DNA of 64,000 nucleotides from Siminovitchia terrae (lineage in GTDB: Bacteria > Bacillota > Bacilli > Bacillales > Bacillaceae_C), in contig NZ_QYTW02000016.1 in NCBI RefSeq assembly GCF_003605405.2, positions 1-64,000 of the forward strand, read 5' to 3'. The notes beneath the pieces are model-generated. The model did not search any database, had not been told where the DNA came from, and saw only the letters and a list, made by a program, of their open reading frames with translations. Each line of letters opens with the position of its first letter. Within the stretch, counting starts at the first letter, position 1. The translations under genes were made by a program, and so were the position numbers. Below, one piece after another: positions 1 to 64,000 of the stretch.

Positions 1-484
1 CCGCAAAAGATGGGTGTCACCCGCCTGTCTTGTTGGAAGCTTTTTGTCGATTGGTTAGGAAACCCCCACTTCAAAAACGGGTGTTTTAAGTGGTGGGAGG
101 TTCATAGAGAGCGGATGTTTTTCACTACAGACTAGGCGCACAGCAATGTTGTGTGCTTTTTGACTTTATAAACGTATTTTACCTGATCCAAAGTTTAGTT
201 TGCTGATTTCAAATCTCTTGTTCAGCGATGGCTTTAATTAGAGAACTGCAAATAAAGAATGCCCATGCTAAAGTAAGAGATGCGCTTGGCAAATCAAGCA
301 AAAGAATGAATAACGTGTCTGCATTGATTAAAAAAGAAGTCATTTGTTGGTGCAGAGGGAAAGCCGTGTGGAAACATATTGGAAGGAGCTTTAACCCCCA
401 TAGCAAAGCCGGATGTGTTCAATCACTACTATGATAGAATATCTTTACATACGAGTTCGGATATTGTTTGAGGAGTGAGAGTGA
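1..484. other. Left-edge stretch without a confident gene; hairpins
   Basis: I see no convincing gene here. Two hairpins are visible near the edge: a short GGGTG/CACCC palindrome at 12-22, and a longer one at 61-102 whose arms contain CCCCCACTT and AAGTGGTGGG. A C-rich/G-rich hairpin of this kind resembles the right end or omega-RNA region of IS200/IS605 elements, but no TnpB reading frame can be recognised in the short piece before it. A 68-codon open frame at 228-434 has no ribosome site and no recognisable domain. The last 50 bases hold the leader and ribosome site of the regulator that starts at 485. Confidence 0.4.
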
Positions 485-1882
485 ATGATGGAAGAAAATA
501 TTTGTGAGCTGGAATTACGGGCTATTCTTGAAACATCAAATGATAATATCGTTATTACCGATGGAAAGGGAAAAGTATTGAGAAGTAGTCCTAATTGCCA
601 ATCCATATATGGATTGAAAATCGAAGAGTTGATCGGAAAAACGGTCGATGATTTGGAGAAGATGGAGGTATTTTCGCCATCAGTTACAAAAAGAGTGCTT
701 CGAGAAAAGAAAGAAATCCAGGTGATGCAGAATACGCTCACGGGTCGTACAGTCATGGCGACTGCTATGCCTGTATTCGATGCAAATGGAGAAATTATTC
801 GAGTTATCAGCTTCTCACACGATTTGACCGAGCTCCGTCAAATCAAGGAAGATTTTGAAGAACTGAGAGTTAAAATGGAATATTACCAGTCGGAAATTCA
901 AGAGTTGAGGGATAAGGAACAATATACAGATGGCATTGTATTAAAAAGCAAGGAGATGAGCAATGTTTGGCAGCTTATTCAGCGGGTGGCGCTATCTGAT
1001 GCAACTGTTGTGTTTCTAGGTGAATCAGGGGTCGGAAAAAACGTTTTTGCGAGGGCGATTCATGAAAAAAGCAGTCGCAGTAAGGAGGCCTTCATTGAAG
1101 TAAACTGTGGAGCCATACCGGAGACGCTATTTGAATCCGAGATGTTCGGGTATGAAAAAGGAGCTTTTACTGGAGCAAGCAGGGAAGGGAAGCCGGGGCT
1201 AATCGAATTAGCCAATAAAGGTACGCTGTTTCTAGATGAAGTAGGGGAGCTGCCGTTAAATCTCCAGGCAAAGCTCCTGAAGGTGATTCAGGAAAAGAAA
1301 ATGACGAGAGTCGGCGGCACAGAGCCTAAACAGATTGATTTTCGGGTTATTGCTTCAACGAACCGGGACTTGGCAGAGATGGTAAAGGAAGGAAAATTCC
1401 GTGAAGATCTTTTTTACCGGCTGAATGTCGTACCGATTACTATTCCACCTCTTAGGGAGCGGAAGGATGACTTGTTGCAATTATGCGAGTATTTTCTGGG
1501 GATGTTCAATGACAAGTATAGAACAGATAAGGTGCTTCATGCGACGACAATCCATGAAATACTTGACTATAGCTGGCCGGGGAATGTTAGAGAACTAGAG
1601 AACTTAATGGAGCGTCTGGTTATTACGACAGAAAATCGGATCATTTATCCTAGCGCCCTTCCGTTTCATCAGAGGAACTCTCATTCCGTTGCTTATGAAC
1701 AGGAAGAAGAGGAGATCCCTGAACAGGCGGAAAACTTACAAGAAGCACTACAAAATGTGGAAATCCGTTGGCTGAAAAGGGCTTACAGACAATATAAAAC
1801 TACGTATGAAATGGCGGATTATTTAGGAATCAGCCAGTCAAGTGTTGTTAGAAAGCTGCAAAAATATGGTATTAATTCATAA
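485..1882 (+). CDS. Sigma-54-dependent activator (PAS-AAA+-Fis)
   Basis: This is an enhancer-binding activator of sigma-54 RNA polymerase, similar in layout to RocR/BkdR-type proteins. A PAS sensor covers about residues 10-115 and a short linker helix about 115-145. The AAA+ ATPase domain covers about 155-390, with Walker A GESGVGKN at 179-186, the sigma-54-contacting GAFTGA loop at 226-231 and Walker B FLDEVG at 249-254. A Fis-type helix-turn-helix lies at about 425-463. The first of two tandem ATGs follows GAGGAGTGAG. It sits 161 bp upstream of a ureohydrolase gene preceded by a good -24/-12 promoter, so that gene and its symporter are the likely targets. The PAS ligand cannot be read from the sequence. 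Confidence 0.93.
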   Translation: MMEENICELELRAILETSNDNIVITDGKGKVLRSSPNCQSIYGLKIEELIGKTVDDLEKMEVFSPSVTKRVLREKKEIQVMQNTLTGRTVMATAMPVFDANGEIIRVISFSHDLTELRQIKEDFEELRVKMEYYQSEIQELRDKEQYTDGIVLKSKEMSNVWQLIQRVALSDATVVFLGESGVGKNVFARAIHEKSSRSKEAFIEVNCGAIPETLFESEMFGYEKGAFTGASREGKPGLIELANKGTLFLDEVGELPLNLQAKLLKVIQEKKMTRVGGTEPKQIDFRVIASTNRDLAEMVKEGKFREDLFYRLNVVPITIPPLRERKDDLLQLCEYFLGMFNDKYRTDKVLHATTIHEILDYSWPGNVRELENLMERLVITTENRIIYPSALPFHQRNSHSVAYEQEEEEIPEQAENLQEALQNVEIRWLKRAYRQYKTTYEMADYLGISQSSVVRKLQKYGINS

Positions 1883-1891
1883 CTGAATTGA

Positions 1892-1945
1892 AATCCGGGT
1901 TCGCATCAATAAACTCCTCTTTGATGCAGATCCGGATTATTTTAA
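1892..1945 (+). terminator. Long inverted repeat: terminator or activator site
   Basis: The arms AATCCGG...GCATCAA and TTGATGC...CCGGATT (1892-1907 and 1922-1938) form a long interrupted stem followed by TTATTTTAATT. It lies just behind the regulator stop and fits an intrinsic terminator. Because it is centred about 65 bp before the -24 element, it could also act as the upstream activator site of the sigma-54 regulator. Confidence 0.6.
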
Positions 1946-1978
1946 TTGGGATTTACAGAGATAGGAGGCATATACAGT

Positions 1979-1994
1979 TGGCATGCTTTTTGCG
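1979..1994 (+). promoter_or_regulatory. Sigma-54 (-24/-12) promoter of the ureohydrolase operon
   Basis: TGGCAT, five bases, then TTGCG matches the sigma-54 consensus TGGCAC-N5-TTGCA, with the GG and GC pairs separated by exactly 10 bases. It lies 49 bp before the ureohydrolase start and behind the gene for a sigma-54 activator. Confidence 0.85.
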
Positions 1995-2043
1995 AGTAAT
2001 AGGAAAGGAAAATATTTCATCTAGAATCTTAGGAGGTTAACAT

Positions 2044-3009
2044 ATGTACAAACCTATAGACTCATCCCAATCTCCACGCTTTGTGGGCAACAGGACTTTT
2101 ATGAGATTGGAACAGGTCAGAACAACTGATGATATAGACTTCGCCGTGCTTGGTGTTCCTTTCGATACGGCAGCATCCAACCGGACAGGCCAGCGGTTCG
2201 GCCCCCAGCATATCCGTGATTTTTCCGTGCTGCTCCGTCCCTACAATCCGGATATGGACATCGATATTTTTGAATATTGCTCAGGGGTCGATTACGGTGA
2301 TATCAATGTCATTCCAGGAAATGCACTCCGTACGTACGACAGTATGGTTGAAGGATTGATGCCGCTGCTTGAGAAGAACGTCATTCCTGTTATTATGGGC
2401 GGAGACCATTCCATCTCACTGGGAAACCTGCGGGCTTTCCATAAAAGATACGGAAAAATGGCACTCGTCCATTTTGATTCCCATGGGGATACGTGGGAGC
2501 ATTATTATGGTGAAAAGTATATGCACGGAACACCGTTCAGACGTGCGGCTGAAGAAGGTCTGCTTGATATGGAGCATTCCATCCAGGTCGGCATGAGAGG
2601 GCCGCTTTACGGACCGGGTGACATTCAGGATGCAAGGGATCTTGGTTTTGAGGTCATTCCGATGAAGGAAGTACGTCAGATCGGCTTTGAAAATGTAATG
2701 AAAAGAATCCATGAGCGGGTGAAGGATCGCCCGGTATTTGTCACGTACGATATCGATTTTGTCGACCCAGCCTTCGCCCCTGGAACTGGCACGCCTGAAA
2801 TCGGAGGACCGACCAGCTATGAAGCGCTGGAATATGTCCGGGGACTTGACGGATTGGACATTGTCGGCTTTGACCTAGTGGAGGTACTACCGTCTTATGA
2901 CGCTAACGAAATCACTGCGGTGCTGGCATCGGCTGTCATCTATGAAATGATTACATTAATTGCCTTGAAAAAGAGGCGTGAACTGGAGCAGGAGAACCCT
3001 CAGAAGTAA
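2044..3009 (+). CDS. Ureohydrolase of the arginase/agmatinase family
   Basis: This is a manganese hydrolase that releases urea from a guanidino compound. The 321 residues match agmatinases in length. The bimetal ligands are all visible: GGDHS (His122), DSHGD (Asp145, His147, Asp149) and YDIDFVD (Asp236, Asp238). The ATG follows AGGAGGTTAAC. The substrate could be agmatine, guanidinobutyrate, guanidinopropionate or a related compound. The linked symporter and sigma-54 activator suggest use of an external guanidino compound as nitrogen source, rather than polyamine synthesis, because no arginine decarboxylase or spermidine synthase gene lies nearby. The family is certain; the substrate is not. 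Confidence 0.9.
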   Translation: MYKPIDSSQSPRFVGNRTFMRLEQVRTTDDIDFAVLGVPFDTAASNRTGQRFGPQHIRDFSVLLRPYNPDMDIDIFEYCSGVDYGDINVIPGNALRTYDSMVEGLMPLLEKNVIPVIMGGDHSISLGNLRAFHKRYGKMALVHFDSHGDTWEHYYGEKYMHGTPFRRAAEEGLLDMEHSIQVGMRGPLYGPGDIQDARDLGFEVIPMKEVRQIGFENVMKRIHERVKDRPVFVTYDIDFVDPAFAPGTGTPEIGGPTSYEALEYVRGLDGLDIVGFDLVEVLPSYDANEITAVLASAVIYEMITLIALKKRRELEQENPQK

Positions 3010-3037
3010 AATTCTGAGGGTAAAGGGAGGAAGTCGG

Positions 3038-4435
3038 ATGAATTTTAATTCACTGGATGTCATCATTATGATTGCATATCTATTAATGTTAGTTATTATC
3101 GGTGTGATCGGCGCAAGACGAGCCAAGTCACCAGAAGACTATGTGCTGGCTGGAAGAAACTTGGGGTTTTTTATGTATTTCGGCTGTCTTGGCGCCGTTA
3201 TTTTGGGCGGCGCCTCTACAATCGGTGCTACCAAACTTGGGTATGAATTTGGAGTTTCAGGCATGTGGCTTGTTGTCATGCTCGGTTTAGGAATTATGCT
3301 TTTAGGAGTTTTCCTTGCGAAACGCATTTCGAAACTTTCAGTAATGACGATCAGTGAATATCTCAGCAAACGTTTTGGCGTTGAAGTGGGGCTTGTCAGT
3401 GCATTGATTGCAGCGACATACGCCATGATGGTATCCGTTACGCAAGTGATCGGGATGGGAACCATTTTAAATGTTCTGCTTGACTGGAATTTAAGCGTTT
3501 CAATGTTGGTTGGCGGAGGAATCGTATTGTTTTATACAATCCTCGGTGGCATGTGGTCTGTTACTATGACTGACATTGTGCAGTTTGTTATTAAGACAGT
3601 TGGTATTTTCTTCATCATGCTCCCCTTGGGAATATCCAAAGCCGGTGGCTGGGCCGGCTTGCAAGCCAATTTACCTGATACTTATTTTAGTTTCTCAGGA
3701 ATCGGTGGTCACCAAATCTTCAAGTATTTCTTATTATTTGCACTTGGAATGGTAGTGGCTCAAGATATTTGGCAGCGGATTTTAACTGCAAAAACAATTA
3801 AGATTGCAAGAGCGGGGACAGTTGCTGCCGGATTGTACAGTTTATTTTATGGACTTGCAGTTGCAATTATCGGAATGTGTGCGTTTGTTATTGTGCCTAA
3901 TTTAGGGGATACTCAAAATGCATTTGCTAGCATGGCGGTTACGATATTACCATCAGGGGTGCTGGGCCTGGTTATTGCGGCAGTTGTTTCGGCATTGATG
4001 TCCACCGCTTCCGGGACTTTGCTGGCTTCTTCAACCTTAATTTCAAATGATATTATTAAGCGCTTTTTCAAAAAAGATGTGACGGATAAACAATATTTGA
4101 AGCTTTCAAGAATAGTGACAACAGTGATCGGAATTTTGACGATCGTTTGTGCTCTTTGGATTCAAGATGTTCTTGTGGCTCTTGATGTAGCCTACGCTGT
4201 ATTGTCAGGAGGAATTTTTGCTCCGGTGATTTTGGGGCTATTTTGGAAAAGGGCCACTGGAAAAGCAGCGTTCTATGCGATTATTGCAAGTTCAATCGTG
4301 ATACTGGCCGGCCTTGCCATTCAAGGAATTACAGCAACGACGCCGATTATCTATGGTATTGCTGTCAGCTTTGTCGTCATGATTGTTGTTTCGCTTGCAA
4401 CGAAACAAAGTGACGAGTTAAATATTGCTTCTTAA
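3038..4435 (+). CDS. Sodium:solute symporter (SSS family)
   Basis: This integral membrane protein has 465 residues and about 13 hydrophobic segments and fits the SSS family (PutP/PanF relatives). It would import a solute with Na+. The N-terminus has the typical first helix followed by a GARRAKSPEDYVLAGRNLG segment, and LGGMWSVTMTDIVQF is a family-like stretch. I place the start at ATG 3038 after GGGAGGAAGTCGG; an upstream in-frame ATG would overlap the ureohydrolase. It is 28 bp behind the ureohydrolase, so the two are probably one sigma-54-dependent unit and the cargo is probably the guanidino substrate or a precursor. Confidence 0.9.
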   Translation: MNFNSLDVIIMIAYLLMLVIIGVIGARRAKSPEDYVLAGRNLGFFMYFGCLGAVILGGASTIGATKLGYEFGVSGMWLVVMLGLGIMLLGVFLAKRISKLSVMTISEYLSKRFGVEVGLVSALIAATYAMMVSVTQVIGMGTILNVLLDWNLSVSMLVGGGIVLFYTILGGMWSVTMTDIVQFVIKTVGIFFIMLPLGISKAGGWAGLQANLPDTYFSFSGIGGHQIFKYFLLFALGMVVAQDIWQRILTAKTIKIARAGTVAAGLYSLFYGLAVAIIGMCAFVIVPNLGDTQNAFASMAVTILPSGVLGLVIAAVVSALMSTASGTLLASSTLISNDIIKRFFKKDVTDKQYLKLSRIVTTVIGILTIVCALWIQDVLVALDVAYAVLSGGIFAPVILGLFWKRATGKAAFYAIIASSIVILAGLAIQGITATTPIIYGIAVSFVVMIVVSLATKQSDELNIAS

Positions 4436-4448
4436 TAGATATAAAAAT

Positions 4449-4475
4449 CGAGGCGGAAAGTCCGCCTCGTTTTTT
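4449..4475. terminator. Rho-independent terminator between convergent genes
   Basis: A strong GC stem, CGAGGCGGA pairing with TCCGCCTCG, is followed by TTTTTTATTT on the plus strand. It ends the symporter operon. The A-run on the other side means it could also serve the amidase gene from the opposite strand. Confidence 0.9.
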
Positions 4476-5760
4476 ATTTAAAGTATGATTGCAGTCCATT
4501 ATAGATACTGTTTGAAACAAGTTCTTGATAGGAATCTGTTACAATATACTGCCCTTCATGTGGATTGCTTAAATAGCCGAGTTCAAGTAGGGTTGCCGGC
4601 CTGCTATTGTCCCTGATGACATGATAGTTGCCAAAGCGTGTTCCCTTGTTGTTTAGAGAGAGTGAACTGTTAAGTACTTCATTGACGCTACTGGCAAGGT
4701 CATACTGATACCCGTGGTGATAGTATGCGGTGACCCCGTTTGCCTCAGGATTGGCGGCACTGTCGTAATGAATGCTGATGAATGCATCGGCATTGTTGTT
4801 GTTTGCGGCTGAAGCCCGCGAGTCAAGATTGACGTATTGATCATCCGAACGGGTTAAAATGACATTTGCCCCAGCGGCGCTGAGTTTTTGCTGTAGCCGT
4901 TTCGCCGTTTGCATTGTGAGTTGTTTTTCAGATACACCTATTTGATTGGTAGAGCCTGGATCATTCCCGCCATGTCCAGCGTCAAGAACAATTGTTTTTC
5001 CGGAAAGTCCCGAAGTCTGATTTGTTGATTGGGCTGCCGGTTCTCCTGTTGAGGATGTATTTTTATTGGATGAAACAAGCCAACTCGCCACATACGCCTC
5101 CCGGCCGCTTGCCGTTGTAATTTTATACCAGTCACCCTCTTGTCCAACAATTGGATATCTTTCTCCTGCTGACCCTTTTGTGATGACGGGAGCCGATGTA
5201 TCAGCGCCAGCCCGGAGATTGGTCTGGTCATTTGAAATATAGGCGAATCCGCCGGTTCCTGAAGACTCGTTTTTGTTTGCTTGTGCAGCTCCTCCAAATT
5301 GGATGAATTGCTTGCTGATCCAGGCACTTTGATTGCTATAAGTAACATTCGCCCAGCCATTGTTCTCACCAGTCACTGTTACCGGGTCGCCTTTATGTAA
5401 TTTACCAATAATGTTAGAGCTTAAAGAGGGATTGCTTCGGACATGGACATTATCGGTTGTAATTTTGCCCTTTTTGGTCATTCCAATGCTTTGACCGCCA
5501 TTATCGACAATATATCCAGCAATCCAGCCCGTACCACCACTGGGGAGCTGAACCTTATACCATCCGAATTTTTCCTGCAGCACTTGGAATTGTTCGTTCC
5601 TGCTTGCTTTCGCAACGATATTGGCTGTATTGGAGGGCTCACTCCGAATATTTGCTTTGTTGACTGCGATATGAATGGTACTTGCTGCTTTAGCTGTAAT
5701 ATTTGTATGTAAAAAAATAAGAAGCACCGAAGCCAAACAGATTATGGATCTTTTTATCAT
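4474..5760 (-). CDS. N-acetylmuramoyl-L-alanine amidase with SH3b repeats
   Basis: This exported cell-wall hydrolase would cut the amide bond between muramic acid and the stem peptide. After a signal peptide (KR then a hydrophobic stretch to AKAAS, about residues 1-27) come three bacterial SH3 domains at about 30-90, 100-160 and 172-232, each with NIRSEPS-, VHVRSNPS- or NLRAGAD-type motifs. An amidase_3 catalytic domain fills about 255-428. Zinc ligands and catalytic residues are visible: DAGHGG, SEKQ, SIHYDS and LLELGYLSNP. The ATG at 5760 follows AAGGCGGTGG; a GTG two codons earlier is possible. It is monocistronic, and its role in turnover, germination or mother-cell lysis cannot be told. 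Confidence 0.92.
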   Translation of the reverse strand: MIKRSIICLASVLLIFLHTNITAKAASTIHIAVNKANIRSEPSNTANIVAKASRNEQFQVLQEKFGWYKVQLPSGGTGWIAGYIVDNGGQSIGMTKKGKITTDNVHVRSNPSLSSNIIGKLHKGDPVTVTGENNGWANVTYSNQSAWISKQFIQFGGAAQANKNESSGTGGFAYISNDQTNLRAGADTSAPVITKGSAGERYPIVGQEGDWYKITTASGREAYVASWLVSSNKNTSSTGEPAAQSTNQTSGLSGKTIVLDAGHGGNDPGSTNQIGVSEKQLTMQTAKRLQQKLSAAGANVILTRSDDQYVNLDSRASAANNNNADAFISIHYDSAANPEANGVTAYYHHGYQYDLASSVNEVLNSSLSLNNKGTRFGNYHVIRDNSRPATLLELGYLSNPHEGQYIVTDSYQELVSNSIYNGLQSYFK

Positions 5761-5766
5761 AACCAC

Positions 5767-6067
5767 CGCCTTTTTCCAAGTTTATGATCATTTTAGCACT
5801 TTTTGTCATTTTATAGTGTTTTGTAGTCTCATATTACAATAATTGAGAAAAAGGTCTCGCAGACTGTAACAAAACTGTTTTTTAAAATTAATATTCCAAG
5901 TAAGTATTTAAGCGATCTGTCCGCCTAGTTTCTAGAAATAGTTACAATTTTAGATTTGTTGAGATATCCGGGAAGCGATTTAGTATATTAGTCATGTACT
6001 TTCTAGATTTAAAAGATGTGATCTAAAGTGTTGTGTATTTGTTATACATGTAATAAAATTATTACAT
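5767..6067. other. AT-rich divergent intergenic region
   Basis: The region separates the minus-strand amidase from the plus-strand ArsR-like gene and must hold both promoters. I see no open frame of note. Its right end contains the palindrome described at 6048-6067. No confident -35/-10 pair was assigned. Confidence 0.5.
6048..6067. promoter_or_regulatory. Perfect palindrome abutting the ArsR-like start
   Basis: ATGTAATAA, two bases, then TTATTACAT is a perfect 9-bp inverted repeat that ends one base before the ATG at 6068. Winged-helix ArsR proteins bind 9-12 bp dyads overlapping their own promoters, so this is a candidate autoregulatory operator. It also leaves no room for a normal ribosome site. 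Confidence 0.6.
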
Positions 6068-6391
6068 ATGGAAAATATTAATTCTGGTGATGAACTATTA
6101 AAAATCTTGGAAGCACTCTCTAATCCATATCGACTGAAAATTATCGCTGTACTTCATCAAGAGCGACAATATGTTAGCCAATTAGCAAGGGAATTAGGCA
6201 TTAGTAGACCACTGCTTTATTTACATTTACGGAAATTGGAGGAAGCTCAATTAATAAAGGGACAGCATGAAATTGCTGAAGATGGAAAAGCCATGAAATT
6301 TTATGAAATTAGCCCTTTTTGCATAAAATTGGATGAACATTTGATTTCAACTGTAGCTGATAGTTTAACCATCAAGAAAAGGAAGGAGTAA
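6068..6391 (+). CDS. ArsR-like winged-helix transcriptional regulator
   Basis: This 107-residue DNA-binding protein has an ArsR-type fold: LSNPYRLKIIAVLHQ as helix 1-2, then YVSQLARELGISRPLLYLHLRKLEEAQLI as the helix-turn-helix at about residues 35-65, and a short wing. No cysteine pair of metal-sensing members is present (one Cys near residue 88), so metal sensing is unlikely. The start has no visible Shine-Dalgarno; the perfect dyad at 6048-6067 occupies the place. It is followed 40 bp later by a small membrane protein, and the two probably form one unit in which the regulator controls the membrane protein. The signal sensed is unknown. Confidence 0.85.
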   Translation: MENINSGDELLKILEALSNPYRLKIIAVLHQERQYVSQLARELGISRPLLYLHLRKLEEAQLIKGQHEIAEDGKAMKFYEISPFCIKLDEHLISTVADSLTIKKRKE

Positions 6392-6431
6392 GAAGGTTCA
6401 ACTAAATAAAATGAAAGGGGTTTCTTAAATA

Positions 6432-6668
6432 ATGGGGGACATTCTATTTTGGATAATGTCATTGGGAACTCTACTTTTACCGGTAGTATTGTTTATTGTT
6501 ATACTGATGTACATTATCCGTGTTGTTCGAAGAGTGGAAAAGCGTGCAGAGGAACGATTAAAATTAGATAAAGAGAGTTCAGCTTTACAACAACAGCAGA
6601 TGAAAGCAATAAATGAGTTGAATGTTCGTTTAACAAATATAGAAACGGTACTTAAAGAAATAGAATAA
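6432..6668 (+). CDS. Small membrane protein with coiled-coil tail
   Basis: I do not recognise a named family. The 78 residues contain one long hydrophobic segment (about 5-30), then RRVEKRAEERLKLDKESS and a heptad-like helical tail to the end. This suggests a bitopic membrane protein with a cytoplasmic coiled coil. The ATG follows GAAAGGGGTTTCTTAAATA. It is the partner of the ArsR-like gene immediately upstream and is followed by a good terminator, so a two-gene unit is likely. Similar regulator-plus-membrane-protein pairs occur in Bacillus genomes, but function is not deducible. Confidence 0.75.
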   Translation: MGDILFWIMSLGTLLLPVVLFIVILMYIIRVVRRVEKRAEERLKLDKESSALQQQQMKAINELNVRLTNIETVLKEIE

Positions 6669-6675
6669 AAAAGAA

Positions 6676-6711
6676 AATAACGACTCAGTTAAAAAGTCGT
6701 TATTTTTCTTG
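6676..6711 (+). terminator. Rho-independent terminator
   Basis: AATAACGACT pairs with AGTCGTTATT (6676-6685 and 6695-6704), followed by TTTCTT. It closes the two-gene ArsR/membrane-protein unit. Confidence 0.8.
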
Positions 6712-6766
6712 AGTAAAGCAGTATAACTTTGTAATGAAAAATTTTATTAAAAGGGAGCTTTTTCAT

Positions 6767-6990
6767 TGTCTAACTGCGCTGTACAGGAAGTACAAGTGCA
6801 AGCGAAGCGACAAGACGTCGCGTTCTGAACCAGCCGCTGTACAGGAAGTACAAGTGCAAGCGAAGCGACAGGATGTCGCGTTCTGAGCCAGCCAGCATCT
6901 AGCCTCGTAAGGATCAAGTTGATGAATGAAGGACTGCCTCCTCTAAAATTGTCTTGTTTGCCCGCGCTGACTAGCCGTTTCCGCTTTTTT
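6767..6990 (+). repeat. Intergenic repeat element with two 58-bp units
   Basis: The element begins TGTCTAACTGCG and contains two tandem 58-bp units (6778-6835 and 6836-6893). It ends with a unique tail that carries AAGGATCAAGTTGATGAA, GACTGCCTCCTC and CCGCTTTTTT. The same start, units and tail occur at 23774-24533, where the 58-mer is expanded to ten copies. Each unit has two small hairpins, GTAC..GTAC and GCGACA..TGTCGC. It fills the gap downstream of the minus-strand catabolic operon, so its transcript could also form the operon's 3' end. The style recalls the bcr-type intergenic repeats of Bacillus; I cannot assign it to a named family. Confidence 0.8.
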
Positions 6991-7017
6991 ATCTTTAGCA
7001 GGCCTTGCTAATGATGA

Positions 7018-8223
7018 TTAAACTCGGGCATTCTCCACGATTAGTGAGATTCCCTGTCCCACACCAATACACATGGTGGCTAGCCCGCGTTTTGCTTCTC
7101 GCCTCTTCATTTCATAGAGGAGGGTTGTCAAGATTCTGGCGCCACTGGCCCCAAGGGGATGCCCAAGTGCGATGGCGCCGCCGTTGACGTTGACTTTGTC
7201 TATATGAAGCCCCAGTTGTTTGACACATTCTAGTGATTGGGAGGCAAAAGCCTCATTGAGCTCTACTAGGTCAAAATCTTCTATTGTCAATCCAGTACGC
7301 TCCAATAGTTTGCGAGTCGAGTAGATAGGACCCAAGCCCATAACTGCCGGCTCCAGCCCGGCTGTCGCTGATGCAATAAACCTGGCAAGAGGTTTCAATC
7401 CAAGTTCTTTTGCTTTCTGGGCACTCATGAGCAGCAGAGCAGCCGCACCGTCATTTACACCGGAGGCATTGCCTGCAGTCACTGTTCCTCCGGCAAATAG
7501 GGGAGGGAGGCTTTTCAGCTTATCTGGTATGATATCCGGGCGGGGATGTTCATCCATTTCTATAACCGTTTCTCTGCCTTTTCGGTCCTTGATGATAACT
7601 GGAGAGATCTCTTCCGCAAACCTCCCAGATTCCATCGCAGCCTTCGCCTTCTGCTGGCTGAGATACGCGAATTCGTCCTGTTTTTCTCGTGAAATTCCAT
7701 ATCTTTTGGCAACATTTTCCGCTGTTTGCGGCATGGAATCTGTCCCGTACAACTCCTGCATCTTCGGATTGATGAAGCGCCAGCCGATGGTCGTATCGAA
7801 TAATTCCATATTTCCTCGCGGGAAATCTCTCTCCGGTTTGCTCATCACAAAAGGGGCACGAGTCATACTTTCCGTTCCGCCTGCAATGATCACATCTTCC
7901 TCGTTGGACAGGATTGATCGGGCTGCCAGGCTGACGGCATCCAGTCCAGAACCACACAGCCGGTTGACGGTTGTCCCGCTGACGGTTTCAGGGAGTCCTG
8001 CCAAGAGGAGTGACATACGCGCCACGTTTCGATTGTCTTCACCTGCTCCGTTGGCGTTCCCAAAAATTACGTCTCCGATTTCTGACGGTGGCAGATCTGG
8101 ATTTCGTTCCATCAGTGCTTTGATTACAACGGCTCCCAAATCATCTGGCCGAACGTCCTTCAAGGCGCCATTATATCTTCCAATAGGCGTCCGCACCGCA
8201 TCGACGATTACCACTTCACGCAT
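7018..8223 (-). CDS. pcaF: 3-oxoadipyl-CoA thiolase
   Basis: This thiolase splits 3-oxoadipyl-CoA with CoA into succinyl-CoA and acetyl-CoA, the last step of the beta-ketoadipate pathway. The 401 residues carry all thiolase hallmarks: nucleophile Cys90 in [11 protein letters not shown], His355 in [10 protein letters not shown] and Cys385 in MCIGVGQG. By sequence alone a general acetyl-CoA acyltransferase would fit as well. The assignment as PcaF rests on its place as last gene of the operon, overlapping by one base the CoA-transferase that makes its substrate. Confidence 0.88.
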
Positions 8224-8873
8224 TAGCTTTCCTCCTTTTGGAGAAGCTCTTCACTAATGGAGAATGGGGCGGTTGTTTTTTCTTTTACTTCGCTCAAAGT
8301 CGCGTTACCCATCAGCTCGGTTAATACATAACCTTCTTCTTCCCAAATAAAAACGGCCAGGTCTGTGATAATGACATCTGCAATCCTTGTAGAAGTGATT
8401 GGAAACGTGCACTTTTCTACGAACTTGGGGGAGCCATCCTTCGATACATGACTCATTGTGATGATAATCTTCTTAGCCCCGGACAGCAAGTCCATGGCAC
8501 CACCGACTCCGATGATGTCCTTGCCAGGAATAGCCCAATTGGCAACAAGTCCGCTGCCGTCCACTTGCAGGGCGCCAAGAATAGCGACATCGACATGGCC
8601 GCCTCGAATCATAGCAAATGAATCAGCGCTATGAAAGTAAGATGCCCCAATAGCCTCCCCAACAGGAAGTTTCCCGGCATTGACAAGGAGTGGGTCAATC
8701 TTATCTTCCTCTACAGAGGTTACCCCTAAGAGGCCATTTTCTGTATGCAAAAAAAACTGACTTTGATCTAGGTAATTAGGGACCAATGTGGGGATCCCGA
8801 TTCCGAGATTGATAATCGAATGGGGAGTGAGTTCTTTAGCTGCCCGTTTAGCAATCATTTCTTTGATGCTCAT
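8223..8873 (-). CDS. pcaJ: 3-oxoadipate/3-oxoacid CoA-transferase, subunit B
   Basis: This is the beta subunit of a family I CoA-transferase that moves CoA from succinyl-CoA to 3-oxoadipate. The catalytic glutamate is Glu45 in the signature [16 protein letters not shown] near residue 25 and [11 protein letters not shown] near residue 130 are further family motifs. The 216 residues match stand-alone beta subunits. It overlaps the alpha subunit gene by 4 bp (ATGA) and the thiolase gene by 1 bp, indicating translational coupling. Acetoacetate-specific ScoB is the nearest alternative; the operon favours oxoadipate. Confidence 0.9.
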
Positions 8874-9562
8874 GCTTCCTTCACCCCTTCTTTCGTAAGA
8901 ATCAGCCGGCTCGTGACAAGGGCATCAATGTAGAGGTGAGGGGTCACAATCTCTTCGGGAGAAAGTTCTCCTTCTTCTACGATCTGATCGACTTCAGCAA
9001 TGACATAGTTTGCTGCTGTTGCCATAATTGGATTGAAATTCCTGGCGGTTTTGTAATAGACCAGGTTACCTTTTGTATCTGCTTTTTTGGCACGTATGAG
9101 AGCCACATCGGCTTTCAAGGCCTTTTCAAAAAGATATGTCTCGCCATCGATTACTTTTGTTTCTTTGCCTTTTGCGAGTTCGGTACCAACGGCTGTTTTT
9201 GTGTAAAAGCCCCCTATCCCAGCTCCTCCAGCTCGAATGGCTTCGGAAAAAGTCCCTTGAGGAAGAAGCTGTATTTCAAGCTTTCCTTGGTTATACCACT
9301 GGGCTACTTCCCGGTTGCTCGTAAAATATGAGCCGATTGCCTTTTTTATTTTTCCTTGCTGCAGGAGAAGTCCTAGACCTCGCCCGGCTTCTCCGACATT
9401 ATTGCTAATAATCGTCAAATCTGTTGCGGAATGTCTCGTCAACTCATCAATCAATGTCAGCGGACTTCCAATCAGGCCGAAACCGCCGACCATGATAGAG
9501 TCTCCGGTTCGAACTACTTTTTGTATGGCTTCTCGTGCATTTGTCAGCTTTATGGCTCTCAT
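8870..9562 (-). CDS. pcaI: 3-oxoadipate/3-oxoacid CoA-transferase, subunit A
   Basis: This is the alpha subunit of the same CoA-transferase (230 residues). The glycine-rich stretch VGGFGLIGSP near residue 26, ISNNVGEAGRGLG and the segment GAGIGGFYTKTAVGTELAKGKE are typical of alpha subunits. It overlaps the upstream alpha/beta-hydrolase gene and the downstream beta subunit gene by 4 bp each, so the two subunits should be made in equal amounts. With PcaJ it activates 3-oxoadipate for thiolysis. Confidence 0.9.
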   Translation of the reverse strand: MRAIKLTNAREAIQKVVRTGDSIMVGGFGLIGSPLTLIDELTRHSATDLTIISNNVGEAGRGLGLLLQQGKIKKAIGSYFTSNREVAQWYNQGKLEIQLLPQGTFSEAIRAGGAGIGGFYTKTAVGTELAKGKETKVIDGETYLFEKALKADVALIRAKKADTKGNLVYYKTARNFNPIMATAANYVIAEVDQIVEEGELSPEEIVTPHLYIDALVTSRLILTKEGVKEA

Positions 9563-10404
9563 GATTTCACTTCCTTATGAGATAAAAATGTTTGGATTTG
9601 GCTGAAGATCTTCGGCTGCTTATTGAATACCAGTTCATAATGGTTGACTGGAGAGACTTCTGTCTGAAGTCTTGAGAGCTGTTTTTTCATCTGAGCATAG
9701 CCCTCTTCTTGGAAAAGTGGTCCTTTATCTCCAATGCTTCCGGTTGAAATTAGAAGGAAAACAGGGCAAGCGATATGGGCCAACACGTTCGCGGATTGGA
9801 AAGTGTAGAAGCTTTCAAAGTCACGTGTGATGGTTTGAAGGTTGGACTTGTTTCTCCAGAAGCGCTCATCTTTTGCAATTTCATAATGGACCGCCTCTTC
9901 CATCTGTTGATCCCAATTAATATTCAGACGAGTATACAGCTTTTTTGCTTCCTCGATATATTGGTCCGGATTCGAATAGGTTTTTTTCAAACGCTCCAAA
10001 GATGGGAGAACGAGCTGTCTTGTGGACTCATCTGCCAGGCCAGCGCCATCAAGGAGGATCAGGCTTTCCGTATTGGCCAGCCGACTGGCGGCAATGGCAC
10101 TGATATACGCTCCCATCGAATATCCAAGAAGGATGGGACGCTCAATTTCCAGCGTAGCGATCAAATCCAGCAGGTGATCAGCGTGGGTATAAATGGAGCT
10201 GTCTCCCGCTGCTGCTTCGCTGTTTCCACGGCCTAAAATATCATAGCTAATAAACTGATATGTGCCTGAAAAAGCTTCCTGGTAGTAATGAAGTTGCTTG
10301 TGATTGCCGGTCAGACCGTGGGAGCCAATAATGGTTCCCTGCTCACCAGGTGTCTCATGGATATAAAAGGTCCGTCCTTTGTTTGTCGTCACATATTGTC
10401 CCAT
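9559..10404 (-). CDS. Alpha/beta hydrolase, probable 3-oxoadipate enol-lactonase
   Basis: A 281-residue alpha/beta-hydrolase with oxyanion-hole segment GSHGLTGN near residue 28, nucleophile elbow GYSMG (Ser96), and a probable catalytic His in VNHYELVF near the C-terminus. In catechol branches, PcaD opens 3-oxoadipate enol-lactone to 3-oxoadipate. This gene lies between the DUF3237 gene and the CoA-transferase, exactly where PcaD is expected, and overlaps pcaI by 4 bp. Sequence alone cannot separate it from other esterases or ring-fission hydrolases; the function is inferred from the pathway. Confidence 0.8.
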   Translation of the reverse strand: MGQYVTTNKGRTFYIHETPGEQGTIIGSHGLTGNHKQLHYYQEAFSGTYQFISYDILGRGNSEAAAGDSSIYTHADHLLDLIATLEIERPILLGYSMGAYISAIAASRLANTESLILLDGAGLADESTRQLVLPSLERLKKTYSNPDQYIEEAKKLYTRLNINWDQQMEEAVHYEIAKDERFWRNKSNLQTITRDFESFYTFQSANVLAHIACPVFLLISTGSIGDKGPLFQEEGYAQMKKQLSRLQTEVSPVNHYELVFNKQPKIFSQIQTFLSHKEVKS

Positions 10405-10429
10405 GTTATTAAATCCCTACTTTCCATTT

Positions 10430-10897
10430 TTAATCAACCGTGTAAATGGAATAATTGACTTTTCCGGGAAGCCTGATGCCTCTTGACACAAAGAGCCGCC
10501 GGTTCAGCCAGTTATATTTGGAAGAGGCTGTCTCAAATATGGGAGCTGTGCGGAAATAGTACTCGTCCGGATCCACCTCTTCGTTGTTGTCTAGTCGCTC
10601 AAGGACCTCAGGGTCTCCAGTGCGGATACCGCGGTACGCCATCATAATCAATTCTCCGTCATTCGTGCGGAGAAGAATGCGTACATCTTGAATGATTGTG
10701 CCGTCTTCTTGGACAGTGATCCAATCATCTCCTCCAGGAACTACTTCAGCTGTTAATTTATCACCACGCAGAGAGCCCCCAGTGACACGGATGATCCGCC
10801 TGTTTCCGTTGGGGGTTTTCCCAGGAAGGTGTGCTCCCTCAACTGTCAGCTCCATATCGCATAAAAAGGTGAGGGAGGGGGCGGGCAAATGTCTCAT
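10430..10897 (-). CDS. DUF3237 protein in the catechol operon
   Basis: The 155 residues fit the DUF3237 family: an N-terminal FLCDMELTVEGAH strand, GKTPNGNRRIIRVTGGSLRG, VVPGGDDW near residue 53, and the C-terminal YFRTAP.FETASSKYNWLNRRLF block. The family has no firmly assigned reaction that I know. The gene overlaps the muconate cycloisomerase gene by 4 bp and is followed by the enol-lactonase-like gene, so it takes the place where muconolactone isomerase (CatC) is required. No CatC-like frame of about 90-100 residues is visible in the locus. I infer it may carry out that isomerisation or otherwise assist lactone handling; this is a hypothesis. Confidence 0.85.
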   Translation of the reverse strand: MRHLPAPSLTFLCDMELTVEGAHLPGKTPNGNRRIIRVTGGSLRGDKLTAEVVPGGDDWITVQEDGTIIQDVRILLRTNDGELIMMAYRGIRTGDPEVLERLDNNEEVDPDEYYFRTAPIFETASSKYNWLNRRLFVSRGIRLPGKVNYSIYTVD

Positions 10898-12036
10898 CTT
10901 GACAACGCTCCTTTCTCTTCTTTCCTTTTGTATTCCTCCACTTTCTTTTCATCCAGTTCAACACCAAGGCCAGGGTCTTCTGGGACAAAAATGAAGCCAT
11001 CTTTGATAGTGAGCGGATTTTTCACAAGATCATCCGCCAGCCAGGCTGGACCAAACAGCTCGCTGCCATAGTTTAGGTTCGGGATTGATGCATAGGCGTG
11101 AACACAGGCTGCAGTCCCTATAGAGCTTTCAAGAGAAGTCCCTCCAAAGCAGGCAATCCCAGCTGATTCAGCAATTCCAGCAATCTTGACAGTATTTTTC
11201 ATACCACCTGATTTATGAATTTTCAATGAAAAAATATCTGCCGCTTTTTCTTTCGCTAGCCGCAAGGCATCTTGAACAGAAGCTAGGCTTTCGTCAGCCA
11301 TAATTGGTACTTTTTTCATTGAAGACAGGCATGCCAGCCCTTCGATGTCTTCGGGAGGCAGGGGCTGCTCCAGAAAATCAATACCTGCGTCAAAAAATGC
11401 ATCCATCCATTTCATTGAAGTAATTCGATCCCAAGAGCCGTTCGGATCAATACCAATTGTGGAGAGACCGTTGAGTCCTTCCGCTATACGGATATTACGC
11501 AAGGCATCTTCTCCAGGAGAGTCATGTCCAGATTTTGTTTTGAAATTGGTATAGGTGCCCGAATGAACATAACTCTTGGCTTCTTCGATATCACCTTCAG
11601 GGGTCCCGGATGCAAGCGCCCACCTGACTTGGATCCTGTCCTGTTGCAGACCGCCCAGCAATTGGTGAACTGGCACACCATATGTTTTTCCAAGTGCATC
11701 GAACAAAGCCATTTCGACTGCAGCTTTGGCAAAGGCATTGCCGCGGATTTGCCGGTTCAGTTTCTGCAGGAGTCTTTCGATATAGTCAGCTTCTTCATCC
11801 AATAGAAGGGGGGCGGCATATTGGTCGATAACGAGTTTCATCGTTTCTACACTTTCTCCGTTCCACCAGATTCCTGGAGTAGTCCCTTCACCGATGCCGA
11901 CTACACCGTTACTCAACTCCATTCGGGTTAATACAAAGCTTTTAGTAGCCACTTTTTCAGTTGAAAATTGGTGCGGACGTTTGATGGGAATATCTAATAG
12001 TTCTGTGGTAATGCGTTTGATTTTGATGACAGACAC
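10894..12036 (-). CDS. catB: Muconate cycloisomerase (enolase superfamily)
   Basis: This enzyme would close cis,cis-muconate to muconolactone. It has the MLE-subgroup layout: capping domain about residues 1-125, then the barrel with the Lys-x-Lys base (NFKTKSGHD), metal ligands in GIDPNGSWD, FLEQPLPPED and IMADES, and the second base Lys in SLKIHKSGG. I choose the GTG at 12036 because GGAGGAGAT precedes it; an upstream ATG at 12087 has no such site and would add 17 residues. That gives 380 residues, near the family norm. Some relatives racemise dipeptides or N-acylamino acids, but adjacency to an intradiol dioxygenase supports CatB. Confidence 0.9.
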   Translation of the reverse strand: MSVIKIKRITTELLDIPIKRPHQFSTEKVATKSFVLTRMELSNGVVGIGEGTTPGIWWNGESVETMKLVIDQYAAPLLLDEEADYIERLLQKLNRQIRGNAFAKAAVEMALFDALGKTYGVPVHQLLGGLQQDRIQVRWALASGTPEGDIEEAKSYVHSGTYTNFKTKSGHDSPGEDALRNIRIAEGLNGLSTIGIDPNGSWDRITSMKWMDAFFDAGIDFLEQPLPPEDIEGLACLSSMKKVPIMADESLASVQDALRLAKEKAADIFSLKIHKSGGMKNTVKIAGIAESAGIACFGGTSLESSIGTAACVHAYASIPNLNYGSELFGPAWLADDLVKNPLTIKDGFIFVPEDPGLGVELDEKKVEEYKRKEEKGALSR

Positions 12037-12114
12037 GAAGTATCTCCTCCGATTCCATTGGTTTTTAGGCAAAAGCGAAAGGGACATTTTGCAATGCCCC
12101 TTAGTGATGATACT

Positions 12115-12897
12115 TTACTCCCGGCGCATCACGAAGTTTAATGAAGCTTCTTTGCGGCCGTTCTTGTCTTCTAACTTTGTTACGAGTTCAGTACGCACTC
12201 CGTCCGCCACATCTGTTTCCAGCCACTCGTCACCTTCAAAGAAGACCTGAGTAATCAGTGTTTCGTGTCCTTCGGCTTCAAACATGAGATGAAGATGGGC
12301 TGGCCGCATTGGATGTTGGTCCATAAAGCCCAAGAACTCTCCTGTCGGTCCGTCCGCCGGAATGGAATAAGGAAGTGGAACAATAGATTGTACTTCAAAG
12401 TCTCCGTTTTCATCCGTATAGAAATATCCTCTTAAATTGTACTTTGGAGCATCGGAATCAAAGGATGAATATTTACCAGAGTCGTCATTTTGCCACATTT
12501 CCACCCGAGTATTCGCTAATGGCATACCGTCCGTACTGCTCACATTGCCTTTAAAGAGCAGAGGTTCACCCGGTTCATTCGAACGTTGCGTGAGAACCAA
12601 TGGTTTTCCCGGTTCTTTTTCCACTAGCGGAGAACCTTCAACAAAGTATGGTCCGAGGAGAGAAGGCTGTGTTCCTGGCTTGTCAGTATACATCGCCCTA
12701 AGCACATGGGTCTCAAGGAAAACATCTGCATAAAGGGGAAGTTCTCCAGTCCGACCTAACCGATCCGCCCAGTCGACGAAGTTTGTATATTCCTCATGAT
12801 TCAATTTTGCTTCAGTTAAAAAATTCTGAATGTGTTTGATAAACAAATTGAATACCTCTTCAACGCGCTCGTTCTTCTTGGTTACTTGTTTTTGCAT
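12115..12897 (-). CDS. catA: Intradiol ring-cleavage dioxygenase, probable catechol 1,2-dioxygenase
   Basis: This non-haem Fe(III) enzyme opens catechol between the hydroxyls to cis,cis-muconate. A helical dioxygenase_N region (about 1-75) leads to LLGPYFVEGSP and the beta-sandwich. The four iron ligands are visible: Tyr143 (GKYSSFD), Tyr177 (LPYSIPADG), His201 and His203 (RPAHLHL). At 260 residues it is shorter than many CatA proteins. A hydroxyquinol 1,2-dioxygenase would look similar, but no maleylacetate reductase is present while muconate cycloisomerase is, so catechol is the better substrate call. It is 19 bp behind the adenylyltransferase gene. Confidence 0.9.
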   Translation of the reverse strand: MQKQVTKKNERVEEVFNLFIKHIQNFLTEAKLNHEEYTNFVDWADRLGRTGELPLYADVFLETHVLRAMYTDKPGTQPSLLGPYFVEGSPLVEKEPGKPLVLTQRSNEPGEPLLFKGNVSSTDGMPLANTRVEMWQNDDSGKYSSFDSDAPKYNLRGYFYTDENGDFEVQSIVPLPYSIPADGPTGEFLGFMDQHPMRPAHLHLMFEAEGHETLITQVFFEGDEWLETDVADGVRTELVTKLEDKNGRKEASLNFVMRRE

Positions 12898-12916
12898 GAA
12901 TATTCCTCCTCAATAT

Positions 12917-13465
12917 TTAGATATCTATGGTTTCGAGGTTATTTCTTCCTAATAACTGGTAAACTTTCAACCAATCATTATTTTGCAGCAGTTCTCGGAT
13001 TCTAGTGGATGATATTTTTTCACCCTGCTCACAGGTGATGAAAGGATGAATATTGATAGTGAAATAGTTTGAGAGCAGTTCAATGTTTCCTTGTTTCCCT
13101 TTTCCGAAATGAAAGTCACTTCCGACCCAAATTTCGCGGGTATTTAATCGACTCAGCTCTGCGATAAAGTCAGCCGGTGGTTTTGATGCGTAATGCTGGT
13201 CGAAGTTTGCAACAATCGTATAATCGACATTCAATTTTTCGATAAGGGCCAGCTTTTCATCTATGCTTGTCAGTACCCGTTGATTTTGAAAATAGGCTCG
13301 AGGAGGAGGGTCAAAGGTATAAACAACAGAAGGTATTTCAAGCTCATGAGCTCTTCTAACTGCCTGTTTAATCAGTGCCTGATGCCCTTTATGCAAGCCG
13401 TCAAATGCCCCGATGGACACAACTGAAGCTGGTAGGGAAAGCTCGTTATCATTCATAACTCTCAT
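12917..13465 (-). CDS. Stand-alone FMN adenylyltransferase (FAD synthetase domain)
   Basis: The protein has only the N-terminal nucleotidyltransferase half of bifunctional RibF. The ATP-binding motif GAFDGLHKGH starts near residue 18 and ISSTRIRELL near residue 150. At 182 residues it lacks the C-terminal riboflavin kinase domain. It would convert FMN plus ATP to FAD. Its place, 27 bp behind the FADH2-dependent monooxygenase gene and in front of the dioxygenase, suggests it raises FAD supply when the pathway is induced. The ATG follows GAGGAGGAATCATC. A truncated pseudo-RibF is unlikely given intact motifs and spacing. Confidence 0.88.
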   Translation of the reverse strand: MRVMNDNELSLPASVVSIGAFDGLHKGHQALIKQAVRRAHELEIPSVVYTFDPPPRAYFQNQRVLTSIDEKLALIEKLNVDYTIVANFDQHYASKPPADFIAELSRLNTREIWVGSDFHFGKGKQGNIELLSNYFTINIHPFITCEQGEKISSTRIRELLQNNDWLKVYQLLGRNNLETIDI

Positions 13466-13492
13466 GATGATTCCTCCTCATGCCGAATGGGG

Positions 13493-15037
13493 TTAGTTTT
13501 TAAAATAGTTAACATCGTCCGGGTTAATCCAAGTGTCATTTACCCATCCGTCCAGGTCATAGTCAGCCATACATTGATCGGCAAATGCGATGTATTTATC
13601 CGCCTCACCGGTTTGATTGGCTACTGTCAAGTTTTCCAAGCGGATATTTTCATGGTTTCCGGAGTAGTTTCGCTCATATAACTCATGACGTCCGCCGTAT
13701 TCTGTTCCGACAACTTCCCAAAGCAATTTGATCAGCTTGATCTTTTCAAGAGAAGTGATTCCGTTGGAACCGCGATAAAGGCGGTCTATCAGAGGCCTCA
13801 ATTCAGGATTTTTAAAATCCGCTGCGCTCGATGGCTGAACAATCAGGTTTCCGGCTACGACATTTTCGATGATCCCTTTGATTTTCGGCCAGCCTTCCGA
13901 CATAAATACACGATAGGATAGTCCATATTTAAGGTTCGGAAGCACGGTTCCATTTCTACCTTCGTCCGGATTCAGTGCCATCGAGTCACTCAGTGACCAG
14001 AATAAGTTCTTCCAGGCCAGTACTTCACCGACATTTGCCTGTACACCGCGGAATTGATCTGTACCGTTCGTTTTGACAGCTTTTAGCAGCAGTCCAGCAA
14101 TAAAGTCCAGTTTTACTGCTAATCTTGTTACTCCGTGAAAGGTGAAACGATGAAGGAATCCGCTTTCAGGAAAGAAGTTGTTTGCTTTTTCTACGTCTTT
14201 GTAAATTAGAATATTTTCCCATGGGATCAATGCCCGGTCAAAAATCAAAACAGCATCGTTTTCGTCGAATCTGCTGCTCAGCGGGTAGTCGAAGGGGCTT
14301 CCCATGACAGCTGCCTGCATTTCATAAGACTGACGACAGATCAGTTTGACACCAGGTGTATCCATCGGCGTGATAAATACGAGGGCCATGTCTTCAGATC
14401 CCACAGGAACAGCTCCGTAATGAGCAACGAAGTTATAGTTGGTTAAAGCTGACCCGGTAGCCACCATTTTTGCACCGCTTACAATGATTCCTTCCTCAGT
14501 TTCTTCTTCCGCCCGGATGAAGACACCGTTTACAGCTTCCATTGGTTTGTTGCGGTCTACAGGGGGATTGATAATGGCATGGTTAAAGAACCAGTTCCTT
14601 TCCTGTGCTTCTTTATACCAAAATTTTGCATTTTCCTCATAAGGTGCGTAGTATTCTGGATCCGCCCCCAAAGTGGCTAAGAAAGCAGCCTTGTAGTCGG
14701 GTGATCTTCCCATCTGTCCGTAAGTAATCTTGGCCCATTCAGCGATGGCGTCTCTTGAACGGAGGAGATCATCGGCTGTTCTGTCATATTGGAAGAATTT
14801 TTGCGTATACCCGTTATTTCCGGTATCCGTTTCAGTAGTCAGAATTGATTTCGTTTTTTCGTCATGTAACGCGTCGTATTGGCGTGCAATGGATCTCGCC
14901 GCATTTCTAAAGGCGGGATGAGTAGTTACGTCTTTGACCCTTTCGCCGTTGATCCATACTTCACGGTTATCTTTCAAGCTCTCCAAGTATTCTTTTCCGG
15001 TCAAAGGCAATTGTGTTTTTTGCTGTTGCGTAATCAT
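13493..15037 (-). CDS. FADH2-dependent phenol hydroxylase component (HpaB/PheA1 family)
   Basis: This is the large oxygenase component of a two-component flavin monooxygenase (514 residues, usual for HpaB, PheA1 and NphA1). It would hydroxylate a phenol ortho to the hydroxyl with FADH2 and O2. Family segments include the N-terminal TGKEYLESLKD.REVWINGERV, the acyl-CoA dehydrogenase-like middle with ALVFITPMDTPGVKLICRQSYE, and YPLSSRFDENDAVLIFD. Products from the operon indicate catechol as output, hence phenol as the simplest substrate; 4-hydroxyphenylacetate or nitrophenols remain possible. It is first in the nine-gene operon, with AAGGAGG before its ATG; the reductase partner is at 17092-17553. 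Confidence 0.9.
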   Translation of the reverse strand: MITQQQKTQLPLTGKEYLESLKDNREVWINGERVKDVTTHPAFRNAARSIARQYDALHDEKTKSILTTETDTGNNGYTQKFFQYDRTADDLLRSRDAIAEWAKITYGQMGRSPDYKAAFLATLGADPEYYAPYEENAKFWYKEAQERNWFFNHAIINPPVDRNKPMEAVNGVFIRAEEETEEGIIVSGAKMVATGSALTNYNFVAHYGAVPVGSEDMALVFITPMDTPGVKLICRQSYEMQAAVMGSPFDYPLSSRFDENDAVLIFDRALIPWENILIYKDVEKANNFFPESGFLHRFTFHGVTRLAVKLDFIAGLLLKAVKTNGTDQFRGVQANVGEVLAWKNLFWSLSDSMALNPDEGRNGTVLPNLKYGLSYRVFMSEGWPKIKGIIENVVAGNLIVQPSSAADFKNPELRPLIDRLYRGSNGITSLEKIKLIKLLWEVVGTEYGGRHELYERNYSGNHENIRLENLTVANQTGEADKYIAFADQCMADYDLDGWVNDTWINPDDVNYFKN

Positions 15038-15063
15038 ATGAAACCTCCTTAGGGGGGATTTAG

Positions 15064-15078
15064 TTGAAGCGCTTTCAA
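15064..15078. promoter_or_regulatory. cre-like palindrome before the catabolic operon
   Basis: TTGAAGCGCTTTCAA resembles a CcpA catabolite-responsive element but is one base short of the ideal symmetrical site. It lies about 27 bp before the ATG of the hydroxylase gene, inside the transcribed leader, where a bound repressor could block elongation. Confidence 0.45.
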
Positions 15079-15101
15079 CTGATGATTTTATTATCTAGTT
15101 T

Positions 15102-15137
15102 TATCAGAATTATTTTAAGTGCAAAATAATACTGATA
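15102..15137. promoter_or_regulatory. Inverted-repeat operator upstream of the phenol operon
   Basis: TATCAGAATTATTTT (15102-15116), six bases, then AAAATAATACTGATA (15123-15137) is a 15-bp inverted repeat with one mismatch. It sits 65-100 bp upstream of the hydroxylase ATG, in the gap between the operon and its neighbouring regulator gene. It has no U-tract and is not a terminator, so I read it as the binding site of the XylR_N/PucR-type activator. Confidence 0.65.
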
Positions 15138-15181
15138 TAAAATAAATAACTAGCAGATTTTACGGTGTTGTTAAAAGCAAC

Positions 15182-15213
15182 AAAAAAACCTGTTGGATGA
15201 ATAATCCGACAGG
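15182..15213 (-). terminator. Terminator of the regulator gene
   Basis: Read on the minus strand, CCTGTCGGA pairs with TCCAACAGG and is followed by TTTTTTTG. It closes the flavin reductase-regulator unit and separates it from the catabolic operon. Confidence 0.8.
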
Positions 15214-15219
15214 CTGTTG

Positions 15220-17043
15220 TTATGCGTTTAAGGTTAATGAATCATCGTCTTCGCTTTTATTGTTATTAATTGATATTGCGAAATAGACCTGAAGCGCCAA
15301 TTGGCAATTAAAGCGCCCTTCGCCGGTTTTTAAGTCCACGTCACACAATCCCTCGATCTTTTCCAAGCGATACCGCAACCCGGCTATTGACAAGTGAAGT
15401 TCATCCGCAGTCTGTTGAAGGTTTCCATTATTATCAAGATAAGTCTTTAAAGTGATTAAGAAGTTAGACTGATTGGAACTGTCATAATCTACAAGTTCCC
15501 CGATTGTTTTTTTATAAAAATCAATCAGCTCGTTTTGATCGGTTCCTTTTAAAAACATCATCACAGACTTGACGTCTTCATATATAGAGATAATGTTGGA
15601 GGCAGGATTGGTAAGATGGATAAAATCGCTGATTGACCGGGAGTCCTCATAGCTTTTTTTCAATGTCGCCATGTCTCTTGACTCTCTGCCTATACCAATA
15701 TAAAATTTGAGATTGCAGAATTCTTTGCTTAGCTGGGATAACATATTTGTAGCCTCATCAAGGGGCTTTCTGTCTTCTTCATTCGTCAGCACGATATAGA
15801 TATAATCATCATTCGTAAATATATCCTTGTTAGTATTCGCAGGGTTGAGCTTTATACATTGCATGACATCCTGCCTGGATTCCGCAGGTTCCACTTTTAT
15901 GGAAAGAACCCTGTTTTTATTGCTTGGTAGAAAATGAAATAGGTGGGAGAACCTCTCGAAATCTCCGCTATCAAAGTTGCTGATAATCTCTTCAAAGAAA
16001 TTTTCTTTCTTTTTCCAGAGGGAGCGAGCGATTTTCCAATCATGATACATTTGAATGGTAAAGACAGAGAGAGCTCTATTAATGATAAGCTGGTCTTTTT
16101 GGGACATTTTCTTCTGGCCGATCACAACTAGACGTCCCAGATTGATATTGTTCGCTCTAATTGGGAAGGTGGATATGTCATTGTTCTTTTCTTCCGTATA
16201 AATGAAATTGTCCGACCAATTATTGTAGACTGTCTCATCAAAGTCATTTGAAAAAGCGCTTTCAATTTTCCTGTTGTAATAATCGATTACAAGACTTCGC
16301 TGTATGGAATTGGCAACAAATTCAACTGTTTCGGCAAGTGGCCTGTCCTCAAGCAGAAAGTCAGTTAAATCCTGCTGGAATTTATCTGCTTCAACAATGT
16401 TTTGGTTGATGTCGTTCAATTCCCTGTAAGCTCGGTCCAATTCTGATACTAGGGATTCCGCTTTGTAATAGCTTAGATATTTTTTGTGTTTACCTTCAAG
16501 CTGATCGACTGTTTTGGCTGTAAACTGGCAATAAGGATCACCTTTTCCTACACATATCTCTTCATACGCAATGACATCTTTTCCAAAGGTGCTTGTTAAA
16601 TAACCACTGGCATAGCCAGAGAGAATCCAGCATACTTCATCTGAGCCATGTCCATGGCATTCAATATGCTCTTCTGCTTCAAACGAATTTCTCCAAAAAC
16701 CTGTAAAGTAAAGCGAGTCCTCATTCAACTCTATTTGATCAGGCTCTACCGTCACAACTCCTTCTAGTGTATGCAGTACCGGCCCTGCTAAGATTAATTC
16801 TTTGCGATTTTTCCATTTATACATGGATGTTAGGGATTCACCGTCTTTTTTCCCCCATTCCCAGCCATATCTCATGAGGAATCCCTTGGCTCTATCTATA
16901 CCAAGGGTATTAATTAAGTCGCGGCGTAAAAGACCAAGGGCTTCAACTGAAACCAATACCATTCTTTTATGATTAAAAGTAATCATACCCGTACGCGGAT
17001 TTGTTTCCAGCAGATTATCAAAAAATAATTGGCTAGCTTTCAT
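15220..17043 (-). CDS. Aromatic-sensing regulator: XylR_N-V4R-PucR type HTH
   Basis: The 607-residue protein joins a phenol sensor to a non-sigma-54 output. Residues about 1-100 resemble the XylR/DmpR N-terminal domain. About 105-190 form a V4R domain with the zinc-type cysteine motif EEICVGKGDPYCQF and an earlier Cys in CWILSGYASGYL. A long helical linker and a GAF/CdaR-like middle follow. The C-terminus (about 530-580) is a PucR-family HTH: LKTYLDNNGNLQQTADELHL then SIAGLRYRLEKIE. DmpR/XylR carry an AAA+ domain here instead. It probably activates the adjacent phenol operon through the dyad at 15102-15137. It is 48 bp behind the flavin reductase gene. Confidence 0.87.
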   Translation of the reverse strand: MKASQLFFDNLLETNPRTGMITFNHKRMVLVSVEALGLLRRDLINTLGIDRAKGFLMRYGWEWGKKDGESLTSMYKWKNRKELILAGPVLHTLEGVVTVEPDQIELNEDSLYFTGFWRNSFEAEEHIECHGHGSDEVCWILSGYASGYLTSTFGKDVIAYEEICVGKGDPYCQFTAKTVDQLEGKHKKYLSYYKAESLVSELDRAYRELNDINQNIVEADKFQQDLTDFLLEDRPLAETVEFVANSIQRSLVIDYYNRKIESAFSNDFDETVYNNWSDNFIYTEEKNNDISTFPIRANNINLGRLVVIGQKKMSQKDQLIINRALSVFTIQMYHDWKIARSLWKKKENFFEEIISNFDSGDFERFSHLFHFLPSNKNRVLSIKVEPAESRQDVMQCIKLNPANTNKDIFTNDDYIYIVLTNEEDRKPLDEATNMLSQLSKEFCNLKFYIGIGRESRDMATLKKSYEDSRSISDFIHLTNPASNIISIYEDVKSVMMFLKGTDQNELIDFYKKTIGELVDYDSSNQSNFLITLKTYLDNNGNLQQTADELHLSIAGLRYRLEKIEGLCDVDLKTGEGRFNCQLALQVYFAISINNNKSEDDDSLTLNA

Positions 17044-17091
17044 CCGTCTCTTACCCCCAGTTCATTTTAGGAAAAATGGCAATACGAAACA

Positions 17092-17553
17092 TTATTTTGC
17101 CGCAATTTCGGAAAACTGCCCGCAGTAATAAAGAAGAGGCTGCCCGGTATGATATTCAAAGTTTTTTACCTCTCCGAGAAAAAGAACATGGTCACCACCA
17201 TCATATGCTGCCCAAGGCTCGCACTCTATAAATGCCAATGAATTTTTGATACGCTTTCCAAGTTTTCCATCTTCCCATTCAAAAGGTAAGCTTTCTTTTG
17301 GCCGACCCGCAAAATGCATGGCAGTGTCCTGCTGGTCCACTTGTAAAACGTTTACAATAAATTTGTTATTTTTAAGGGTGTTCAAAGCTTTCGCGTTTCG
17401 ATCAACAGATACTAAAACAAGCATCGGGTCCAAAGAAACCGAGGTGAACGAGTTGGCTGTCAGTCCATGTGTACCTGTTTCGGTTTCACAGGTTATCACC
17501 GTGACACCTGTTGCAAAGTGACCTACGCAATTACGGAATTTTCTTGCATCCAT
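17092..17553 (-). CDS. Flavin reductase component (PheA2/HpaC-like)
   Basis: This small NAD(P)H:flavin oxidoreductase (153 residues) would supply FADH2 to the HpaB-type hydroxylase. Family motifs are RNCVGHFATGVTVITCE near the N-terminus, GLTANSFTSVSLDPMLVLVSVDRNAKALNTL, FIVNVLQVDQQDTAMHFAGRP and, near the C-terminus, DHVLFLGEVKNFEYHTGQPLLYY. The ATG follows AAAGGAGAGATGAATAA. It is transcribed ahead of the regulator rather than inside the main operon, so reductase and activator would be made together from one promoter. Confidence 0.9.
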   Translation of the reverse strand: MDARKFRNCVGHFATGVTVITCETETGTHGLTANSFTSVSLDPMLVLVSVDRNAKALNTLKNNKFIVNVLQVDQQDTAMHFAGRPKESLPFEWEDGKLGKRIKNSLAFIECEPWAAYDGGDHVLFLGEVKNFEYHTGQPLLYYCGQFSEIAAK

Positions 17554-17823
17554 TTATTCATCTCTCCTTTTAAAGTTTAAGTCTTTCTTTTTTAAATTGT
17601 AGCAATAGTAAATATAGTAATAAACCGCAAAAAAGAATAGAAAACTTGCCTTTCACTTATAAAAGGGTGGAGAAATAAATGGATTTGTACTTAATTATAA
17701 AGGACTTCTAGGGCTATCAAAAGTCCTTTTCAATTATTTGTCCAATTTTTAGTTTCCAACTTATTCAGCAAATAGTATAATTGTCCTCATCATCTTTGTT
17801 TAATAAAAGGAGTGCAGCCTCCA
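17554..17823. promoter_or_regulatory. Divergent promoter region with a small hairpin
   Basis: This is the gap between the minus-strand flavin reductase gene and the plus-strand GGDEF gene. It contains a hairpin with arms AAAGGACTT and AAGTCCTTT (17699-17707 and 17721-17729) followed by TTTCAATT. No confident -35/-10 pair was assigned on either strand, and the inverted repeat found before the phenol operon is not repeated here. Confidence 0.45.
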
Positions 17824-19308
17824 ATGAATAAAAACTTCAGACTGCAGCTAACATTGATTATGATAGCGTTCTCCATCTTCATATCATTAGTAGTCGCTTT
17901 AATCAACCAAGAAAAAATTAGGAACAAACTGTTTCAGGAACATGAACTGAAGCTTAGTATGATTGAAGATAATATATTGAGTTCTTTGCATTCCATCGAC
18001 AAGGCTTATATGCTGTTTGACAAGGATATGGCGGAGATGATGGAAGACTATTCGGAGGAGTTAATCTCCCTATATAAAAAAAATCCGGACTTTGAGCAAT
18101 GGGATTTTAAGAGATTAAATGAGAAATATAAAATGGATGTATATATCCTGAATAACCAAAACGTCGTGACTTTCAGCAGTGTGCATGATGATATCGGACT
18201 TGATTTTGGTGCATGCTGCGTCAATTTTTCCAAACTGCTGGACCAGCGAAGGAATGAGGGGAAATTCTCTCATGATGGAATGGATATCTCTTTGAACAGT
18301 GGTGAAATAAAGAAGTTCAGCTATATTCCTACACCAGATAAAAAATATATCATTGAGCTGGGTGTTTCATTGGAAGATGGGGAGATTTTTAAGCACTTCA
18401 ATTTCCTTGAGGTTGAAAAAGAGTTGGAAGAGCGGTTTTCTATGGTTGAGTCCATCAAGGTTTATAATAGTGGAGGATTCATCTTAGGCAGCTCTAAAAA
18501 GGAAGAAGAGGACTTGAGAAACTCGCTAGATAAGTGGGAGACTTTCCGAAAAGCCTTGAAAACCGGAAAAGTCAAGGAGACAGAGCAGGAGATAGACGGG
18601 AAAAAGATTACATATCATTATGTTCCGTACAAAGCTGAGGAACAAAGAGGCTATTCCACAAGCCGAGTTGTGGAAATCGCTTATAACAAGGATGAGTTGA
18701 ACAAGGCGCTGAACCAAAGCCGCAAGGAATTTCTCATCCAGTTCTCTGTCATTTTCATTGCAGCTATCGTCATTTCTTGGATTATCGCTCGGCGGGTGGC
18801 AAGACCGATGTATCTCGCTTTTCATGATCTTTTAACAGGACTGAATAATAGGGCGGCCTTTGAAGAACTGGTAAAAGAACATCTAGATAAAAAGAAAGGC
18901 AATCTTGCATTGATGATGATTGACCTTGATAACTTCAAAATGGTGAATGACAGCCTAGGCCATACCGAAGGAGATCATATACTCAAAGCGGCAGCCCACG
19001 AAATCCTTATAAGTGCAGGAAAAGACAATCATGCTGCCAGATTGGGCGGAGATGAATTCGTGGTGATTTTTCCGGATATCGGAGAAGAGGAATTGAAGAA
19101 GTCTGCTTCTATGCTCATTAAACGAATGCAGCGCCTGTTCCGGGATATCAGTGAAAAGAATCAAATTGATGTTTCCATCAGCGTCGGCATCGCCATGGCA
19201 AGTGGTGAAGACGATGTCGACAGCCTGTATAATAAAGCGGATCGTGCGCTCTATGAATCAAAGAAAAAAGGGAAAAATCAATTTAATATTTATCAAATGA
19301 GCAGTTAA
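17824..19308 (+). CDS. Membrane-bound diguanylate cyclase (GGDEF)
   Basis: This would make cyclic di-GMP. From the ATG at 17824 it has 494 residues: a first membrane helix (about 5-28), a roughly 265-residue extracytoplasmic sensor, a second helix (about 298-320), a short linker and a GGDEF domain. The signature ARLGGDEFVVIFPD is intact (GGDEF at 408-412), as are FHDLLTGLNNRAAF and DLDNFKMVNDSLGH, so it should be active. The RxxD inhibitory site expected just before GGDEF is absent. A GTG at 17812 overlaps the AAAGGAG ribosome site, so the later ATG is preferred. The ligand of the sensor is unknown. Confidence 0.92.
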   Translation: MNKNFRLQLTLIMIAFSIFISLVVALINQEKIRNKLFQEHELKLSMIEDNILSSLHSIDKAYMLFDKDMAEMMEDYSEELISLYKKNPDFEQWDFKRLNEKYKMDVYILNNQNVVTFSSVHDDIGLDFGACCVNFSKLLDQRRNEGKFSHDGMDISLNSGEIKKFSYIPTPDKKYIIELGVSLEDGEIFKHFNFLEVEKELEERFSMVESIKVYNSGGFILGSSKKEEEDLRNSLDKWETFRKALKTGKVKETEQEIDGKKITYHYVPYKAEEQRGYSTSRVVEIAYNKDELNKALNQSRKEFLIQFSVIFIAAIVISWIIARRVARPMYLAFHDLLTGLNNRAAFEELVKEHLDKKKGNLALMMIDLDNFKMVNDSLGHTEGDHILKAAAHEILISAGKDNHAARLGGDEFVVIFPDIGEEELKKSASMLIKRMQRLFRDISEKNQIDVSISVGIAMASGEDDVDSLYNKADRALYESKKKGKNQFNIYQMSS

Positions 19309-19394
19309 GGGAAAACACTTGAGTATTAAGGATTTGGGACTACTGCGAATTTTTAGCTCCGGTTGAAAGACTTTCACTGAATACTGCTACGGTC

Positions 19395-19436
19395 ATGTCC
19401 TCTCATTCTTTTTAAAAAATGAGAGGGCATATTTTT
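19395..19436 (+). terminator. Terminator of the GGDEF gene
   Basis: ATGTCCTCTCATT pairs with AATGAGAGGGCAT (19395-19407 and 19418-19430), followed by ATTTTTAAT. Confidence 0.8.
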
Positions 19437-19809
19437 AATATTTCTGGAGTGTTTAATCTATAAGACGATTTGATCAATCTCCTCATCAAAGTAAAGTTTT
19501 TCTCATATAGGTTTGCAGTCTTTCATTTTGGTAGGCTTTCATATAAAAAAGGCTGTCGAGGGTTTCTCGACAGTCTGAAGTGATCCAGCGGAAGGAACGG
19601 AAGCCATTCTAAAGATAGGCTTGAGAAGATCTTCACGGCGATAAGGTTTTTGCCCTGCTTTGGTGCCCGAATAGACTGAAACCATCATTTTTCCAGGTTC
19701 AAACTATCAACCTCAAACTTCGTCTTGTACTCTTCGGGGGCCAAGCTATTTCCGCCAGATCTATACATCGTAAAGATATACCATTCCAACTCGGACAGTC
19801 ACCATCATT
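19437..19809. other. Intergenic stretch with possible decayed coding remnants
   Basis: No intact gene was recognised. On the minus strand a frame immediately behind lepB reads SELEWYIFTMYRSGGNSLAP and goes on about 14 more codons to a TGA. That TGA overlaps an ATG opening a 49-codon frame (MMVSVYSGTKAGQ... to PSTAFFI) which runs into the lepB terminator. The protein-like texture suggests a remnant of a small gene, but neither has a clear ribosome site or a family I know. Confidence 0.35.
19545..19573 (-). terminator. Terminator downstream of signal peptidase gene
   Basis: On the minus strand CTGTCGAG pairs with CTCGACAG around a short loop, followed by CCTTTTTTAT. It lies about 240 bp behind lepB and would end that transcript. 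Confidence 0.7.
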
Positions 19810-20376
19810 CTATTTCGTTAACCTGATATTTTTCAATGGGAACAAGACGAATTTACTCTTTCCGATAATCCGGTCCCTCTCAATGAATCCGAGAGAAAAC
19901 CCGAGCCGACTCCGGCTGTCAATACTGTTGAAACGATTGTCCCCCATGACAAAAAAATTGTGTTCGGGAACAATGATGGGCCCGAAGTCTTCCGTTAGAT
20001 TATCTCCTTTTTCTTGCGCAGCTTTCAAATTCTTCTTGAGATAAGGCTCTTCTATTGGCTGTTCATTTATAAATAACTGATCATCTTTCATTTCAATCAT
20101 GTCACCAGGCAGCCCGATGACCCTTTTTACATAATTGGTTTTTGGGTCATCCCCTTTGATGATGACAATTTCGCTTCTGTTCACCTCTCCCGTCCAGGAA
20201 ATCGTTTTACTGACGATGATTCTTTCATGATCATGGAGTGTGGGCTCCATTGATGCGCCATCCACAATCATGGGAGAAAACAGGAAAGCTCTTATGGCAA
20301 TCACCAGTCCTAAGGCAAGAAGGAGTGGGGGAATCCAACTAACGATACTTTTTGAAGTGCGTTTATGATTATTCAT
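19810..20376 (-). CDS. lepB: Signal peptidase I
   Basis: This membrane serine protease removes signal peptides from exported proteins. The 188 residues show one N-terminal membrane helix (about 12-32). The catalytic Ser42 is in GASMEPTLHD and the general-base Lys84 in NYVKRVIGLPGD. The C-terminal box is FVMGDNRFNSIDSRSRLGF. This is the short Gram-positive Sip form with a single anchor. It is monocistronic. Bacilli usually have several paralogues, so this need not be the main enzyme. Confidence 0.95.
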   Translation of the reverse strand: MNNHKRTSKSIVSWIPPLLLALGLVIAIRAFLFSPMIVDGASMEPTLHDHERIIVSKTISWTGEVNRSEIVIIKGDDPKTNYVKRVIGLPGDMIEMKDDQLFINEQPIEEPYLKKNLKAAQEKGDNLTEDFGPIIVPEHNFFVMGDNRFNSIDSRSRLGFSLGFIERDRIIGKSKFVLFPLKNIRLTK

Positions 20377-20523
20377 GATCCTTCTTCTCCATTCTCTCTT
20401 TATACCATTATTTTCTCTAAAAGCCGCTTCTCTTGCAACAGATAGCCGGAATATATTTTTTCTTGTGAAATTTCGATTCTTATGTAGAATGAAAGAGACA
20501 TCTTTTTTGAAAGGTTGATGGGA

Positions 20524-20916
20524 ATGTGGGAAGATTTTAAGAAGTTTGCGATTCAGGGCAATATATTGGATTTGGCTGTAGCCGTTGTGATTGGCGGGGC
20601 CTTTGGAAAAATTGTTTCCTCATTGGTTGATAATATTATCATGCCCTTAGTCGGAGCTCTTCTAGGCGGACATAGCTTTGAAAAGCTGTCGATTACAATT
20701 GGTGATTCCGTGATTAAATATGGCATATTTATTCAAAGTATTGTTGATTTCTTTATCATTGCGGTTTCCATCTTCCTGTTTATCAAGCTTCTGGTTAAAC
20801 TAAAAATCCAGAAAGAAGAAGAAGAGCCGGAGCCGGAAGTGGAACCGGACATTGAACTTTTATCTGAAATTAGGGATCTCCTAAAGGAACAGAAAAGAAT
20901 AGGAGAAACGGAATAA
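20524..20916 (+). CDS. mscL: Large-conductance mechanosensitive channel
   Basis: This pentameric channel opens under membrane tension to release solutes during osmotic downshock. The N-terminus WEDFKKFAIQGNILDLAVAV and the first helix VVIGGAFGKIVSSLVDNIIMPLVG are typical of MscL. A second membrane helix (about 75-97) and a charged C-terminal helix with EEEEPEPEVEPD follow. I favour ATG 20524 (spacing of 9 from GAAAGG, and MWxxF beginnings in relatives); ATG 20518 or TTG 20515 are alternatives. At 130 residues it has the usual length. Confidence 0.95.
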   Translation: MWEDFKKFAIQGNILDLAVAVVIGGAFGKIVSSLVDNIIMPLVGALLGGHSFEKLSITIGDSVIKYGIFIQSIVDFFIIAVSIFLFIKLLVKLKIQKEEEEPEPEVEPDIELLSEIRDLLKEQKRIGETE

Positions 20917-20920
20917 TAAA

Positions 20921-20963
20921 AACAACCACGCGGATTTCATGTTATCCGCGTGGTTGTTTTACT
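20921..20963 (+). terminator. Terminator of mscL
   Basis: A 15-bp perfect stem, AACAACCACGCGGAT with its complement (20921-20935 and 20944-20958), is followed by TTACTT. The hairpin is unusually strong. Confidence 0.88.
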
Positions 20964-21058
20964 TAATGGCGCGCCCAGATCCAGCTGGAGCTACAGAACG
21001 TAGCGCTTGGAGATCACTAGGAATCGTCCGCTCTGACCCTGGCGTCTTGCACTTTTCT
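20964..21058. repeat. Possible remnant of an intergenic repeat
   Basis: The stretch GAGCTACAGAACGTAGCGCT... ending GGCGTCTTGCACTTTTC resembles in style the tail of the 58-bp-unit elements (GCGCCTTGCGCTTTTC at 24514-24530). Similarity is only partial, and no 58-bp unit is present. Confidence 0.3.
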
Positions 21059-21064
21059 TCATTA

Positions 21065-21595
21065 TTATGCTTTTGAAGCTTGAACTTCCATGTTGATTTT
21101 TACTTCGTCACTGACAAGTACTCCTCCTGTTTCCAACGGAGCATTCCATGTCAAGCCGTAATCGCTTCTTTTGATTGTTCCTGTTATGCTGAAACCGGCT
21201 TTTTGTGCACCGCTCATAGGATCTTTCACTACACCGCCTGAAGTCACGATGAATGTTTCGGATTTTGTCACGCCATGCAAGGAAACATCTCCTGTAATTG
21301 CATAATCGTCACCTTGTTTTTTTATGTCGGTTGAAGTGAAAGTAAGTTTTGGAAATTTCTCTACTTCAAAAAAATCGGCGGAACGGAGATGGTTATCGCG
21401 ATCCTCATTGGCAGTGTCGATGCTTGCAATGTCAATAGTAAATTGAATTTTTGCAGTTGTTAGATCTGTAGGATCTGCCTCGATTTCAGCATCGAAATCC
21501 CTGAATCCTCCCTTAACTCTAGAAATCATCATATGTCGGATTGAAAATTCAACCTCACTGTGTGCTTTGTCAAGTGTCCATGTAGAATTGGCCAT
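21065..21595 (-). CDS. YceI-family lipid/isoprenoid-binding protein
   Basis: A 176-residue lipocalin-like beta-barrel protein of the YceI family, whose members bind long isoprenoid or lipid ligands. Typical segments are STWTLDKAHSEVEFSIRHMM at the start, VKGGFRDFDAEIEADP, NHLRSADFFEVEKFPKLTF and the C-terminal KRSDYGLTWNAPLE..VLVSDEVKI. I start at ATG 21595 because AGGAGGAATTATAATA precedes it; an upstream ATG at 21661 has no such support. No signal peptide is visible, so it should be cytoplasmic. It is monocistronic; the ligand is unknown. Confidence 0.92.
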   Translation of the reverse strand: MANSTWTLDKAHSEVEFSIRHMMISRVKGGFRDFDAEIEADPTDLTTAKIQFTIDIASIDTANEDRDNHLRSADFFEVEKFPKLTFTSTDIKKQGDDYAITGDVSLHGVTKSETFIVTSGGVVKDPMSGAQKAGFSITGTIKRSDYGLTWNAPLETGGVLVSDEVKINMEVQASKA

Positions 21596-21746
21596 TATTA
21601 TAATTCCTCCTACCAAAGTTACTTTTTGTAAGTTTATAAATTTATTATAGTTGGTATTCATTTGTTTGTAAAGTGTCTTTTTGACAATGAACGTTATTCA
21701 ACTGATAATCACATTAATGAATATTTTGCCAAAGGAGTGTCGGTTT

Positions 21747-23039
21747 ATGCGTATGGTAGATATTATTGAAAGAAAAAGAGAGGGAGTGGTCCTCACGCCC
21801 GAGGAAATTCGCTTTGTAATTGACGGATACAGTAAGGATGAAATCCCTGATTATCAGATGTCTGCTTTGCTTATGGCTGTTTATTTTCAAGGAATGACAG
21901 CGGAAGAGACAGCAGAATTGACGTTGGCTATGGCAGAATCGGGAGACCAAATTGATTTATCCAAAATCGACGGGATCAAAGTTGACAAACATTCTACAGG
22001 AGGAGTGGGGGATACAACCACTTTGATTTTAGCGCCACTTGTAGCTGCGGTCGGGGTTCCAGTAGCGAAAATGTCCGGGAGGGGACTTGGCCATACAGGT
22101 GGAACCATCGATAAACTTGAAGCAGTTCCAGGGTTCCATGTGGAAGTATCTGAGGAGCAATTCATCGAATTGGTGAATAAAAATAAACTGGCTGTCGTTG
22201 GCCAATCAGGAAATCTGGCACCAGCTGATAAAAAGATTTACAGCCTTCGTGATGTAACTGCAACCGTCAATTCGATTCCTCTCATCGCAAGTTCCATCAT
22301 GAGCAAAAAAATTGCGTCTGGTGCGGACGCCATTGTTTTGGATGTAAAAGTGGGATCTGGTGCTTTTATGAAAGAGATGAAAGATGCTCAGGCTCTCGCT
22401 TCAACAATGGTTGAAATTGGAGAACAGGTTGGAAGGAAAACGGCCGCCGTTATTTCCGATATGAATCAGCCGCTTGGATTTGCAGTCGGAAACTCATTAG
22501 AGGTGAAAGAAGCGATCGATACGTTGAAAGGGAAGGGCCCTGCTGATTTGCATGAGCTTTGTCTTGTCCTTGGCAGTAAGATGGTTGTTCTTGCAGGGAA
22601 AGCGTCGACAGAGGCGGAGGCATATGCCATGCTTGAGAAAGTCATCGAGAACGGCAAGGCGCTGGTGGCTTTCAAAACCTTATTATCAGCGCAGGGAGGA
22701 GATGCCTCGGTTGTCGATCATCCGGAGAGGCTTCCTGATGCCAAGTATAAGATTCCAGTTTTGGCCGAGGCGGCTGGCTTTGTGGAAGGAATTACTGCTG
22801 ATGAAATCGGTACAGCCGCCATGCTGCTTGGGGCTGGCCGTGCTACGAAGGATTCGGTGATCGACTTGAGCGTTGGTATTGTTTTACATAAAAAAATTGG
22901 GGATGAAGTGAAAAAGGATGAACCGATTGCAACTATCCACAGTAACATAGAAGTTGTGGAGATGTCGTCAAGGAGAATTTTGCAGGCGTATAAGGTTTCA
23001 GGTGAACGCTCTTCCACGTTGCCTTTGATCAGAGGGTAA
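21747..23039 (+). CDS. pdp: Pyrimidine-nucleoside phosphorylase
   Basis: This enzyme phosphorolyses thymidine, deoxyuridine and uridine to the free base and (deoxy)ribose 1-phosphate. The family signature [20 protein letters not shown] is intact near residue 105. The phosphate loop [13 protein letters not shown] precedes it and [10 protein letters not shown] follows. The C-terminal domain is present (total 430 residues, family norm about 433). ATG 21747 follows AAAGGAGTGTCGGTTT; the longer upstream start lacks a site. Unlike in many bacilli, drm, deoC or nupC are not beside it; a nitroreductase gene follows after 78 bp. Confidence 0.95.
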
Positions 23040-23117
23040 AATCCTTTTGAAAATAAAAGCGTTCATGGTATGATAAATGATAGAGATTCTCAATTAAAAT
23101 TTGGGGGTAATGTAAAA

Positions 23118-23672
23118 GTGCTTGCAACAAACTCGATTGCGGATATCATTCGTAATAGAACTACCGTAAAAACAGGTTTTGTTGATAAAGAAGTGAGCCA
23201 GGAGCTCGTGTTATCGTTATTGGAGGATGCGGTTTGGGCGCCCAATCATAAAAATAGGGAGCCATGGCGGTTCATTTTTGTTTCCGGAAACCGTAAAGAA
23301 GCTTTTATCGATGCGGTCTTGGAATGTCAAGAGCCTGCGAAGCATGCTGCGACAAGAAGGAAATTCGAAGAGGTGCCTGCGATTTTAGTCGCGGTGATGA
23401 ATGATGATCCGCGCCAAAAAGTTTGGGAAGAAGATTTTTCCGCAACAAGCTGTCTATTACAGAACTTCCAGCTTCTTGCCTGGGAAAAAGAATTAGGGGT
23501 CTGCTGGAAAACACCTCTGCATATCCATGATCCAAAATTCCGTTCGGCCATCGGAGTAGAGACGGGTGAAAAAATCGTCGGTATTTTGCACCTTGGATAC
23601 TTTGATAAAGAAGTCGTTGGGCGGAGACAGCGGGAAAGAACCAATCCTACAGAAAAGCTGACAACTTTTTAA
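23118..23672 (+). CDS. Nitroreductase-family FMN oxidoreductase
   Basis: This is an NAD(P)H-dependent flavoprotein of the nitroreductase fold. Visible motifs are SIADIIRNRTTVKTGF near the start, AVWAPNHKNREPWRFIFV (FMN phosphate and substrate side), SCLLQNFQLLAWEKELGVCW and IVGILHLGYF with a final RERTNPTEKL. The GTG at 23118 has GGGGG ten bases upstream and gives 184 residues; an ATG at 23070 is possible but poorly supported. YdjA-like proteins are the closest type I know. Physiological substrate unknown. It may be cotranscribed with pdp. Confidence 0.85.
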   Translation: MLATNSIADIIRNRTTVKTGFVDKEVSQELVLSLLEDAVWAPNHKNREPWRFIFVSGNRKEAFIDAVLECQEPAKHAATRRKFEEVPAILVAVMNDDPRQKVWEEDFSATSCLLQNFQLLAWEKELGVCWKTPLHIHDPKFRSAIGVETGEKIVGILHLGYFDKEVVGRRQRERTNPTEKLTTF

Positions 23673-23689
23673 TCATCATGTGAACCATG

Positions 23690-23717
23690 CCTGCCCGGAT
23701 GTCCGGGCGGGTTTTTT
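23690..23717 (+). terminator. Terminator of the nitroreductase gene
   Basis: CCTGCCCGGA pairs with TCCGGGCGGG (23690-23699 and 23702-23711), followed by TTTTTTG. Confidence 0.88.
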
Positions 23718-23773
23718 GAAAGATAAGAAAGTATAAAATTGATGGAATATTTTGTTCAAATTAAGATTTTATA

Positions 23774-24533
23774 TGTCTAGCTACGACGTACAGGAAGTAC
23801 TAGTGCAAGCGAAGCGACAGGATGTCGCGCCCAGAGCCTGCCGACGTACAGGAAGTACTAGTGCAAGCGAAGTGACAGGATGTCGCGCCCTGAGCCTGCC
23901 GACGTACAGGAAGTACTAGTGCAAGCGAAGTGACAGGATGTCGCGCCCTGAGCCTGCCGACGTACAGGAAGTACTAGTGCAAGCGAAGTGACAGGATGTC
24001 GCGCCCTGAGCCTGCCGACGTACAGGAAGTACTAGTGCAAGCGAAGTGACAGGATGTCGCGCCCTGAGCCTGCCGACGTACAGGAAGTACTAGTGCAAGC
24101 GAAGTGACAGGATGTCGCGCCCTGAGCCTGCCGACGTACAGGAAGTACTAGTGCAAGCGAAGTGACAGGATGTCGCGCCCTGAGCCTGCCGACGTACAGG
24201 AAGTACTAGTGCAAGCGAAGTGACAGGATGTCGCGCCCTGAGCCTGCCGACGTACAGGAAGTACTAGTGCAAGCGAAGTGACAGGATGTCGCGCCCTGAG
24301 CCTGCCGACGTACAGGAAGTACTAGTGCAAGCGAAGTGACAGGATGTCGCGCCCTGAGCCTGCCGATGTACAGGAATTACTAGTGCAAGCGAAGCAAAAG
24401 GATGTGGCAGCTTGAGGAGGCCAGGCGCCATCGGCGCAAGGATCAAGTCAAATTGCTGTGGTGGCTGAAGAACTGCCTCCTCGCAATTTGCCTTGTGCTT
24501 GTCGTCTAAGGCTAAGCGCCTTGCGCTTTTCTT
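23774..24533 (+). repeat. Minisatellite: ten 58-bp units in an intergenic repeat
   Basis: The array starts at 23784 with units every 58 bp (23842, 23900 and so on to 24306), and a decayed eleventh unit begins at 24364. Units 2-10 are virtually identical; unit 1 differs by GCGACAGG for GTGACAGG and CCAGAGCC for CCTGAGCC. Each unit holds GTACAGGAAGTAC and a hairpin G(C/T)GACA..TGTCGC in which the T variant still pairs in RNA through G-U. Flanks TGTCTAGCT on the left and AAGGATCAAGT, ACTGCCTCCTCG, AGCGCCTTGCGCTTTTC on the right match the element at 6767-6990, which has two units. No spacers, so it is not a CRISPR. Confidence 0.92.
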
Positions 24534-24703
24534 AATGTAGTTTACCATGACATTAAAAATGCCTAAGTTTAGATCCGTGGAAACAGTATATAATTCGCAT
24601 TCTATAAAACGAATTGCTATTATTCTAAAAATTGTGTGTTCATCTGTCAGGGTACATGATAGACTTTTAAGATATGCACACACTTTCAATTAGGGGGTAA
24701 GCT
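24534..24703. other. Leader region of the DUF7010 gene
   Basis: An AT-rich gap between the minisatellite and the next gene. It must hold the promoter of the membrane protein gene; no confident boxes or regulatory fold were found. The ribosome site TAGGGGGTAAGCT lies at its right end. Confidence 0.4.
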
Positions 24704-25258
24704 ATGAATACATCAGACATGAAAAATGAATTAGCCACACAGAGTAAAAACGGTATTTCTTTTTTATCTTCGGCTGTCATCGTCTGGATTATATTTACAT
24801 TCATTTTTTTTCTGCCTCTGGATATAAAATGGAAAAATATTTTGATGCTTTGGTGTTCAGGGATCATGTTTCCAATGGCAGTCACTTTGTCCAAGTTTTT
24901 TAAAGTAGACTGGAGGAGCAAAGGGCTTCCTCTGAGCGATCTAGGATTGGTTCTGAATTTGGCGCAGTTGATGTATTTTCCTATCTTATTTTTGGTTTTT
25001 GTACATTCTCCGTCAGACATGGTTGCGGTTTTTGCAATCATCACTGCTGCCCATCTTTTCCCATATGGTTGGCTGTACCAGGCGATGCCTTATTATATTT
25101 ACGCTCCAGTGATTTCTGTCATGGTCATGATTTTAGGGTTTGCAAGAGCCAGCCACCCCTGGGTGATTCCTCTTGTTATGGCGATCTCTCTTGTTCTGCT
25201 CAATTTAGCTTTATTTGCGGATTATAAGAAAAAATCGTCCTTAAGCCGCAGTGCTTGA
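24704..25258 (+). CDS. DUF7010-type integral membrane protein
   Basis: A 184-residue membrane protein with five or six hydrophobic segments (about 22-42, 47-65, 82-102, 107-125, 132-148, 155-172). It resembles proteins annotated as DUF7010, with PLDIKWKNILMLWCSGIMFP and HLFPYGWLYQA as recognisable parts. No catalytic motif is visible and the function is unknown. It precedes the MarR-MMPL pair by about 150 bp and has its own ribosome site (TAGGGGGTAAGCT-ATG). Confidence 0.75.
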   Translation: MNTSDMKNELATQSKNGISFLSSAVIVWIIFTFIFFLPLDIKWKNILMLWCSGIMFPMAVTLSKFFKVDWRSKGLPLSDLGLVLNLAQLMYFPILFLVFVHSPSDMVAVFAIITAAHLFPYGWLYQAMPYYIYAPVISVMVMILGFARASHPWVIPLVMAISLVLLNLALFADYKKKSSLSRSA

Positions 25259-25411
25259 ACCTCCGAAAGGGTTTTTTGAACTTTTTCGTGAATACAGTTA
25301 GTAAGCTCAGAATACAATCTATTGTTCTTCAAACTCCCTCGCTTTAACATTGACACATCCCTTCTTTTTTTATATGGTTTAGGGGGTCAACTATTGAAGG
25401 GGAGAATTAAT

Positions 25412-25861
25412 TTGGATAATAAACAATTAATCTTTGAGCGATTCATGAGTATTATGCTACACGGACGAAAAGGGATGTCGACTCTTGTTTCTGAGCAGCT
25501 TTTACAAGAAATGTCGCTTGAGCAGTTTACGCTCATTCGTATGGTTTACAAAAATGGGCCGATTCGCGCCTCTGAATTGGCCGGCCTGCTTTATGTGCAT
25601 AGAAGCGCCATTACGGTACGGGTCGATAAGCTTGTGAAAAAAGGTTTGCTGGAACGTGAAAGGGACGAAGAGGACCGCAGAAATGTCTATTTGAGGGTCT
25701 CTGAAAAAGGGAAGGAATTTTACCAAACGCTGGAAAGTAAAATCAACGAATTTGTTGAGGCTATTATACGTGATATCCCAAAGAATGAGTTGGAGAATTT
25801 TTTGAATGTGTTTGAGAAAATTGCCACTTATATTGAGAAATATGAAGGAGAAAAATCATGA
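25412..25861 (+). CDS. MarR-family regulator
   Basis: A 149-residue winged-helix regulator. The fold reads: N-terminal dimer helix, EQFTLIRMVYKNGPIRASEL, then LLYVHRSAITVRVDKLVKKGLL as recognition helix, then the wing ERERDEEDRRNVYLRVSEKG, and C-terminal dimer helices. TTG 25412 with GAAGGGGAG eight bases upstream is preferred over an upstream ATG at 25322 that lacks a site. It overlaps the MMPL transporter gene by 4 bp (ATGA), so it almost certainly represses its own operon and responds to a transported compound. An AT-rich leader of 150 bp probably contains the operator. Confidence 0.9.
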   Translation: MDNKQLIFERFMSIMLHGRKGMSTLVSEQLLQEMSLEQFTLIRMVYKNGPIRASELAGLLYVHRSAITVRVDKLVKKGLLERERDEEDRRNVYLRVSEKGKEFYQTLESKINEFVEAIIRDIPKNELENFLNVFEKIATYIEKYEGEKS

Positions 25862-28800
25862 GAAGCATTTTACGTTTCAGATGGGTGGTTCTAGCCTTAT
25901 GGATTGTTATGGCCGTTGCCTTGATCATCAAATCACCGGACATGAACCAGCTTGTCAGGGATAAGGGGCAGCTGACAATCGCAGACGAATATCCTTCTTC
26001 GGTTGCTTCGGATATCATTGCCAAACATTCGTCGAAGGAAGAGGGGACAGAGGCTTTCATTGTTGTATTCCATGATGATAAAAAACTGTCCGGTTCACAG
26101 CACAAAAGTATCCAAGCAGCGATAAGCAATTTGGAGAAGAAAAAATCCGAGCTGGGTATCAATGGAATCACCTCTCACTTTGATGACAAGGAACTGGAGA
26201 GCCAGCTTGTCTCAAAAGATGGAAATACAGTGATTGCGTTAATCGATGTCAAGATGGACGGCAGGGAAGTGAAAGATGTCCGCGATCCCTTGGAAAAGGA
26301 AATAAAGATAGATAACGTTGATACATACATGACGGGGAATTCGCTGATCAGTGAAGATGTAATCATCAGTTCCGAAAAAGGGCTGAAAAAAACGGAAGTA
26401 ATCACTGTCATTTTTATTATGGTCGTCTTGCTACTGGTTTTCAGGTCGGCGGTCGCTCCGTTCGTGCCATTGTTGACCGTTGGAATGACATATTTGGTGA
26501 GCTCGACAGTTGTAGCATTCTTGGTGGACGGTCTCAATTTTCCCGTCTCCAATTTTACACAGACATTTATGGTTGCCGTGCTTTTCGGTGTCGGAACGGA
26601 CTACTGTATTTTGCTGTTAAGCCGCTATAAAGAACAATTGTCGGCAGGTTATGATATTCCGTCCGCAATTGTCACGACTTATAAGACTGCTGGAAAAACT
26701 GTTATTTACAGTGCGGTTGCCGTGATGATCGGTTTTGCTTCGATTGGTTTTGCGACATTCAAGCTGTATCAATCGGCGGTCGGAGTTGCAGTCGGTGTGT
26801 TCGTTCTGATTATAGCATTGTTTACACTAGTTCCGTTTTTTATGATGACCTTGAAAAAAGCTCTTTTTTGGCCGGTAAAAAAAGACATTTCCCACAAAGA
26901 AAGCAGGATTTGGGGATGGATGGGCAATCTTGCTATTACTCGCCCTCTGATTGCACTTGGGATTGTGGCCGCATTTACTGTTCCGCTTCTAGTCAGCTAT
27001 GATGGTGACCTGTCTTTTAACTCGCTGGATGAAATTGGCGACGAATATGAGTCTGTCAAAGGATTCAATATTGTGGCTGACAGTTTTGGACCTGGCGAAA
27101 TCATGCCGATACAAGTTGTGCTCGAAAACGACGATTCGATGAAATCGAAGGAGTATTTTACGCTGATCGAGTCAATCGGAAATGATCTTGACAAACTGGA
27201 TCATGTAGAAAAAGTCCGAAGTGTCATGCGCCCGACAGGTGATAAAATAGAAGAGATCTATGTGAAAAAACAGGCGGATGAACTTGGTAAAGGGATTGGT
27301 GAAGGGAATGAAGGCATTTCAAAGATAAAGGATGGGCTGAATGAAGCGGCATCTTCCATCAAAGATTCCAAGCCTGAGCTGGAGAAAGCTACAGCGGGCA
27401 TCAGCGATTTGACAGCTGGTACCAAAGAGCTTCAATCAGGTGTCGGCCAATTGCAAAACGCGTTAAGTGAAATTGAAAATGGAATCCGCCAGGGCACGTC
27501 CGGTGCGGGCGAGTTGAAAAAAGGAGTGGCGCAGGCAAGCAGCCAGGCAGCCGAACTGCAATCAGGAACCCGGGAATTGCTGAATGGGTACAAAGAAGCG
27601 CAGGCAGGGCTGGAACAGCTTATCAGCGAATACGGTAAAGTGCCTGCCGGTCTGGAAGATGCGCAGCAGCAACTCGCGGGCCTTGGAGAACCACTTGGCA
27701 AACTGGTTCAGAACCACCCCGAAATCGCCGGCGATCCGAATTTTGCTGATATCCAGTCGCGGGTCGAGAGTGCTACGAAGCAGGTGGCAATTGCCGGCGG
27801 AACTGTATCGGCTTTGAACGGAGAATTGGGCAAGGTCCAATCTGGCCTGGCAACGGCTAACGGGCACTTGTCGGATGTCGTTGAAGGCTTAGGCCAATTT
27901 TCGTCAGGGATGAAAGAAGTGGAAAAAGGCTTGGGCGAATTGGAATCAGGATTAGGGCAAGCGACTTCAGGCCAGCATCAGGTCGTTGAAAAAATCCCAG
28001 CTATTGCAGCAGGGATGGGAGAAATCGCAAGCGGCCAGGAAAAACTTCAATCCGGATTCGGGCAGATGGGTGACCAGCTTAATCAATTGGGAGACGGTTT
28101 ATCCCAAAGCAGTGATGGGCTCGGAAAAATTGAAGACGGCTTCGGGGAAGCGAAAAAACATCTGGACGACATAGCGGAAGATACTGATTTGCAGCAATCC
28201 GGCATTTATATTCCAGACCAATTACTGACAGACAAAGATTTTCAAAGAGTGTACGACATTTACATGTCTGCTGACGGAAAAATGACGACAATGGATATCG
28301 TGCTCGATTCCAACCCATATGCGAAACAATCAATGGAGATGGTTTCAAATATTGAAGACACGATAGCCAAAGCGACGAAAGATACGAAGCTTGAACAGGC
28401 GAACGTCGGAATCGGCGGCGTGACAAGCATGAACCGTGACCTGGAATCCATGTCCGACTTGGATTATACAAAAACAGTCACCTTCATGATGATCGGTATC
28501 GTCCTGATATTGGTTGTTTTACTGCGTTCACTCGTCATGCCAGTTTATATCATTGCATCGCTTCTTTTAACCTATTATTCTTCCATCTCCATGACCGAAG
28601 TGATTTTTGTCAATATACTTGGCTATCCGGGAATCAACTGGGTGACGCCGTTTTTCGGGTTCGTAATCTTGATCGCCCTTGGCGTCGACTACTCCATTTT
28701 CTTGATGGACCGCTTTTCGGAATATAAGGAACTGGATGTTAAAGCAGGCATTATCCTCGCCATGAAAAACATGGGCACCGTCATCATGAGCGCAGCCGTC

Positions 28801-28989
28801 ATTTTGGCGGGAACCTTTGCGGCCATGCTGCCTTCGGGCGTTCTGTCGATGCTGCAGATTGCCACTTTAGTATTGTCTGGTCTATTATTCTATGCCTTGG
28901 TAATTTTACCGCTGTTCGTTCCAGTGATGATCAACATGCTGGGCAAAGCGAATTGGTGGCCGTTTATTGTTAGAAAAAGTGATGAGTAA
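25858..28989 (+). CDS. MMPL/RND-type membrane transporter with long coiled stalk
   Basis: This large (1043 residues) RND-superfamily protein of the MMPL group has an N-terminal helix, an extracytoplasmic domain (about 30-175) and a block of helices (about 180-345). A very long polar region follows (about 375-855), and a second helix block ends it (about 860-1035). GVGTDYCILLLSRYKEQ and ALGVDYSIFLMDRFSEYKE carry the Asp-Tyr pairs expected for the proton relay. The part from about 475 to 775 is full of S/T-G-x-x-x-L-x-x-G repeats, as in YhgE/Pip-type stalks. Export of a lipid or hydrophobic drug is likely; the MarR partner agrees. Confidence 0.9.
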   Translation: MRSILRFRWVVLALWIVMAVALIIKSPDMNQLVRDKGQLTIADEYPSSVASDIIAKHSSKEEGTEAFIVVFHDDKKLSGSQHKSIQAAISNLEKKKSELGINGITSHFDDKELESQLVSKDGNTVIALIDVKMDGREVKDVRDPLEKEIKIDNVDTYMTGNSLISEDVIISSEKGLKKTEVITVIFIMVVLLLVFRSAVAPFVPLLTVGMTYLVSSTVVAFLVDGLNFPVSNFTQTFMVAVLFGVGTDYCILLLSRYKEQLSAGYDIPSAIVTTYKTAGKTVIYSAVAVMIGFASIGFATFKLYQSAVGVAVGVFVLIIALFTLVPFFMMTLKKALFWPVKKDISHKESRIWGWMGNLAITRPLIALGIVAAFTVPLLVSYDGDLSFNSLDEIGDEYESVKGFNIVADSFGPGEIMPIQVVLENDDSMKSKEYFTLIESIGNDLDKLDHVEKVRSVMRPTGDKIEEIYVKKQADELGKGIGEGNEGISKIKDGLNEAASSIKDSKPELEKATAGISDLTAGTKELQSGVGQLQNALSEIENGIRQGTSGAGELKKGVAQASSQAAELQSGTRELLNGYKEAQAGLEQLISEYGKVPAGLEDAQQQLAGLGEPLGKLVQNHPEIAGDPNFADIQSRVESATKQVAIAGGTVSALNGELGKVQSGLATANGHLSDVVEGLGQFSSGMKEVEKGLGELESGLGQATSGQHQVVEKIPAIAAGMGEIASGQEKLQSGFGQMGDQLNQLGDGLSQSSDGLGKIEDGFGEAKKHLDDIAEDTDLQQSGIYIPDQLLTDKDFQRVYDIYMSADGKMTTMDIVLDSNPYAKQSMEMVSNIEDTIAKATKDTKLEQANVGIGGVTSMNRDLESMSDLDYTKTVTFMMIGIVLILVVLLRSLVMPVYIIASLLLTYYSSISMTEVIFVNILGYPGINWVTPFFGFVILIALGVDYSIFLMDRFSEYKELDVKAGIILAMKNMGTVIMSAAVILAGTFAAMLPSGVLSMLQIATLVLSGLLFYALVILPLFVPVMINMLGKANWWPFIVRKSDE

Positions 28990-28998
28990 GGAGGGAAA

Positions 28999-29028
28999 AG
29001 CTGGGAGGCGTTTGCTTCCCGGCTTTTT
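28999..29028 (+). terminator. Terminator of the MarR-MMPL operon
   Basis: AGCTGGGA and TCCCGGCT with GGC/GTTTGC in between form the stem, followed by TTTTTTAC. Confidence 0.85.
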
Positions 29029-29080
29029 TACAGTGCATTCCCTGTAGTTTGCGTCTGGATTGCAGCACTTACTTTCCATA

Positions 29081-29520
29081 TTTACGAATACTCTTGAGAA
29101 TTGGAAAATACTCTTGAGATTCAGAGAATACTCTTGAGAATTGGAAAATACTCTTGAGAATTGGAAAATACTCTTGAGAATTGGAAAATACTCTTGGGAA
29201 TTGGAGAATACTCTTGAGAATTGGAAAATATTCTTGGGAATTGGAAAATACTCTTGGGAATTGGAAAATACTCTTGAGAATTGGAAAATACTCTTGGGAA
29301 TTGGAGAATACTCTTGAGAATTGGAAAATATTCTTGGGAATTGGAAAATACTCTTGGGAATTGGAAAATACTCTTGAGAATTGGAAAATACTCTTGGGAA
29401 TTGGAGAATACTCTTGAGAATTGGAAAATATTCTTGGGAATTGGAAAATACTCTTGGGAATTGGAAAATACTCTTGAGAATTGGAAAATACTCTTGGGAA
29501 TTGGAGAATACTCTTGAGAA
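29081..29520. repeat. 22-unit, 20-bp tandem repeat with 100-bp higher order
   Basis: Units of TTGGAAAATACTCTTGAGAA follow each other without gaps from 29081 to 29520; the first two are degenerate. Variant units (GAGAA or GGGAA end, TTGGAG start, ATATTC) recur in fixed order, making a 100-bp super-unit. Blocks 29181-29280, 29281-29380 and 29381-29480 are identical, with 40 bp more of a fourth. This shows expansion in steps of five units. The array lies between two convergent MMPL transporter genes. It is open in some frames (60-bp cycle) but has no ribosome site, so I do not call a protein. Confidence 0.95.
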
Positions 29521-29660
29521 TTGGTAAATGCCCTGAAAGTACTCTTAAAACTAAAAAATACTCACGAAATAAAAAGCCCCCTCTACAACAGTAAACTTAT
29601 TGCATGGCTTGATTCGGATTACGGAAACGGGTTGGAATGGATTCCAAAAATATATATACA

Positions 29661-29692
29661 AAAAAGAGCAAACGCAATAAACTGCGATGCTC
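29661..29692 (-). terminator. Terminator of the second MMPL gene
   Basis: On the minus strand GAGCA..TGCTC encloses a partly paired loop and is followed by TTTTTTGTATATA. It lies just behind the stop of the minus-strand transporter gene. Confidence 0.7.
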
Positions 29693-29699
29693 CATTTTC

Positions 29700-31838
29700 C
29701 TAGGCATTTCTCTTTTTAAACGGTACCCACCAGTTCAAATCGCCAAGAAGCTTCATGAGTGATGGAACCAACATCATCCGTACGATGGTTGCATCAATAA
29801 AAATAGCGATGGCGACTGTTACTCCCATCTGCTGAACCGGAACAACGCCGGTAAAAGCGAAGGCACCTGTGATAACAATCATGATAGCTGCGGCGGATGT
29901 TATGATCTTACTTGTGGAAATCAACCCTTCCAAAGTCGCCCGATCATTATCGCCTGTTTTCAAATAAACCTCATGGATACGCGAAATGAGGAACACTTCG
30001 TAGTCCATGCTTAAACCGAAAACGATGCTGAAGGCAAAAACCGGTATCATCAAAGCGATGTCCGATAGATGGAAGCCAAGATGCCCTCCTTGGAACAGCC
30101 AGACAACAATCCCGAAGGTACAGCTTAAACTGATGATGTTCATCAAGATCGCTTTTAACGGAATCAAAACCGACCTAAATGCCCAAAATAGGACAATATA
30201 TGTGGACAGCAAAATAAACGCAAGGCTGTATATGATCTTGTCGTAAATTTCATCGAAAATCTCCTGCTGAAATTTGGGATGTCCCCCGACTAGGAGAGGG
30301 ACTGTCATATCTTTTTCATTCCATTCACGAACCCATGTTTTTGCTTTATCTGAGGACGCAGCAGCATCCAATGTTACCTGGATGAGGGCCTGGTTATCAT
30401 TTGTTAATTGATCAATGGCAGGCTTGATAGCATTGGCTGTGTCCGGAACACTCAAAGATGCGTATATTTCTTCCGGATTCAAATTTGTTGTGGAAAAGAT
30501 GGACTCTGTTTTTGTAACGAGCGGATCACTCTCAATTTCCTTGGTGACTTTTTCCAATTCCTCCAGCGAATTTTTTTCAGTGATATCGTCAGTAGTACGG
30601 GCGATGATGGGGACGGTCACAGTATCGTCCGAACTGAATGTTTCTTCGAACTTTTCATGGGCTGTTCTTGAATCAAAGGATTTTGGCAAGGCGTCCGCTT
30701 CAGGGATGGAAAGATTCATCTTTCCGACCGGAAGGGCGCCGGTAAAAAGTATTCCAGCAGCCAAAAAAGCCATGATGACTGGCCTTTTCATGACAAAAGA
30801 GGCGAACCTGTGCCATCCGCTTACTTCTTTTTCTTTTGACCTTAGTATCATCCATTTGTTGATGCGGTGTCCCAGTATTCCAAGGACAGCCGGCAGGAAT
30901 GTATTGGCCGCCAAAACGGAAGTGAAGACGACGGCTATCCCTGCAAGCGCAACTGCCTGAAAGACACCGACATTGATGAACAGCATGCCTATCATGCCAA
31001 GCAATACGCAAAATCCGGAAAAGATGATCGTTTTACCCGACGTTGCGACTGTTGTGATCACCGCCTGTTCCACAGGCTTTTTGCCCAGTTCTTCCCGGAA
31101 GCGGTTGACGGATAGGAGGGCGAAGTCGATGCCGAGCGCAAGCCCAATCATTGGAGCTGTATTCAGAACAAATATGGAAAGCTCCATCTTTTGTCCTGTA
31201 AAATAAAGAAGCCCTAAGGCAAAAATTACGCTGACAAATCCGGTTAGAAGCGGAATGACTGCTGCAATCACTCCTCTGAATGCAAGGAGCAAAACAATGA
31301 TGGCAATTGGAATTCCGATGAGCTCAGCCCTTACCAGATCGTCCTGTGCAGCCTTGCTCATATCTTCCTCAATAACTTGTCTGCCGGTCAATCCTGCCGA
31401 AAAATTGCCCTCTTTTTTCAATTCTTTCCGGATGTTTTCTATCTTGGAGCCGATTTTATCCTTGTCACCATGGAGCTCAATCAAGGCATAGGCCCTGCTT
31501 TCTTTCATCATGTCCGGGGACTCTAAAGGTGAACGGTAAATATCGGTCCCTTCCAGGCGATCTACATGGTCAATCGTTTCTTCAATGTAACGCTTAAAAG
31601 CATCCTTTTTGGCATTTCCAGACCTTTCAAATAGAAGGATAATCGATGATTCGGGTATTCCGAAATCCTTGTCCAGGATTTTCTCCACTTCATCATACGT
31701 ACCGTCATATTCAAAGCCACTGCCTCCCAAAACTGATGGAAGCTTGAGGGCAAAAAAAACGAATGCGATCACGAATACAGCCCATAAAGCAAGCACAAGC
31801 TTCCTGTTTTTGTATATTAAGCGTCCAAACTTTTCCAT
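29700..31838 (-). CDS. MMPL-family transporter (YdfJ-like)
   Basis: A 712-residue RND-superfamily exporter of the usual MMPL length. It has an N-terminal helix (about 15-33), a first soluble domain, helices about 170-340, a second soluble domain and helices about 510-700. GLALGIDFALLSVNRFREEL and VFGLSMDYEVFLISRIHEVYL hold the conserved Asp-containing helices. ATG 31838 follows TAAGGAGATAATC; a longer frame would extend into the neighbouring mobile repeat and is rejected. It is convergent with the larger MMPL gene at 25858 but lacks its long stalk. Substrate unknown. Confidence 0.92.
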   Translation of the reverse strand: MEKFGRLIYKNRKLVLALWAVFVIAFVFFALKLPSVLGGSGFEYDGTYDEVEKILDKDFGIPESSIILLFERSGNAKKDAFKRYIEETIDHVDRLEGTDIYRSPLESPDMMKESRAYALIELHGDKDKIGSKIENIRKELKKEGNFSAGLTGRQVIEEDMSKAAQDDLVRAELIGIPIAIIVLLLAFRGVIAAVIPLLTGFVSVIFALGLLYFTGQKMELSIFVLNTAPMIGLALGIDFALLSVNRFREELGKKPVEQAVITTVATSGKTIIFSGFCVLLGMIGMLFINVGVFQAVALAGIAVVFTSVLAANTFLPAVLGILGHRINKWMILRSKEKEVSGWHRFASFVMKRPVIMAFLAAGILFTGALPVGKMNLSIPEADALPKSFDSRTAHEKFEETFSSDDTVTVPIIARTTDDITEKNSLEELEKVTKEIESDPLVTKTESIFSTTNLNPEEIYASLSVPDTANAIKPAIDQLTNDNQALIQVTLDAAASSDKAKTWVREWNEKDMTVPLLVGGHPKFQQEIFDEIYDKIIYSLAFILLSTYIVLFWAFRSVLIPLKAILMNIISLSCTFGIVVWLFQGGHLGFHLSDIALMIPVFAFSIVFGLSMDYEVFLISRIHEVYLKTGDNDRATLEGLISTSKIITSAAAIMIVITGAFAFTGVVPVQQMGVTVAIAIFIDATIVRMMLVPSLMKLLGDLNWWVPFKKRNA

Positions 31839-31862
31839 GATTATCTCCTTAAATATTCTATG

Positions 31863-32059
31863 TTTAACTTCATTCAGCAGAAACCCCCCACTTCTGTAAG
31901 TGGTGAGATGAATGCATATTGGTATTCCCATTTAGTGGGGGGGTCAAACCCCGGCTGAATAAAGTTAAAGCCTCCGGCGGATACCACAGATTTTTAGAGG
32001 AAATTTATCGAGCGGAGCTCGATAAAATCTGGGCGCAAATACGCCAAGGCGCATTTGAT
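31863..32059 (+). mobile_element. Structured ~190-bp repeat, copy 1
   Basis: This copy of a dispersed element starts at the target TTTAA, then CTTCATTCAGC, and ends CGCATTTGAT. It can fold into hairpins: the left imperfect CATTCA..TGAATG arm with CCCACTT/AAGTGG inside, a second with CCCC..GGGG-type arms ending in GGCTGAAT, TTATCGAGC-GGA-GCTCGATAA, and CAAATACGCC/GGCGCATTTG. It lies 25 bp upstream of the minus-strand MMPL start, in the promoter region of that gene. No protein is encoded. Confidence 0.85.
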
Positions 32060-32211
32060 TCTACCACACTAAAAGCGCAGTATCGAGAATTTTTGTGTGG
32101 ATTTTGGGAATGACTCCGTAACACTTGTCTGCTTTCGAAATTCACCGATTTTGCCATTTCCAACCAATAATTAAGGAGAAATGTATGAAGTTTACTATAA
32201 CGCAAAGTAGT
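32060..32211 (+). other. Spacer between two repeat copies; possible gene stub
   Basis: The 150 bp between copies 1 and 2 contain TAAGGAG and an ATG at 32184 that opens MKFTITQSS and then runs into copy 2. This may be the start of a gene cut off by the insertion, but only nine codons remain, so it is a guess. Confidence 0.3.
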
Positions 32212-32405
32212 TTTAACTTCATTCAGCAGAAGTCTCCCACTTCTGTAAGTGGTGAGATGAATGCCTATTGGTATTCCATTCAGCGGGGGTTCAAACCCCG
32301 CTGAATAAAGTTAAAGCCTCCGGCGGATGCCACAGATTTTTAGAGGAAACTTATCGAGCTCCGCTCGATAAAATCTGGGCGCAAATACGTCAAGGCGCAT
32401 TTGAT
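32212..32405 (+). mobile_element. Structured ~190-bp repeat, copy 2
   Basis: It has the same ends as copy 1 and the same orientation. The third hairpin reads TTATCGAGC-TCC-GCTCGATAA, so its loop is the reverse complement of the GGA loop in the other copies. A perfect stem ATTCAGCGGGG/CCCCGCTGAAT is present. It lies 100 bp upstream of the sigma-54 promoter of the aminotransferase gene. Confidence 0.87.
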
Positions 32406-32504
32406 CCAGCCCTTCTTTAATGATGGAACTTAAGTTCTATTTACAAAATTCAGTCTATTCAATATAATCAAACTAAAGGGGCGGACAATCCCGATCCTTT
32501 AGAG

Positions 32505-32520
32505 TGGCCGTTGGATTGCA
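32505..32520 (+). promoter_or_regulatory. Sigma-54 (-24/-12) promoter of the aminotransferase gene
   Basis: TGGCCG, five bases, then TTGCA keeps the invariant GG and GC pairs at the required 10-bp separation. It lies 36 bp before the ATG at 32557. The activator is not adjacent; the regulator at 485 or the one at 62858 are candidates within the window. Confidence 0.72.
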
Positions 32521-32556
32521 TTATCATTATCAAGAATTTTGATAGGAGGATAAGTT

Positions 32557-33999
32557 ATGAGTGATATCAATTGGAAGCAAGTGGAGGAATGGGATAACAA
32601 GTATATTTTAAGAACATTCGCTACACAGGAAGAATATGAATCGGTACCAATTGAATCTACAGACGGTGATTACCTCATCATGCCCGATGGAACTCGCCTA
32701 TTGGATTTCTTTAACCAGTTATATTGTGTAAACAGCGGACAAAGGGTTGAGAAAATTAATAACGCAATAAAAGAAGCCCTTAATCGCTATGGTTTTGTAT
32801 GGGACGCTTATTCCACGGATTATAAAGCAAGAGCCGCTAAATATATAATCGAAGATATTCTCGGCAATGAAAACTGGCCGGGCAAGATTCGGTTTGTATC
32901 AACCGGCAGTGAGGCGATTGAAACTGCTTTATTTATTGCTAGGTTATATAAAAACCGCCCATTGGTTGTGACGAGAGAGTATGCTTACCACGGATGGACC
33001 AGAGGAGCATCATCTGTTACAAAATTAAAAGGGGTTAGAAGCGGGCTTGTTGAAACGGATGCTCAGGAAGAACCTGTTCATATCCCTGGCCAGCAAGATG
33101 GATTAGTCGCTATTGCACCATCGCCTAACTGTATGCGCTGTTCTCTTGGCCATACATATGGTTCCTGTCATGATGAGTCAGGAGAACTCGCTTGCGTTAA
33201 ATATACGCGAAGAATGGTTGAAAACCAAGGTAAAGAGAAAGTAGCAGCAATGATTACCGAGGTAACGCAAGGTGCGGGATCGGTTCATCCGCCAGCTGAA
33301 TATATTCCTCAAATTCGGAAAATGACAAAAGAACTCGATATCCTTTGGATTGCTGATGAAGTGTTGACAGGCTTTGGCAGGACAGGTGAATGGTTCGGTT
33401 ATCAACATTACGGTGTAGAGCCGGATATCATCACTTTAGCAAAAGGACTGTCCAGTTCCGCTATCCCCGCAGGAGCGGTTGTAGTAAATAAAGATATTGC
33501 TGATTTTATGGATAATCATCGCTGGGAGACAGTGTCTACTTATTCCAGCCATCCTATCGCCATGGCAGCAGTTTGTGCGAATTTAGAATATATGATGGAA
33601 GAAAATTTGGTTGAAAAAGCAAAGGAAGCTGGAGAGTATATGAAGGGAAAGCTTCTTGATTTGAAAGCAAAACACCCTTCTATTGGGCAAGTAGCCGGTT
33701 TTGGGGTGCTTTGGATAGTTGAGTTGGTAAAAGATGAAAAATTGACTCCATTCATAGAAATGGATCGAAATGTAACGCATGAGGGAGATCCAAGCAAATT
33801 TCCTATTAATATTATTAATGAAAAAGCAATCGAGAAAGGTGTCTTAATCGGTGGCTTTGTGCCAAACACATTGAGAATTGGTTCGTCACTAAATGTTTCA
33901 AAAGAGGATATAGATAAGGCAATGGATGCCTTAGATTATGCCTTAAGCCATTTAGACGCTCAGATGGTGCTGGAAAAGAGTGAGGAAGTATTAACATAA
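32557..33999 (+). CDS. Class III (omega-amino acid) aminotransferase
   Basis: This PLP enzyme (480 residues) would move an amino group from an omega-amine or omega-amino acid to a keto acid. Motifs are VSTGSEAIETALFIARLY (PLP phosphate), YAYHGWTRGASSVT, DEVLTGFGRTGEWFGYQHYG and the Schiff-base lysine in ITLAKGLSSSAIPAGA. An insert with four cysteines (SPNCMRC..GSC..ELAC, near residue 195) is unusual and could bind a metal or form a structural site. ATG follows TAGGAGGATAAGTT. Transcription is probably from the sigma-54 promoter at 32505. Taurine, GABA, beta-alanine or polyamine substrates all fit the family. Confidence 0.9.
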   Translation: MSDINWKQVEEWDNKYILRTFATQEEYESVPIESTDGDYLIMPDGTRLLDFFNQLYCVNSGQRVEKINNAIKEALNRYGFVWDAYSTDYKARAAKYIIEDILGNENWPGKIRFVSTGSEAIETALFIARLYKNRPLVVTREYAYHGWTRGASSVTKLKGVRSGLVETDAQEEPVHIPGQQDGLVAIAPSPNCMRCSLGHTYGSCHDESGELACVKYTRRMVENQGKEKVAAMITEVTQGAGSVHPPAEYIPQIRKMTKELDILWIADEVLTGFGRTGEWFGYQHYGVEPDIITLAKGLSSSAIPAGAVVVNKDIADFMDNHRWETVSTYSSHPIAMAAVCANLEYMMEENLVEKAKEAGEYMKGKLLDLKAKHPSIGQVAGFGVLWIVELVKDEKLTPFIEMDRNVTHEGDPSKFPINIINEKAIEKGVLIGGFVPNTLRIGSSLNVSKEDIDKAMDALDYALSHLDAQMVLEKSEEVLT

Positions 34000-34032
34000 T
34001 AAAAGAATAAATAATAAAAAATTCAATGCAAG

Positions 34033-34057
34033 AGTCTGCGTATCGCAGGCTTTTTTC
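34033..34057 (+). terminator. Terminator of the aminotransferase gene
   Basis: AGTCTGCG pairs with CGCAGGCT around TAT, followed by TTTTTCTC. Confidence 0.83.
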
Positions 34058-34363
34058 TCTTGGCTGCTTGTATTTTGTTGTTTCTGATCAATATTATGTT
34101 TTTCGGTCTTTGGAGACAATCGTGCAGATTGGATTACAAAGACCCGGCAAATCCTGAACTACTCGGAGAGCGATTATCAGTCATATCTTTTCGCTATTTA
34201 AGAATCATGAATCAACTGCATTGAATCGCAATTTTTAAAGTAAAACGCCTCCAGGAAGCGAAAGATAACATTAAGAAGCTTCCCGGAAGCAATAAATTTC
34301 ACTGGGTGGTGTGACATCTAAATCAAATATATACAAAAAAAACAGGAACTACTCCGCGGATTT
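34058..34363 (+). other. Intergenic region with possible coding remnants
   Basis: No intact gene. On the plus strand one frame reads FGLWRQSCRLDYKDPANPEL then about 20 further residues to a stop at about 34224. Another ends KDNIKKLPGSNKFHWVV at 34314. Both look protein-like but have no start or ribosome site, and I know no family for them. They may be remnants of a degraded gene. Confidence 0.3.
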
Positions 34364-36019
34364 TTACCTTTGCTGGAGCGATTCCCTTTCAATCGTTTCT
34401 TGTTTTCGGAAGAAAGACTCCCTTGCGCTTGCTTCATCTGGGAAAAAGGAGGAAGCGCCAATTTTTTCATATAAGCCGCTTTTCTTGAACAACTCGATTC
34501 CCCAATCCGGTAGGCCTGAAATAAGTACTGTGCTGCCGGCATTTTTGATACTATCAATAACCAGCGCCAGCTTATCTTCCCCAGTTGCATCGATCATCGT
34601 TACATGCTGCATGTCGAGCAGGATCACCCGAGGCATTCTCCTGATGGAAGCCATGAGGGAATGTTCGAAGCTCTGTGCAGTTCCGAAAAATAGCGGTCCC
34701 CTAATAGTGAACTTCTTAATTTGAAAATGGGCTGTCAAATCCAAGGATTCCTGCCGTTTCCTTTGGATGTCGACCGGATCGTCGATTTGAAGTTGCTCGC
34801 TCTTCTTTTTTACAAAAGACAAGACTGCGAGCAAGAGGCCGACTTGAACAGCAACCGTTAAGTTGATGAATACGGTCAGAAGAAACGTTACGGCAAGAAC
34901 CAACGAGTCGCTTGTCCTCAACTGCAATACTTGCTTAAATGATTTGTACCCACTCATATTCCACGCAACAAGCATGAGAAGCGGTGCCATGGCTGCGAGT
35001 GGAATATAGGAAGCATAGGGTGCAAATAGAAGCAGTGTCAAAAGTACAAACACACTGTGAATGACCCCGGATAGCGGGCTTACCGCGCCGGATTTGATGT
35101 TTGTTGCTGTACGTGCGATTGCTCCCGTGGCAGGAATTCCTCCGAACAATGGTGCAACGATGTTAGCGATCCCTTGTCCAAACAATTCACGGTTGGATTT
35201 GTGCCTGTCTCCCGTCATCCCATCTGCAACAACCGCGGATAGCAGTGATTCAATCGCTCCCAGAGCAGCAATAATCAACGCGGGAGTGAATAATGTAGCA
35301 ATCTTTGCTAACGTAATTTCTGGAAGCTGAAGCTTCGGAAGAGATTGCGGAATGCCTCCATAAGCCGTGCCAACTGTTGCCACCTGTCCTGGAAAAAGAA
35401 GAGCCGCACATATGGTGGGAATGATTAAGCCCACAAGCAACACGGGAACACGCGGGAAAAATCTTGGCACGAAAATAATGACGAGGAGACCAATGACAGC
35501 TATCAAAATGCTGTATCCGTTTGTTTCCCCAAAATGACTGATAAACTCCAGCATATTTTGGTGGAAATACTCATGACTTTCCAAGTCTAAACCGAAAAAG
35601 TTGCCTAGTTGTCCAGTGAAAATGATCACAGCGATACCCGTTGTAAAGCCGATTGTAACAGATCTTGGAATGAAATGAACCAGACTTCCGAGTTTTAAAA
35701 AACTCATAGCAACAAGCATGACCCCGGCCATCAAGCCAGCGATCAACAGATCTTCGTAACCATATTGAAGTACTACGGCAAGCAAAATCGGAATGAAAGC
35801 TCCCGTAGGACCCGCGATTTGATAGCGGGAGCCACCGAGCAAAGATACAATCAATCCGGCAATAATTGTCGTGTAAATGCCGTATTCAGGCTTGACGCCG
35901 GAAGCCATGGCAAAAGCCATCCCAAGAGGAATGGCCACGATACCGACAGTGATTCCGGAAATGAAATCTTTTCGGAGGCTTGCAGGCTGGTAATCGCGAA
36001 ATCGATCATCAGCAAACAA
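34364..36019 (-). CDS. SulP-family anion transporter with STAS domain
   Basis: This 551-residue SulP transporter would carry sulfate, bicarbonate or another anion, with Na+ or H+. About 11-12 hydrophobic segments fill residues 15-410, including AIPLGMAFAMASGVKPEYGIYTTI near the start. A cytoplasmic STAS domain follows (about 430-535) with VILLDMQHVTMIDATGEDKL. The start is TTG with AGAGGTG upstream; MFADDRFRDYQP agrees with family N-termini. It is monocistronic between repeats and the aminotransferase gene. Substrate cannot be determined from sequence. Confidence 0.92.
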   Translation of the reverse strand: MFADDRFRDYQPASLRKDFISGITVGIVAIPLGMAFAMASGVKPEYGIYTTIIAGLIVSLLGGSRYQIAGPTGAFIPILLAVVLQYGYEDLLIAGLMAGVMLVAMSFLKLGSLVHFIPRSVTIGFTTGIAVIIFTGQLGNFFGLDLESHEYFHQNMLEFISHFGETNGYSILIAVIGLLVIIFVPRFFPRVPVLLVGLIIPTICAALLFPGQVATVGTAYGGIPQSLPKLQLPEITLAKIATLFTPALIIAALGAIESLLSAVVADGMTGDRHKSNRELFGQGIANIVAPLFGGIPATGAIARTATNIKSGAVSPLSGVIHSVFVLLTLLLFAPYASYIPLAAMAPLLMLVAWNMSGYKSFKQVLQLRTSDSLVLAVTFLLTVFINLTVAVQVGLLLAVLSFVKKKSEQLQIDDPVDIQRKRQESLDLTAHFQIKKFTIRGPLFFGTAQSFEHSLMASIRRMPRVILLDMQHVTMIDATGEDKLALVIDSIKNAGSTVLISGLPDWGIELFKKSGLYEKIGASSFFPDEASARESFFRKQETIERESLQQR

Positions 36020-36165
36020 ACAGCAACACCTCTATTGATATTTTCCTTAAAACGAAAGAAAAAATGAATGGAATTTGTATATCTAACTTTACTATACTCC
36101 TATATAACAGGGAAATCAATGGAAGTTTTTTATAAACATACAGTTTGCTGAATAAATCAATGGCG

Positions 36166-36361
36166 TTTAACTTCATTCAGCAGAAATCTCGCATTTCAGT
36201 AAGTGGTGAGATGAATGCCTATTGGTATTCCATTCAGCGGGGGTTCAAACCCCGGCTGAATAAAATCAAAGCCTCCGACGGATGCTACAGATTTTCAGAG
36301 GAAATTAATCAAGCGGATCTTGATAAAATCTGGGCGCAAATACGCCAAGGCGCAATTTGAT
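36166..36361 (+). mobile_element. Structured ~190-bp repeat, copy 3
   Basis: Same ends and orientation as the other copies, with more substitutions (CTCGCATTTCAG for CTCCCACTTCTG, AATCAAGCGGATCTTGAT in the third hairpin, CGCAATTTGAT at the end). It is inserted between the SulP promoter region and the sspO-like gene. It is the most diverged copy in the third stem and so perhaps older. Confidence 0.83.
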
Positions 36362-36368
36362 ACGATGT

Positions 36369-36398
36369 CTTGGAAGCGAAGAAGGGCTCGCTTCCAAG
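36369..36398. terminator. Hairpin behind sspO-like gene
   Basis: CTTGGAAGCGA pairs perfectly with TCGCTTCCAAG (36369-36379 and 36388-36398). It lies immediately downstream of the minus-strand spore gene; the T-run ATTTTT follows only in the plus direction. It may act as a stabilising or terminating stem for sspO. Confidence 0.6.
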
Positions 36399-36402
36399 AT
36401 TT

Positions 36403-36540
36403 TTACTGATTCTTCTTTCTTTTTTTGTTGTTGAGCCTTTGTGCTGCAGTTAATGGCTCAGTTGGATCAATCTTTGCTCCAAAATTTTGCTTTGTTTCCG
36501 GGTTCATGCCTTCGATGTTGCTTTGTGTTCTTTTTGCCAT
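36403..36540 (-). CDS. sspO: Small acid-soluble spore protein, SspO-like
   Basis: A 45-residue protein that begins MAKRTQSNIEGMNPETKQNF and ends LTAAQRLNNKKRKKNQ. The GMN near residue 11 and the basic LTxAQRxNNKKRKxNQ tail match the minor SASP SspO (CotK) of Bacillus, with a slightly shorter middle. Such proteins are made late in the forespore. The ATG follows TTGGAGGTGATTGGG, and a sigma-G-like promoter lies 20-49 bp upstream. In B. subtilis sspO lies beside aconitase and sspP; here it stands alone next to a mobile repeat. It proves a spore-forming host. Confidence 0.85.
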   Translation of the reverse strand: MAKRTQSNIEGMNPETKQNFGAKIDPTEPLTAAQRLNNKKRKKNQ

Positions 36541-36559
36541 CCCAATCACCTCCAATAAG

Positions 36560-36589
36560 TATTTTGTCTTTGTCTTGGGCGAATATTCA
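36560..36589 (-). promoter_or_regulatory. Sigma-G-type promoter of sspO
   Basis: On the minus strand TGAATA (36589-36584), 17 bases, then CAAAATA (36566-36560) agrees well with forespore sigma-G promoters (TGAATA / CATAMTA). The distance to the ATG at 36540 is 20 bp. Confidence 0.7.
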
Positions 36590-36754
36590 GTTCGTGGAAA
36601 AGCTAGGTAAAAGTTTCATGTGTCTTTCATTTATGTTTTCAATAATATCCAAGCATGTGAACCATTCATTTTTATAGAGATTGATCATAAAATTGTAAAA
36701 GTCCAATAGTAAAGTAATAGTATGTAAGCGTTTAGATTGATATAATTGATGCAT
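36587..36754 (-). CDS. Hypothetical small protein
   Basis: A 55-codon frame beginning MHQLYQSKRLHTITLLLDFY with AAAGGGGG ten bases before its ATG. The product would be a largely helical, Phe/Tyr/Asn-rich polypeptide (FYNFMINLYKNEWF). It resembles Spo0E-type small regulators in size only; the SQxLD signature is absent. It overlaps the sspO promoter by three bases and the presumed promoter region of the aldehyde dehydrogenase gene, which speaks against it. Low confidence. Confidence 0.3.
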   Translation of the reverse strand: MHQLYQSKRLHTITLLLDFYNFMINLYKNEWFTCLDIIENINERHMKLLPSFSTN

Positions 36755-36808
36755 AATGGCAAGCCCCCTTTGATTCACACAGAATGAAAGAATGGAGGAG
36801 TCAGACGA

Positions 36809-38290
36809 ATGGAGAGATATGTAAACTATATTAATGGGGAATGGGTTCCTTCCGAATCAGGTGAATTCATCAAGAATACGAATCCGGTGAACGGTGAGGT
36901 GCTTGGCGAGGTGACTGTTTCCACCGCTAAAGATGTAGACCGTGCGGTTCAAGCAGCCAAGGAAGCGCAAAAAAAATGGGCGCTGGTACCGGCTCCCGAA
37001 CGTGCAGATGTTTTATATGAAGTGGCGTATTTGCTTAAAGAGCGCAAGGAGCAATTAGCTCAGGTTTTGACAAAGGAGATGGGGAAAGTCATATCTGAGG
37101 CACGGGGTGAGGTGCAGGAAGCGATCGATATGGCTTATTATATGGCAGGGGAAGGCCGCCGTCTATTCGGAGAAACAGTTCCGTCCGAGTTACGGGACAA
37201 GTTTGCCATGAGTGTCCGTGTACCTGTGGGTGTCGCAGGATTGATCACGCCTTGGAACTTCCCAATCGCCATTGCTTCATGGAAGTCCCTTCCTGCATTG
37301 GTTGCCGGTAATGCGGTCGTTTGGAAACCTGCATCCGAAACGCCATTTTTGGCAGCAGAATTTGTGAAAATCTATGAAGAAGCCGGGCTTCCGAAAGGGC
37401 TGCTCAATCTTGTATATGGTTCCGGAAGCGTTGTAGGAAATGCGATTGTGGAGCATCCGGAGATCGACCTCGTTTCATTTACAGGTTCTAATGAAGTTGG
37501 TGCCAAAATCAACGGCCGCGCTGGTGAACTGCTAAAGCGTACTTCACTTGAAATGGGCGGAAAAAATGCCGTTACTGTATTAGAGGATGCCGATCTGGAT
37601 CTAGCCGCGGATGGAATCGTATGGAGCGCCTTTGGTACGTCCGGACAAAGATGTACTGCTTGCAGTCGTGTCATCGTCCAGGAATCTGTCAAAGAAGCAC
37701 TGGAACAGAAGGTCCTCCAGAAGATGAAAACACTGAAGCTTGGTGATGGTTTGGATGAGTCAGTTGATGTGGGGCCTGTCATTAACCGTTCCGCTTTGGA
37801 AAAAATTCACGAATACGTGAAAATTGGGAAAGAAGAGGGAGCGAAGCTCCTGGCAGGCGGGGAGTTCGCCACCGAAAGTGGATTGGATAAAGGGAACTTC
37901 TATCAGCCTACTCTATTCACGGATGTCAAATCTGATATGCGGATAGGCCAGGAAGAAATTTTCGGACCAGTTGTATCATTCATTCCGGTAAAAGATCTGG
38001 ATGAAGCCATTGAAGTGAATAATAGTGTGAAGTTTGGGCTGTCCAGTTCTATTTTTACAGCTGATGTAAACAAAGTTTTCCGCGCTATGCGCGATTTCGA
38101 TACAGGTATCGTTTATGTGAATGCAGGTACCACAGGTGCAGAAATTCACCTGCCGTTCGGAGGAACGAAAGGAACAGGTAACGGTCACCGCGATTCCGGG
38201 GTTGCATCACTTGATGTGTTCACTGAATGGAGATCAGTCTACGTGGATTACAGCGGAAAAATTCAGCGAGCGCAAATTGATAATTATTGA
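36809..38290 (+). CDS. NAD(P)-dependent aldehyde dehydrogenase
   Basis: This 493-residue enzyme would oxidise an aldehyde or semialdehyde to the acid. The fold is complete: [18 protein letters not shown] with the catalytic Asn, [15 protein letters not shown], general-base Glu in LEMGGKNA, nucleophile Cys in GQRCTACSR, and EEIFGPVV. The C-terminal [19 protein letters not shown] and [20 protein letters not shown] are typical of a Bacillus subgroup close to semialdehyde dehydrogenases. ATG follows AATGGAGGAGTCAGACGA. It might complete the omega-aminotransferase route encoded at 32557. A near-cre (ATGTAAGCGTTTAGA, one mismatch) lies about 75 bp upstream. Confidence 0.9.
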
Positions 38291-38526
38291 TAGAGGCGTC
38301 TCTGATGGATAACGCACCGTTTTTTCTGCTTTTACCATCACATAAATGAGGCATATCCTGCCAGCTCAAGGGTTCGTTTCGTTTGACCCCTGATACTATC
38401 AAGTTTTTTTCTCATAATTGTCATGGCTAAGGTGATTCCTGGAAAAAGAGGTCACTCAAAAATAGTTTGTTTTTGGGCCTGGCGAATGTGGGGTCGAAAT
38501 TGAAAACGGAGATAAAAATATTAGAA

Positions 38527-38566
38527 AAACTGCCTTTTTTCGATCGTTATTGAAAAAAGGCAGTTT
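38527..38566. terminator. Bidirectional-looking terminator hairpin
   Basis: AAACTGCCTTTTTTC pairs perfectly with GAAAAAAGGCAGTTT (38527-38541 and 38552-38566). T-rich tails are present on both strands. It lies about 240 bp behind the aldehyde dehydrogenase gene. Confidence 0.7.
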
Positions 38567-38579
38567 GTTCTATGACTGC

Positions 38580-38646
38580 TTTAACTTCATTCAGCATTCA
38601 TCTCACCACTTACAGAAGTGGGAGACTTCTGCTGAATGAAGTTAAA
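38580..38646 (-). mobile_element. 67-bp left-end fragment of the structured repeat
   Basis: Positions 38594-38646 are the reverse complement of the first 53 bases of copy 2 (GCATTCATCTCACCACTTAC ... GAAGTTAAA). They are preceded by TTTAACTTCATTCA, so the piece is bounded by the perfect inverted repeat TTTAACTTCATTCAGC/GCTGAATGAAGTTAAA. It contains only the left hairpin and is the only copy in the opposite orientation. It directly follows a terminator hairpin. Confidence 0.85.
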
Positions 38647-39063
38647 TCGATTTATTGATGTTATTGCCAAATAAAGTCGAATTTAGTAATATTTAAGTTA
38701 CAGTTTTTTCAGAATAGAGATTTTGTTATGGGTAATTTCGCATATTTGGTCAATAAAAGCAGGATGGCTTTTGGAGTATACTTTCGGATATAGAAGTGAA
38801 GGTGCTTTACTAATAAACCTAGTTTTTACGGTCTTTATATTCAGAAGATTTATTCTTAGACAGCTATTCTACTTGTCTCGTTTTACGGGATAAAATCCTA
38901 TCATCATGTCATGTTTGTCAGAAAATTCACCAATATTTTCGTCTTTTAGTAATCTTATACTTATTGAGAAAATAGTTTAGAAGAAAAGATACCCATGAAA
39001 GGTCTCTGTTTATCTGGAATATTCTGAAAATATTATGTAAAGTCAACAGGAGGTATCTTTTCA

Positions 39064-40629
39064 GTGAAAAAGACATGGAAAGTTTTATTTCTTTTAGCTG
39101 CTGCATTTTCATTGGTGATGGCCGGATGCGGCAACAGTTCGTCAGATAAAGATAAAAAGAAAAAGGAAACAGCGTCGGAAATGCGCGTCGCCCTTACTGG
39201 TCAGCCGCCTACGATTGATCCGATGATGACACCGGGAGCATCGACCAAACAAGTAGCAAGACATATCTTCGAACAGCTCCTTACATTAAATTCTAATTTT
39301 GAGCCTGTCCCTATGCTTGCGGATTCCGTAGATAAAAGTGACGATGGAAAAACATATACTTTTAACCTCCGTAAGGGCATTAAGTTCCATAATGGTGAAG
39401 AAATGACTGCAGATGATGTTGTGGCATCAATGAATCGCTGGATTGAACAATCCTCGGTTGCAAAAGCGACTTTTGGAGATTCGCAATTTGAAAAAGTTGA
39501 TGATTATACAGTTGAATTGAAACTGGATGAACCGACATTAGATACGTTGGAAGTTATTGCTTCACCAAAACAATTTTCTGCGATTATGCCAAAAGAGGTT
39601 ATCGAAAAAGCAGGTAAGGATGGAGCGAAGGAATACATAGGAACTGGACCTTTTAAATTTTCAGAATGGTCACAAGATCAATTCATTCATTTGACTAAAT
39701 TTGAAGATTACAGTTCTTTGGATACTGAGGCTGATGGTCTTTCTGGAAAAAAAGAAGCACTTGTTGATGACCTGTATTTTGATATTGTGACAGATCCAGC
39801 AACTAGATTGGCTGGTTTACAAACCGGTCAATATGACGTTTCGCTTTCGGTATCAAATGATAACTATGAGCAAGTACTTGGTGATGAATCTTTAAACACT
39901 TATAAAGACCTATATGGCAATATAACGCTTGTATACAACAAAGAAAAAGGCCCTTTCACAGATTTTAAATTGAGGGAAGCTGTAAATACAGCGATCAATT
40001 CAGAAGAGGTTATGCTAGCAGTATTTGGTCACTCCGACCTTTACGAAATTGATGCGGGCTATATGAATAAAGCACAAACAAACTGGTACAACGATAGCGG
40101 TAAAGACGTATACAACCAAGGTGATACAGCTAAAGCCAAAGAAATGTTGAAAAAAGCCGGCTATAACGGCGAGGAAGTACGGCTGATGGTCACACGCGAT
40201 TACGATTACCAATATAATGCAGCGGTTGTATTGCAGGACCAGCTGAAAGCGATTGGGATAAATGTAAAACTAGAAGTGTATGACTGGGGAACTTTGTTAG
40301 AGCGTGAAAATGATCCAAACAATTGGGATTTACTCGTCATCGGTTTCTCAACAGTTACCACACCTTCCCAAGTTTTATATTTGACCAATAACCAACATGG
40401 ATTTACAAATGATAAAAAAATAGCAGAACTGCTTGATAGCATCAAGACATCCAACGATCAGGAGAAGGCTAAAGCCTTATTTAAGGAACTGCAGGATTAT
40501 GGCTGGCATAAATATCTTCCTGTTTCCAATATAGGTTTCCATTATGATTTTATTACCACATTAGATAAGGTTGACGGCTTCACAGTCTTTGATGGTCCAG
40601 TTCTCTGGAATACAAGTGTGTCGAAATAA
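39064..40629 (+). CDS. Family-5 ABC substrate-binding lipoprotein
   Basis: This extracellular solute-binding protein of the peptide/nickel type (521 residues) has a lipoprotein signal peptide with lipobox LVMAGC (Cys21). The mature part begins MRVALTGQPPTIDPMMTPGA and carries the family block FNLRKGIKFHNGEEMTADDV and the later IGTGPFKFSEW. GTG 39064 follows AGGAGGTATCTTTTCA. It has no permease beside it; the matching DppBCDF genes lie 10 kb downstream, and a paralogue sits at 54996. It precedes an amidohydrolase gene, with a hairpin between them. Ligand: probably a peptide or amide-containing compound. Confidence 0.9.
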   Translation: MKKTWKVLFLLAAAFSLVMAGCGNSSSDKDKKKKETASEMRVALTGQPPTIDPMMTPGASTKQVARHIFEQLLTLNSNFEPVPMLADSVDKSDDGKTYTFNLRKGIKFHNGEEMTADDVVASMNRWIEQSSVAKATFGDSQFEKVDDYTVELKLDEPTLDTLEVIASPKQFSAIMPKEVIEKAGKDGAKEYIGTGPFKFSEWSQDQFIHLTKFEDYSSLDTEADGLSGKKEALVDDLYFDIVTDPATRLAGLQTGQYDVSLSVSNDNYEQVLGDESLNTYKDLYGNITLVYNKEKGPFTDFKLREAVNTAINSEEVMLAVFGHSDLYEIDAGYMNKAQTNWYNDSGKDVYNQGDTAKAKEMLKKAGYNGEEVRLMVTRDYDYQYNAAVVLQDQLKAIGINVKLEVYDWGTLLERENDPNNWDLLVIGFSTVTTPSQVLYLTNNQHGFTNDKKIAELLDSIKTSNDQEKAKALFKELQDYGWHKYLPVSNIGFHYDFITTLDKVDGFTVFDGPVLWNTSVSK

Positions 40630-40638
40630 CTCATCACA

Positions 40639-40672
40639 AGAGTTGTCTTTCTTCTAGAGACAACTCTTTCAA
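40639..40672 (+). terminator. Intercistronic hairpin after the binding-protein gene
   Basis: AGAGTTGTCT pairs with AGACAACTCT (40639-40648 and 40658-40667), followed by TTCAAGTT. The weak T-tract suggests partial termination or 3'-end protection, which would make the binding protein more abundant than the downstream enzyme. Confidence 0.6.
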
Positions 40673-40700
40673 GTTAATTTTTCAATGAAGGAGAGTCAAA

Positions 40701-41954
40701 ATGACATATAAATTGATAAAGAACGGAAATTTGATGGACGTCAATGGTGGAACAACAGTTGAAAATGCAGCTGTATTACTGCAAGACAATACAATTGTGG
40801 GTGTTGGACCGATTGGTCAAATTAAGCAAGTCGATGATGCTGAAGTAATTGATGCTGATGGGGGATACATTCTTCCGGGATTCTTTGATTCGCATCTTCA
40901 TTTAACTTTTCAAGTGGGGAGCATGCAGGAGAAGATACTTACACCATTTTCAATGAAATTCTATAAATCAATCTCGTTTATGCGTAAAACATTGGACGCT
41001 GGTATTACTTCTGTTCGAGATGCAGGAGGAGCTGATGCCGGCCTTAAAGCTGCCGTTGAACAGGGACTTGTGGCAGGTCCTCGTATGCAAATTAGTATCA
41101 ATGCTTTGACAACAACAAGTGGGCATGGCGACTCATGGAACTTATCCGGCATTGACACGACTACACCTAGCTATCCTGGAATGCCAAGCGGTATTTGCGA
41201 TGGTACGGAAGAGGTTCGCAAAAAAGTCCGTGAAATCTTCCGTGCAGGGGCTGAGGTTGTCAAGGTGCATGCGTCTGGCGGGGTGTTAAGCCCAACGGAT
41301 CATCCTGAATTTACGCAGTTTTCGCAAGAGGAACTAGAAGTGATTGTTCAGGAAGCACGCTTCAGAAAGAATTTGAAGGTCATGGCTCATGCACAGGGGG
41401 CAGAATCCATTAAAAATGCGGTTAAGGCAGGTATTCATTCAATAGAACACGGTATCTTCTTGGATGATGAAACGATTGAATTGATGCTAGAAAATGGTAC
41501 CTATTTGGTTCCGACACTGCTTGCGCCTGTTTCAGTTTTGGAAACTCCTAACTTGCCAGACTATGCAATGAAGAAAGCAAGCGAAGTAGCAGATATTCAT
41601 CGAGAAAGCATAGCGAAAGCACACAAAGCAGGAGTTAAAATTGCGATGGGAACTGATGCCGGGTGTTTCCCGCATGGTACAAATCTAAGAGAGTTGGAAT
41701 TGCTGTGTGACATTGGAATGACTCCTATGGAGGCTATTCTTTCAGCTACAAAAGTTAGTTCGGAACTTTTGGGATGGGAAGATCGCCTAGGCTCAATAGA
41801 AGCAGGAAAATTAGCTGATGTCATAATTGTAAAAGAAAATCCACTTACAAATATTAAAGCCCTACAAAATACAGACAACATACAGGTTGTTATCAAGGAT
41901 GGCATTATACAAAAGGATATAAGAGTTGGTTCTGCTATTGTAACTTCAAATTAA
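40701..41954 (+). CDS. Metal-dependent amidohydrolase (imidazolonepropionase/prolidase-like)
   Basis: A 417-residue amidohydrolase-superfamily enzyme with a two-part beta-sandwich and barrel. Metal ligands: FDSHLHL (HxH) near residue 62, the likely carbamylated Lys in VVKVHASGG, MAHAQG, SIEHG and the Asp in MGTDAGCFPHG. This pattern is shared by imidazolonepropionase-like proteins and Xaa-Pro or Xaa-Arg dipeptidases (Sgx9260/Cc2672 type). Placed 71 bp behind a peptide-binding lipoprotein gene, a dipeptidase or N-acyl amino-acid hydrolase role is most likely. ATG follows GAAGGAGAGTCAAA. Confidence 0.88.
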   Translation: MTYKLIKNGNLMDVNGGTTVENAAVLLQDNTIVGVGPIGQIKQVDDAEVIDADGGYILPGFFDSHLHLTFQVGSMQEKILTPFSMKFYKSISFMRKTLDAGITSVRDAGGADAGLKAAVEQGLVAGPRMQISINALTTTSGHGDSWNLSGIDTTTPSYPGMPSGICDGTEEVRKKVREIFRAGAEVVKVHASGGVLSPTDHPEFTQFSQEELEVIVQEARFRKNLKVMAHAQGAESIKNAVKAGIHSIEHGIFLDDETIELMLENGTYLVPTLLAPVSVLETPNLPDYAMKKASEVADIHRESIAKAHKAGVKIAMGTDAGCFPHGTNLRELELLCDIGMTPMEAILSATKVSSELLGWEDRLGSIEAGKLADVIIVKENPLTNIKALQNTDNIQVVIKDGIIQKDIRVGSAIVTSN

Positions 41955-42023
41955 AGATTAAAGCCGTTTGTTAATAGTCAGGAACTTCTTAGTATTTTAA
42001 AGGGGTCCTGGCTTTTGACTTGT

Positions 42024-42202
42024 TTTAACTTCATTCAGCAGCAATCTCCCACTTCTGTAAGTGATGAGATGAATGCATTTGGTATTCCATTCAGTGGGGG
42101 TTCAAACCCGGCTGAATAAAGTCAAAGCCTCCGGTGGATGCCACAGATTTTATCGAGCGGAGCTCGATAATCTGGGCGCAAATACGCCAAGGAGCATTTG
42201 AT
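42024..42202 (+). mobile_element. Structured ~190-bp repeat, copy 4
   Basis: Same ends and orientation, 179 bp. It is shorter because the third stem lacks the bulged stretch TTAGAGGAAATT found in other copies, leaving AGATTTTATCGAGC-GGA-GCTCGATAATCT. It lies 70 bp behind the amidohydrolase gene. Confidence 0.85.
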
Positions 42203-42484
42203 GTGTTTCGCATAATGCACAAGTCAAGCACACTAAAAAAGATGGGCAATTTATCTTTTGACTCTAATATTTGCAATTCCTCAAAGGAAAATAGACTTTC
42301 TTGTAGAATATACAAAGTGACTTCCTCCTAACGGATTTTGTGGTTTGTCATTTCAAAATTCTATAAATAAAGGGTGAAGTACTTTTTATGCCTTTGGAAA
42401 GCCTTAGGGATCTTGATGTAGAAAATGTGAAAAATGCTCATTATAAAATAAATGACTAAATTAAATCTTTTAAAATATTTTCTA
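42203..42484. other. Intergenic stretch behind copy 4
   Basis: AT-rich, no gene recognised. A 23-codon frame MPLESLRDLDVENVKNAHYK... at about 42390-42461 has a GGGTGAAG site upstream but no known family; it may be a gene remnant. Confidence 0.3.
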
Positions 42485-42548
42485 ATGTAAGCGTTGACAA
42501 TGAATGTATACTCAGTTTATTATTACTTGTAATACTGGTCCTACCAGT
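42485..42548 (+). promoter_or_regulatory. Promoter with perfect cre and FadR-type operator
   Basis: TTGACA (42494-42499), 18 bases and TATTAT (42518-42523) form a sigma-A promoter. ATGTAAGCGTTGACA (42485-42499) matches the CcpA cre consensus at every defined position and covers the -35 box. ACTGGT-CCT-ACCAGT (42534-42548), a perfect dyad just downstream of the start region, is repeated in the leader of the adjacent GntR-family gene. The arrangement predicts glucose repression plus specific repression. Confidence 0.82.
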
Positions 42549-42619
42549 TGAACAGGTTTTATTTCTCGTTTCTCTTCTATTCTAAAAATAATAGCTTACT
42601 AGTCAGAGAGGAGCACATT

Positions 42620-43585
42620 ATGGGGTTTCTTGTTTACATACCACAAGATATTGAAGAAGAGGGAAAAAAGTACTTAACGGAAAAAGGCTATGAATATAAG
42701 ATTGGGTCCGGCCTATCACAAGAGACGCTTATAAACGAGGTGGAAGAATGTGACGCGATTCTCACCAGATCTAATGCGATGATCAATGAAAGTGTCATCA
42801 AAGCAGGAAAGAAACTTAAAGTGATAGCCAAGTATGGAGTTGGGTTGGATAACATCGATGTTAAGGCAGCAACAGAAAGAGGCATTTACGTAACGAATAC
42901 TCCCGAGGCAAATGCAAATGTTGTAGCGGAACACGTTATGGCGTTTATGCTGGCTCTATCTAAAAATCTACTATCTATGGATAGGGAGCTTCGAAAAGGG
43001 AATTTTGCTTACCGCAGCGAGCGTTTTAGTGTCGATTTGGAAAATAAAACCCTGGGAATTATCGGACTCGGAAGAATAGGACGTTTGGTAGCAAAAAAAG
43101 CACATCATGGCTTTGATATGAAAGTGATCGGATACGACCCATACATATCAACATCAATTCCAGGAATAGAAAAAGTCGATGACTTTGATCAAATATTTAT
43201 AAACTCGGATTTCATTAGCCTCCATCTTCCATTGACTGAGGAGACAAGAGGGATAATTGGCAACAGCCATTTTAAATTAATGAAACCTTCCGCGTACTTC
43301 ATTAATGCAGCAAGAGGCGGTGTCATAAATGAAAGCGTTTTAACAGACGCTCTTGAACAAGGAGAATTTGCAGGAGCTGGAATCGATGTTTTTGAACAGG
43401 AGCCGCCAGACAAAAATAATCCACTTTTTCAACTGGAAAACGTAATTTTAACACCACACAGTGCAGCCTTATCGAAAGAAGGAGCAGGTAGAATGTCGTT
43501 GCATGCGGCGATGCAAGTGGATCAGGTTCTTAAAGGAGAGGAACCCAGTTGGTCTGTAAATAAAGCGTTAAGCAAAAAAGCATAA
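42620..43585 (+). CDS. D-2-hydroxyacid dehydrogenase (SerA-like)
   Basis: A 321-residue NAD-dependent D-isomer-specific 2-hydroxyacid dehydrogenase. The Rossmann motif LGIIGLGRIGRLVAKKA, substrate Arg in NAARGGVINES, Glu in FEQEPPD and catalytic His in LTPHSAALS are all present. No ACT or regulatory domain follows, so it is not a typical biosynthetic SerA. ATG 42620 follows AGAGAGGAGCACATT. It is first in an operon with a FadR-type regulator and an M20 hydrolase and is controlled by the promoter at 42485. Substrate unknown; reduction of a 2-keto acid released by the pathway is possible. Confidence 0.9.
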   Translation: MGFLVYIPQDIEEEGKKYLTEKGYEYKIGSGLSQETLINEVEECDAILTRSNAMINESVIKAGKKLKVIAKYGVGLDNIDVKAATERGIYVTNTPEANANVVAEHVMAFMLALSKNLLSMDRELRKGNFAYRSERFSVDLENKTLGIIGLGRIGRLVAKKAHHGFDMKVIGYDPYISTSIPGIEKVDDFDQIFINSDFISLHLPLTEETRGIIGNSHFKLMKPSAYFINAARGGVINESVLTDALEQGEFAGAGIDVFEQEPPDKNNPLFQLENVILTPHSAALSKEGAGRMSLHAAMQVDQVLKGEEPSWSVNKALSKKA

Positions 43586-43596
43586 AGTTGAGGTTT

Positions 43597-43611
43597 TTTG
43601 GTCCTACCAGT
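43597..43611. promoter_or_regulatory. Second FadR-type operator, before the gntR-like gene
   Basis: TTTGGTCCTACCAGT contains the same TGGT-CCT-ACCA core as the operator at 42534-42548. It lies 39 bp before the regulator ATG. FadR-subfamily GntR proteins bind TnGTnnnACnA dyads, so this is a likely autoregulatory site. Confidence 0.75.
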
Positions 43612-43649
43612 TCTACCTGTTTATGCTTTGGCTTTTAAAGGAGAAGCAA

Positions 43650-44351
43650 ATGGACAATTTATTATACAGTGACATCGTAAGAGAACTTGAAAAGAAAATA
43701 ATGACAAACGAATTAAAGGAAGAGAGCAAGCTTCCATCGGAAAGAGAATTGGCTGCGCACTATGATGTCAGTCGAAATGTTGTTAGAGAAGCCCTAACGG
43801 AATTGCGTGTAAAGGGGCTGGTTACAATCAAGCCCGGCAAAGGCGTTTATGTGACAAAGCCAAACGAAGACATCGTAACTGAATCCCTTCACAGGGTATT
43901 GCATTCCAATGATGTCACTCTTGAAAATATTTTAGATGTGCGTGAAAAACTTGAAATCATGATCATTGAGCAAGCTGTTGAAAAAGCAAGTCCATCCTGT
44001 ATAAGTGAACTGAAAAAAATCTACGGCCAAATGGAAGAAAATAAACATTTGGTTCATAAGTATATTGAAAATGATGCCGAGTTTCATTTGAAGGTTGCCA
44101 AAGCCACCCAGAATAAAGCTCTGTATGTACTTATACATTCTTTTTTTGACTTGACTAATAGGGAACTCTTTAGAATTACTACCTATACGCCGGCAAGTGT
44201 ATATGATGCTCAAAGACAACACGCTTTATTAATCGATGCCATTGAAACTAAAAATCGAGAATTGGCTGTTTCTGTTATTAAAGAACATATGGGATTGTTA
44301 AGAGAAGAAATAAAAATGTTAAGAGGGCAGGGGGTTTTGAAAGAGGAGTGA
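43650..44351 (+). CDS. GntR-family (FadR subfamily) repressor
   Basis: A 233-residue regulator. The winged helix (about 12-70) has the family signature LPSERELAAHYDVSRNVVRE followed by ALTELRVKGLVTIKPGKGVYV. A C-terminal all-helical FCD domain (about 85-220) carries His residues in NDAEFHLKVAKATQNKAL and IKEHMGLL that normally bind a metal and a carboxylate effector. ATG 43650 follows AAAGGAGAAGCAA. It probably represses the 42620 operon and itself through the two TGGTCCTACCA sites, and is released by an organic acid produced in the pathway. Confidence 0.92.
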   Translation: MDNLLYSDIVRELEKKIMTNELKEESKLPSERELAAHYDVSRNVVREALTELRVKGLVTIKPGKGVYVTKPNEDIVTESLHRVLHSNDVTLENILDVREKLEIMIIEQAVEKASPSCISELKKIYGQMEENKHLVHKYIENDAEFHLKVAKATQNKALYVLIHSFFDLTNRELFRITTYTPASVYDAQRQHALLIDAIETKNRELAVSVIKEHMGLLREEIKMLRGQGVLKEE

Positions 44352-44687
44352 GGATGAGTGTTTGGAACAATGCAATTGATATCAACCCGACGATTCTAAC
44401 GAGTGTCACTCAGGAAGTGGATATATTTATCATAAAACATTCGGGGCGGTTGCCCGATCATTTCATTCTCTTCTGAGGAGAACTATTAAATATAGTAAAT
44501 CAAGATGAGTATGGGATTGCATTCGCATATCTGAAAAGTTGAAATACGAAATGTCAGTGTAAACGATCTGCCTCCAGTTGTCATTCAAAACCCGTTTGGA
44601 TATGGGCAAAGAAAGGGGGCACCACGGAATCGAGGTTTATTTGGAAGAGAAAATTGGTGTCTATCAAGTGTAAGAGGTGAGAGTAGA
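44352..44687 (+). other. Non-coding or degenerate stretch
   Basis: No intact gene. A 41-codon frame (MSVWNNAIDINPTILTSVTQ... to a stop at 44476) and a later open piece (DLPPVVIQNPFGYGQRKGAP..., in frame with the next gene) have a protein-like look and may be the remains of one gene broken by stops. I know no family for them. The right end contains GAGGTGAG, the ribosome site of the next gene. Confidence 0.35.
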
Positions 44688-46343
44688 TTGTGGAAGCTCG
44701 AAGAAATTGAACAAAAGATGGAAAACCTAACGGTGGAGCTTGTTAATGTATACAGCGTGAACGGAACCTCAGGTGAAGTCGATATTGCCAACAAGATAGA
44801 AAGTAAATTGAGGGAATTTTTCTACTTCAAAAACAACCCGGCCAAAGTCTGGACGAAAACGGTCGAAAATGATTCTCTGGAACGCAAAAGTGTTTTTGCA
44901 TTATTAAAGAGTGAGCAACCATCCAATAAAACGATTCTGCTCCATGCACACTCAGACACAGTAACGGTAGATGATTTTGGTGAGCTGAAGGAGTTCGCGA
45001 CCCAACCGTATGAATTAATGTGGAAATTGAAAGAGGTTCATTTGGCACCGGAAGTGAAAGCCGACTTGGACTCAGGTGACTGGTTATTTGGACGAGGGTC
45101 AGTTGATATGAAAAGCGGAATGGCCGCACATCTTGTTGTATTGGAGTACTTGTCTGAAAACAGGGATGCTTTTTGCGGAAATATCTTATTTATGGCAAAT
45201 CCGATTGAAGAAACGACCCACGGCGGAATAATAGATGCCTTGTCGGAGTTGGAGCGTTTACAATCAGAAGAAAAAATGGAATTCGAATGTGCGATTAACA
45301 CAGACTTTGTAGGTCCTTTATACAGTGGGGATACAACGAAATACATTCATTTAGGATCCGTAGGAAAGCTTCTTCCCGCCTTTTATGTTAAAGGCAAGGA
45401 AACACACGTAGGACAAGCGTTTGAAGGATTGGACCCCAACCTGATTGCTGCAGAACTGACCCGGCGGATTGATTTGAACTCGGATCTGGCGGATGAGGCG
45501 GAAGGAGAGGTGACACAGCCACCAGTCACATTGAAGTTAAAAGATTTAAAGCCTAGTTATAATGTCCAAACGCCTTTTGCAAGTTTCGTATATTTCAATT
45601 ATTACGTTCATCAGATCTCTCCTGATAAAATACTTGATCAATTGGCAGGAATTGCACAGGATGCGTATGAGAGTATCATCAAAAAGCTGAATGTTGAATA
45701 TAAAAAACATTGTGATCGGTCTGGAAATGAATACAAACAGCTTCCTTGGAAGGCAAGGGTGATCACCTATTCAGATTTATATAATCAGGTATACGGCTTA
45801 TATGGGGAAGAAGTGAATACCCGGTTAAATAGAGTATTGGATCAATATTCTAAAAAAATGGATCCAAGGGAAGTCGGCCGGATGATGGTTGAGGAACTAT
45901 TACTATTGGACAAAGACCAATCACCTGTGATTGTACTGTTCTTTGCAAGCCCTTACGTTCCACGAAACTTTGTAAAAGGTCATACAGAAAAGGAAAGCAA
46001 ACTGTTAGAGGAATTGAATGCGCTAATTGAAAAGACTGAAGATGAAACCGATGAAAAATTCGCCATACATAAGTTTTTTCCATCTCTTACGGATAGTAGT
46101 TATCTATGTTTAGATGACACAGATGAAGAGATTGACGTTCTAAAACAAAATTTCCCTGGAATGAACACTTTATATCCTGTATCCATTGAAAAAATAAGAA
46201 AGCTGAACATTCCGGCACTTAACTTTGGAGCGTGGGGGAAAGATGCCCACAAAATGTCGGAGCGGGTCTATAAACCCTACACATTCCGTACAGTACCAAC
46301 GCTTATACAGAGGTTTTGTTTGACAATTCTGAACAAGAAATGA
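44688..46343 (+). CDS. M20-family hydrolase, RocB-like
   Basis: A 551-residue zinc aminoacylase/peptidase-type protein close to Bacillus RocB (arginine utilisation). Metal and catalytic motifs: ILLHAHSDTVTVDD, the bridging Asp in WLFGRGSVDMKSG, and the Glu-Glu pair in MANPIEETTHGG. The long middle and C-terminal part (SDLYNQVYGLYGE, LFFASPYVPRNF, FFPSLTDSSYLCLDD) are those of RocB rather than of short M20 peptidases. The start is TTG with AGAGGTGAG upstream. Its position between two hydroxyacid dehydrogenase genes suggests hydrolysis of an amide or N-acyl amino acid. Reaction not established. Confidence 0.88.
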   Translation: MWKLEEIEQKMENLTVELVNVYSVNGTSGEVDIANKIESKLREFFYFKNNPAKVWTKTVENDSLERKSVFALLKSEQPSNKTILLHAHSDTVTVDDFGELKEFATQPYELMWKLKEVHLAPEVKADLDSGDWLFGRGSVDMKSGMAAHLVVLEYLSENRDAFCGNILFMANPIEETTHGGIIDALSELERLQSEEKMEFECAINTDFVGPLYSGDTTKYIHLGSVGKLLPAFYVKGKETHVGQAFEGLDPNLIAAELTRRIDLNSDLADEAEGEVTQPPVTLKLKDLKPSYNVQTPFASFVYFNYYVHQISPDKILDQLAGIAQDAYESIIKKLNVEYKKHCDRSGNEYKQLPWKARVITYSDLYNQVYGLYGEEVNTRLNRVLDQYSKKMDPREVGRMMVEELLLLDKDQSPVIVLFFASPYVPRNFVKGHTEKESKLLEELNALIEKTEDETDEKFAIHKFFPSLTDSSYLCLDDTDEEIDVLKQNFPGMNTLYPVSIEKIRKLNIPALNFGAWGKDAHKMSERVYKPYTFRTVPTLIQRFCLTILNKK

Positions 46344-46370
46344 AAATTTCTTAGAAAGGAAATGGATTTC

Positions 46371-47315
46371 ATGATATTAATCACAATTGATGAAATGCCT
46401 GGAGATCATATAGACCGCATTAAGCAAATAAGTCAAATGGCTGTTTATGTGGAGGGGGATTTGGAAGCTTCTTCTGTCCCTCTTGAAAAGGTGGAGATAT
46501 TAATTACCTATGGAGGTGGAATAAACAGCGACTTATTAGATAGAATGCCTGCTCTTAAATGGATTCAAGTATTTCAAACCGGTGTCGAGCACATACCTTT
46601 AGAAGAAGTGCACAAGCGGGGAATTACTCTCACAAATGTCAAAGGAATATATGGGACGCCGATGTCAGAGTATGTCATGAGTTTCGTTTTATACATCACA
46701 CGTCAAATTCCAAGATTTGTGCGGAATCAAAAGTTACATAAATATGACCGAAAAGAGCTAGTAGGTGAAGCTAAAGGCAAAACGATCGGCATTTTTGGAA
46801 CAGGAATGATTGGGCAGGAAGTGGCAAAAAAAGCCAAGGCTTTTGATATGACTGTGCTGGGATTCAATACTTCCGGAAGATCTGTTCCATACTTTGATAA
46901 GACGTACACATGGGACGGGAAAAATGAAATGTTAAGACAATGTGACTTTATTGTCCTTCTGCTTCCCGAAACAGCGGCAACACGCGGTTTTATTGGGAGG
47001 GATGAACTTAAACTGATGAAGGAAGATGCTTATGTTATTAATATAGGCCGGGGACCTTTGATTAATGAATGCGCATTAATTGAAAGTGTTGAAAAGGGAG
47101 AAATTCAAGGTGCTGCTTTAGATGTTTTTGATCAAGAGCCGCTGCCAGAGGATAGTCCTTTGTGGGATGTTGAAAATATAATCATTACACCACACTTGTC
47201 AGGCAAAACGGTCCGCTTTTTTGAACGATGCTTAGATATCTTTGATGAAAACTATCAAGCTTATTGTGATAAAGAAGAGCTGGCTTTTGCAGTTGATACT
47301 CAACGAGGATATTAG
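46371..47315 (+). CDS. D-2-hydroxyacid dehydrogenase, second paralogue
   Basis: A 314-residue D-isomer-specific 2-hydroxyacid dehydrogenase of the shorter GhrA/YPL276-like type. NAD motif IGIFGTGMIGQEVAKKA, Arg in NIGRGPLINECAL, Glu in DQEPLPEDSPLW and His in ITPHLSGKT are present. I choose ATG 46371, ten bases after AGAAAGGA; the in-frame ATG at 46362 is too close to that site. It is 27 bp behind the RocB-like gene, so probably the last gene of the 42620 operon. It is distinct enough from the 42620 enzyme to have its own substrate. Confidence 0.88.
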   Translation: MILITIDEMPGDHIDRIKQISQMAVYVEGDLEASSVPLEKVEILITYGGGINSDLLDRMPALKWIQVFQTGVEHIPLEEVHKRGITLTNVKGIYGTPMSEYVMSFVLYITRQIPRFVRNQKLHKYDRKELVGEAKGKTIGIFGTGMIGQEVAKKAKAFDMTVLGFNTSGRSVPYFDKTYTWDGKNEMLRQCDFIVLLLPETAATRGFIGRDELKLMKEDAYVINIGRGPLINECALIESVEKGEIQGAALDVFDQEPLPEDSPLWDVENIIITPHLSGKTVRFFERCLDIFDENYQAYCDKEELAFAVDTQRGY

Positions 47316-47503
47316 TCCAAGGCTATTTTTACTTAAAAAGGAAGTAAGTTTTACCTGGGCGGGATCAACTTTGTTTATTACGTTCGTTGGTAAGAATCCA
47401 CTTGAAGGGCCCGCTTACTTGCGGAGAACAAAATAATCCATGTACTTGCTTTTCCACGTAACACCTTATTTTTCTTTAACAGATAGGGGAGTGTTGGATC
47501 ATT

Positions 47504-49114
47504 TTGAAACCAGATTTAATTTTGCATGATGGAACCGTTGTTACTATGGATGACAAAAATAATGTATTCGAGGCAATAGCAGTGAAAAACGGAAGGATTG
47601 CAGCGGTTGGTTCAAATGAAGAAATTTTAAAATTAGGCAGTACAGATACAAAGATGGTCAACTTAGATGGAAAAACAGTTCTTCCAGGTTTCATTGATGC
47701 TCACCAACATATGTTTAGTTTCGGTTTCAATTTGCTTTATGTTGATTGCAGAACATCTTCTATTGAAGAAATGGTATCCGCGATTAAAGAAAGAGCAAAG
47801 GCAAGCAGACCGGATGACTGGATTATTGGCTGGGGGTATAGTGAATCTTATTTTAAAGAAAAACGGAAGCCTACAAAATGGGATTTTGATGGAATCGATC
47901 ATCCTATCTTCATTACAAGGTACTGTTGCCATGAAGCGGTTGTGAATGAAAAAGCATTAAATATAGCTGGAATAAGAAATAATTCTATTGTAGTTAATGG
48001 AATCATCGAAAAGAATGATCAAGGTGAAACGACAGGCGTGTTGGTGGAGAATGCAAAAGGTTTAGTAGAGAAAGTGATGCCTACTTATACTAAACAGCAA
48101 ATGAAGGAAGCTATCAAACTTGCAAATGAACATTATGTTAAAGACGGAATCACTAGCGTACATGAGGCGGGATTGGGCTTCTTCACTAATGCATTCGAGG
48201 AGTTTGATGTACTTCAGGAAATGAGTGAGGAAGGAACGCTTGATGTTCGGATGTATTTGATGATATTAGGTGAATCCTTTGATGAATTTATCAAAGAAAG
48301 AGCATCAATGGAATGGAACGAAAAGTTAACATTGGGTCCATTGAAGTTATTTACAGACGGAACGCTTGGCGGTAAAACAGCCGCTGTAACGAAAGATTTC
48401 AAGGGTTCACCTGGTGAAAAGGGCATGCTCCTTTATTCATTTAAAGAGCTTGAGAAATTGGTTGCCAATGCTCATAAGCAAGATAAGCAAGTTTCAATCC
48501 ATGCAATCGGCGATCGCGCGATTAACCTGGTATTGGATGTATACGAAAAAGTTCAGTCTGATTACCCGCGAGTGGACAATCGGCATCGCATCGAACATTC
48601 GACTGTTACGAATCATAAAATACTTGCACGAATGCGTCAATTAGGAGTTATTCCAGTACCTCAACCTGCACTTGTTCACATTATGGGTGATATGTATGCT
48701 GAAACTTTGGATGTTCCCGAAGCAAATAATGTGTTTGCCAATAAAAACTTTATTGACTATGATTTAAAACCTGCAGGAAGTTCTGACTGTCCAGTGATTC
48801 CTAGTTCACCTTTACTTGGGATTTCTTCGGCAATGAGCCGAAAAACGATAAGTAATAATGTGTTAGCTCCTGAGCAAAGATTGACTCTTTATGAAGCCCT
48901 AAGTATGTATACAATCAACGCAGCGCGAGCTTCATTTGAAGAGGACATAAAAGGAACTCTTGAAGTGGGGAAATTAGCAGATATGACGATTTTACCGTCG
49001 GGCTTTTTGAAATTTTCCGCACAAGAAATAAAAGATGCTGAAGTTGAGATGACCATGATTGAAGGGGAGATCGTCTTTAATAAAGCTCTCTGTGAGGCTA
49101 GAGTTGTCCAATGA
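47504..49114 (+). CDS. Amidohydrolase, YtcJ-like (amidohydro_3)
   Basis: A 536-residue metal-dependent hydrolase of the YtcJ group. Metal ligands: IDAHQHMFSFG (HxH), FTDGTLGGKTAA, SIHAIGDRAINLV, RIEHSTV and Asp in GSSDCPVIPSSPLLG. Members of this group act on amides, N-substituted formamides or lactams, but few are characterised. The TTG start has GGGGAGTG about 13 bases upstream, a long spacing. A paralogue is at 53305 behind the transporter genes. The 188-bp gap before it holds only a short protein-like frame (GSTLFITFVGKNPLEGPAYL) without a start. Confidence 0.88.
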   Translation: MKPDLILHDGTVVTMDDKNNVFEAIAVKNGRIAAVGSNEEILKLGSTDTKMVNLDGKTVLPGFIDAHQHMFSFGFNLLYVDCRTSSIEEMVSAIKERAKASRPDDWIIGWGYSESYFKEKRKPTKWDFDGIDHPIFITRYCCHEAVVNEKALNIAGIRNNSIVVNGIIEKNDQGETTGVLVENAKGLVEKVMPTYTKQQMKEAIKLANEHYVKDGITSVHEAGLGFFTNAFEEFDVLQEMSEEGTLDVRMYLMILGESFDEFIKERASMEWNEKLTLGPLKLFTDGTLGGKTAAVTKDFKGSPGEKGMLLYSFKELEKLVANAHKQDKQVSIHAIGDRAINLVLDVYEKVQSDYPRVDNRHRIEHSTVTNHKILARMRQLGVIPVPQPALVHIMGDMYAETLDVPEANNVFANKNFIDYDLKPAGSSDCPVIPSSPLLGISSAMSRKTISNNVLAPEQRLTLYEALSMYTINAARASFEEDIKGTLEVGKLADMTILPSGFLKFSAQEIKDAEVEMTMIEGEIVFNKALCEARVVQ

Positions 49115-49148
49115 CAATTTAACCTAAAAGACGGGGAAAAACCTTCTT

Positions 49149-49163
49149 TTGAAACCGCTTTCT
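49149..49163. promoter_or_regulatory. Candidate cre before the dpp-type operon
   Basis: TTGAAACCGCTTTCT fits the degenerate CcpA consensus WTGNAANCGNWNNCW at all positions. It lies between the amidohydrolase gene and the first permease gene and could bring carbon catabolite repression to the transporter. Confidence 0.6.
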
Positions 49164-49197
49164 AAAACCTGGCAATGTAAAATTAGAATACCATTGA

Positions 49198-50187
49198 TTG
49201 TTGTATCAAAATAACACCATCTTAGGGGGGATCATTCTGAGACTCTATATATTACAAAGGTTGCTGTCACTTATTCCAGTGATGCTCGTTGTCGCGGTGG
49301 TTGTCTTTTTCTTAATTCACCTTACCCCAGGGGATCCGGCATCCATTATCCTTGGACCCGAGGCACTACCGGAAGATGTAGAAAAACTTAGAGAAGAGTT
49401 AGGCCTTAATTTACCGATCATTCAACAATTCTTCATTTGGTTAAGCGGTATATTTAAGGGTGACTTGGGCTGGTCCCTCTTTATGGACATGCCTGTTACA
49501 GAGGCTTTTTTCAGCCATTTGGGTCCGACTCTGTCATTAGCGATTTTTGCTCAGATTATTTCAATCGTGATTGCGATTCCATTTGGCATTATTGCTGCAA
49601 CAAGGAGGGGGACGGCGGTTGATCAGTTTTTCATGGTCTTTGCGTTACTTGGAATCTCCATCCCAAGTTTTTTATTGGGGCTCCTGCTCATCCTGGTCTT
49701 TGCTGTCAAGCTGCACTGGCTTCCTGTCGCAGGGTATCAACCATTAAGTGCAGGGCTTTTAAATCACTTGAAGTTTCTTATTTTACCCGCAATTACGTTA
49801 GGAGCAATCCAAGCAGCACTTATTGCGCGTATGACTAGATCTTCCATGCTAGATATTTTAAACATGAACTATATCAAAACAGCGCATGCCAAAGGCTTAA
49901 AGGAAAGGGTTGTCATCTTTAAACATGCGTTTAGAAATGCCTTTATTCCAATATTAACTGTCATTGGCCAATCTTTTGGAACGCTGGTCGCTGGTGCGGT
50001 TGTTACTGAAGCTGTTTTCAATTTGCCAGGGCTCGGTCAATTGATAGTGAACTCTATCCAACGGCGAGATTTTGTAGTTATACAAGGGACTGTCCTGTTA
50101 ATCGCTGGTGCATACGTTTTAATTAATCTGATTGTCGACTTACTATACGGTATCATTGATCCCAGAGTGAGGCTTAACAGAAAATAG
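49198..50187 (+). CDS. Peptide-type ABC transporter permease (DppB-like)
   Basis: This is one of two inner-membrane subunits of a peptide/opine/nickel-type importer. Six hydrophobic segments are visible, with LTPGDPASIILG after the first and the EAA loop TRSSMLDILNMNYIKTAHAKGLKER. The true start is uncertain. TTG 49198 has no ribosome site, whereas CTG at 49237 (MRLYILQRLL, the usual family beginning) lies six bases behind AGGGGGG, so a rare CTG start is plausible. Length is 329 or 316 residues. The DppC-like gene follows after 11 bp. Confidence 0.92.
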   Translation: MLYQNNTILGGIILRLYILQRLLSLIPVMLVVAVVVFFLIHLTPGDPASIILGPEALPEDVEKLREELGLNLPIIQQFFIWLSGIFKGDLGWSLFMDMPVTEAFFSHLGPTLSLAIFAQIISIVIAIPFGIIAATRRGTAVDQFFMVFALLGISIPSFLLGLLLILVFAVKLHWLPVAGYQPLSAGLLNHLKFLILPAITLGAIQAALIARMTRSSMLDILNMNYIKTAHAKGLKERVVIFKHAFRNAFIPILTVIGQSFGTLVAGAVVTEAVFNLPGLGQLIVNSIQRRDFVVIQGTVLLIAGAYVLINLIVDLLYGIIDPRVRLNRK

Positions 50188-50198
50188 GGGGTGAGGGA

Positions 50199-51107
50199 AT
50201 GATTACAGAAGTAAAAAATATCGTTGAACCAACTTTTATGGAGCAAAAAAAGGAAGCCAACAAAGAGAGGCGTGCTCTGCTGATTAGGCGGATTTGGGCA
50301 AACAAGCTTGTGATGGTTGGTGGTGCGATTATTTTCTTGATTGGTTTGGTTGCGCTTATATCACCGGTGATCACTCAGTTCACTCCTTACGATTTGGAAG
50401 CTACGAATCGCCTGAAACCGCCAAGTGCCACGCATTGGTTTGGGACAGACAATTTCGGAAGGGATATATTCAGCCGGGTCGTTTATGGGGCGAGAGTTTC
50501 CTTGACTGTCGGTCTTTCCGTTGCATTAATAACGGGCTTCCTGGGTTTGTTTATCGGTATGTATTCCTCATATTATCGGACATTGGACCATGTCTTAATG
50601 CGGATTGCAGATGGATTGATGGCCTTTCCCTCGATTCTTTTAGCAATTGCTATCATGGCGGTGATGGGACCGAAGCCTATTAACGTAGTCATTGCTATTG
50701 CGATTGTAGAGACCCCGATTGTTGCGCGGGTGGTCCGTTCTACTGCACTTGTAGTGAAGGAACAAACATATATTGAAGCAGCAAAAGCACAAGGGGCAAG
50801 CTCATTGAGAATCATCTGGCAACACATTGCACCAAATGTAATGACGCCGTTGATTGTCCAAATCACTTACGTCTTTTCGGTTTCAATGATTATAGAAGCG
50901 GCTCTAAGCTTTTTGGGAGCAGGGATACCTGTTCCGGAACCTAGCTGGGGAAACATATTGTTTGATGGGAAAAGTGTTATTCAGACTGCTTGGTGGATGA
51001 CTGTATTCCCTGGACTGTTTCTTTTGCTAGCAGTACTAGGCTCCAACTTACTTGGTGACGGGATCCGTGATTTGCTTGATCCTCATTCGAATAAAGCAAA
51101 GAAATAA
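50199..51107 (+). CDS. Peptide-type ABC transporter permease (DppC-like)
   Basis: The second permease subunit, 302 residues. It has a cytoplasmic N-terminal extension, a first helix (about 40-62), the family motif LKPPSATHWFGTDNFGRDIFSRVVYGARVS near residue 70-100, then five more helices and the EAA loop YIEAAKAQGASSLRIIWQHIAPN. GGGGGTGAGGGA precedes the ATG. With the DppB-like protein it forms the channel, energised by the two ATPases encoded next. Confidence 0.93.
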   Translation: MITEVKNIVEPTFMEQKKEANKERRALLIRRIWANKLVMVGGAIIFLIGLVALISPVITQFTPYDLEATNRLKPPSATHWFGTDNFGRDIFSRVVYGARVSLTVGLSVALITGFLGLFIGMYSSYYRTLDHVLMRIADGLMAFPSILLAIAIMAVMGPKPINVVIAIAIVETPIVARVVRSTALVVKEQTYIEAAKAQGASSLRIIWQHIAPNVMTPLIVQITYVFSVSMIIEAALSFLGAGIPVPEPSWGNILFDGKSVIQTAWWMTVFPGLFLLLAVLGSNLLGDGIRDLLDPHSNKAKK

Positions 51108-51148
51108 TAAACAGCAGAGGATATCTTTTCAAACGAGGTGGATGTAGG

Positions 51149-52159
51149 ATGTCTAATCAGTCTTTATTAGAAATTAAAAACCTTAAAACATCATTTTCTA
51201 CAGAAGCGGGTCCCGTTACTGCAGTTGATGGAGTGTCCTTCTCGGTAAAAAAAGGGGAGACAGTTGGAGTTGTGGGAGAGTCCGGCTGTGGAAAGAGTGT
51301 AACCGCTTCTTCGATTTTGAGGTTGTTACATGAAGGCACCACAAAATATGAAGGCGAAGTGCTCTTTGAGGGGAAAAACCTATTGAAGTTGAGTAAAGAA
51401 GAGATGCGTCACATTCGTGGAAATAGAATATCGATGGTATTTCAGGATCCAATGACTTCCTTAAATCCAGTACAGACGATAGGGGATCAAATTGCGGAAG
51501 CAATTATCATCCACCAAAAGGTAAAGAAAGCGCAAGCCTATAAAAAAGCAATTGAAATGCTGCGCCTGACTGGAATTCCCGCCCCAGATAAAAGGGTGGA
51601 TGAATACCCTCATGAAATATCTGGAGGCATGCGCCAAAGGGTATTGATCGCAATGGCACTTTCCTGTAAGCCGAATGTCCTTATTGCGGATGAACCTACA
51701 ACGGCGTTGGATGTAACGATTCAAGCACAAATATTGGATCTGATAAATGATCTCAAAGAAGAATTAAATATGGGAGTCATGATGATTACCCATGATCTTG
51801 GGGTAGTGGCTGAGGTTTGCCAGCGCGTGGTCGTGATGTACCTTGGTCAAGTGATCGAAGAAGGAGACGTGGCTGAGATATTTGCTCGTCCGCTGCACCC
51901 ATATACGAAGGGGCTTCTCAAATCGATTCCGCAGCTGGACGGAGACCGTTCAGAGAAATTGCATGTCATCCAGGGAGTTGTTCCACCGTTAACAGACGTT
52001 CCTCCGGGTTGCCGTTTTGCGCCGAGATGTTCGTTTGCTGATGAGCAATGCGCCAGTCAAGCGCCTGAATTGCAAGAAGTGGGAGGCAGACAAAAAGTGA
52101 GATGTTGGCACTTCGAGAAGATTATGAAAGAGGAGGAGCACCATGTTGCAACAGTATGA
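51149..52159 (+). CDS. Peptide ABC transporter ATPase (DppD-like)
   Basis: ATP-binding subunit of 336 residues. Walker [14 protein letters not shown]-loop [12 protein letters not shown], signature [16 protein letters not shown] and Walker [13 protein letters not shown] are intact. The C-terminal oligopeptide_ABC extension with [15 protein letters not shown] carries the cysteines that bind an iron-sulfur cluster in some DppD/OppD proteins. It overlaps the DppF-like gene by 17 bp. Confidence 0.94.
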
Positions 52160-53129
52160 GAAAAAGAAGCCTCTCTTGCAAATAAAACATCTAAAAAAGC
52201 ATTTCCCGATCAGCAATCCACTAGGTAAAACGGTCAATCATATAAAAGCGGTGAATGACGTAACTTTTGATCTATATGAAAAAGAAACCTTAGGGCTTGT
52301 TGGAGAATCGGGCTGTGGAAAAAGCACAACAGGCCGAACCATCTTAAGGCTAACGGAACCTACTTCCGGAGAAGTCTTTTATAAAGGGAGAAATATTTTA
52401 AGGTTAAAAGAAAAAGAGTTTTTACCAATGAGGAAAGAAATGCAGATGGTATTTCAGGACCCGCATTCTTCACTTAATCCAAAAAAGAGAATCGGTTACA
52501 GTATCGAAGAGCCAATGAAGATCCAAGGAATTGGGACAAAGATGGAGCGGTTGGAAAAAGCAATGGAACTGCTGCACAAAGTGGGACTGCGCAAGGATCA
52601 ATATTACCGCTACCCACATGAATTTTCAGGAGGTCAACGTCAGCGGATCGGATTAGCGCGGGCGCTTGCTGTTAATCCTCAGGTCATTATTTGTGATGAG
52701 CCAGTTTCTGCACTGGATGTTTCCATCCAATCGCAAGTAATCAACTTATTGCAAGAATTGCAGGAAGAATTTGGACAGTCTTATTTGTTCATCGCTCATG
52801 ACCTCAGTGTCGTTCGTCATATTTCTGACAGAATTGGTGTGATGTATTTAGGAAGTATTGTAGAGTTAGCACCTACAGATGAATTATTCAAGAACCCAAT
52901 GCATCCATATACTCAAGCTTTGTTATCAGCAATACCGATTGCTAACCCGCAGAGGAAGAAAGAGCGGGTCGTCCTTCGAGGGGATGTTCCTTCTCCAGCT
53001 AACTTGCCATCCGGTTGTGTTTTTCATACAAGATGTCCACATGCGATGGCCCGGTGTAAATCGGAAGTCCCTACATTACGGCAGGGTGCCAGTGGTCATC
53101 GGGTTGCATGTCACCTGTATGATGAATAG
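52143..53129 (+). CDS. Peptide ABC transporter ATPase (DppF-like)
   Basis: Second ATP-binding subunit of 328 residues, with Walker [14 protein letters not shown]-loop MVFQDPHSSLNP, signature EFSGGQRQRIGLARAL and Walker B IICDEPVSALDV. The C-terminal GCVFHTRCPHAMARC repeats the cysteine-rich extension. GAGGAGCACC precedes the ATG inside the preceding gene, so translation is coupled. It pairs with the DppD-like ATPase. Confidence 0.94.
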   Translation: MLQQYEKKKPLLQIKHLKKHFPISNPLGKTVNHIKAVNDVTFDLYEKETLGLVGESGCGKSTTGRTILRLTEPTSGEVFYKGRNILRLKEKEFLPMRKEMQMVFQDPHSSLNPKKRIGYSIEEPMKIQGIGTKMERLEKAMELLHKVGLRKDQYYRYPHEFSGGQRQRIGLARALAVNPQVIICDEPVSALDVSIQSQVINLLQELQEEFGQSYLFIAHDLSVVRHISDRIGVMYLGSIVELAPTDELFKNPMHPYTQALLSAIPIANPQRKKERVVLRGDVPSPANLPSGCVFHTRCPHAMARCKSEVPTLRQGASGHRVACHLYDE

Positions 53130-53236
53130 AAGTAGAAGAACGTGGTCGATAGATAAATATATCTAAATATTCAATTTTTAGGTTCTTTAATCCGGATATC
53201 GGATTGAACGCCTTTCTAGTCTGATACCCGGGTTCT

Positions 53237-53269
53237 ACCACTGGATTTGATATGCCAAGTGGTTTTAAA
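53237..53269 (+). terminator. Terminator after the DppF-like gene
   Basis: ACCACTGG pairs with CCAAGTGGT, with one bulge, around a ten-base loop, followed by TTTTAAAA. A moderately good terminator at the end of the transporter genes. Confidence 0.65.
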
Positions 53270-53304
53270 AAGACTTTATTCTATTTTGATCTTAGGAGGA
53301 AAAA

Positions 53305-54942
53305 ATGAACTTGATTGCGGATCTGATACTTCATAATGGGTATGTAATTACGTTGGAAGAAGATATGGAAAGCGCTGAAGCGGTTGCAGTAAAGGATGGA
53401 AGAATTATCTTTGTTGGAACTAGCAAGGCTGCACTTCCCCTCAAAGGCAAGGATACAAAGGTAGTAGATTTAAAAGGAAAAGCATTAATGCCTGGCTTTA
53501 TAGAGAGCCATGCTCATCCATTAGCTTGCGGAGAATCATTTTTAGAGGTCGATTGCAGTCCTGGTACAACCAACTCCATTGAGGAAATACTATGTGCTGT
53601 CAAGGAAAAAGCCAGTACCCTCCCTAAGGGGCAGTGGATTCTTGGGCGAGGCTGGGATGATAGTAAACTGAGTGAAAAAAGGGTTCCAACACGTTGGGAT
53701 TTAGATCAAATATCTCCTGATCACCCGGTATTTTTGAAAAGGACATGTGGTCATGTTGCCGTTGCGAATAGTAAAGCCTTGGAAATAGGCGGAGTAACAA
53801 TGGATTCGATTGATTTACCAGGTGGACATATCCAAAAAGATGTTGTATCCGGAGAGCCGACGGGAATTTTAGAGGAGAGGGCCCAAGAGCTGATTCCTAT
53901 TCCGGAGTACTCGGATGAATCCTTGCGAGAAGGAATGTTATTAGCGCAGGAACAGTTTGCCAAATGGGGCATAACAACGATCCATGATCTATCGGCTCAA
54001 AAACGAGAATTAGGAGTCTACCAGAACCTTTTTAAAAATGATGAACTAAGTGTGAGGTATAGGTTGTGGCTTTGGGCATTACCGGATCTTCATGAGCCTG
54101 GCGTATTGAATGAAGTGATCGGATTGGGAATATATAGTGGCTTTGGTGATAAGTTCATTAATGTTCAAGGTGTTAAATTCATGTTGGATGGCAGTATCGG
54201 AGGTAAGACGGCGGCAGTAAAAGAAAGCTACCTTCACAGTGATGGCAACATGGGGATTTTATATAAAAAAGAAAGTGATCTGGCGCCGCATGTGATTTCC
54301 GCAATCAAATCGAATCTGAGAGTTTCAATGCATGCCATCGGAGAAAGAGCGATAGACCAAGCGTTGAATATCCTTGAAAAAGCTGCGGAAGAAGCGGAAT
54401 CCGCCGTATCCATGAGAAACCGTATTGAACATTGTACATTGGCAAATGAAGAACATGTCAAAAGATTTAAGAAGTTAGGAGTAGTTGTTGGTTCGTCCAC
54501 TGGATTTCTCTATCCATCGGCTGATAACTATGTACGAGTGTTAGGTAAGGAAAGGGCGGAGAGGGTTTTCCCGCATCAATGGTATAAGAAATATGGAGTG
54601 ATCGCGCCAGGAAATTCTGATGTACCGGTAGTAAGCGGAAACCCATTCTTAGGCATCTACGGACTGGTTACACGTAAAACTGAAGGGGGACTAGTTTTGG
54701 GTGAAGACCAGGGCATAACTGTAATAGATGCATTGAAGGCGTATACAATCGATGGAGCATATAGTTCCTTTGAAGAAGATATTCTAGGATCAATAAAAGA
54801 GAACAAACTTGCTGACATGATTGTTCTTTCCGAAAACCCATTGTTTATTGATCCAGAAGAATTAAAAGACATCGAGGTTGAAATGACCGTTTTTAATGGA
54901 AAGGTTACTTTTATTAAGGAAGGTACCGCGATTCATTCGTAA
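53305..54942 (+). CDS. Amidohydrolase, YtcJ-like, paralogue
   Basis: A 545-residue enzyme of the same group as 47504. It has IESHAHPLACGE (HxH), FMLDGSIGGKTAAV, SMHAIGERAIDQAL, RIEHCTLAN and GNSDVPVVSGNPFLG in the same order. The C-terminal ELKDIEVEMTVFNGKV parallels EIKDAEVEMTMIEGEIV in the other copy. The two probably arose by duplication but have diverged widely. ATG follows TTAGGAGGAAAAA. The binding-protein gene follows after 53 bp. Substrate is likely imported by the neighbouring ABC system. Confidence 0.88.
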   Translation: MNLIADLILHNGYVITLEEDMESAEAVAVKDGRIIFVGTSKAALPLKGKDTKVVDLKGKALMPGFIESHAHPLACGESFLEVDCSPGTTNSIEEILCAVKEKASTLPKGQWILGRGWDDSKLSEKRVPTRWDLDQISPDHPVFLKRTCGHVAVANSKALEIGGVTMDSIDLPGGHIQKDVVSGEPTGILEERAQELIPIPEYSDESLREGMLLAQEQFAKWGITTIHDLSAQKRELGVYQNLFKNDELSVRYRLWLWALPDLHEPGVLNEVIGLGIYSGFGDKFINVQGVKFMLDGSIGGKTAAVKESYLHSDGNMGILYKKESDLAPHVISAIKSNLRVSMHAIGERAIDQALNILEKAAEEAESAVSMRNRIEHCTLANEEHVKRFKKLGVVVGSSTGFLYPSADNYVRVLGKERAERVFPHQWYKKYGVIAPGNSDVPVVSGNPFLGIYGLVTRKTEGGLVLGEDQGITVIDALKAYTIDGAYSSFEEDILGSIKENKLADMIVLSENPLFIDPEELKDIEVEMTVFNGKVTFIKEGTAIHS

Positions 54943-54995
54943 CGCAATAGAAATAGCAGTATTACAAAAATTTAAATACTAAGTGAGGAATTCAT

Positions 54996-56552
54996 ATGCG
55001 AAGATTATTACTGAGTTTATTTATACTTGCATTGTTAGTAGGTTGTTCATCAGAAGGAGCGAGTAAGAGCAAAAGCGGTGGCAAAAAAGACGGTGACAGC
55101 ACTTTGAATGTGGCATACATGGCCCAACCGCCTACCTTTGATCCGCATATGACAACAGCAGTGGCAACTCGAGATATTATGAGAAATGTATTTGAAACAT
55201 TATTATCTGTAGATGAAAATAATGAAGTTGTCCCTTTATTGGCTGATTCATTTGAATTCAGTGATAATTTCCGCGACGTTACTTTTAAATTGAGGAAAGG
55301 AGTAAAATTCCATAATGGTCAAGAGATGACGGCTGATGATGTTGTCGCTTCGATGAATCGTTGGAAAACTACAAACGGACAAGCAAATGCTTATTTATCC
55401 AAATCTGAATTTGTAAAAGAAGATGATTATACTGTTGTATTGCATATGGACAAGCCATATACAATCATTAAATACCTTTTGGCGATGGACAGCAACTTTG
55501 CAGGAATCATGCCGAAAGAGGTTATCGAAAATGCTGATAAGACTGGTGTGAAAGAGTATATCGGAACAGGTCCATTTAAATTTGATGAATGGAAACAAGA
55601 TCAGTTTGTAAAAATGTCAAAAAATGAAGAGTATCAATCTTCCTCTGAAACTGTTGATGGATTGGTTGGATTGAGGGAGGCATTGGTTGATGATTTAGTT
55701 ATTAACTTTGTTTCAGATTCACAAACACGTATGTCTGGTATTCAAACGGGTGAATATGATGTTGCACTTGCAATTCCTTCTGATAATGTACCGCAACTTG
55801 AAAATGATCCGAATGTGAACGTTCACATTGCTCCTGGGGGTTATACTGTATTGATCTTTAACAAGAAAAAGGGACTTTTTACTGATCTTAAAGCCAGGCA
55901 AGCAGTGAATCTAGCTGTTGAAAAAGAGGCTGTGATGCTGTCTGCATTTACAAACGATCATTTCTATACACTAGAGGGAGGATTATTGGGTGAGGCATTC
56001 CCTTCATGGAAAAATGATGAAGGCTTAAAGGAATACAACGCATATGATCCGGAAGCTGCAAAAAAGCTATTAAAAGAAGCGGGGTATAATGGTGAAAAAA
56101 TTCGATTGATTACCACACGTGATTATGAAGACCAATATCAGTCAGCAGTTGTAGTTCAGCAATATCTGGAGAAAATTGGAGTCAATGTAGATTTGCAAGT
56201 ATACGACTGGCCTTCCTTAATGGAATTAAGGGAAGATGAAAATAACTTTGATCTCCAAGCCTTTGCATTTGCTCCGGCTACCAATCCAATTAACTTCTAT
56301 TATTTAGACTCTAGGGATGATTACTCCGGTTGGTCAAATAGCCCTGAAATTGACAAATATAATGACGAGTTGAAGGTCGCTAAAACTGATGAAGAAGCGA
56401 GTAAAGCATTTGCAAGTCTTCAAAAAGCAACATGGGAGTACTTACCTGCCATCAAGTATGGGGAATATAATCGGGTAACTGTTGCACGCAGCAATCTAGA
56501 AGGATTCAAGTGGTTTAATGGTCCATTATTCTGGAACGTGGAAAAGAAATAA
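54996..56552 (+). CDS. Family-5 ABC substrate-binding lipoprotein, paralogue
   Basis: A 518-residue binding protein with lipobox LLVGC (Cys17). The mature part starts LNVAYMAQPPTFDPHMTTAV and shares with the 39064 protein the blocks RKGVKFHNGQEMTADDVVAS, YIGTGPFKFDEWKQDQF, LVDDL and the C-terminal GFKWFNGPLFWN. The two are clear paralogues that probably feed the same DppBCDF-type transporter with different ligands. It follows its amidohydrolase by 53 bp, repeating the binding protein-amidohydrolase linkage seen at 39064-41954. Confidence 0.9.
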   Translation: MRRLLLSLFILALLVGCSSEGASKSKSGGKKDGDSTLNVAYMAQPPTFDPHMTTAVATRDIMRNVFETLLSVDENNEVVPLLADSFEFSDNFRDVTFKLRKGVKFHNGQEMTADDVVASMNRWKTTNGQANAYLSKSEFVKEDDYTVVLHMDKPYTIIKYLLAMDSNFAGIMPKEVIENADKTGVKEYIGTGPFKFDEWKQDQFVKMSKNEEYQSSSETVDGLVGLREALVDDLVINFVSDSQTRMSGIQTGEYDVALAIPSDNVPQLENDPNVNVHIAPGGYTVLIFNKKKGLFTDLKARQAVNLAVEKEAVMLSAFTNDHFYTLEGGLLGEAFPSWKNDEGLKEYNAYDPEAAKKLLKEAGYNGEKIRLITTRDYEDQYQSAVVVQQYLEKIGVNVDLQVYDWPSLMELREDENNFDLQAFAFAPATNPINFYYLDSRDDYSGWSNSPEIDKYNDELKVAKTDEEASKAFASLQKATWEYLPAIKYGEYNRVTVARSNLEGFKWFNGPLFWNVEKK

Positions 56553-56589
56553 GGAAGTATAAATAATGGGAAGGGACATCATATTGAAG

Positions 56590-57164
56590 TAGGGCTATCA
56601 AACCGGCAGGGGTCCGGGGGCATGCGCTGTTGCGCTGAAAAATATTGAAATTATTGAAAGAGAGAATTTGGTGGAAAATTCTCGATTGATGGGAGAAGAA
56701 CTTTTAACTTCATTCAGCAGAAGTCTCCCACTTCTGTAAGTGGTGAGATGAATGCCTATTGGTATTCCATTCAGTGGGGTTTCAACCCCCGGCTGAATAA
56801 AGTCAAAGCCTCCGGCGGATGCCACAGATTTTCAGAGGAAATTTATCGAGCGGAGCTCGATAAAATCTGGGCGTACATACGCCAAGGCGCATTTGATAAG
56901 GATTATAGGTGCTTGAAAGTGAATTTGATGTATTAGCTGACGGGCGGCCGTTGGGCTTACTCAGCGCGATAGAGTTTGATAAGGATAGGAAAACAGGAGA
57001 AAGGTTTGAAACACCTAAAGCTCCGCAAGTAGTTGAGATGGCAGGAAAACTAGGTCTTATCTGCTGGTCGGTCACATACGTTGGCACCGCCGCCTCTCAT
57101 TATTAATAAGCAAGTGGAAGAAATTATTGGTATATTACGCAGAAATATTGAGAGGGTTATTTGA
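56590..57164 (+). pseudogene. Class III aminotransferase remnant split by a mobile repeat
   Basis: Two fragments of one gene flank the repeat at 56708-56897. The left (to 56707) reads GPGACAVALKNIEIIERENL then VENSRLMGEELL. The right reads VLESEFDVLADGRPLGLLSA, IEFDKDRKTGERF, VEMAGKLGLICWSVTYVG and, after a frameshift near 57085, PPPLIINKQVEEIIGILRRN to a TGA at 57164. Both match the C-terminal third of omega-aminotransferases (ACAxALxxIEIIExExL ... APPLIIxxxxxxEIIxIL). Joining TTTTAA to AAGG without the repeat gives GEELLKGL-stop-VLESEF in one frame. The N-terminal two thirds are missing. A separate intact class III enzyme is encoded at 32557. Confidence 0.82.
56703..56897 (+). mobile_element. 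Structured ~190-bp repeat, copy 5, inside a pseudogene
   Basis: The target TTTAA (56703-56707) is followed by the element proper, CTTCATTCAGC to CGCATTTGAT (56708-56897, 190 bp). All four hairpins are present. Because the host gene can be reconstructed, this copy defines both boundaries: TTTAA belongs to the target and no bases are duplicated. The element is complete and close to copies 1 and 2. Confidence 0.9.
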
Positions 57165-57219
57165 TCAAGGCTTTAAAGTGGATCACAATCATTTTAGTAA
57201 CCGGAGGAAGATAGACAAA

Positions 57220-58860
57220 ATGAAAAAACTATCAGGCGGACATATTGTTGTGGAAGTTTTAGAGAAGGAGGGAGTAGAAAAAGCTTTCTGCGTACCTGGC
57301 GAAAGTTATTTGGGAGTCATTGACGGGCTGTATGAGCATCCGAAAATTGAATTGATTTCCACACGTCATGAGGGCGGCGCTTCTTTCATGGCCGAAGCTT
57401 ATGCTAAAGCATCTGGCAAGGTTGGCGTTTGTATGGCTACTCGGGGGCCAGGTGCTACGAATCTATCAATCGGACTTCACACCGCTATGCAGGACTCAAC
57501 GCCGCTTGTCGCGCTGATCGGGCAGGTGGAAAGGCCCTTCAAAGGGAAAGAGGCATTCCAGGAAGTGGACTTTGCCGCTTATTTCAGCCATCTGTGCAAA
57601 TGGGCGGTCGAAATCGATACGGCGGAGCGGATCCCGGAAATTATTCATCGGGCATTTTATATTGCCCGGTCTGGAAGGCCGGGACCTGTCGCTGTTTCTT
57701 TGCCGCACGATATGCTCGAAGATATAGTCGAATACAAGGAAGGGGTTGTTTCAGATTATAGCAGTCCAGAAGTTAGTGACGAGACTGTTGAAAAAGTACT
57801 TGAAAAATTAGTTCGGGCAAAACAGCCAATCATCATTGCGGGCGGGGGTGTGATCGCTGCAAACGCTGAGGAAGAGCTTGCAAAGTTTGCTGGGAAGGTG
57901 AAAGTACCTGTTGCTTCAGCTTTCAGACGCTTTAACGTCCTTTCCAATGACCACCCGAATTATGCCGGCTGGTTGGGATTCGGCTCAGATCCTAAATTGA
58001 TCGATTACATAAAGGGTTCTGACATCATCCTTTCGGTAGGAACCCGTTTCTCTCAAGTGACGACACAGGACTACACTTTAATCAGCGACCAGACTGAATT
58101 GATCCAAGTGGATATTTCCCCGGATTCGATTGGAAAAGTTTATTCAGCAGCACTTGGCGTTGTCTCCGACGCAAAGAAATTTTTACAGAAGTGTCTGGTA
58201 CAAACTGAGTCTGCCCCAGACGAATACCGTGAACAAGTGGTCCAAGCCTGCCACGAAGCCTATTTGGCTTATTCAACGCCGCCTGCTCCATCTGAATCGA
58301 CAGAGTTTGCGGATTTAAACGCGGTTATGGCGGATATCGTAGCCGTGGTGCCGAAAAATAGCATTTTGACAAGCGACGCAGGAAACTTTTACGGCTGGAT
58401 TGCGAAATATTTCCGTTTTACGAATGAAAAAGAATATATCGGCCCAACGTCCGGAGCGATGGGGTACGGATTGCCCGCAGCGATTGGGGCCAAAGCGGCC
58501 TGCCCTGATAAAACAGTCATTTCTTTTTCGGGGGATGGCGGGTTCATGATGACAATGGTCGAGCTGGAAACAGCTGTAAGGGCAAATCTTCCGGTGATAG
58601 CAATTGTCATCAATAATAATATGTATGGAACGATTCGTGCTCATCAGGAAAAGCACTTCCCAAGTCGCGTGATAGCAACACCTCTCACAAATCCTGACTT
58701 TGCGAAAGTCGCTAGCCAGTTTGGATGCGAAGGGGAAACTGTCCGTAAAAATGAAGAATTTCTACCGGCTTTCAAACGGGCGCTTCAAAGTGACAAACCT
58801 TTTGTAATAGAGGTGCAAACAGATCCAAGCATTATGTCTGCTGCGCAGGCGGCAAAATAG
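57220..58860 (+). CDS. Thiamine-diphosphate enzyme, acetolactate synthase-like
   Basis: A 546-residue ThDP-dependent decarboxylase or ligase of the IlvB-like superfamily. The N-terminal domain has the activating Glu in STRHEGGASFMAEAYAKASG and the ATRGPGATN turn. A central domain carries IIAGGGVIAANAEEELAKF. The C-terminal ThDP domain has SGDGGFMMTMVELETAVRANL ending in NNNMYGT. ATG 57220 follows CCGGAGGAAGATAGACAAA; a longer frame would run into the pseudogene. No small regulatory subunit gene is adjacent, so a catabolic 2-keto acid decarboxylase or ligase role is more likely than branched-chain biosynthesis. Confidence 0.88.
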   Translation: MKKLSGGHIVVEVLEKEGVEKAFCVPGESYLGVIDGLYEHPKIELISTRHEGGASFMAEAYAKASGKVGVCMATRGPGATNLSIGLHTAMQDSTPLVALIGQVERPFKGKEAFQEVDFAAYFSHLCKWAVEIDTAERIPEIIHRAFYIARSGRPGPVAVSLPHDMLEDIVEYKEGVVSDYSSPEVSDETVEKVLEKLVRAKQPIIIAGGGVIAANAEEELAKFAGKVKVPVASAFRRFNVLSNDHPNYAGWLGFGSDPKLIDYIKGSDIILSVGTRFSQVTTQDYTLISDQTELIQVDISPDSIGKVYSAALGVVSDAKKFLQKCLVQTESAPDEYREQVVQACHEAYLAYSTPPAPSESTEFADLNAVMADIVAVVPKNSILTSDAGNFYGWIAKYFRFTNEKEYIGPTSGAMGYGLPAAIGAKAACPDKTVISFSGDGGFMMTMVELETAVRANLPVIAIVINNNMYGTIRAHQEKHFPSRVIATPLTNPDFAKVASQFGCEGETVRKNEEFLPAFKRALQSDKPFVIEVQTDPSIMSAAQAAK

Positions 58861-58960
58861 GAAAGTGGTGAGGCATAATGAATTGCCACCTAATCTACAA
58901 CCATATAAAAGTATAAAAAACATTTTTATCAAATAAATAACGGGGAGGAGAGGAATAGGC

Positions 58961-60130
58961 TTGATAGACTTTATGAATCCACGTTTAGATTCTATCCATA
59001 TTTCCGGCATAAGAAAGATTGCGAGCCTTGCCGAAAAGGATCCCGATGTAATCAATATGACATTGGGACAGCCGGATTTTCCGACGCCCGAACATATTAA
59101 AGAGGCCGGAAAAAGAGCTATTGATGATAATAAAACTGCATATACACATACGGCTGGCATGTTTGAATTAAGAACAGCAGTCAATATATATATGAACCGT
59201 AAATATGGCCTTAACTACCAGCCCGAAGACGAGATTTTAATCACTGCTGGGGCAAGCCAGGCAATAGATACAGCTTTACGAACCATTTTGGAAGAAGGTT
59301 CGGAAGTCATCATTCCAATGCCCATCTTTCCTGGCTATGAACCTATTGTAAAGCTGCTGGGAGCAGTGCCGGTATACATAGATACAACTAAAAACGGATT
59401 TAAAGTTAATGCTGACATGATTAAAGAAAAAATAACTGAAAGAACACGATGCATTATTCTGTCCTATCCGTCAAACCCAACAGGACGCACCTTGAACGCA
59501 GAAGAAATCATGGAAATTGCCGAGCTGTTAAAGGAAAAGAATATTTTCATTTTGTCCGATGAAATCTACAGTGAATTGTTATATGAGAATAAACATTACT
59601 CTATTGCATCCGTTCCAAAAATTAGAGATAAAACAATTGTTATTAATGGACTTTCCAAATCTCATGCCATGACCGGTTGGAGGGTGGGAATTGCTATGGG
59701 CCCCTCGGATATCATTTTAGAAATGTCGAAAGTGCATCTTTATAATACGACCTGTGCCAGTTCCATCAGTCAGTATGCGGCATTGGAAGCTTTAACGAAA
59801 GAGACCGGCGATGTTCGGAAAATGGTAACAGAGTATAAGAAAAGAAGAGATTATATATACAGCAGATTGGTAGACGGTGGTTTGAGTGTATATGAACCCG
59901 AGGGAGCGTTTTATCTATTCCCTTCTATCAAAAATACCGGAATGACATCTATGGAGTTTGCCTTAAAACTGCTGGAAGAGGAAAAAGTGGCAGTCGTACC
60001 AGGCGATGCCTTTTCCGAATTTGGGGAAGGTTATATCAGAATTTCGTATGCTTGCTCAATGGATCAACTGGTAGAAGGATCTAACCGAATTGAACGATTT
60101 ATTAAGAAATATATGGACTACATAGCTTAA
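58961..60130 (+). CDS. patA: Class I aminotransferase, PatA-like
   Basis: A 389-residue PLP aminotransferase very similar in motifs to Bacillus PatA (N-acetyl-diaminopimelate/aspartate-type aminotransferase). Shared segments are ISGIRKIASLAEK, VINMTLGQPDFPTPEH, SYPSNPTGRTL, ILSDEIYSEL, the PLP lysine in VINGLSKSHAMTGWRVG and EGYIRISYACSMD. The TTG start follows GGGGAGGAGAGGAA; an ATG four codons on is possible. It lies 100 bp behind the ThDP enzyme gene and may act with it on a 2-keto acid. The exact amino donor is not readable. Confidence 0.85.
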   Translation: MIDFMNPRLDSIHISGIRKIASLAEKDPDVINMTLGQPDFPTPEHIKEAGKRAIDDNKTAYTHTAGMFELRTAVNIYMNRKYGLNYQPEDEILITAGASQAIDTALRTILEEGSEVIIPMPIFPGYEPIVKLLGAVPVYIDTTKNGFKVNADMIKEKITERTRCIILSYPSNPTGRTLNAEEIMEIAELLKEKNIFILSDEIYSELLYENKHYSIASVPKIRDKTIVINGLSKSHAMTGWRVGIAMGPSDIILEMSKVHLYNTTCASSISQYAALEALTKETGDVRKMVTEYKKRRDYIYSRLVDGGLSVYEPEGAFYLFPSIKNTGMTSMEFALKLLEEEKVAVVPGDAFSEFGEGYIRISYACSMDQLVEGSNRIERFIKKYMDYIA

Positions 60131-60159
60131 GGTTAATTACGTATTAATTTTGAAAGCGT

Positions 60160-60353
60160 TTTAACTTCATTTAGAAGAAATCTCCTACTTCTGTAAATGG
60201 TGAGATGAAAGTATATTGGCATTCCATTCAGTGGGGGTCAAACCCCGGCTGAATAAAGTTAAAGCCTCCGGGGGATGCCACAGATTTTCAGAGGAAATTT
60301 ATCGAGCGGAGCTCGATAAAATCTAGGCGCAAATACGCCAAGGCGCATTTGAT
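60160..60353 (+). mobile_element. Structured ~190-bp repeat, copy 6
   Basis: Same orientation and ends. The left hairpin is more diverged (CATTTAGAAG, CTCCTACTTCTGTAAATGG, GAAAGTATATTGGC) while the right half is well kept (ATCGAGCGGAGCTCGAT). It is inserted 65 bp upstream of the amino-acid ABC operon, and a cre-like TTGAAAGCGTTTTAA abuts its left border. Confidence 0.85.
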
Positions 60354-60418
60354 ACAGGTTATATGGAAGCATGTCAAGGGGGATCTAAACAAAGAGATTA
60401 GAAAGGGGAATGATTTAC

Positions 60419-61240
60419 ATGAAAACAAAATTGATGTTAATTATGGGAATGTGCCTATTGTTCATGTTGGCCGCTTGCAGTTCTGGTGAAAAATCAGAAG
60501 AGGCAGGTGCAAAAGAAGCAAACAATAAGGAAGCGACTGTCGAAACAATAAAAGATGGAAAATTTACATTTGGCTTCAGTGGGACATATAAGCCGTTTAA
60601 CTTTGAAGATATTGACGGTAAATTATCTGGTTTTGAAGTCGAGTTGGGAGAGGCGCTGGCAAAAGAGATGGGATTGGAACCTAACCCAGTTGCTACACAG
60701 GATTTCGGAGCATTGATCGAGGAAGTAAACAGTGGGCGTTTGGACGCGATAATGGGCAGCATGACTATTACCGAAGAGCGTTCTGAAGCAGTTGATTTCT
60801 CGGATCCGTACTATCGCTCCGGTGGAGTTATTTATGTCCACAAAAGTAATAATGGTATCAAATCAACAGATGACTTGAAAGGTAAAAACGTAGGAGTAAT
60901 TGCATCCAGCACACATGAAGAAACAGCATTGAAGTATATTTCAGAGGACACACTTGCAACGTATAGCAGTGACATCATTGCATTGCAGGATTTAGCGGCG
61001 GGCACAGGCCGGTTGGATGCCGCTATTGTTGATAAATTTGTTGGTCATTTGCAAATTGAAGACGGTATGAAAATCAAACCTGTGGGTGATAGATTGTTTG
61101 ATGAAAATATAGGTGCAGGGGTTAAAAAAGGAAATAAACAATTGTTAGATGAAATTAATCGGGCATTAGCAGCAGTTATTGAAAATGGCACATACGATGA
61201 AATTAGTAATAAGTGGTTTGGAGAAAATATTTTAGAATAA
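60419..61240 (+). CDS. Polar amino-acid ABC substrate-binding lipoprotein
   Basis: A 273-residue family-3 binding protein with a lipobox LLFMLAAC (Cys20) and mature domains carrying FGFSGTYKPFNFEDIDGKLSG, GFEVELGEALAKEMG, IMGSMTITEERSEAVDFSDPYY and NVGVIASSTHEETALKY. Such proteins capture cystine, glutamine, arginine or similar polar amino acids. ATG 60419 is preferred for its spacing to AAAGGGG; ATG 60410 is very close to that site. It starts a three-gene operon with permease and ATPase. Confidence 0.92.
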   Translation: MKTKLMLIMGMCLLFMLAACSSGEKSEEAGAKEANNKEATVETIKDGKFTFGFSGTYKPFNFEDIDGKLSGFEVELGEALAKEMGLEPNPVATQDFGALIEEVNSGRLDAIMGSMTITEERSEAVDFSDPYYRSGGVIYVHKSNNGIKSTDDLKGKNVGVIASSTHEETALKYISEDTLATYSSDIIALQDLAAGTGRLDAAIVDKFVGHLQIEDGMKIKPVGDRLFDENIGAGVKKGNKQLLDEINRALAAVIENGTYDEISNKWFGENILE

Positions 61241-61313
61241 ATGAAATAGAAGATGCTGGTGTGCGTTGTATTACGCCGCACACTGGCTTTAAAATACTGG
61301 GGAGGGATAGCTA

Positions 61314-61979
61314 TTGAGTTTTTGGGACTTATTAATTCAGACAATTCCCGGTTATATGGATGCCGTCAAAGCAACAGTTCAAATTACATTAGTAGGCTTA
61401 ATTATAGGTCTCTTAATTGGTTTGTTTTTCGCCTTTTTAAAGGTGTCCAATATAAAAATATTAAGCATTATTGCTGATATATACATATACATTATTCGCG
61501 GTACTCCTTTAATTGTACAAATCTTTATCCTGTATTTTGGCTTGGTAGAAGTAGTAGACCTTGGTAGATTATGGGCAGGTGGGATTGCACTTGGTGTTCA
61601 CAATGGAGCATACATAGCAGAAATTTTTCGAGGATCCATTCAATCTATTGATAAAGGGCAGACCGAAGCTGCTCGAAGTTTGGGCATGCCGTCTTGGCTG
61701 GCAATGAGGCGTGTTGTTTTGCCACAGGCTTTTAGAAGAGCTATTCCACCTCTTGGAAACCAATTAATTATCGCACTTAAGGACTCCTCTTTGGTTGCAT
61801 TGATTGGATTCCAGGATTTGTTTAATCGGGCACAGCGGTTAACCTCGTCTACAGGAATGGCTATGGAAAACTATATTATTGTAGGAATTTATTACTTGGT
61901 ATTGGTTTTAATTTTAACTTTCCTCGTTAACAGGCTGGAACATAGGCTGTCGAAAAGTGAAAGGGGGGCTATTTCATGA
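61314..61979 (+). CDS. Polar amino-acid ABC permease
   Basis: A 221-residue HisM/TcyB-type permease with five hydrophobic helices. [19 protein letters not shown] and the EAA loop [33 protein letters not shown] are diagnostic of the amino-acid group. TTG 61314 follows GGGGAGGGATAGCTA. It overlaps the ATPase gene by 4 bp. Confidence 0.94.
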
Positions 61980-62716
61980 GTGAAACAGATGCTATTATAA
62001 GTGTGAATCAACTTTATAAAAGCTTCGGTTCTTTACAAGTATTGCGCGGTGTTGAGCTTGAAGTCAAAGAGCGCGAGGTTGTGGTGTTGATTGGAGCAAG
62101 CGGCTCTGGTAAAAGTACTTTTTTACGCTGCCTCAACTTTTTGGAAATGAAGGACAGTGGGGAAATTTATCTAGAAAGTAATCTCATTGATACAAAGAAA
62201 GATAATTTAAATAAGGTGCGTGAACAGGTAGGGATGGTTTTCCAACATTTTAATCTTTTTCCTCATATGACTGTTTTGGAAAATACCATTGAAGCACCAG
62301 TTCATGTAAAGGGCATGAGCAAAAGGGAAGCTACTGAAATAGCGGAGGAGTATTTGAAGAAGGTCGGATTGCTGGATAAAGCGAACAATTATCCTGGAAC
62401 CTTATCCGGCGGTCAGAAACAAAGAGTTGCCATTGCACGGGCGCTTACCATGAAACCGAAAGTCATGCTTTTTGATGAGCCTACATCGGCATTGGACCCT
62501 GAACTTGTAGGAGAAGTTCTGGGTGTCATGAAAAGCCTGGCCGAGGAAGGAATGACGATGGTTGTTGTAACGCACGAAATGGGTTTTGCCCGGGAAGTGG
62601 CGGACAAGGTAGTTTACTTGGATAAAGGTGTAATCGTAGAGGAAGGGGCACCTGAAGAAATTTTCGGAAACGCCAAAGAAGAGCGCACTCGGGAATTTTT
62701 GAGTAAAGTATTTTAA
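61976..62716 (+). CDS. Polar amino-acid ABC ATPase
   Basis: A 246-residue ATP-binding subunit of the GlnQ/TcyC type, with Walker [17 protein letters not shown]-loop [16 protein letters not shown], signature [16 protein letters not shown], Walker [21 protein letters not shown] and the switch His in [14 protein letters not shown]. It overlaps the permease gene (ATGA), AGGGGGG preceding its start. It completes the importer and is followed by a strong terminator. Confidence 0.95.
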
Positions 62717-62730
62717 TAGAACACTAAATG

Positions 62731-62775
62731 AAACGTTTGTTCCACCCATCCCAAGGTGGGACAAACGTTTTTATT
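62731..62775 (+). terminator. Terminator of the amino-acid ABC operon
   Basis: AAACGTTTGTTCCACC pairs with GGTGGGACAAACGTTT (one mismatch; 62731-62746 and 62755-62770), followed by TTATTAG. Confidence 0.85.
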
Positions 62776-62857
62776 AGTTTAGAGAGGGAATTTATTGGAC
62801 TGGAAGCCAGTGCTCCTAAAGTTTAAACTTAGGGTAACTGAAAGTGGGGAGATTCCT

Positions 62858-64000
62858 TTGATAAACATTAAACTTGTTGTACCTCGCAAAGGTTATATAA
62901 AAGACGCCATGGAAAGGTTCGAGGAATTCATCCTCCAGGAAGCAAGGGATGCACCGGAGGAAAACATAGGGTTTCAGTTGGAGGAAGTCGTTATTCCGAC
63001 TGATAAAATTCATAAGGTCAAGGTCGATGCGGACGTTATCATTTCAAGAGGGCTGGTGACCAAGCTTTTAAAAGAGCACAATGAATCCATCCCCATCGTG
63101 GATATACCGGTCCAAGGAATTGATTTAATCCGCAGTCTTGTTGAATGCAAGGAGCGTTTTGGGAGAAAAAAGGTTGCTGTCATTGGAGCTGCCAATATGA
63201 TTTATGGTGTTGAGAATCTAGAATCCATCATAGACTTGCCGATACAAAAATATATTTTGAACGATATCACCGTATCAGACCGGACCGTAGATCAAGCGGT
63301 AAGCGATGGTTGCGAGATTGTGATGAGCGGTCTAAATACGAATAAATACGCCGAACGAATTGGTATGCAAACGATGCTGATTGAAACAGGGAAAGAATCC
63401 TTTCGACAGGCGCTGGTTGAAGCGAAACGTCTGGCAATTGTCAGCAGAATAGAACAAGAGAAGGCCAAACGCTATCAGACGATTCTTGATCATGCGTATG
63501 AAGGGGTGATTGCTGTTGATTTAAAAAAGAGGGTTTCCGTATTTAATTCTTCTGCGCAAAAAATTTTATCCATCTACGACAAGAATTTGATCGGTGTTCC
63601 TGTGATTGGCATTTTAAACAAGGGTAAGTTTCTGGATCTTCTAATCAGTCGAAATGATTTTCAGGAAGAAATTGTGAGTTATGGCACCATACAATTATCT
63701 GTAAAAAAAGCAGGTATCTTTTTAAAAGGTAAAAAAACGGGCGATATGGTTGCCTTTCAGGATGTCACTGGGATTCAGGAGATGGAAGGGAAAATCCGTA
63801 AAAAGATTTATTCGAGAGGACATGTAGCGAAATATAGCTTCAACGATATCGTTTTTAAAAGCGAATTGATCGGGCAGACGATTGAAACAGCGAAGCTGTA
63901 CAGCAAGGCGGATTCGAATATTTTGATTGTCGGAGAGACCGGAACGGGAAAGGAAATGTTCGCCCAAAGTATTCATAATAACAGCAATCGCAGGAATAAT
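62858..64000 (+). CDS. Sigma-54 activator with PrpR_N sensor (partial)
   Basis: The gene runs off the right edge; 381 codons are visible. TTG 62858 has GGGGAG six bases upstream. Residues about 1-180 match the PrpR N-terminal domain (INIKLVVPRKGYI..., DADVIISRGLVTKLL, VDIPVQGIDLIRSL, VAVIGAANMIYG). A linker helix leads to a PAS domain (about 205-315, HAYEGVIAVDLKKRVSVFN), then the start of the AAA+ domain with ELIGQTIETAKLYSK and Walker A GETGTGKEMFAQSIH. GAFTGA and the DNA-binding domain must lie beyond the window. It is the likely activator of a linked sigma-54 operon to the right. Confidence 0.9.
   Translation, partial: MINIKLVVPRKGYIKDAMERFEEFILQEARDAPEENIGFQLEEVVIPTDKIHKVKVDADVIISRGLVTKLLKEHNESIPIVDIPVQGIDLIRSLVECKERFGRKKVAVIGAANMIYGVENLESIIDLPIQKYILNDITVSDRTVDQAVSDGCEIVMSGLNTNKYAERIGMQTMLIETGKESFRQALVEAKRLAIVSRIEQEKAKRYQTILDHAYEGVIAVDLKKRVSVFNSSAQKILSIYDKNLIGVPVIGILNKGKFLDLLISRNDFQEEIVSYGTIQLSVKKAGIFLKGKKTGDMVAFQDVTGIQEMEGKIRKKIYSRGHVAKYSFNDIVFKSELIGQTIETAKLYSKADSNILIVGETGTGKEMFAQSIHNNSNRRNN

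Follow-up and report, generated by a model that had tools for sequence, protein, structure and literature searches.

A 190-nt repeat in the genome of Siminovitchia terrae, very probably a non-autonomous PATE-like element of the IS200/IS605 type

The genome of Siminovitchia terrae contains, in hundreds of copies, a 190-nt repeat that is very probably a non-autonomous, PATE-like mobile DNA that depends in trans on a single-tyrosine HUH transposase of the IS200/IS605 type. The unit has defined ends and lies 3' of the sequence TTTAA, which is found on its left side only; no target duplication was observed at nine sites, and its insertions differ between related genomes. In addition, it folds back strongly as single-stranded DNA (ssDNA), and its copies are oriented along replication.

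Sequence, copies, and uninterrupted sites of the repeat

The whole stretch of DNA analyzed, referred to here as the window, comprises 64,000 nt of contig NZ_QYTW02000016.1. In it, one copy of the mobile unit occupies positions 56708 to 56897, the flank being resumed by AAGG from 56898 (Table 1). The initial annotation had placed the two C-terminal halves of a class III aminotransferase on either side of this copy and had proposed that joining TTTAA to AAGG restores the codons. Both statements were borne out, since the joined flanks read GEELLKGL, a TAG, and VLESEF onward, with the frame continuing apart from that single TAG. The gene itself is a remnant, in which the N-terminal part is absent and the frame is lost later, and its recognition by Pfam was weak (PF00202 matched the left piece at 16.3 bits, under the cut-off of 30.5, and the right piece showed no match). 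It may have been dead before the unit was inserted. The protein adjoining the element had its nearest relatives in Bacillus sp. HF117_J1_D (89%), Siminovitchia fortis (87%), and S. fordii (84%).

The joined protein showed no gap at the junction when compared with its homologues at six loci, which belong to four related genomes; these homologues lie at other genomic places and do not represent the same locus. At the DNA level, the alignment spanned the junction at four of the six loci, in two of these by four bases only. No empty site was found for the copy at 56708 to 56897, because in named relatives the downstream gene, examined at nine loci, had no match to the aminotransferase piece within 4 kb.

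Table 1. Features of the repeat and of its surroundings (window positions, unless a locus is named)
Feature	Position	Strand	Remark
TTTAA target	56703..56707	+	left side only
Mobile unit, 190 nt	56708..56897	+	
Left module	56708..56807	+	with TTTAA, foldback TTTAACTTCATTCAGC...GCTGAATAAAGTCAAA around three hairpins (centroid fold)
Right-module hairpin TTTATCGAGC/GCTCGATAAA	56842..56864	+	one pair A-T in 12/19 and T-A in 7/19 aligned elements
Right end CGCATTTGAT	56888..56897	+	
Left piece of aminotransferase remnant (class III, decayed)	56593..56706	+	
Right piece of aminotransferase remnant	56898..57097	+	TAG at 56906-56908
Copy of unit, 192 nt	31868..32059	+	3' of TTTAA
Copy of unit, 189 nt	32217..32405	+	3' of TTTAA
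Copy of unit, 191 nt	36171..36361	+	3' of TTTAA
Copy of unit, 174 nt	42029..42202	+	3' of TTTAA
Copy of unit, 189 nt	60165..60353	+	3' of TTTAA
Foldback, 57 nt, left-end sequence only	38585..38641	.	TTTAA on both strands; without right module
Nested RF01690	L187, 6101-6347		
Nested RF01690	L194, 3910-4156		
Nested RF01690	L195, 4130-4374		
Nested RF01690	L199, about 4208-4400		
Nested RF01690	L235		
Nested RF01690	L249		

The occurrence of TTTAA at the left border of every copy and of unrelated bases at the right border, as originally described, holds for the window, where TTTAA precedes the five other longer copies and the 57-nt foldback, and largely for the genome-wide sample, where exact TTTAA was found to the left of 89 of 102 full copies, the other 13 having one- or two-base variants of it. 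For comparison, the per-base frequency of TTTAA is 0.0026. The right flank of the full copies showed no consensus except A+T richness (n = 102), while TTGAT was terminal in all 102, which had been selected for reaching model position 190. For its part, the region of the 57-nt foldback gave a single Rfam match, to mir-4081, which was discarded as spurious (25.7 bits versus a gathering threshold of 70). Matches stopping inside the left module were also seen at L121 (12367), L142 (10392), and L114 (15773), and in the first two of these loci a right-end piece comes next.

In the complete assembly (5.30 Mb in 68 contigs), the exact left 16-mer TTTAACTTCATTCAGC occurred 365 times and its backward control 0 times; only exact occurrences were counted, as allowing one mismatch also matches the inner inverted arm of each copy. 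Three estimates of the number of copies plus fragments, 543, 593, and 613 (∼540 to 610), were obtained from 41 stretches amounting to 0.86 Mb, or 16% of the genome, many of them placed at known copies; the estimate of 613 rests on 16 regularly placed stretches. At 190 nt per copy, the family would account arithmetically for ∼2% of the genome. Full copies were defined as those matching model positions 1 to 190 (106 such, of which 4 near stretch ends were dropped, as were partial copies). They were a median of 94% alike (n = 102), and 55 of the 102 measured exactly 190 nt.

A total of 130 distinct sites were compared with sampled loci of relatives, rather than with whole genomes. This comparison and a separate set of spanning alignments together gave nine sites at which the sequence of a relative ran through the junction, and a second TTTAA or leftover element bases were found at none of the nine, in agreement with the earlier claim that no target bases are duplicated on insertion. 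At three of these sites an intact TTTAA was joined directly to the right flank, namely, L010 versus genome G004 (exact join, 93% over 400 bp), L034 versus G002 (exact join, 87%), and L014 versus two G004 loci that are perhaps paralogues (exact join, 74 to 75%). At the remaining six the relative had no intact TTTAA at the junction, and small indels occurred. Thus, L032 in G003 (94% identical) was one base shorter and showed TTCGA, the target of L031 was TTTCA in G001, and L046, a 137-nt copy, showed TTTTA in G003, whereas the alignments for L110, L139, and the window copy at 60165 were weaker or gapped. A junction without TTTAA in a relative had been named beforehand as an outcome contrary to the proposed insertion; we read the six such cases as divergence.

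More diverged uninterrupted counterparts of L010, without an intact TTTAA, were present in G001, G002, and G005, and at both L010 and L031 a decayed copy was found at the same base in G003. The filling of two sites at the same base in G003 indicates that insertions are inherited, and since sites filled in some relatives are uninterrupted in others, insertions also differ between species. The orthologous insertions in G003 contigs C17 (L151) and C36 (L152) look by eye more decayed than those in the window genome. For a random set of sites, most matches covered one side only, which presumably reflects the divergence of intergenic DNA. Two loci, L033 and L052, were left out of the spanning alignments, as there miscalled units of 21 nt had been matched repeat to repeat.

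Classification of the unit and search for its transposase

Subterminal hairpins characterize the IS200/IS605 family. Features of the mechanism of that family that were found in the unit include its position 3' of a fixed target without duplication, the hairpins of its ssDNA, and its lagging-strand orientation (see below). The IS200/IS605 (HUH Y1) signature read in the initial annotation is therefore supported by TTTAA insertion without duplication, by the foldback, and by the replication-strand orientation. The mechanism fits, but a Y1 HUH TnpA gene is absent from the 190-nt unit, which has no room for it; since it lacks a transposase, the unit is not an IS but a non-autonomous PATE-like derivative. 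The strand carrying TTTAA and the element would be the transferred one, cut at TTTAA and 3' of the right-end TTGAT. The unit would leave as ssDNA from the lagging-strand template, and the excised strand would be pasted 3' of another exposed TTTAA.

The unit fits PATE because it has no coding capacity and its two ends (CTTCATTCAGC versus CGCATTTGAT) are not inverted repeats of each other, and it also shares with these elements the near-terminal palindromes and the absence of target duplication. In this it resembles the PATEs of Haloquadratum walsbyi, which are described as IS605-related, too short for a transposase, and of types >90% identical (PMC3119063). The numbers reported there are 177 and 194 copies in two archaeal strains, counting all families, whereas the estimate of ∼540 to 610 obtained here concerns one family; likewise, PATEs were tied to IS605 ends (PMC3119063), while no parent was seen here in 52 Y1/TnpB loci. 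With IS608 and ISDra2 the unit has in common a fixed target on the 5' side of its left end and the lack of duplication. It also shares the lagging-strand orientation described for them (PMC5371812); unlike them, the unit has no tnpA or tnpB inside, its target is TTTAA, and its right end is TTGAT. A review lists TTTAA, or in a second table TTYAA, as the TAM of the Anoxybacillus amylolyticus TnpB of ISAam1, and describes TAMs as linked to the respective insertion sequence (PMC12477157). Among open-licence papers, searched by words and not by sequence, no prior description of the repeat was found.

Four Y1 matches were obtained in the genome of S. terrae, corresponding to an open IS200-type TnpA (contig C12), an open REP-type TnpA (contig C13; NCBIfam, 70.9 bits, under the cut-off of 80), and two broken genes; the ends of the unit flank none of the four on both sides. 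The search for a parent covered the Y1 family in this genome, in five genus genomes, and in eleven others, as well as the TnpB family in this genome. An IS200/IS605 element with matching ends, the search for which had been proposed as a check, did not emerge from it, element ends on both sides of a Y1/TnpB gene being found at none of 52 loci from 15 of the 17 genomes; 17 of the 47 matches from one of the Y1 searches of related genomes lie outside these loci, and the hidden Markov model (HMM) of the element could miss short shared ends. The left ends of the TnpB loci L071 and L072 (AGAAGTCCCC...GTAAGTGGGGGATGAAT) looked similar by eye, the element HMM giving no match there, and L066 and L070 gave weak HMM matches (E 0.66). 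Inspected by eye, the IS200 element of this genome terminates in TTTTGAT, and two loci have TTGAT to its left; the resemblance of its right end to that of the unit is a hint only. Plasmid and phage records yielded no copy at E 1e-5.

Another reading, which we regard as unlikely, is that the unit is a REPIN-like element moved by the resident REP-type (RAYT) transposase and not by an IS200-type TnpA. Like the unit, REPINs are foldback DNA present in many copies, and they are associated with Y1 transposases, the RAYTs (PMC3116915). A RAYT-like gene is present in the genome of S. terrae, G003, G004, G025, and G127 have Y1 genes close to it in length and in Pfam score, and a diverged copy of the unit lies ∼1 kb from the RAYT-like Y1 gene in G003 and G004. 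However, the RAYT gene of S. terrae is flanked by a different repeat, GGGGTCAGACCCC, with the element not found within ∼1.5 kb, and G001 contains nine exact left ends, yet its Y1 matches are only broken or partial. Moreover, neither end of the element is GTAG, the tag described for REPs (PMC3733652), nor is the element composed of two inverted REPs. Neither the tag nor RAYT linkage, by which REPs and REPINs are recognized, thus characterizes the unit, which also differs from REPINs in its 190-nt length, its asymmetric ends, and its TTTAA target. The GGGGTCAGACCCC repeat of the RAYT-like gene (L063, C13:34702) also occurs in L049 and beside the G025 Y1 gene (L210).

Foldback and orientation along replication

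When folded as ssDNA, the target plus the element reached −44.7 kcal/mol versus −21.1 for shuffles (z −7.6), and the centroid fold comprised a ∼100-nt left module and a right module, with a stem closing each. An alignment of 19 elements from seven genomes showed a mean column identity of 81%, with two-sided changes in 4 of 38 consensus pairs and an energy term of −0.17, so that covariation is modest. The seven elements with T-A at the clearest pair (Table 1) are those of G127 and G230; this pair sets a single family apart from the remainder of the order, which may reflect one event. The fold was strong on both strands, and this, together with the conservation across genomes, would also suit a unit kept as a functional RNA or terminator, whose orientation would be that of transcription.

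This explanation is improbable in view of the orientation of the copies. In the 41 stretches (16% of the genome, repeats masked), 126 copies lay with the GC-skew leading strand and 8 against it, GC skew and coding bias agreeing in 39 of the 41; HMM matches of ≤40 bits had been dropped (10 of 144), and some stretches were placed at known copies, strand not being a criterion. Copies were then classified by their neighboring open reading frames (ORFs), called mechanically at ≥90 amino acids, for 121 of the 134 copies, the 13 without an ORF on both sides being dropped. Copies followed replication by 62 to 4 where both neighbors were leading-strand ORFs, by 42 to 2 where they were mixed, and by 10 to 1 where both were lagging-strand ORFs. 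Because the bias persists between lagging-strand ORFs, transcription does not explain the orientation; nor does target supply, since TTTAA is even on the two strands (2,136 versus 2,154). The insertion in a coding remnant and the absence of any Rfam family matching the 190-nt unit also argue against a functional RNA.

In other genomes, HMM matches with and against the leading strand numbered 8:1 in G001, 10:2 in G025, 4:1 in G230, 5:2 in G127, 4:0 in G040, and 3:0 in G205. Matches of <30 bits were dropped, as were three in stretches with skew of <0.03, and the counts are of HMM matches, some G040 and G127 copies being split into two. In the IS200/IS605 model, in which the TTTAA side marks the strand, the transferred strand is expected to be the lagging-strand template, with the sequence of the G-rich leading strand. 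For IS608 and ISDra2, the lagging-strand template is reported to be both the strand left on excision and the strand entered on insertion, the orientation of the family following replication; several other IS families, with transposases that bind the sliding clamp, are also orientation biased (PMC5371812). For its part, IS605 of H. hydrogeniformans showed no bias, with 10 of 22 tnpA genes on the leading strand (PMC7290912). The orientation bias alone is therefore not specific, given that other IS families show it and IS605 of H. hydrogeniformans does not. Accordingly, orientation along replication lends strong support to an IS200/IS605-type mechanism without being proof alone.

IS91-like elements also insert beside a short fixed motif without duplication. 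A rolling-circle IS91-like (HUH Y2) derivative would agree with the one-sided fixed target and the lack of duplication, but the structured modules at both sides resemble IS200/IS605, and we consider this origin very improbable. The replication-biased other IS families include DDE families. A MITE of a DDE transposon, to which the short length, high copy number, and foldback of the unit and the replication bias of some other IS families (PMC5371812) might point, is hardly credible, as neither terminal inverted repeats nor, at nine sites, target duplication was observed, and the fixed pentanucleotide is on the left only.

Distribution of the family and nested Bacillaceae-1 motif

The family of repeats is not restricted to S. 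terrae. The left 16-mer was present in 4 of 6 genus, 6 of 34 family, and 10 of 397 order genomes (S. terrae included each time), its backward control occurring in 1 of the 397. G127, from another family of the order, contained 51 occurrences, and among the ten order genomes, all but G183 of which were inspected, G137, G199, and G385 had the 16-mer without the element.

In four genomes (G040, G127, G254, and G156), RF01690, the Bacillaceae-1 RNA, was found inside the arms of longer copies, at no fewer than two different positions of the element (Table 1). This is a separate, 67-position motif that does not belong to the 190-nt unit, and it has been rated certainly RNA and probably not cis-regulatory in Bacillaceae (PMC2864571). 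In L187 and L194 it seems to have taken the place of a portion of the arm and not to be a clean insertion. RF01690 is itself abundant, being detected in 78 of the 150 order genomes scanned, many of which had at least 31 candidates. When 19 RF01690 loci were inspected, one per genome, 3 lay in the element (HMM) and 4 more (L233, L240, L241, and L248) adjoined other TCAGTGGGG-like palindromes (by eye), the rest being elsewhere. Haloarchaeal SMR-A elements are described as targeting PATE palindromes (PMC3119063), and we tentatively raise the possibility that Bacillaceae-1 RNA is a small mobile repeat that settles in the arms of single-strand transposons, a bacterial counterpart of SMR-A.

The window itself contains an RF01690 match at 6838 to 6903 (minus strand). 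Two tandem arrays were also noticed in it, one of 58-nt units at 23767 to 24480 (minus strand), with about ten similar two-hairpin units (GCGACATCCTGTC / GTACTTCCTGTAC), and one of ∼30 units of 20 nt at 28986 to 29625.

If the proposal on Bacillaceae-1 RNA were true, much of a catalogued RNA family would be mobile DNA riding IS200/IS605-type elements, transcribed or not, and such mobility would not contradict its rating as certainly RNA. The repeat described here constitutes a family without a matched Rfam entry that is present in other families of the order, and it raises the question of whether either of the open resident HUH transposases moves DNA with ends that are not its own. Gene-free insertions by the hundreds make it possible to read single-strand transposition at replication forks across the whole genome, a record in which the TTTAA side fixes the transferred strand and the resulting strand prediction holds by 126 to 8 in the sampled part of the genome.
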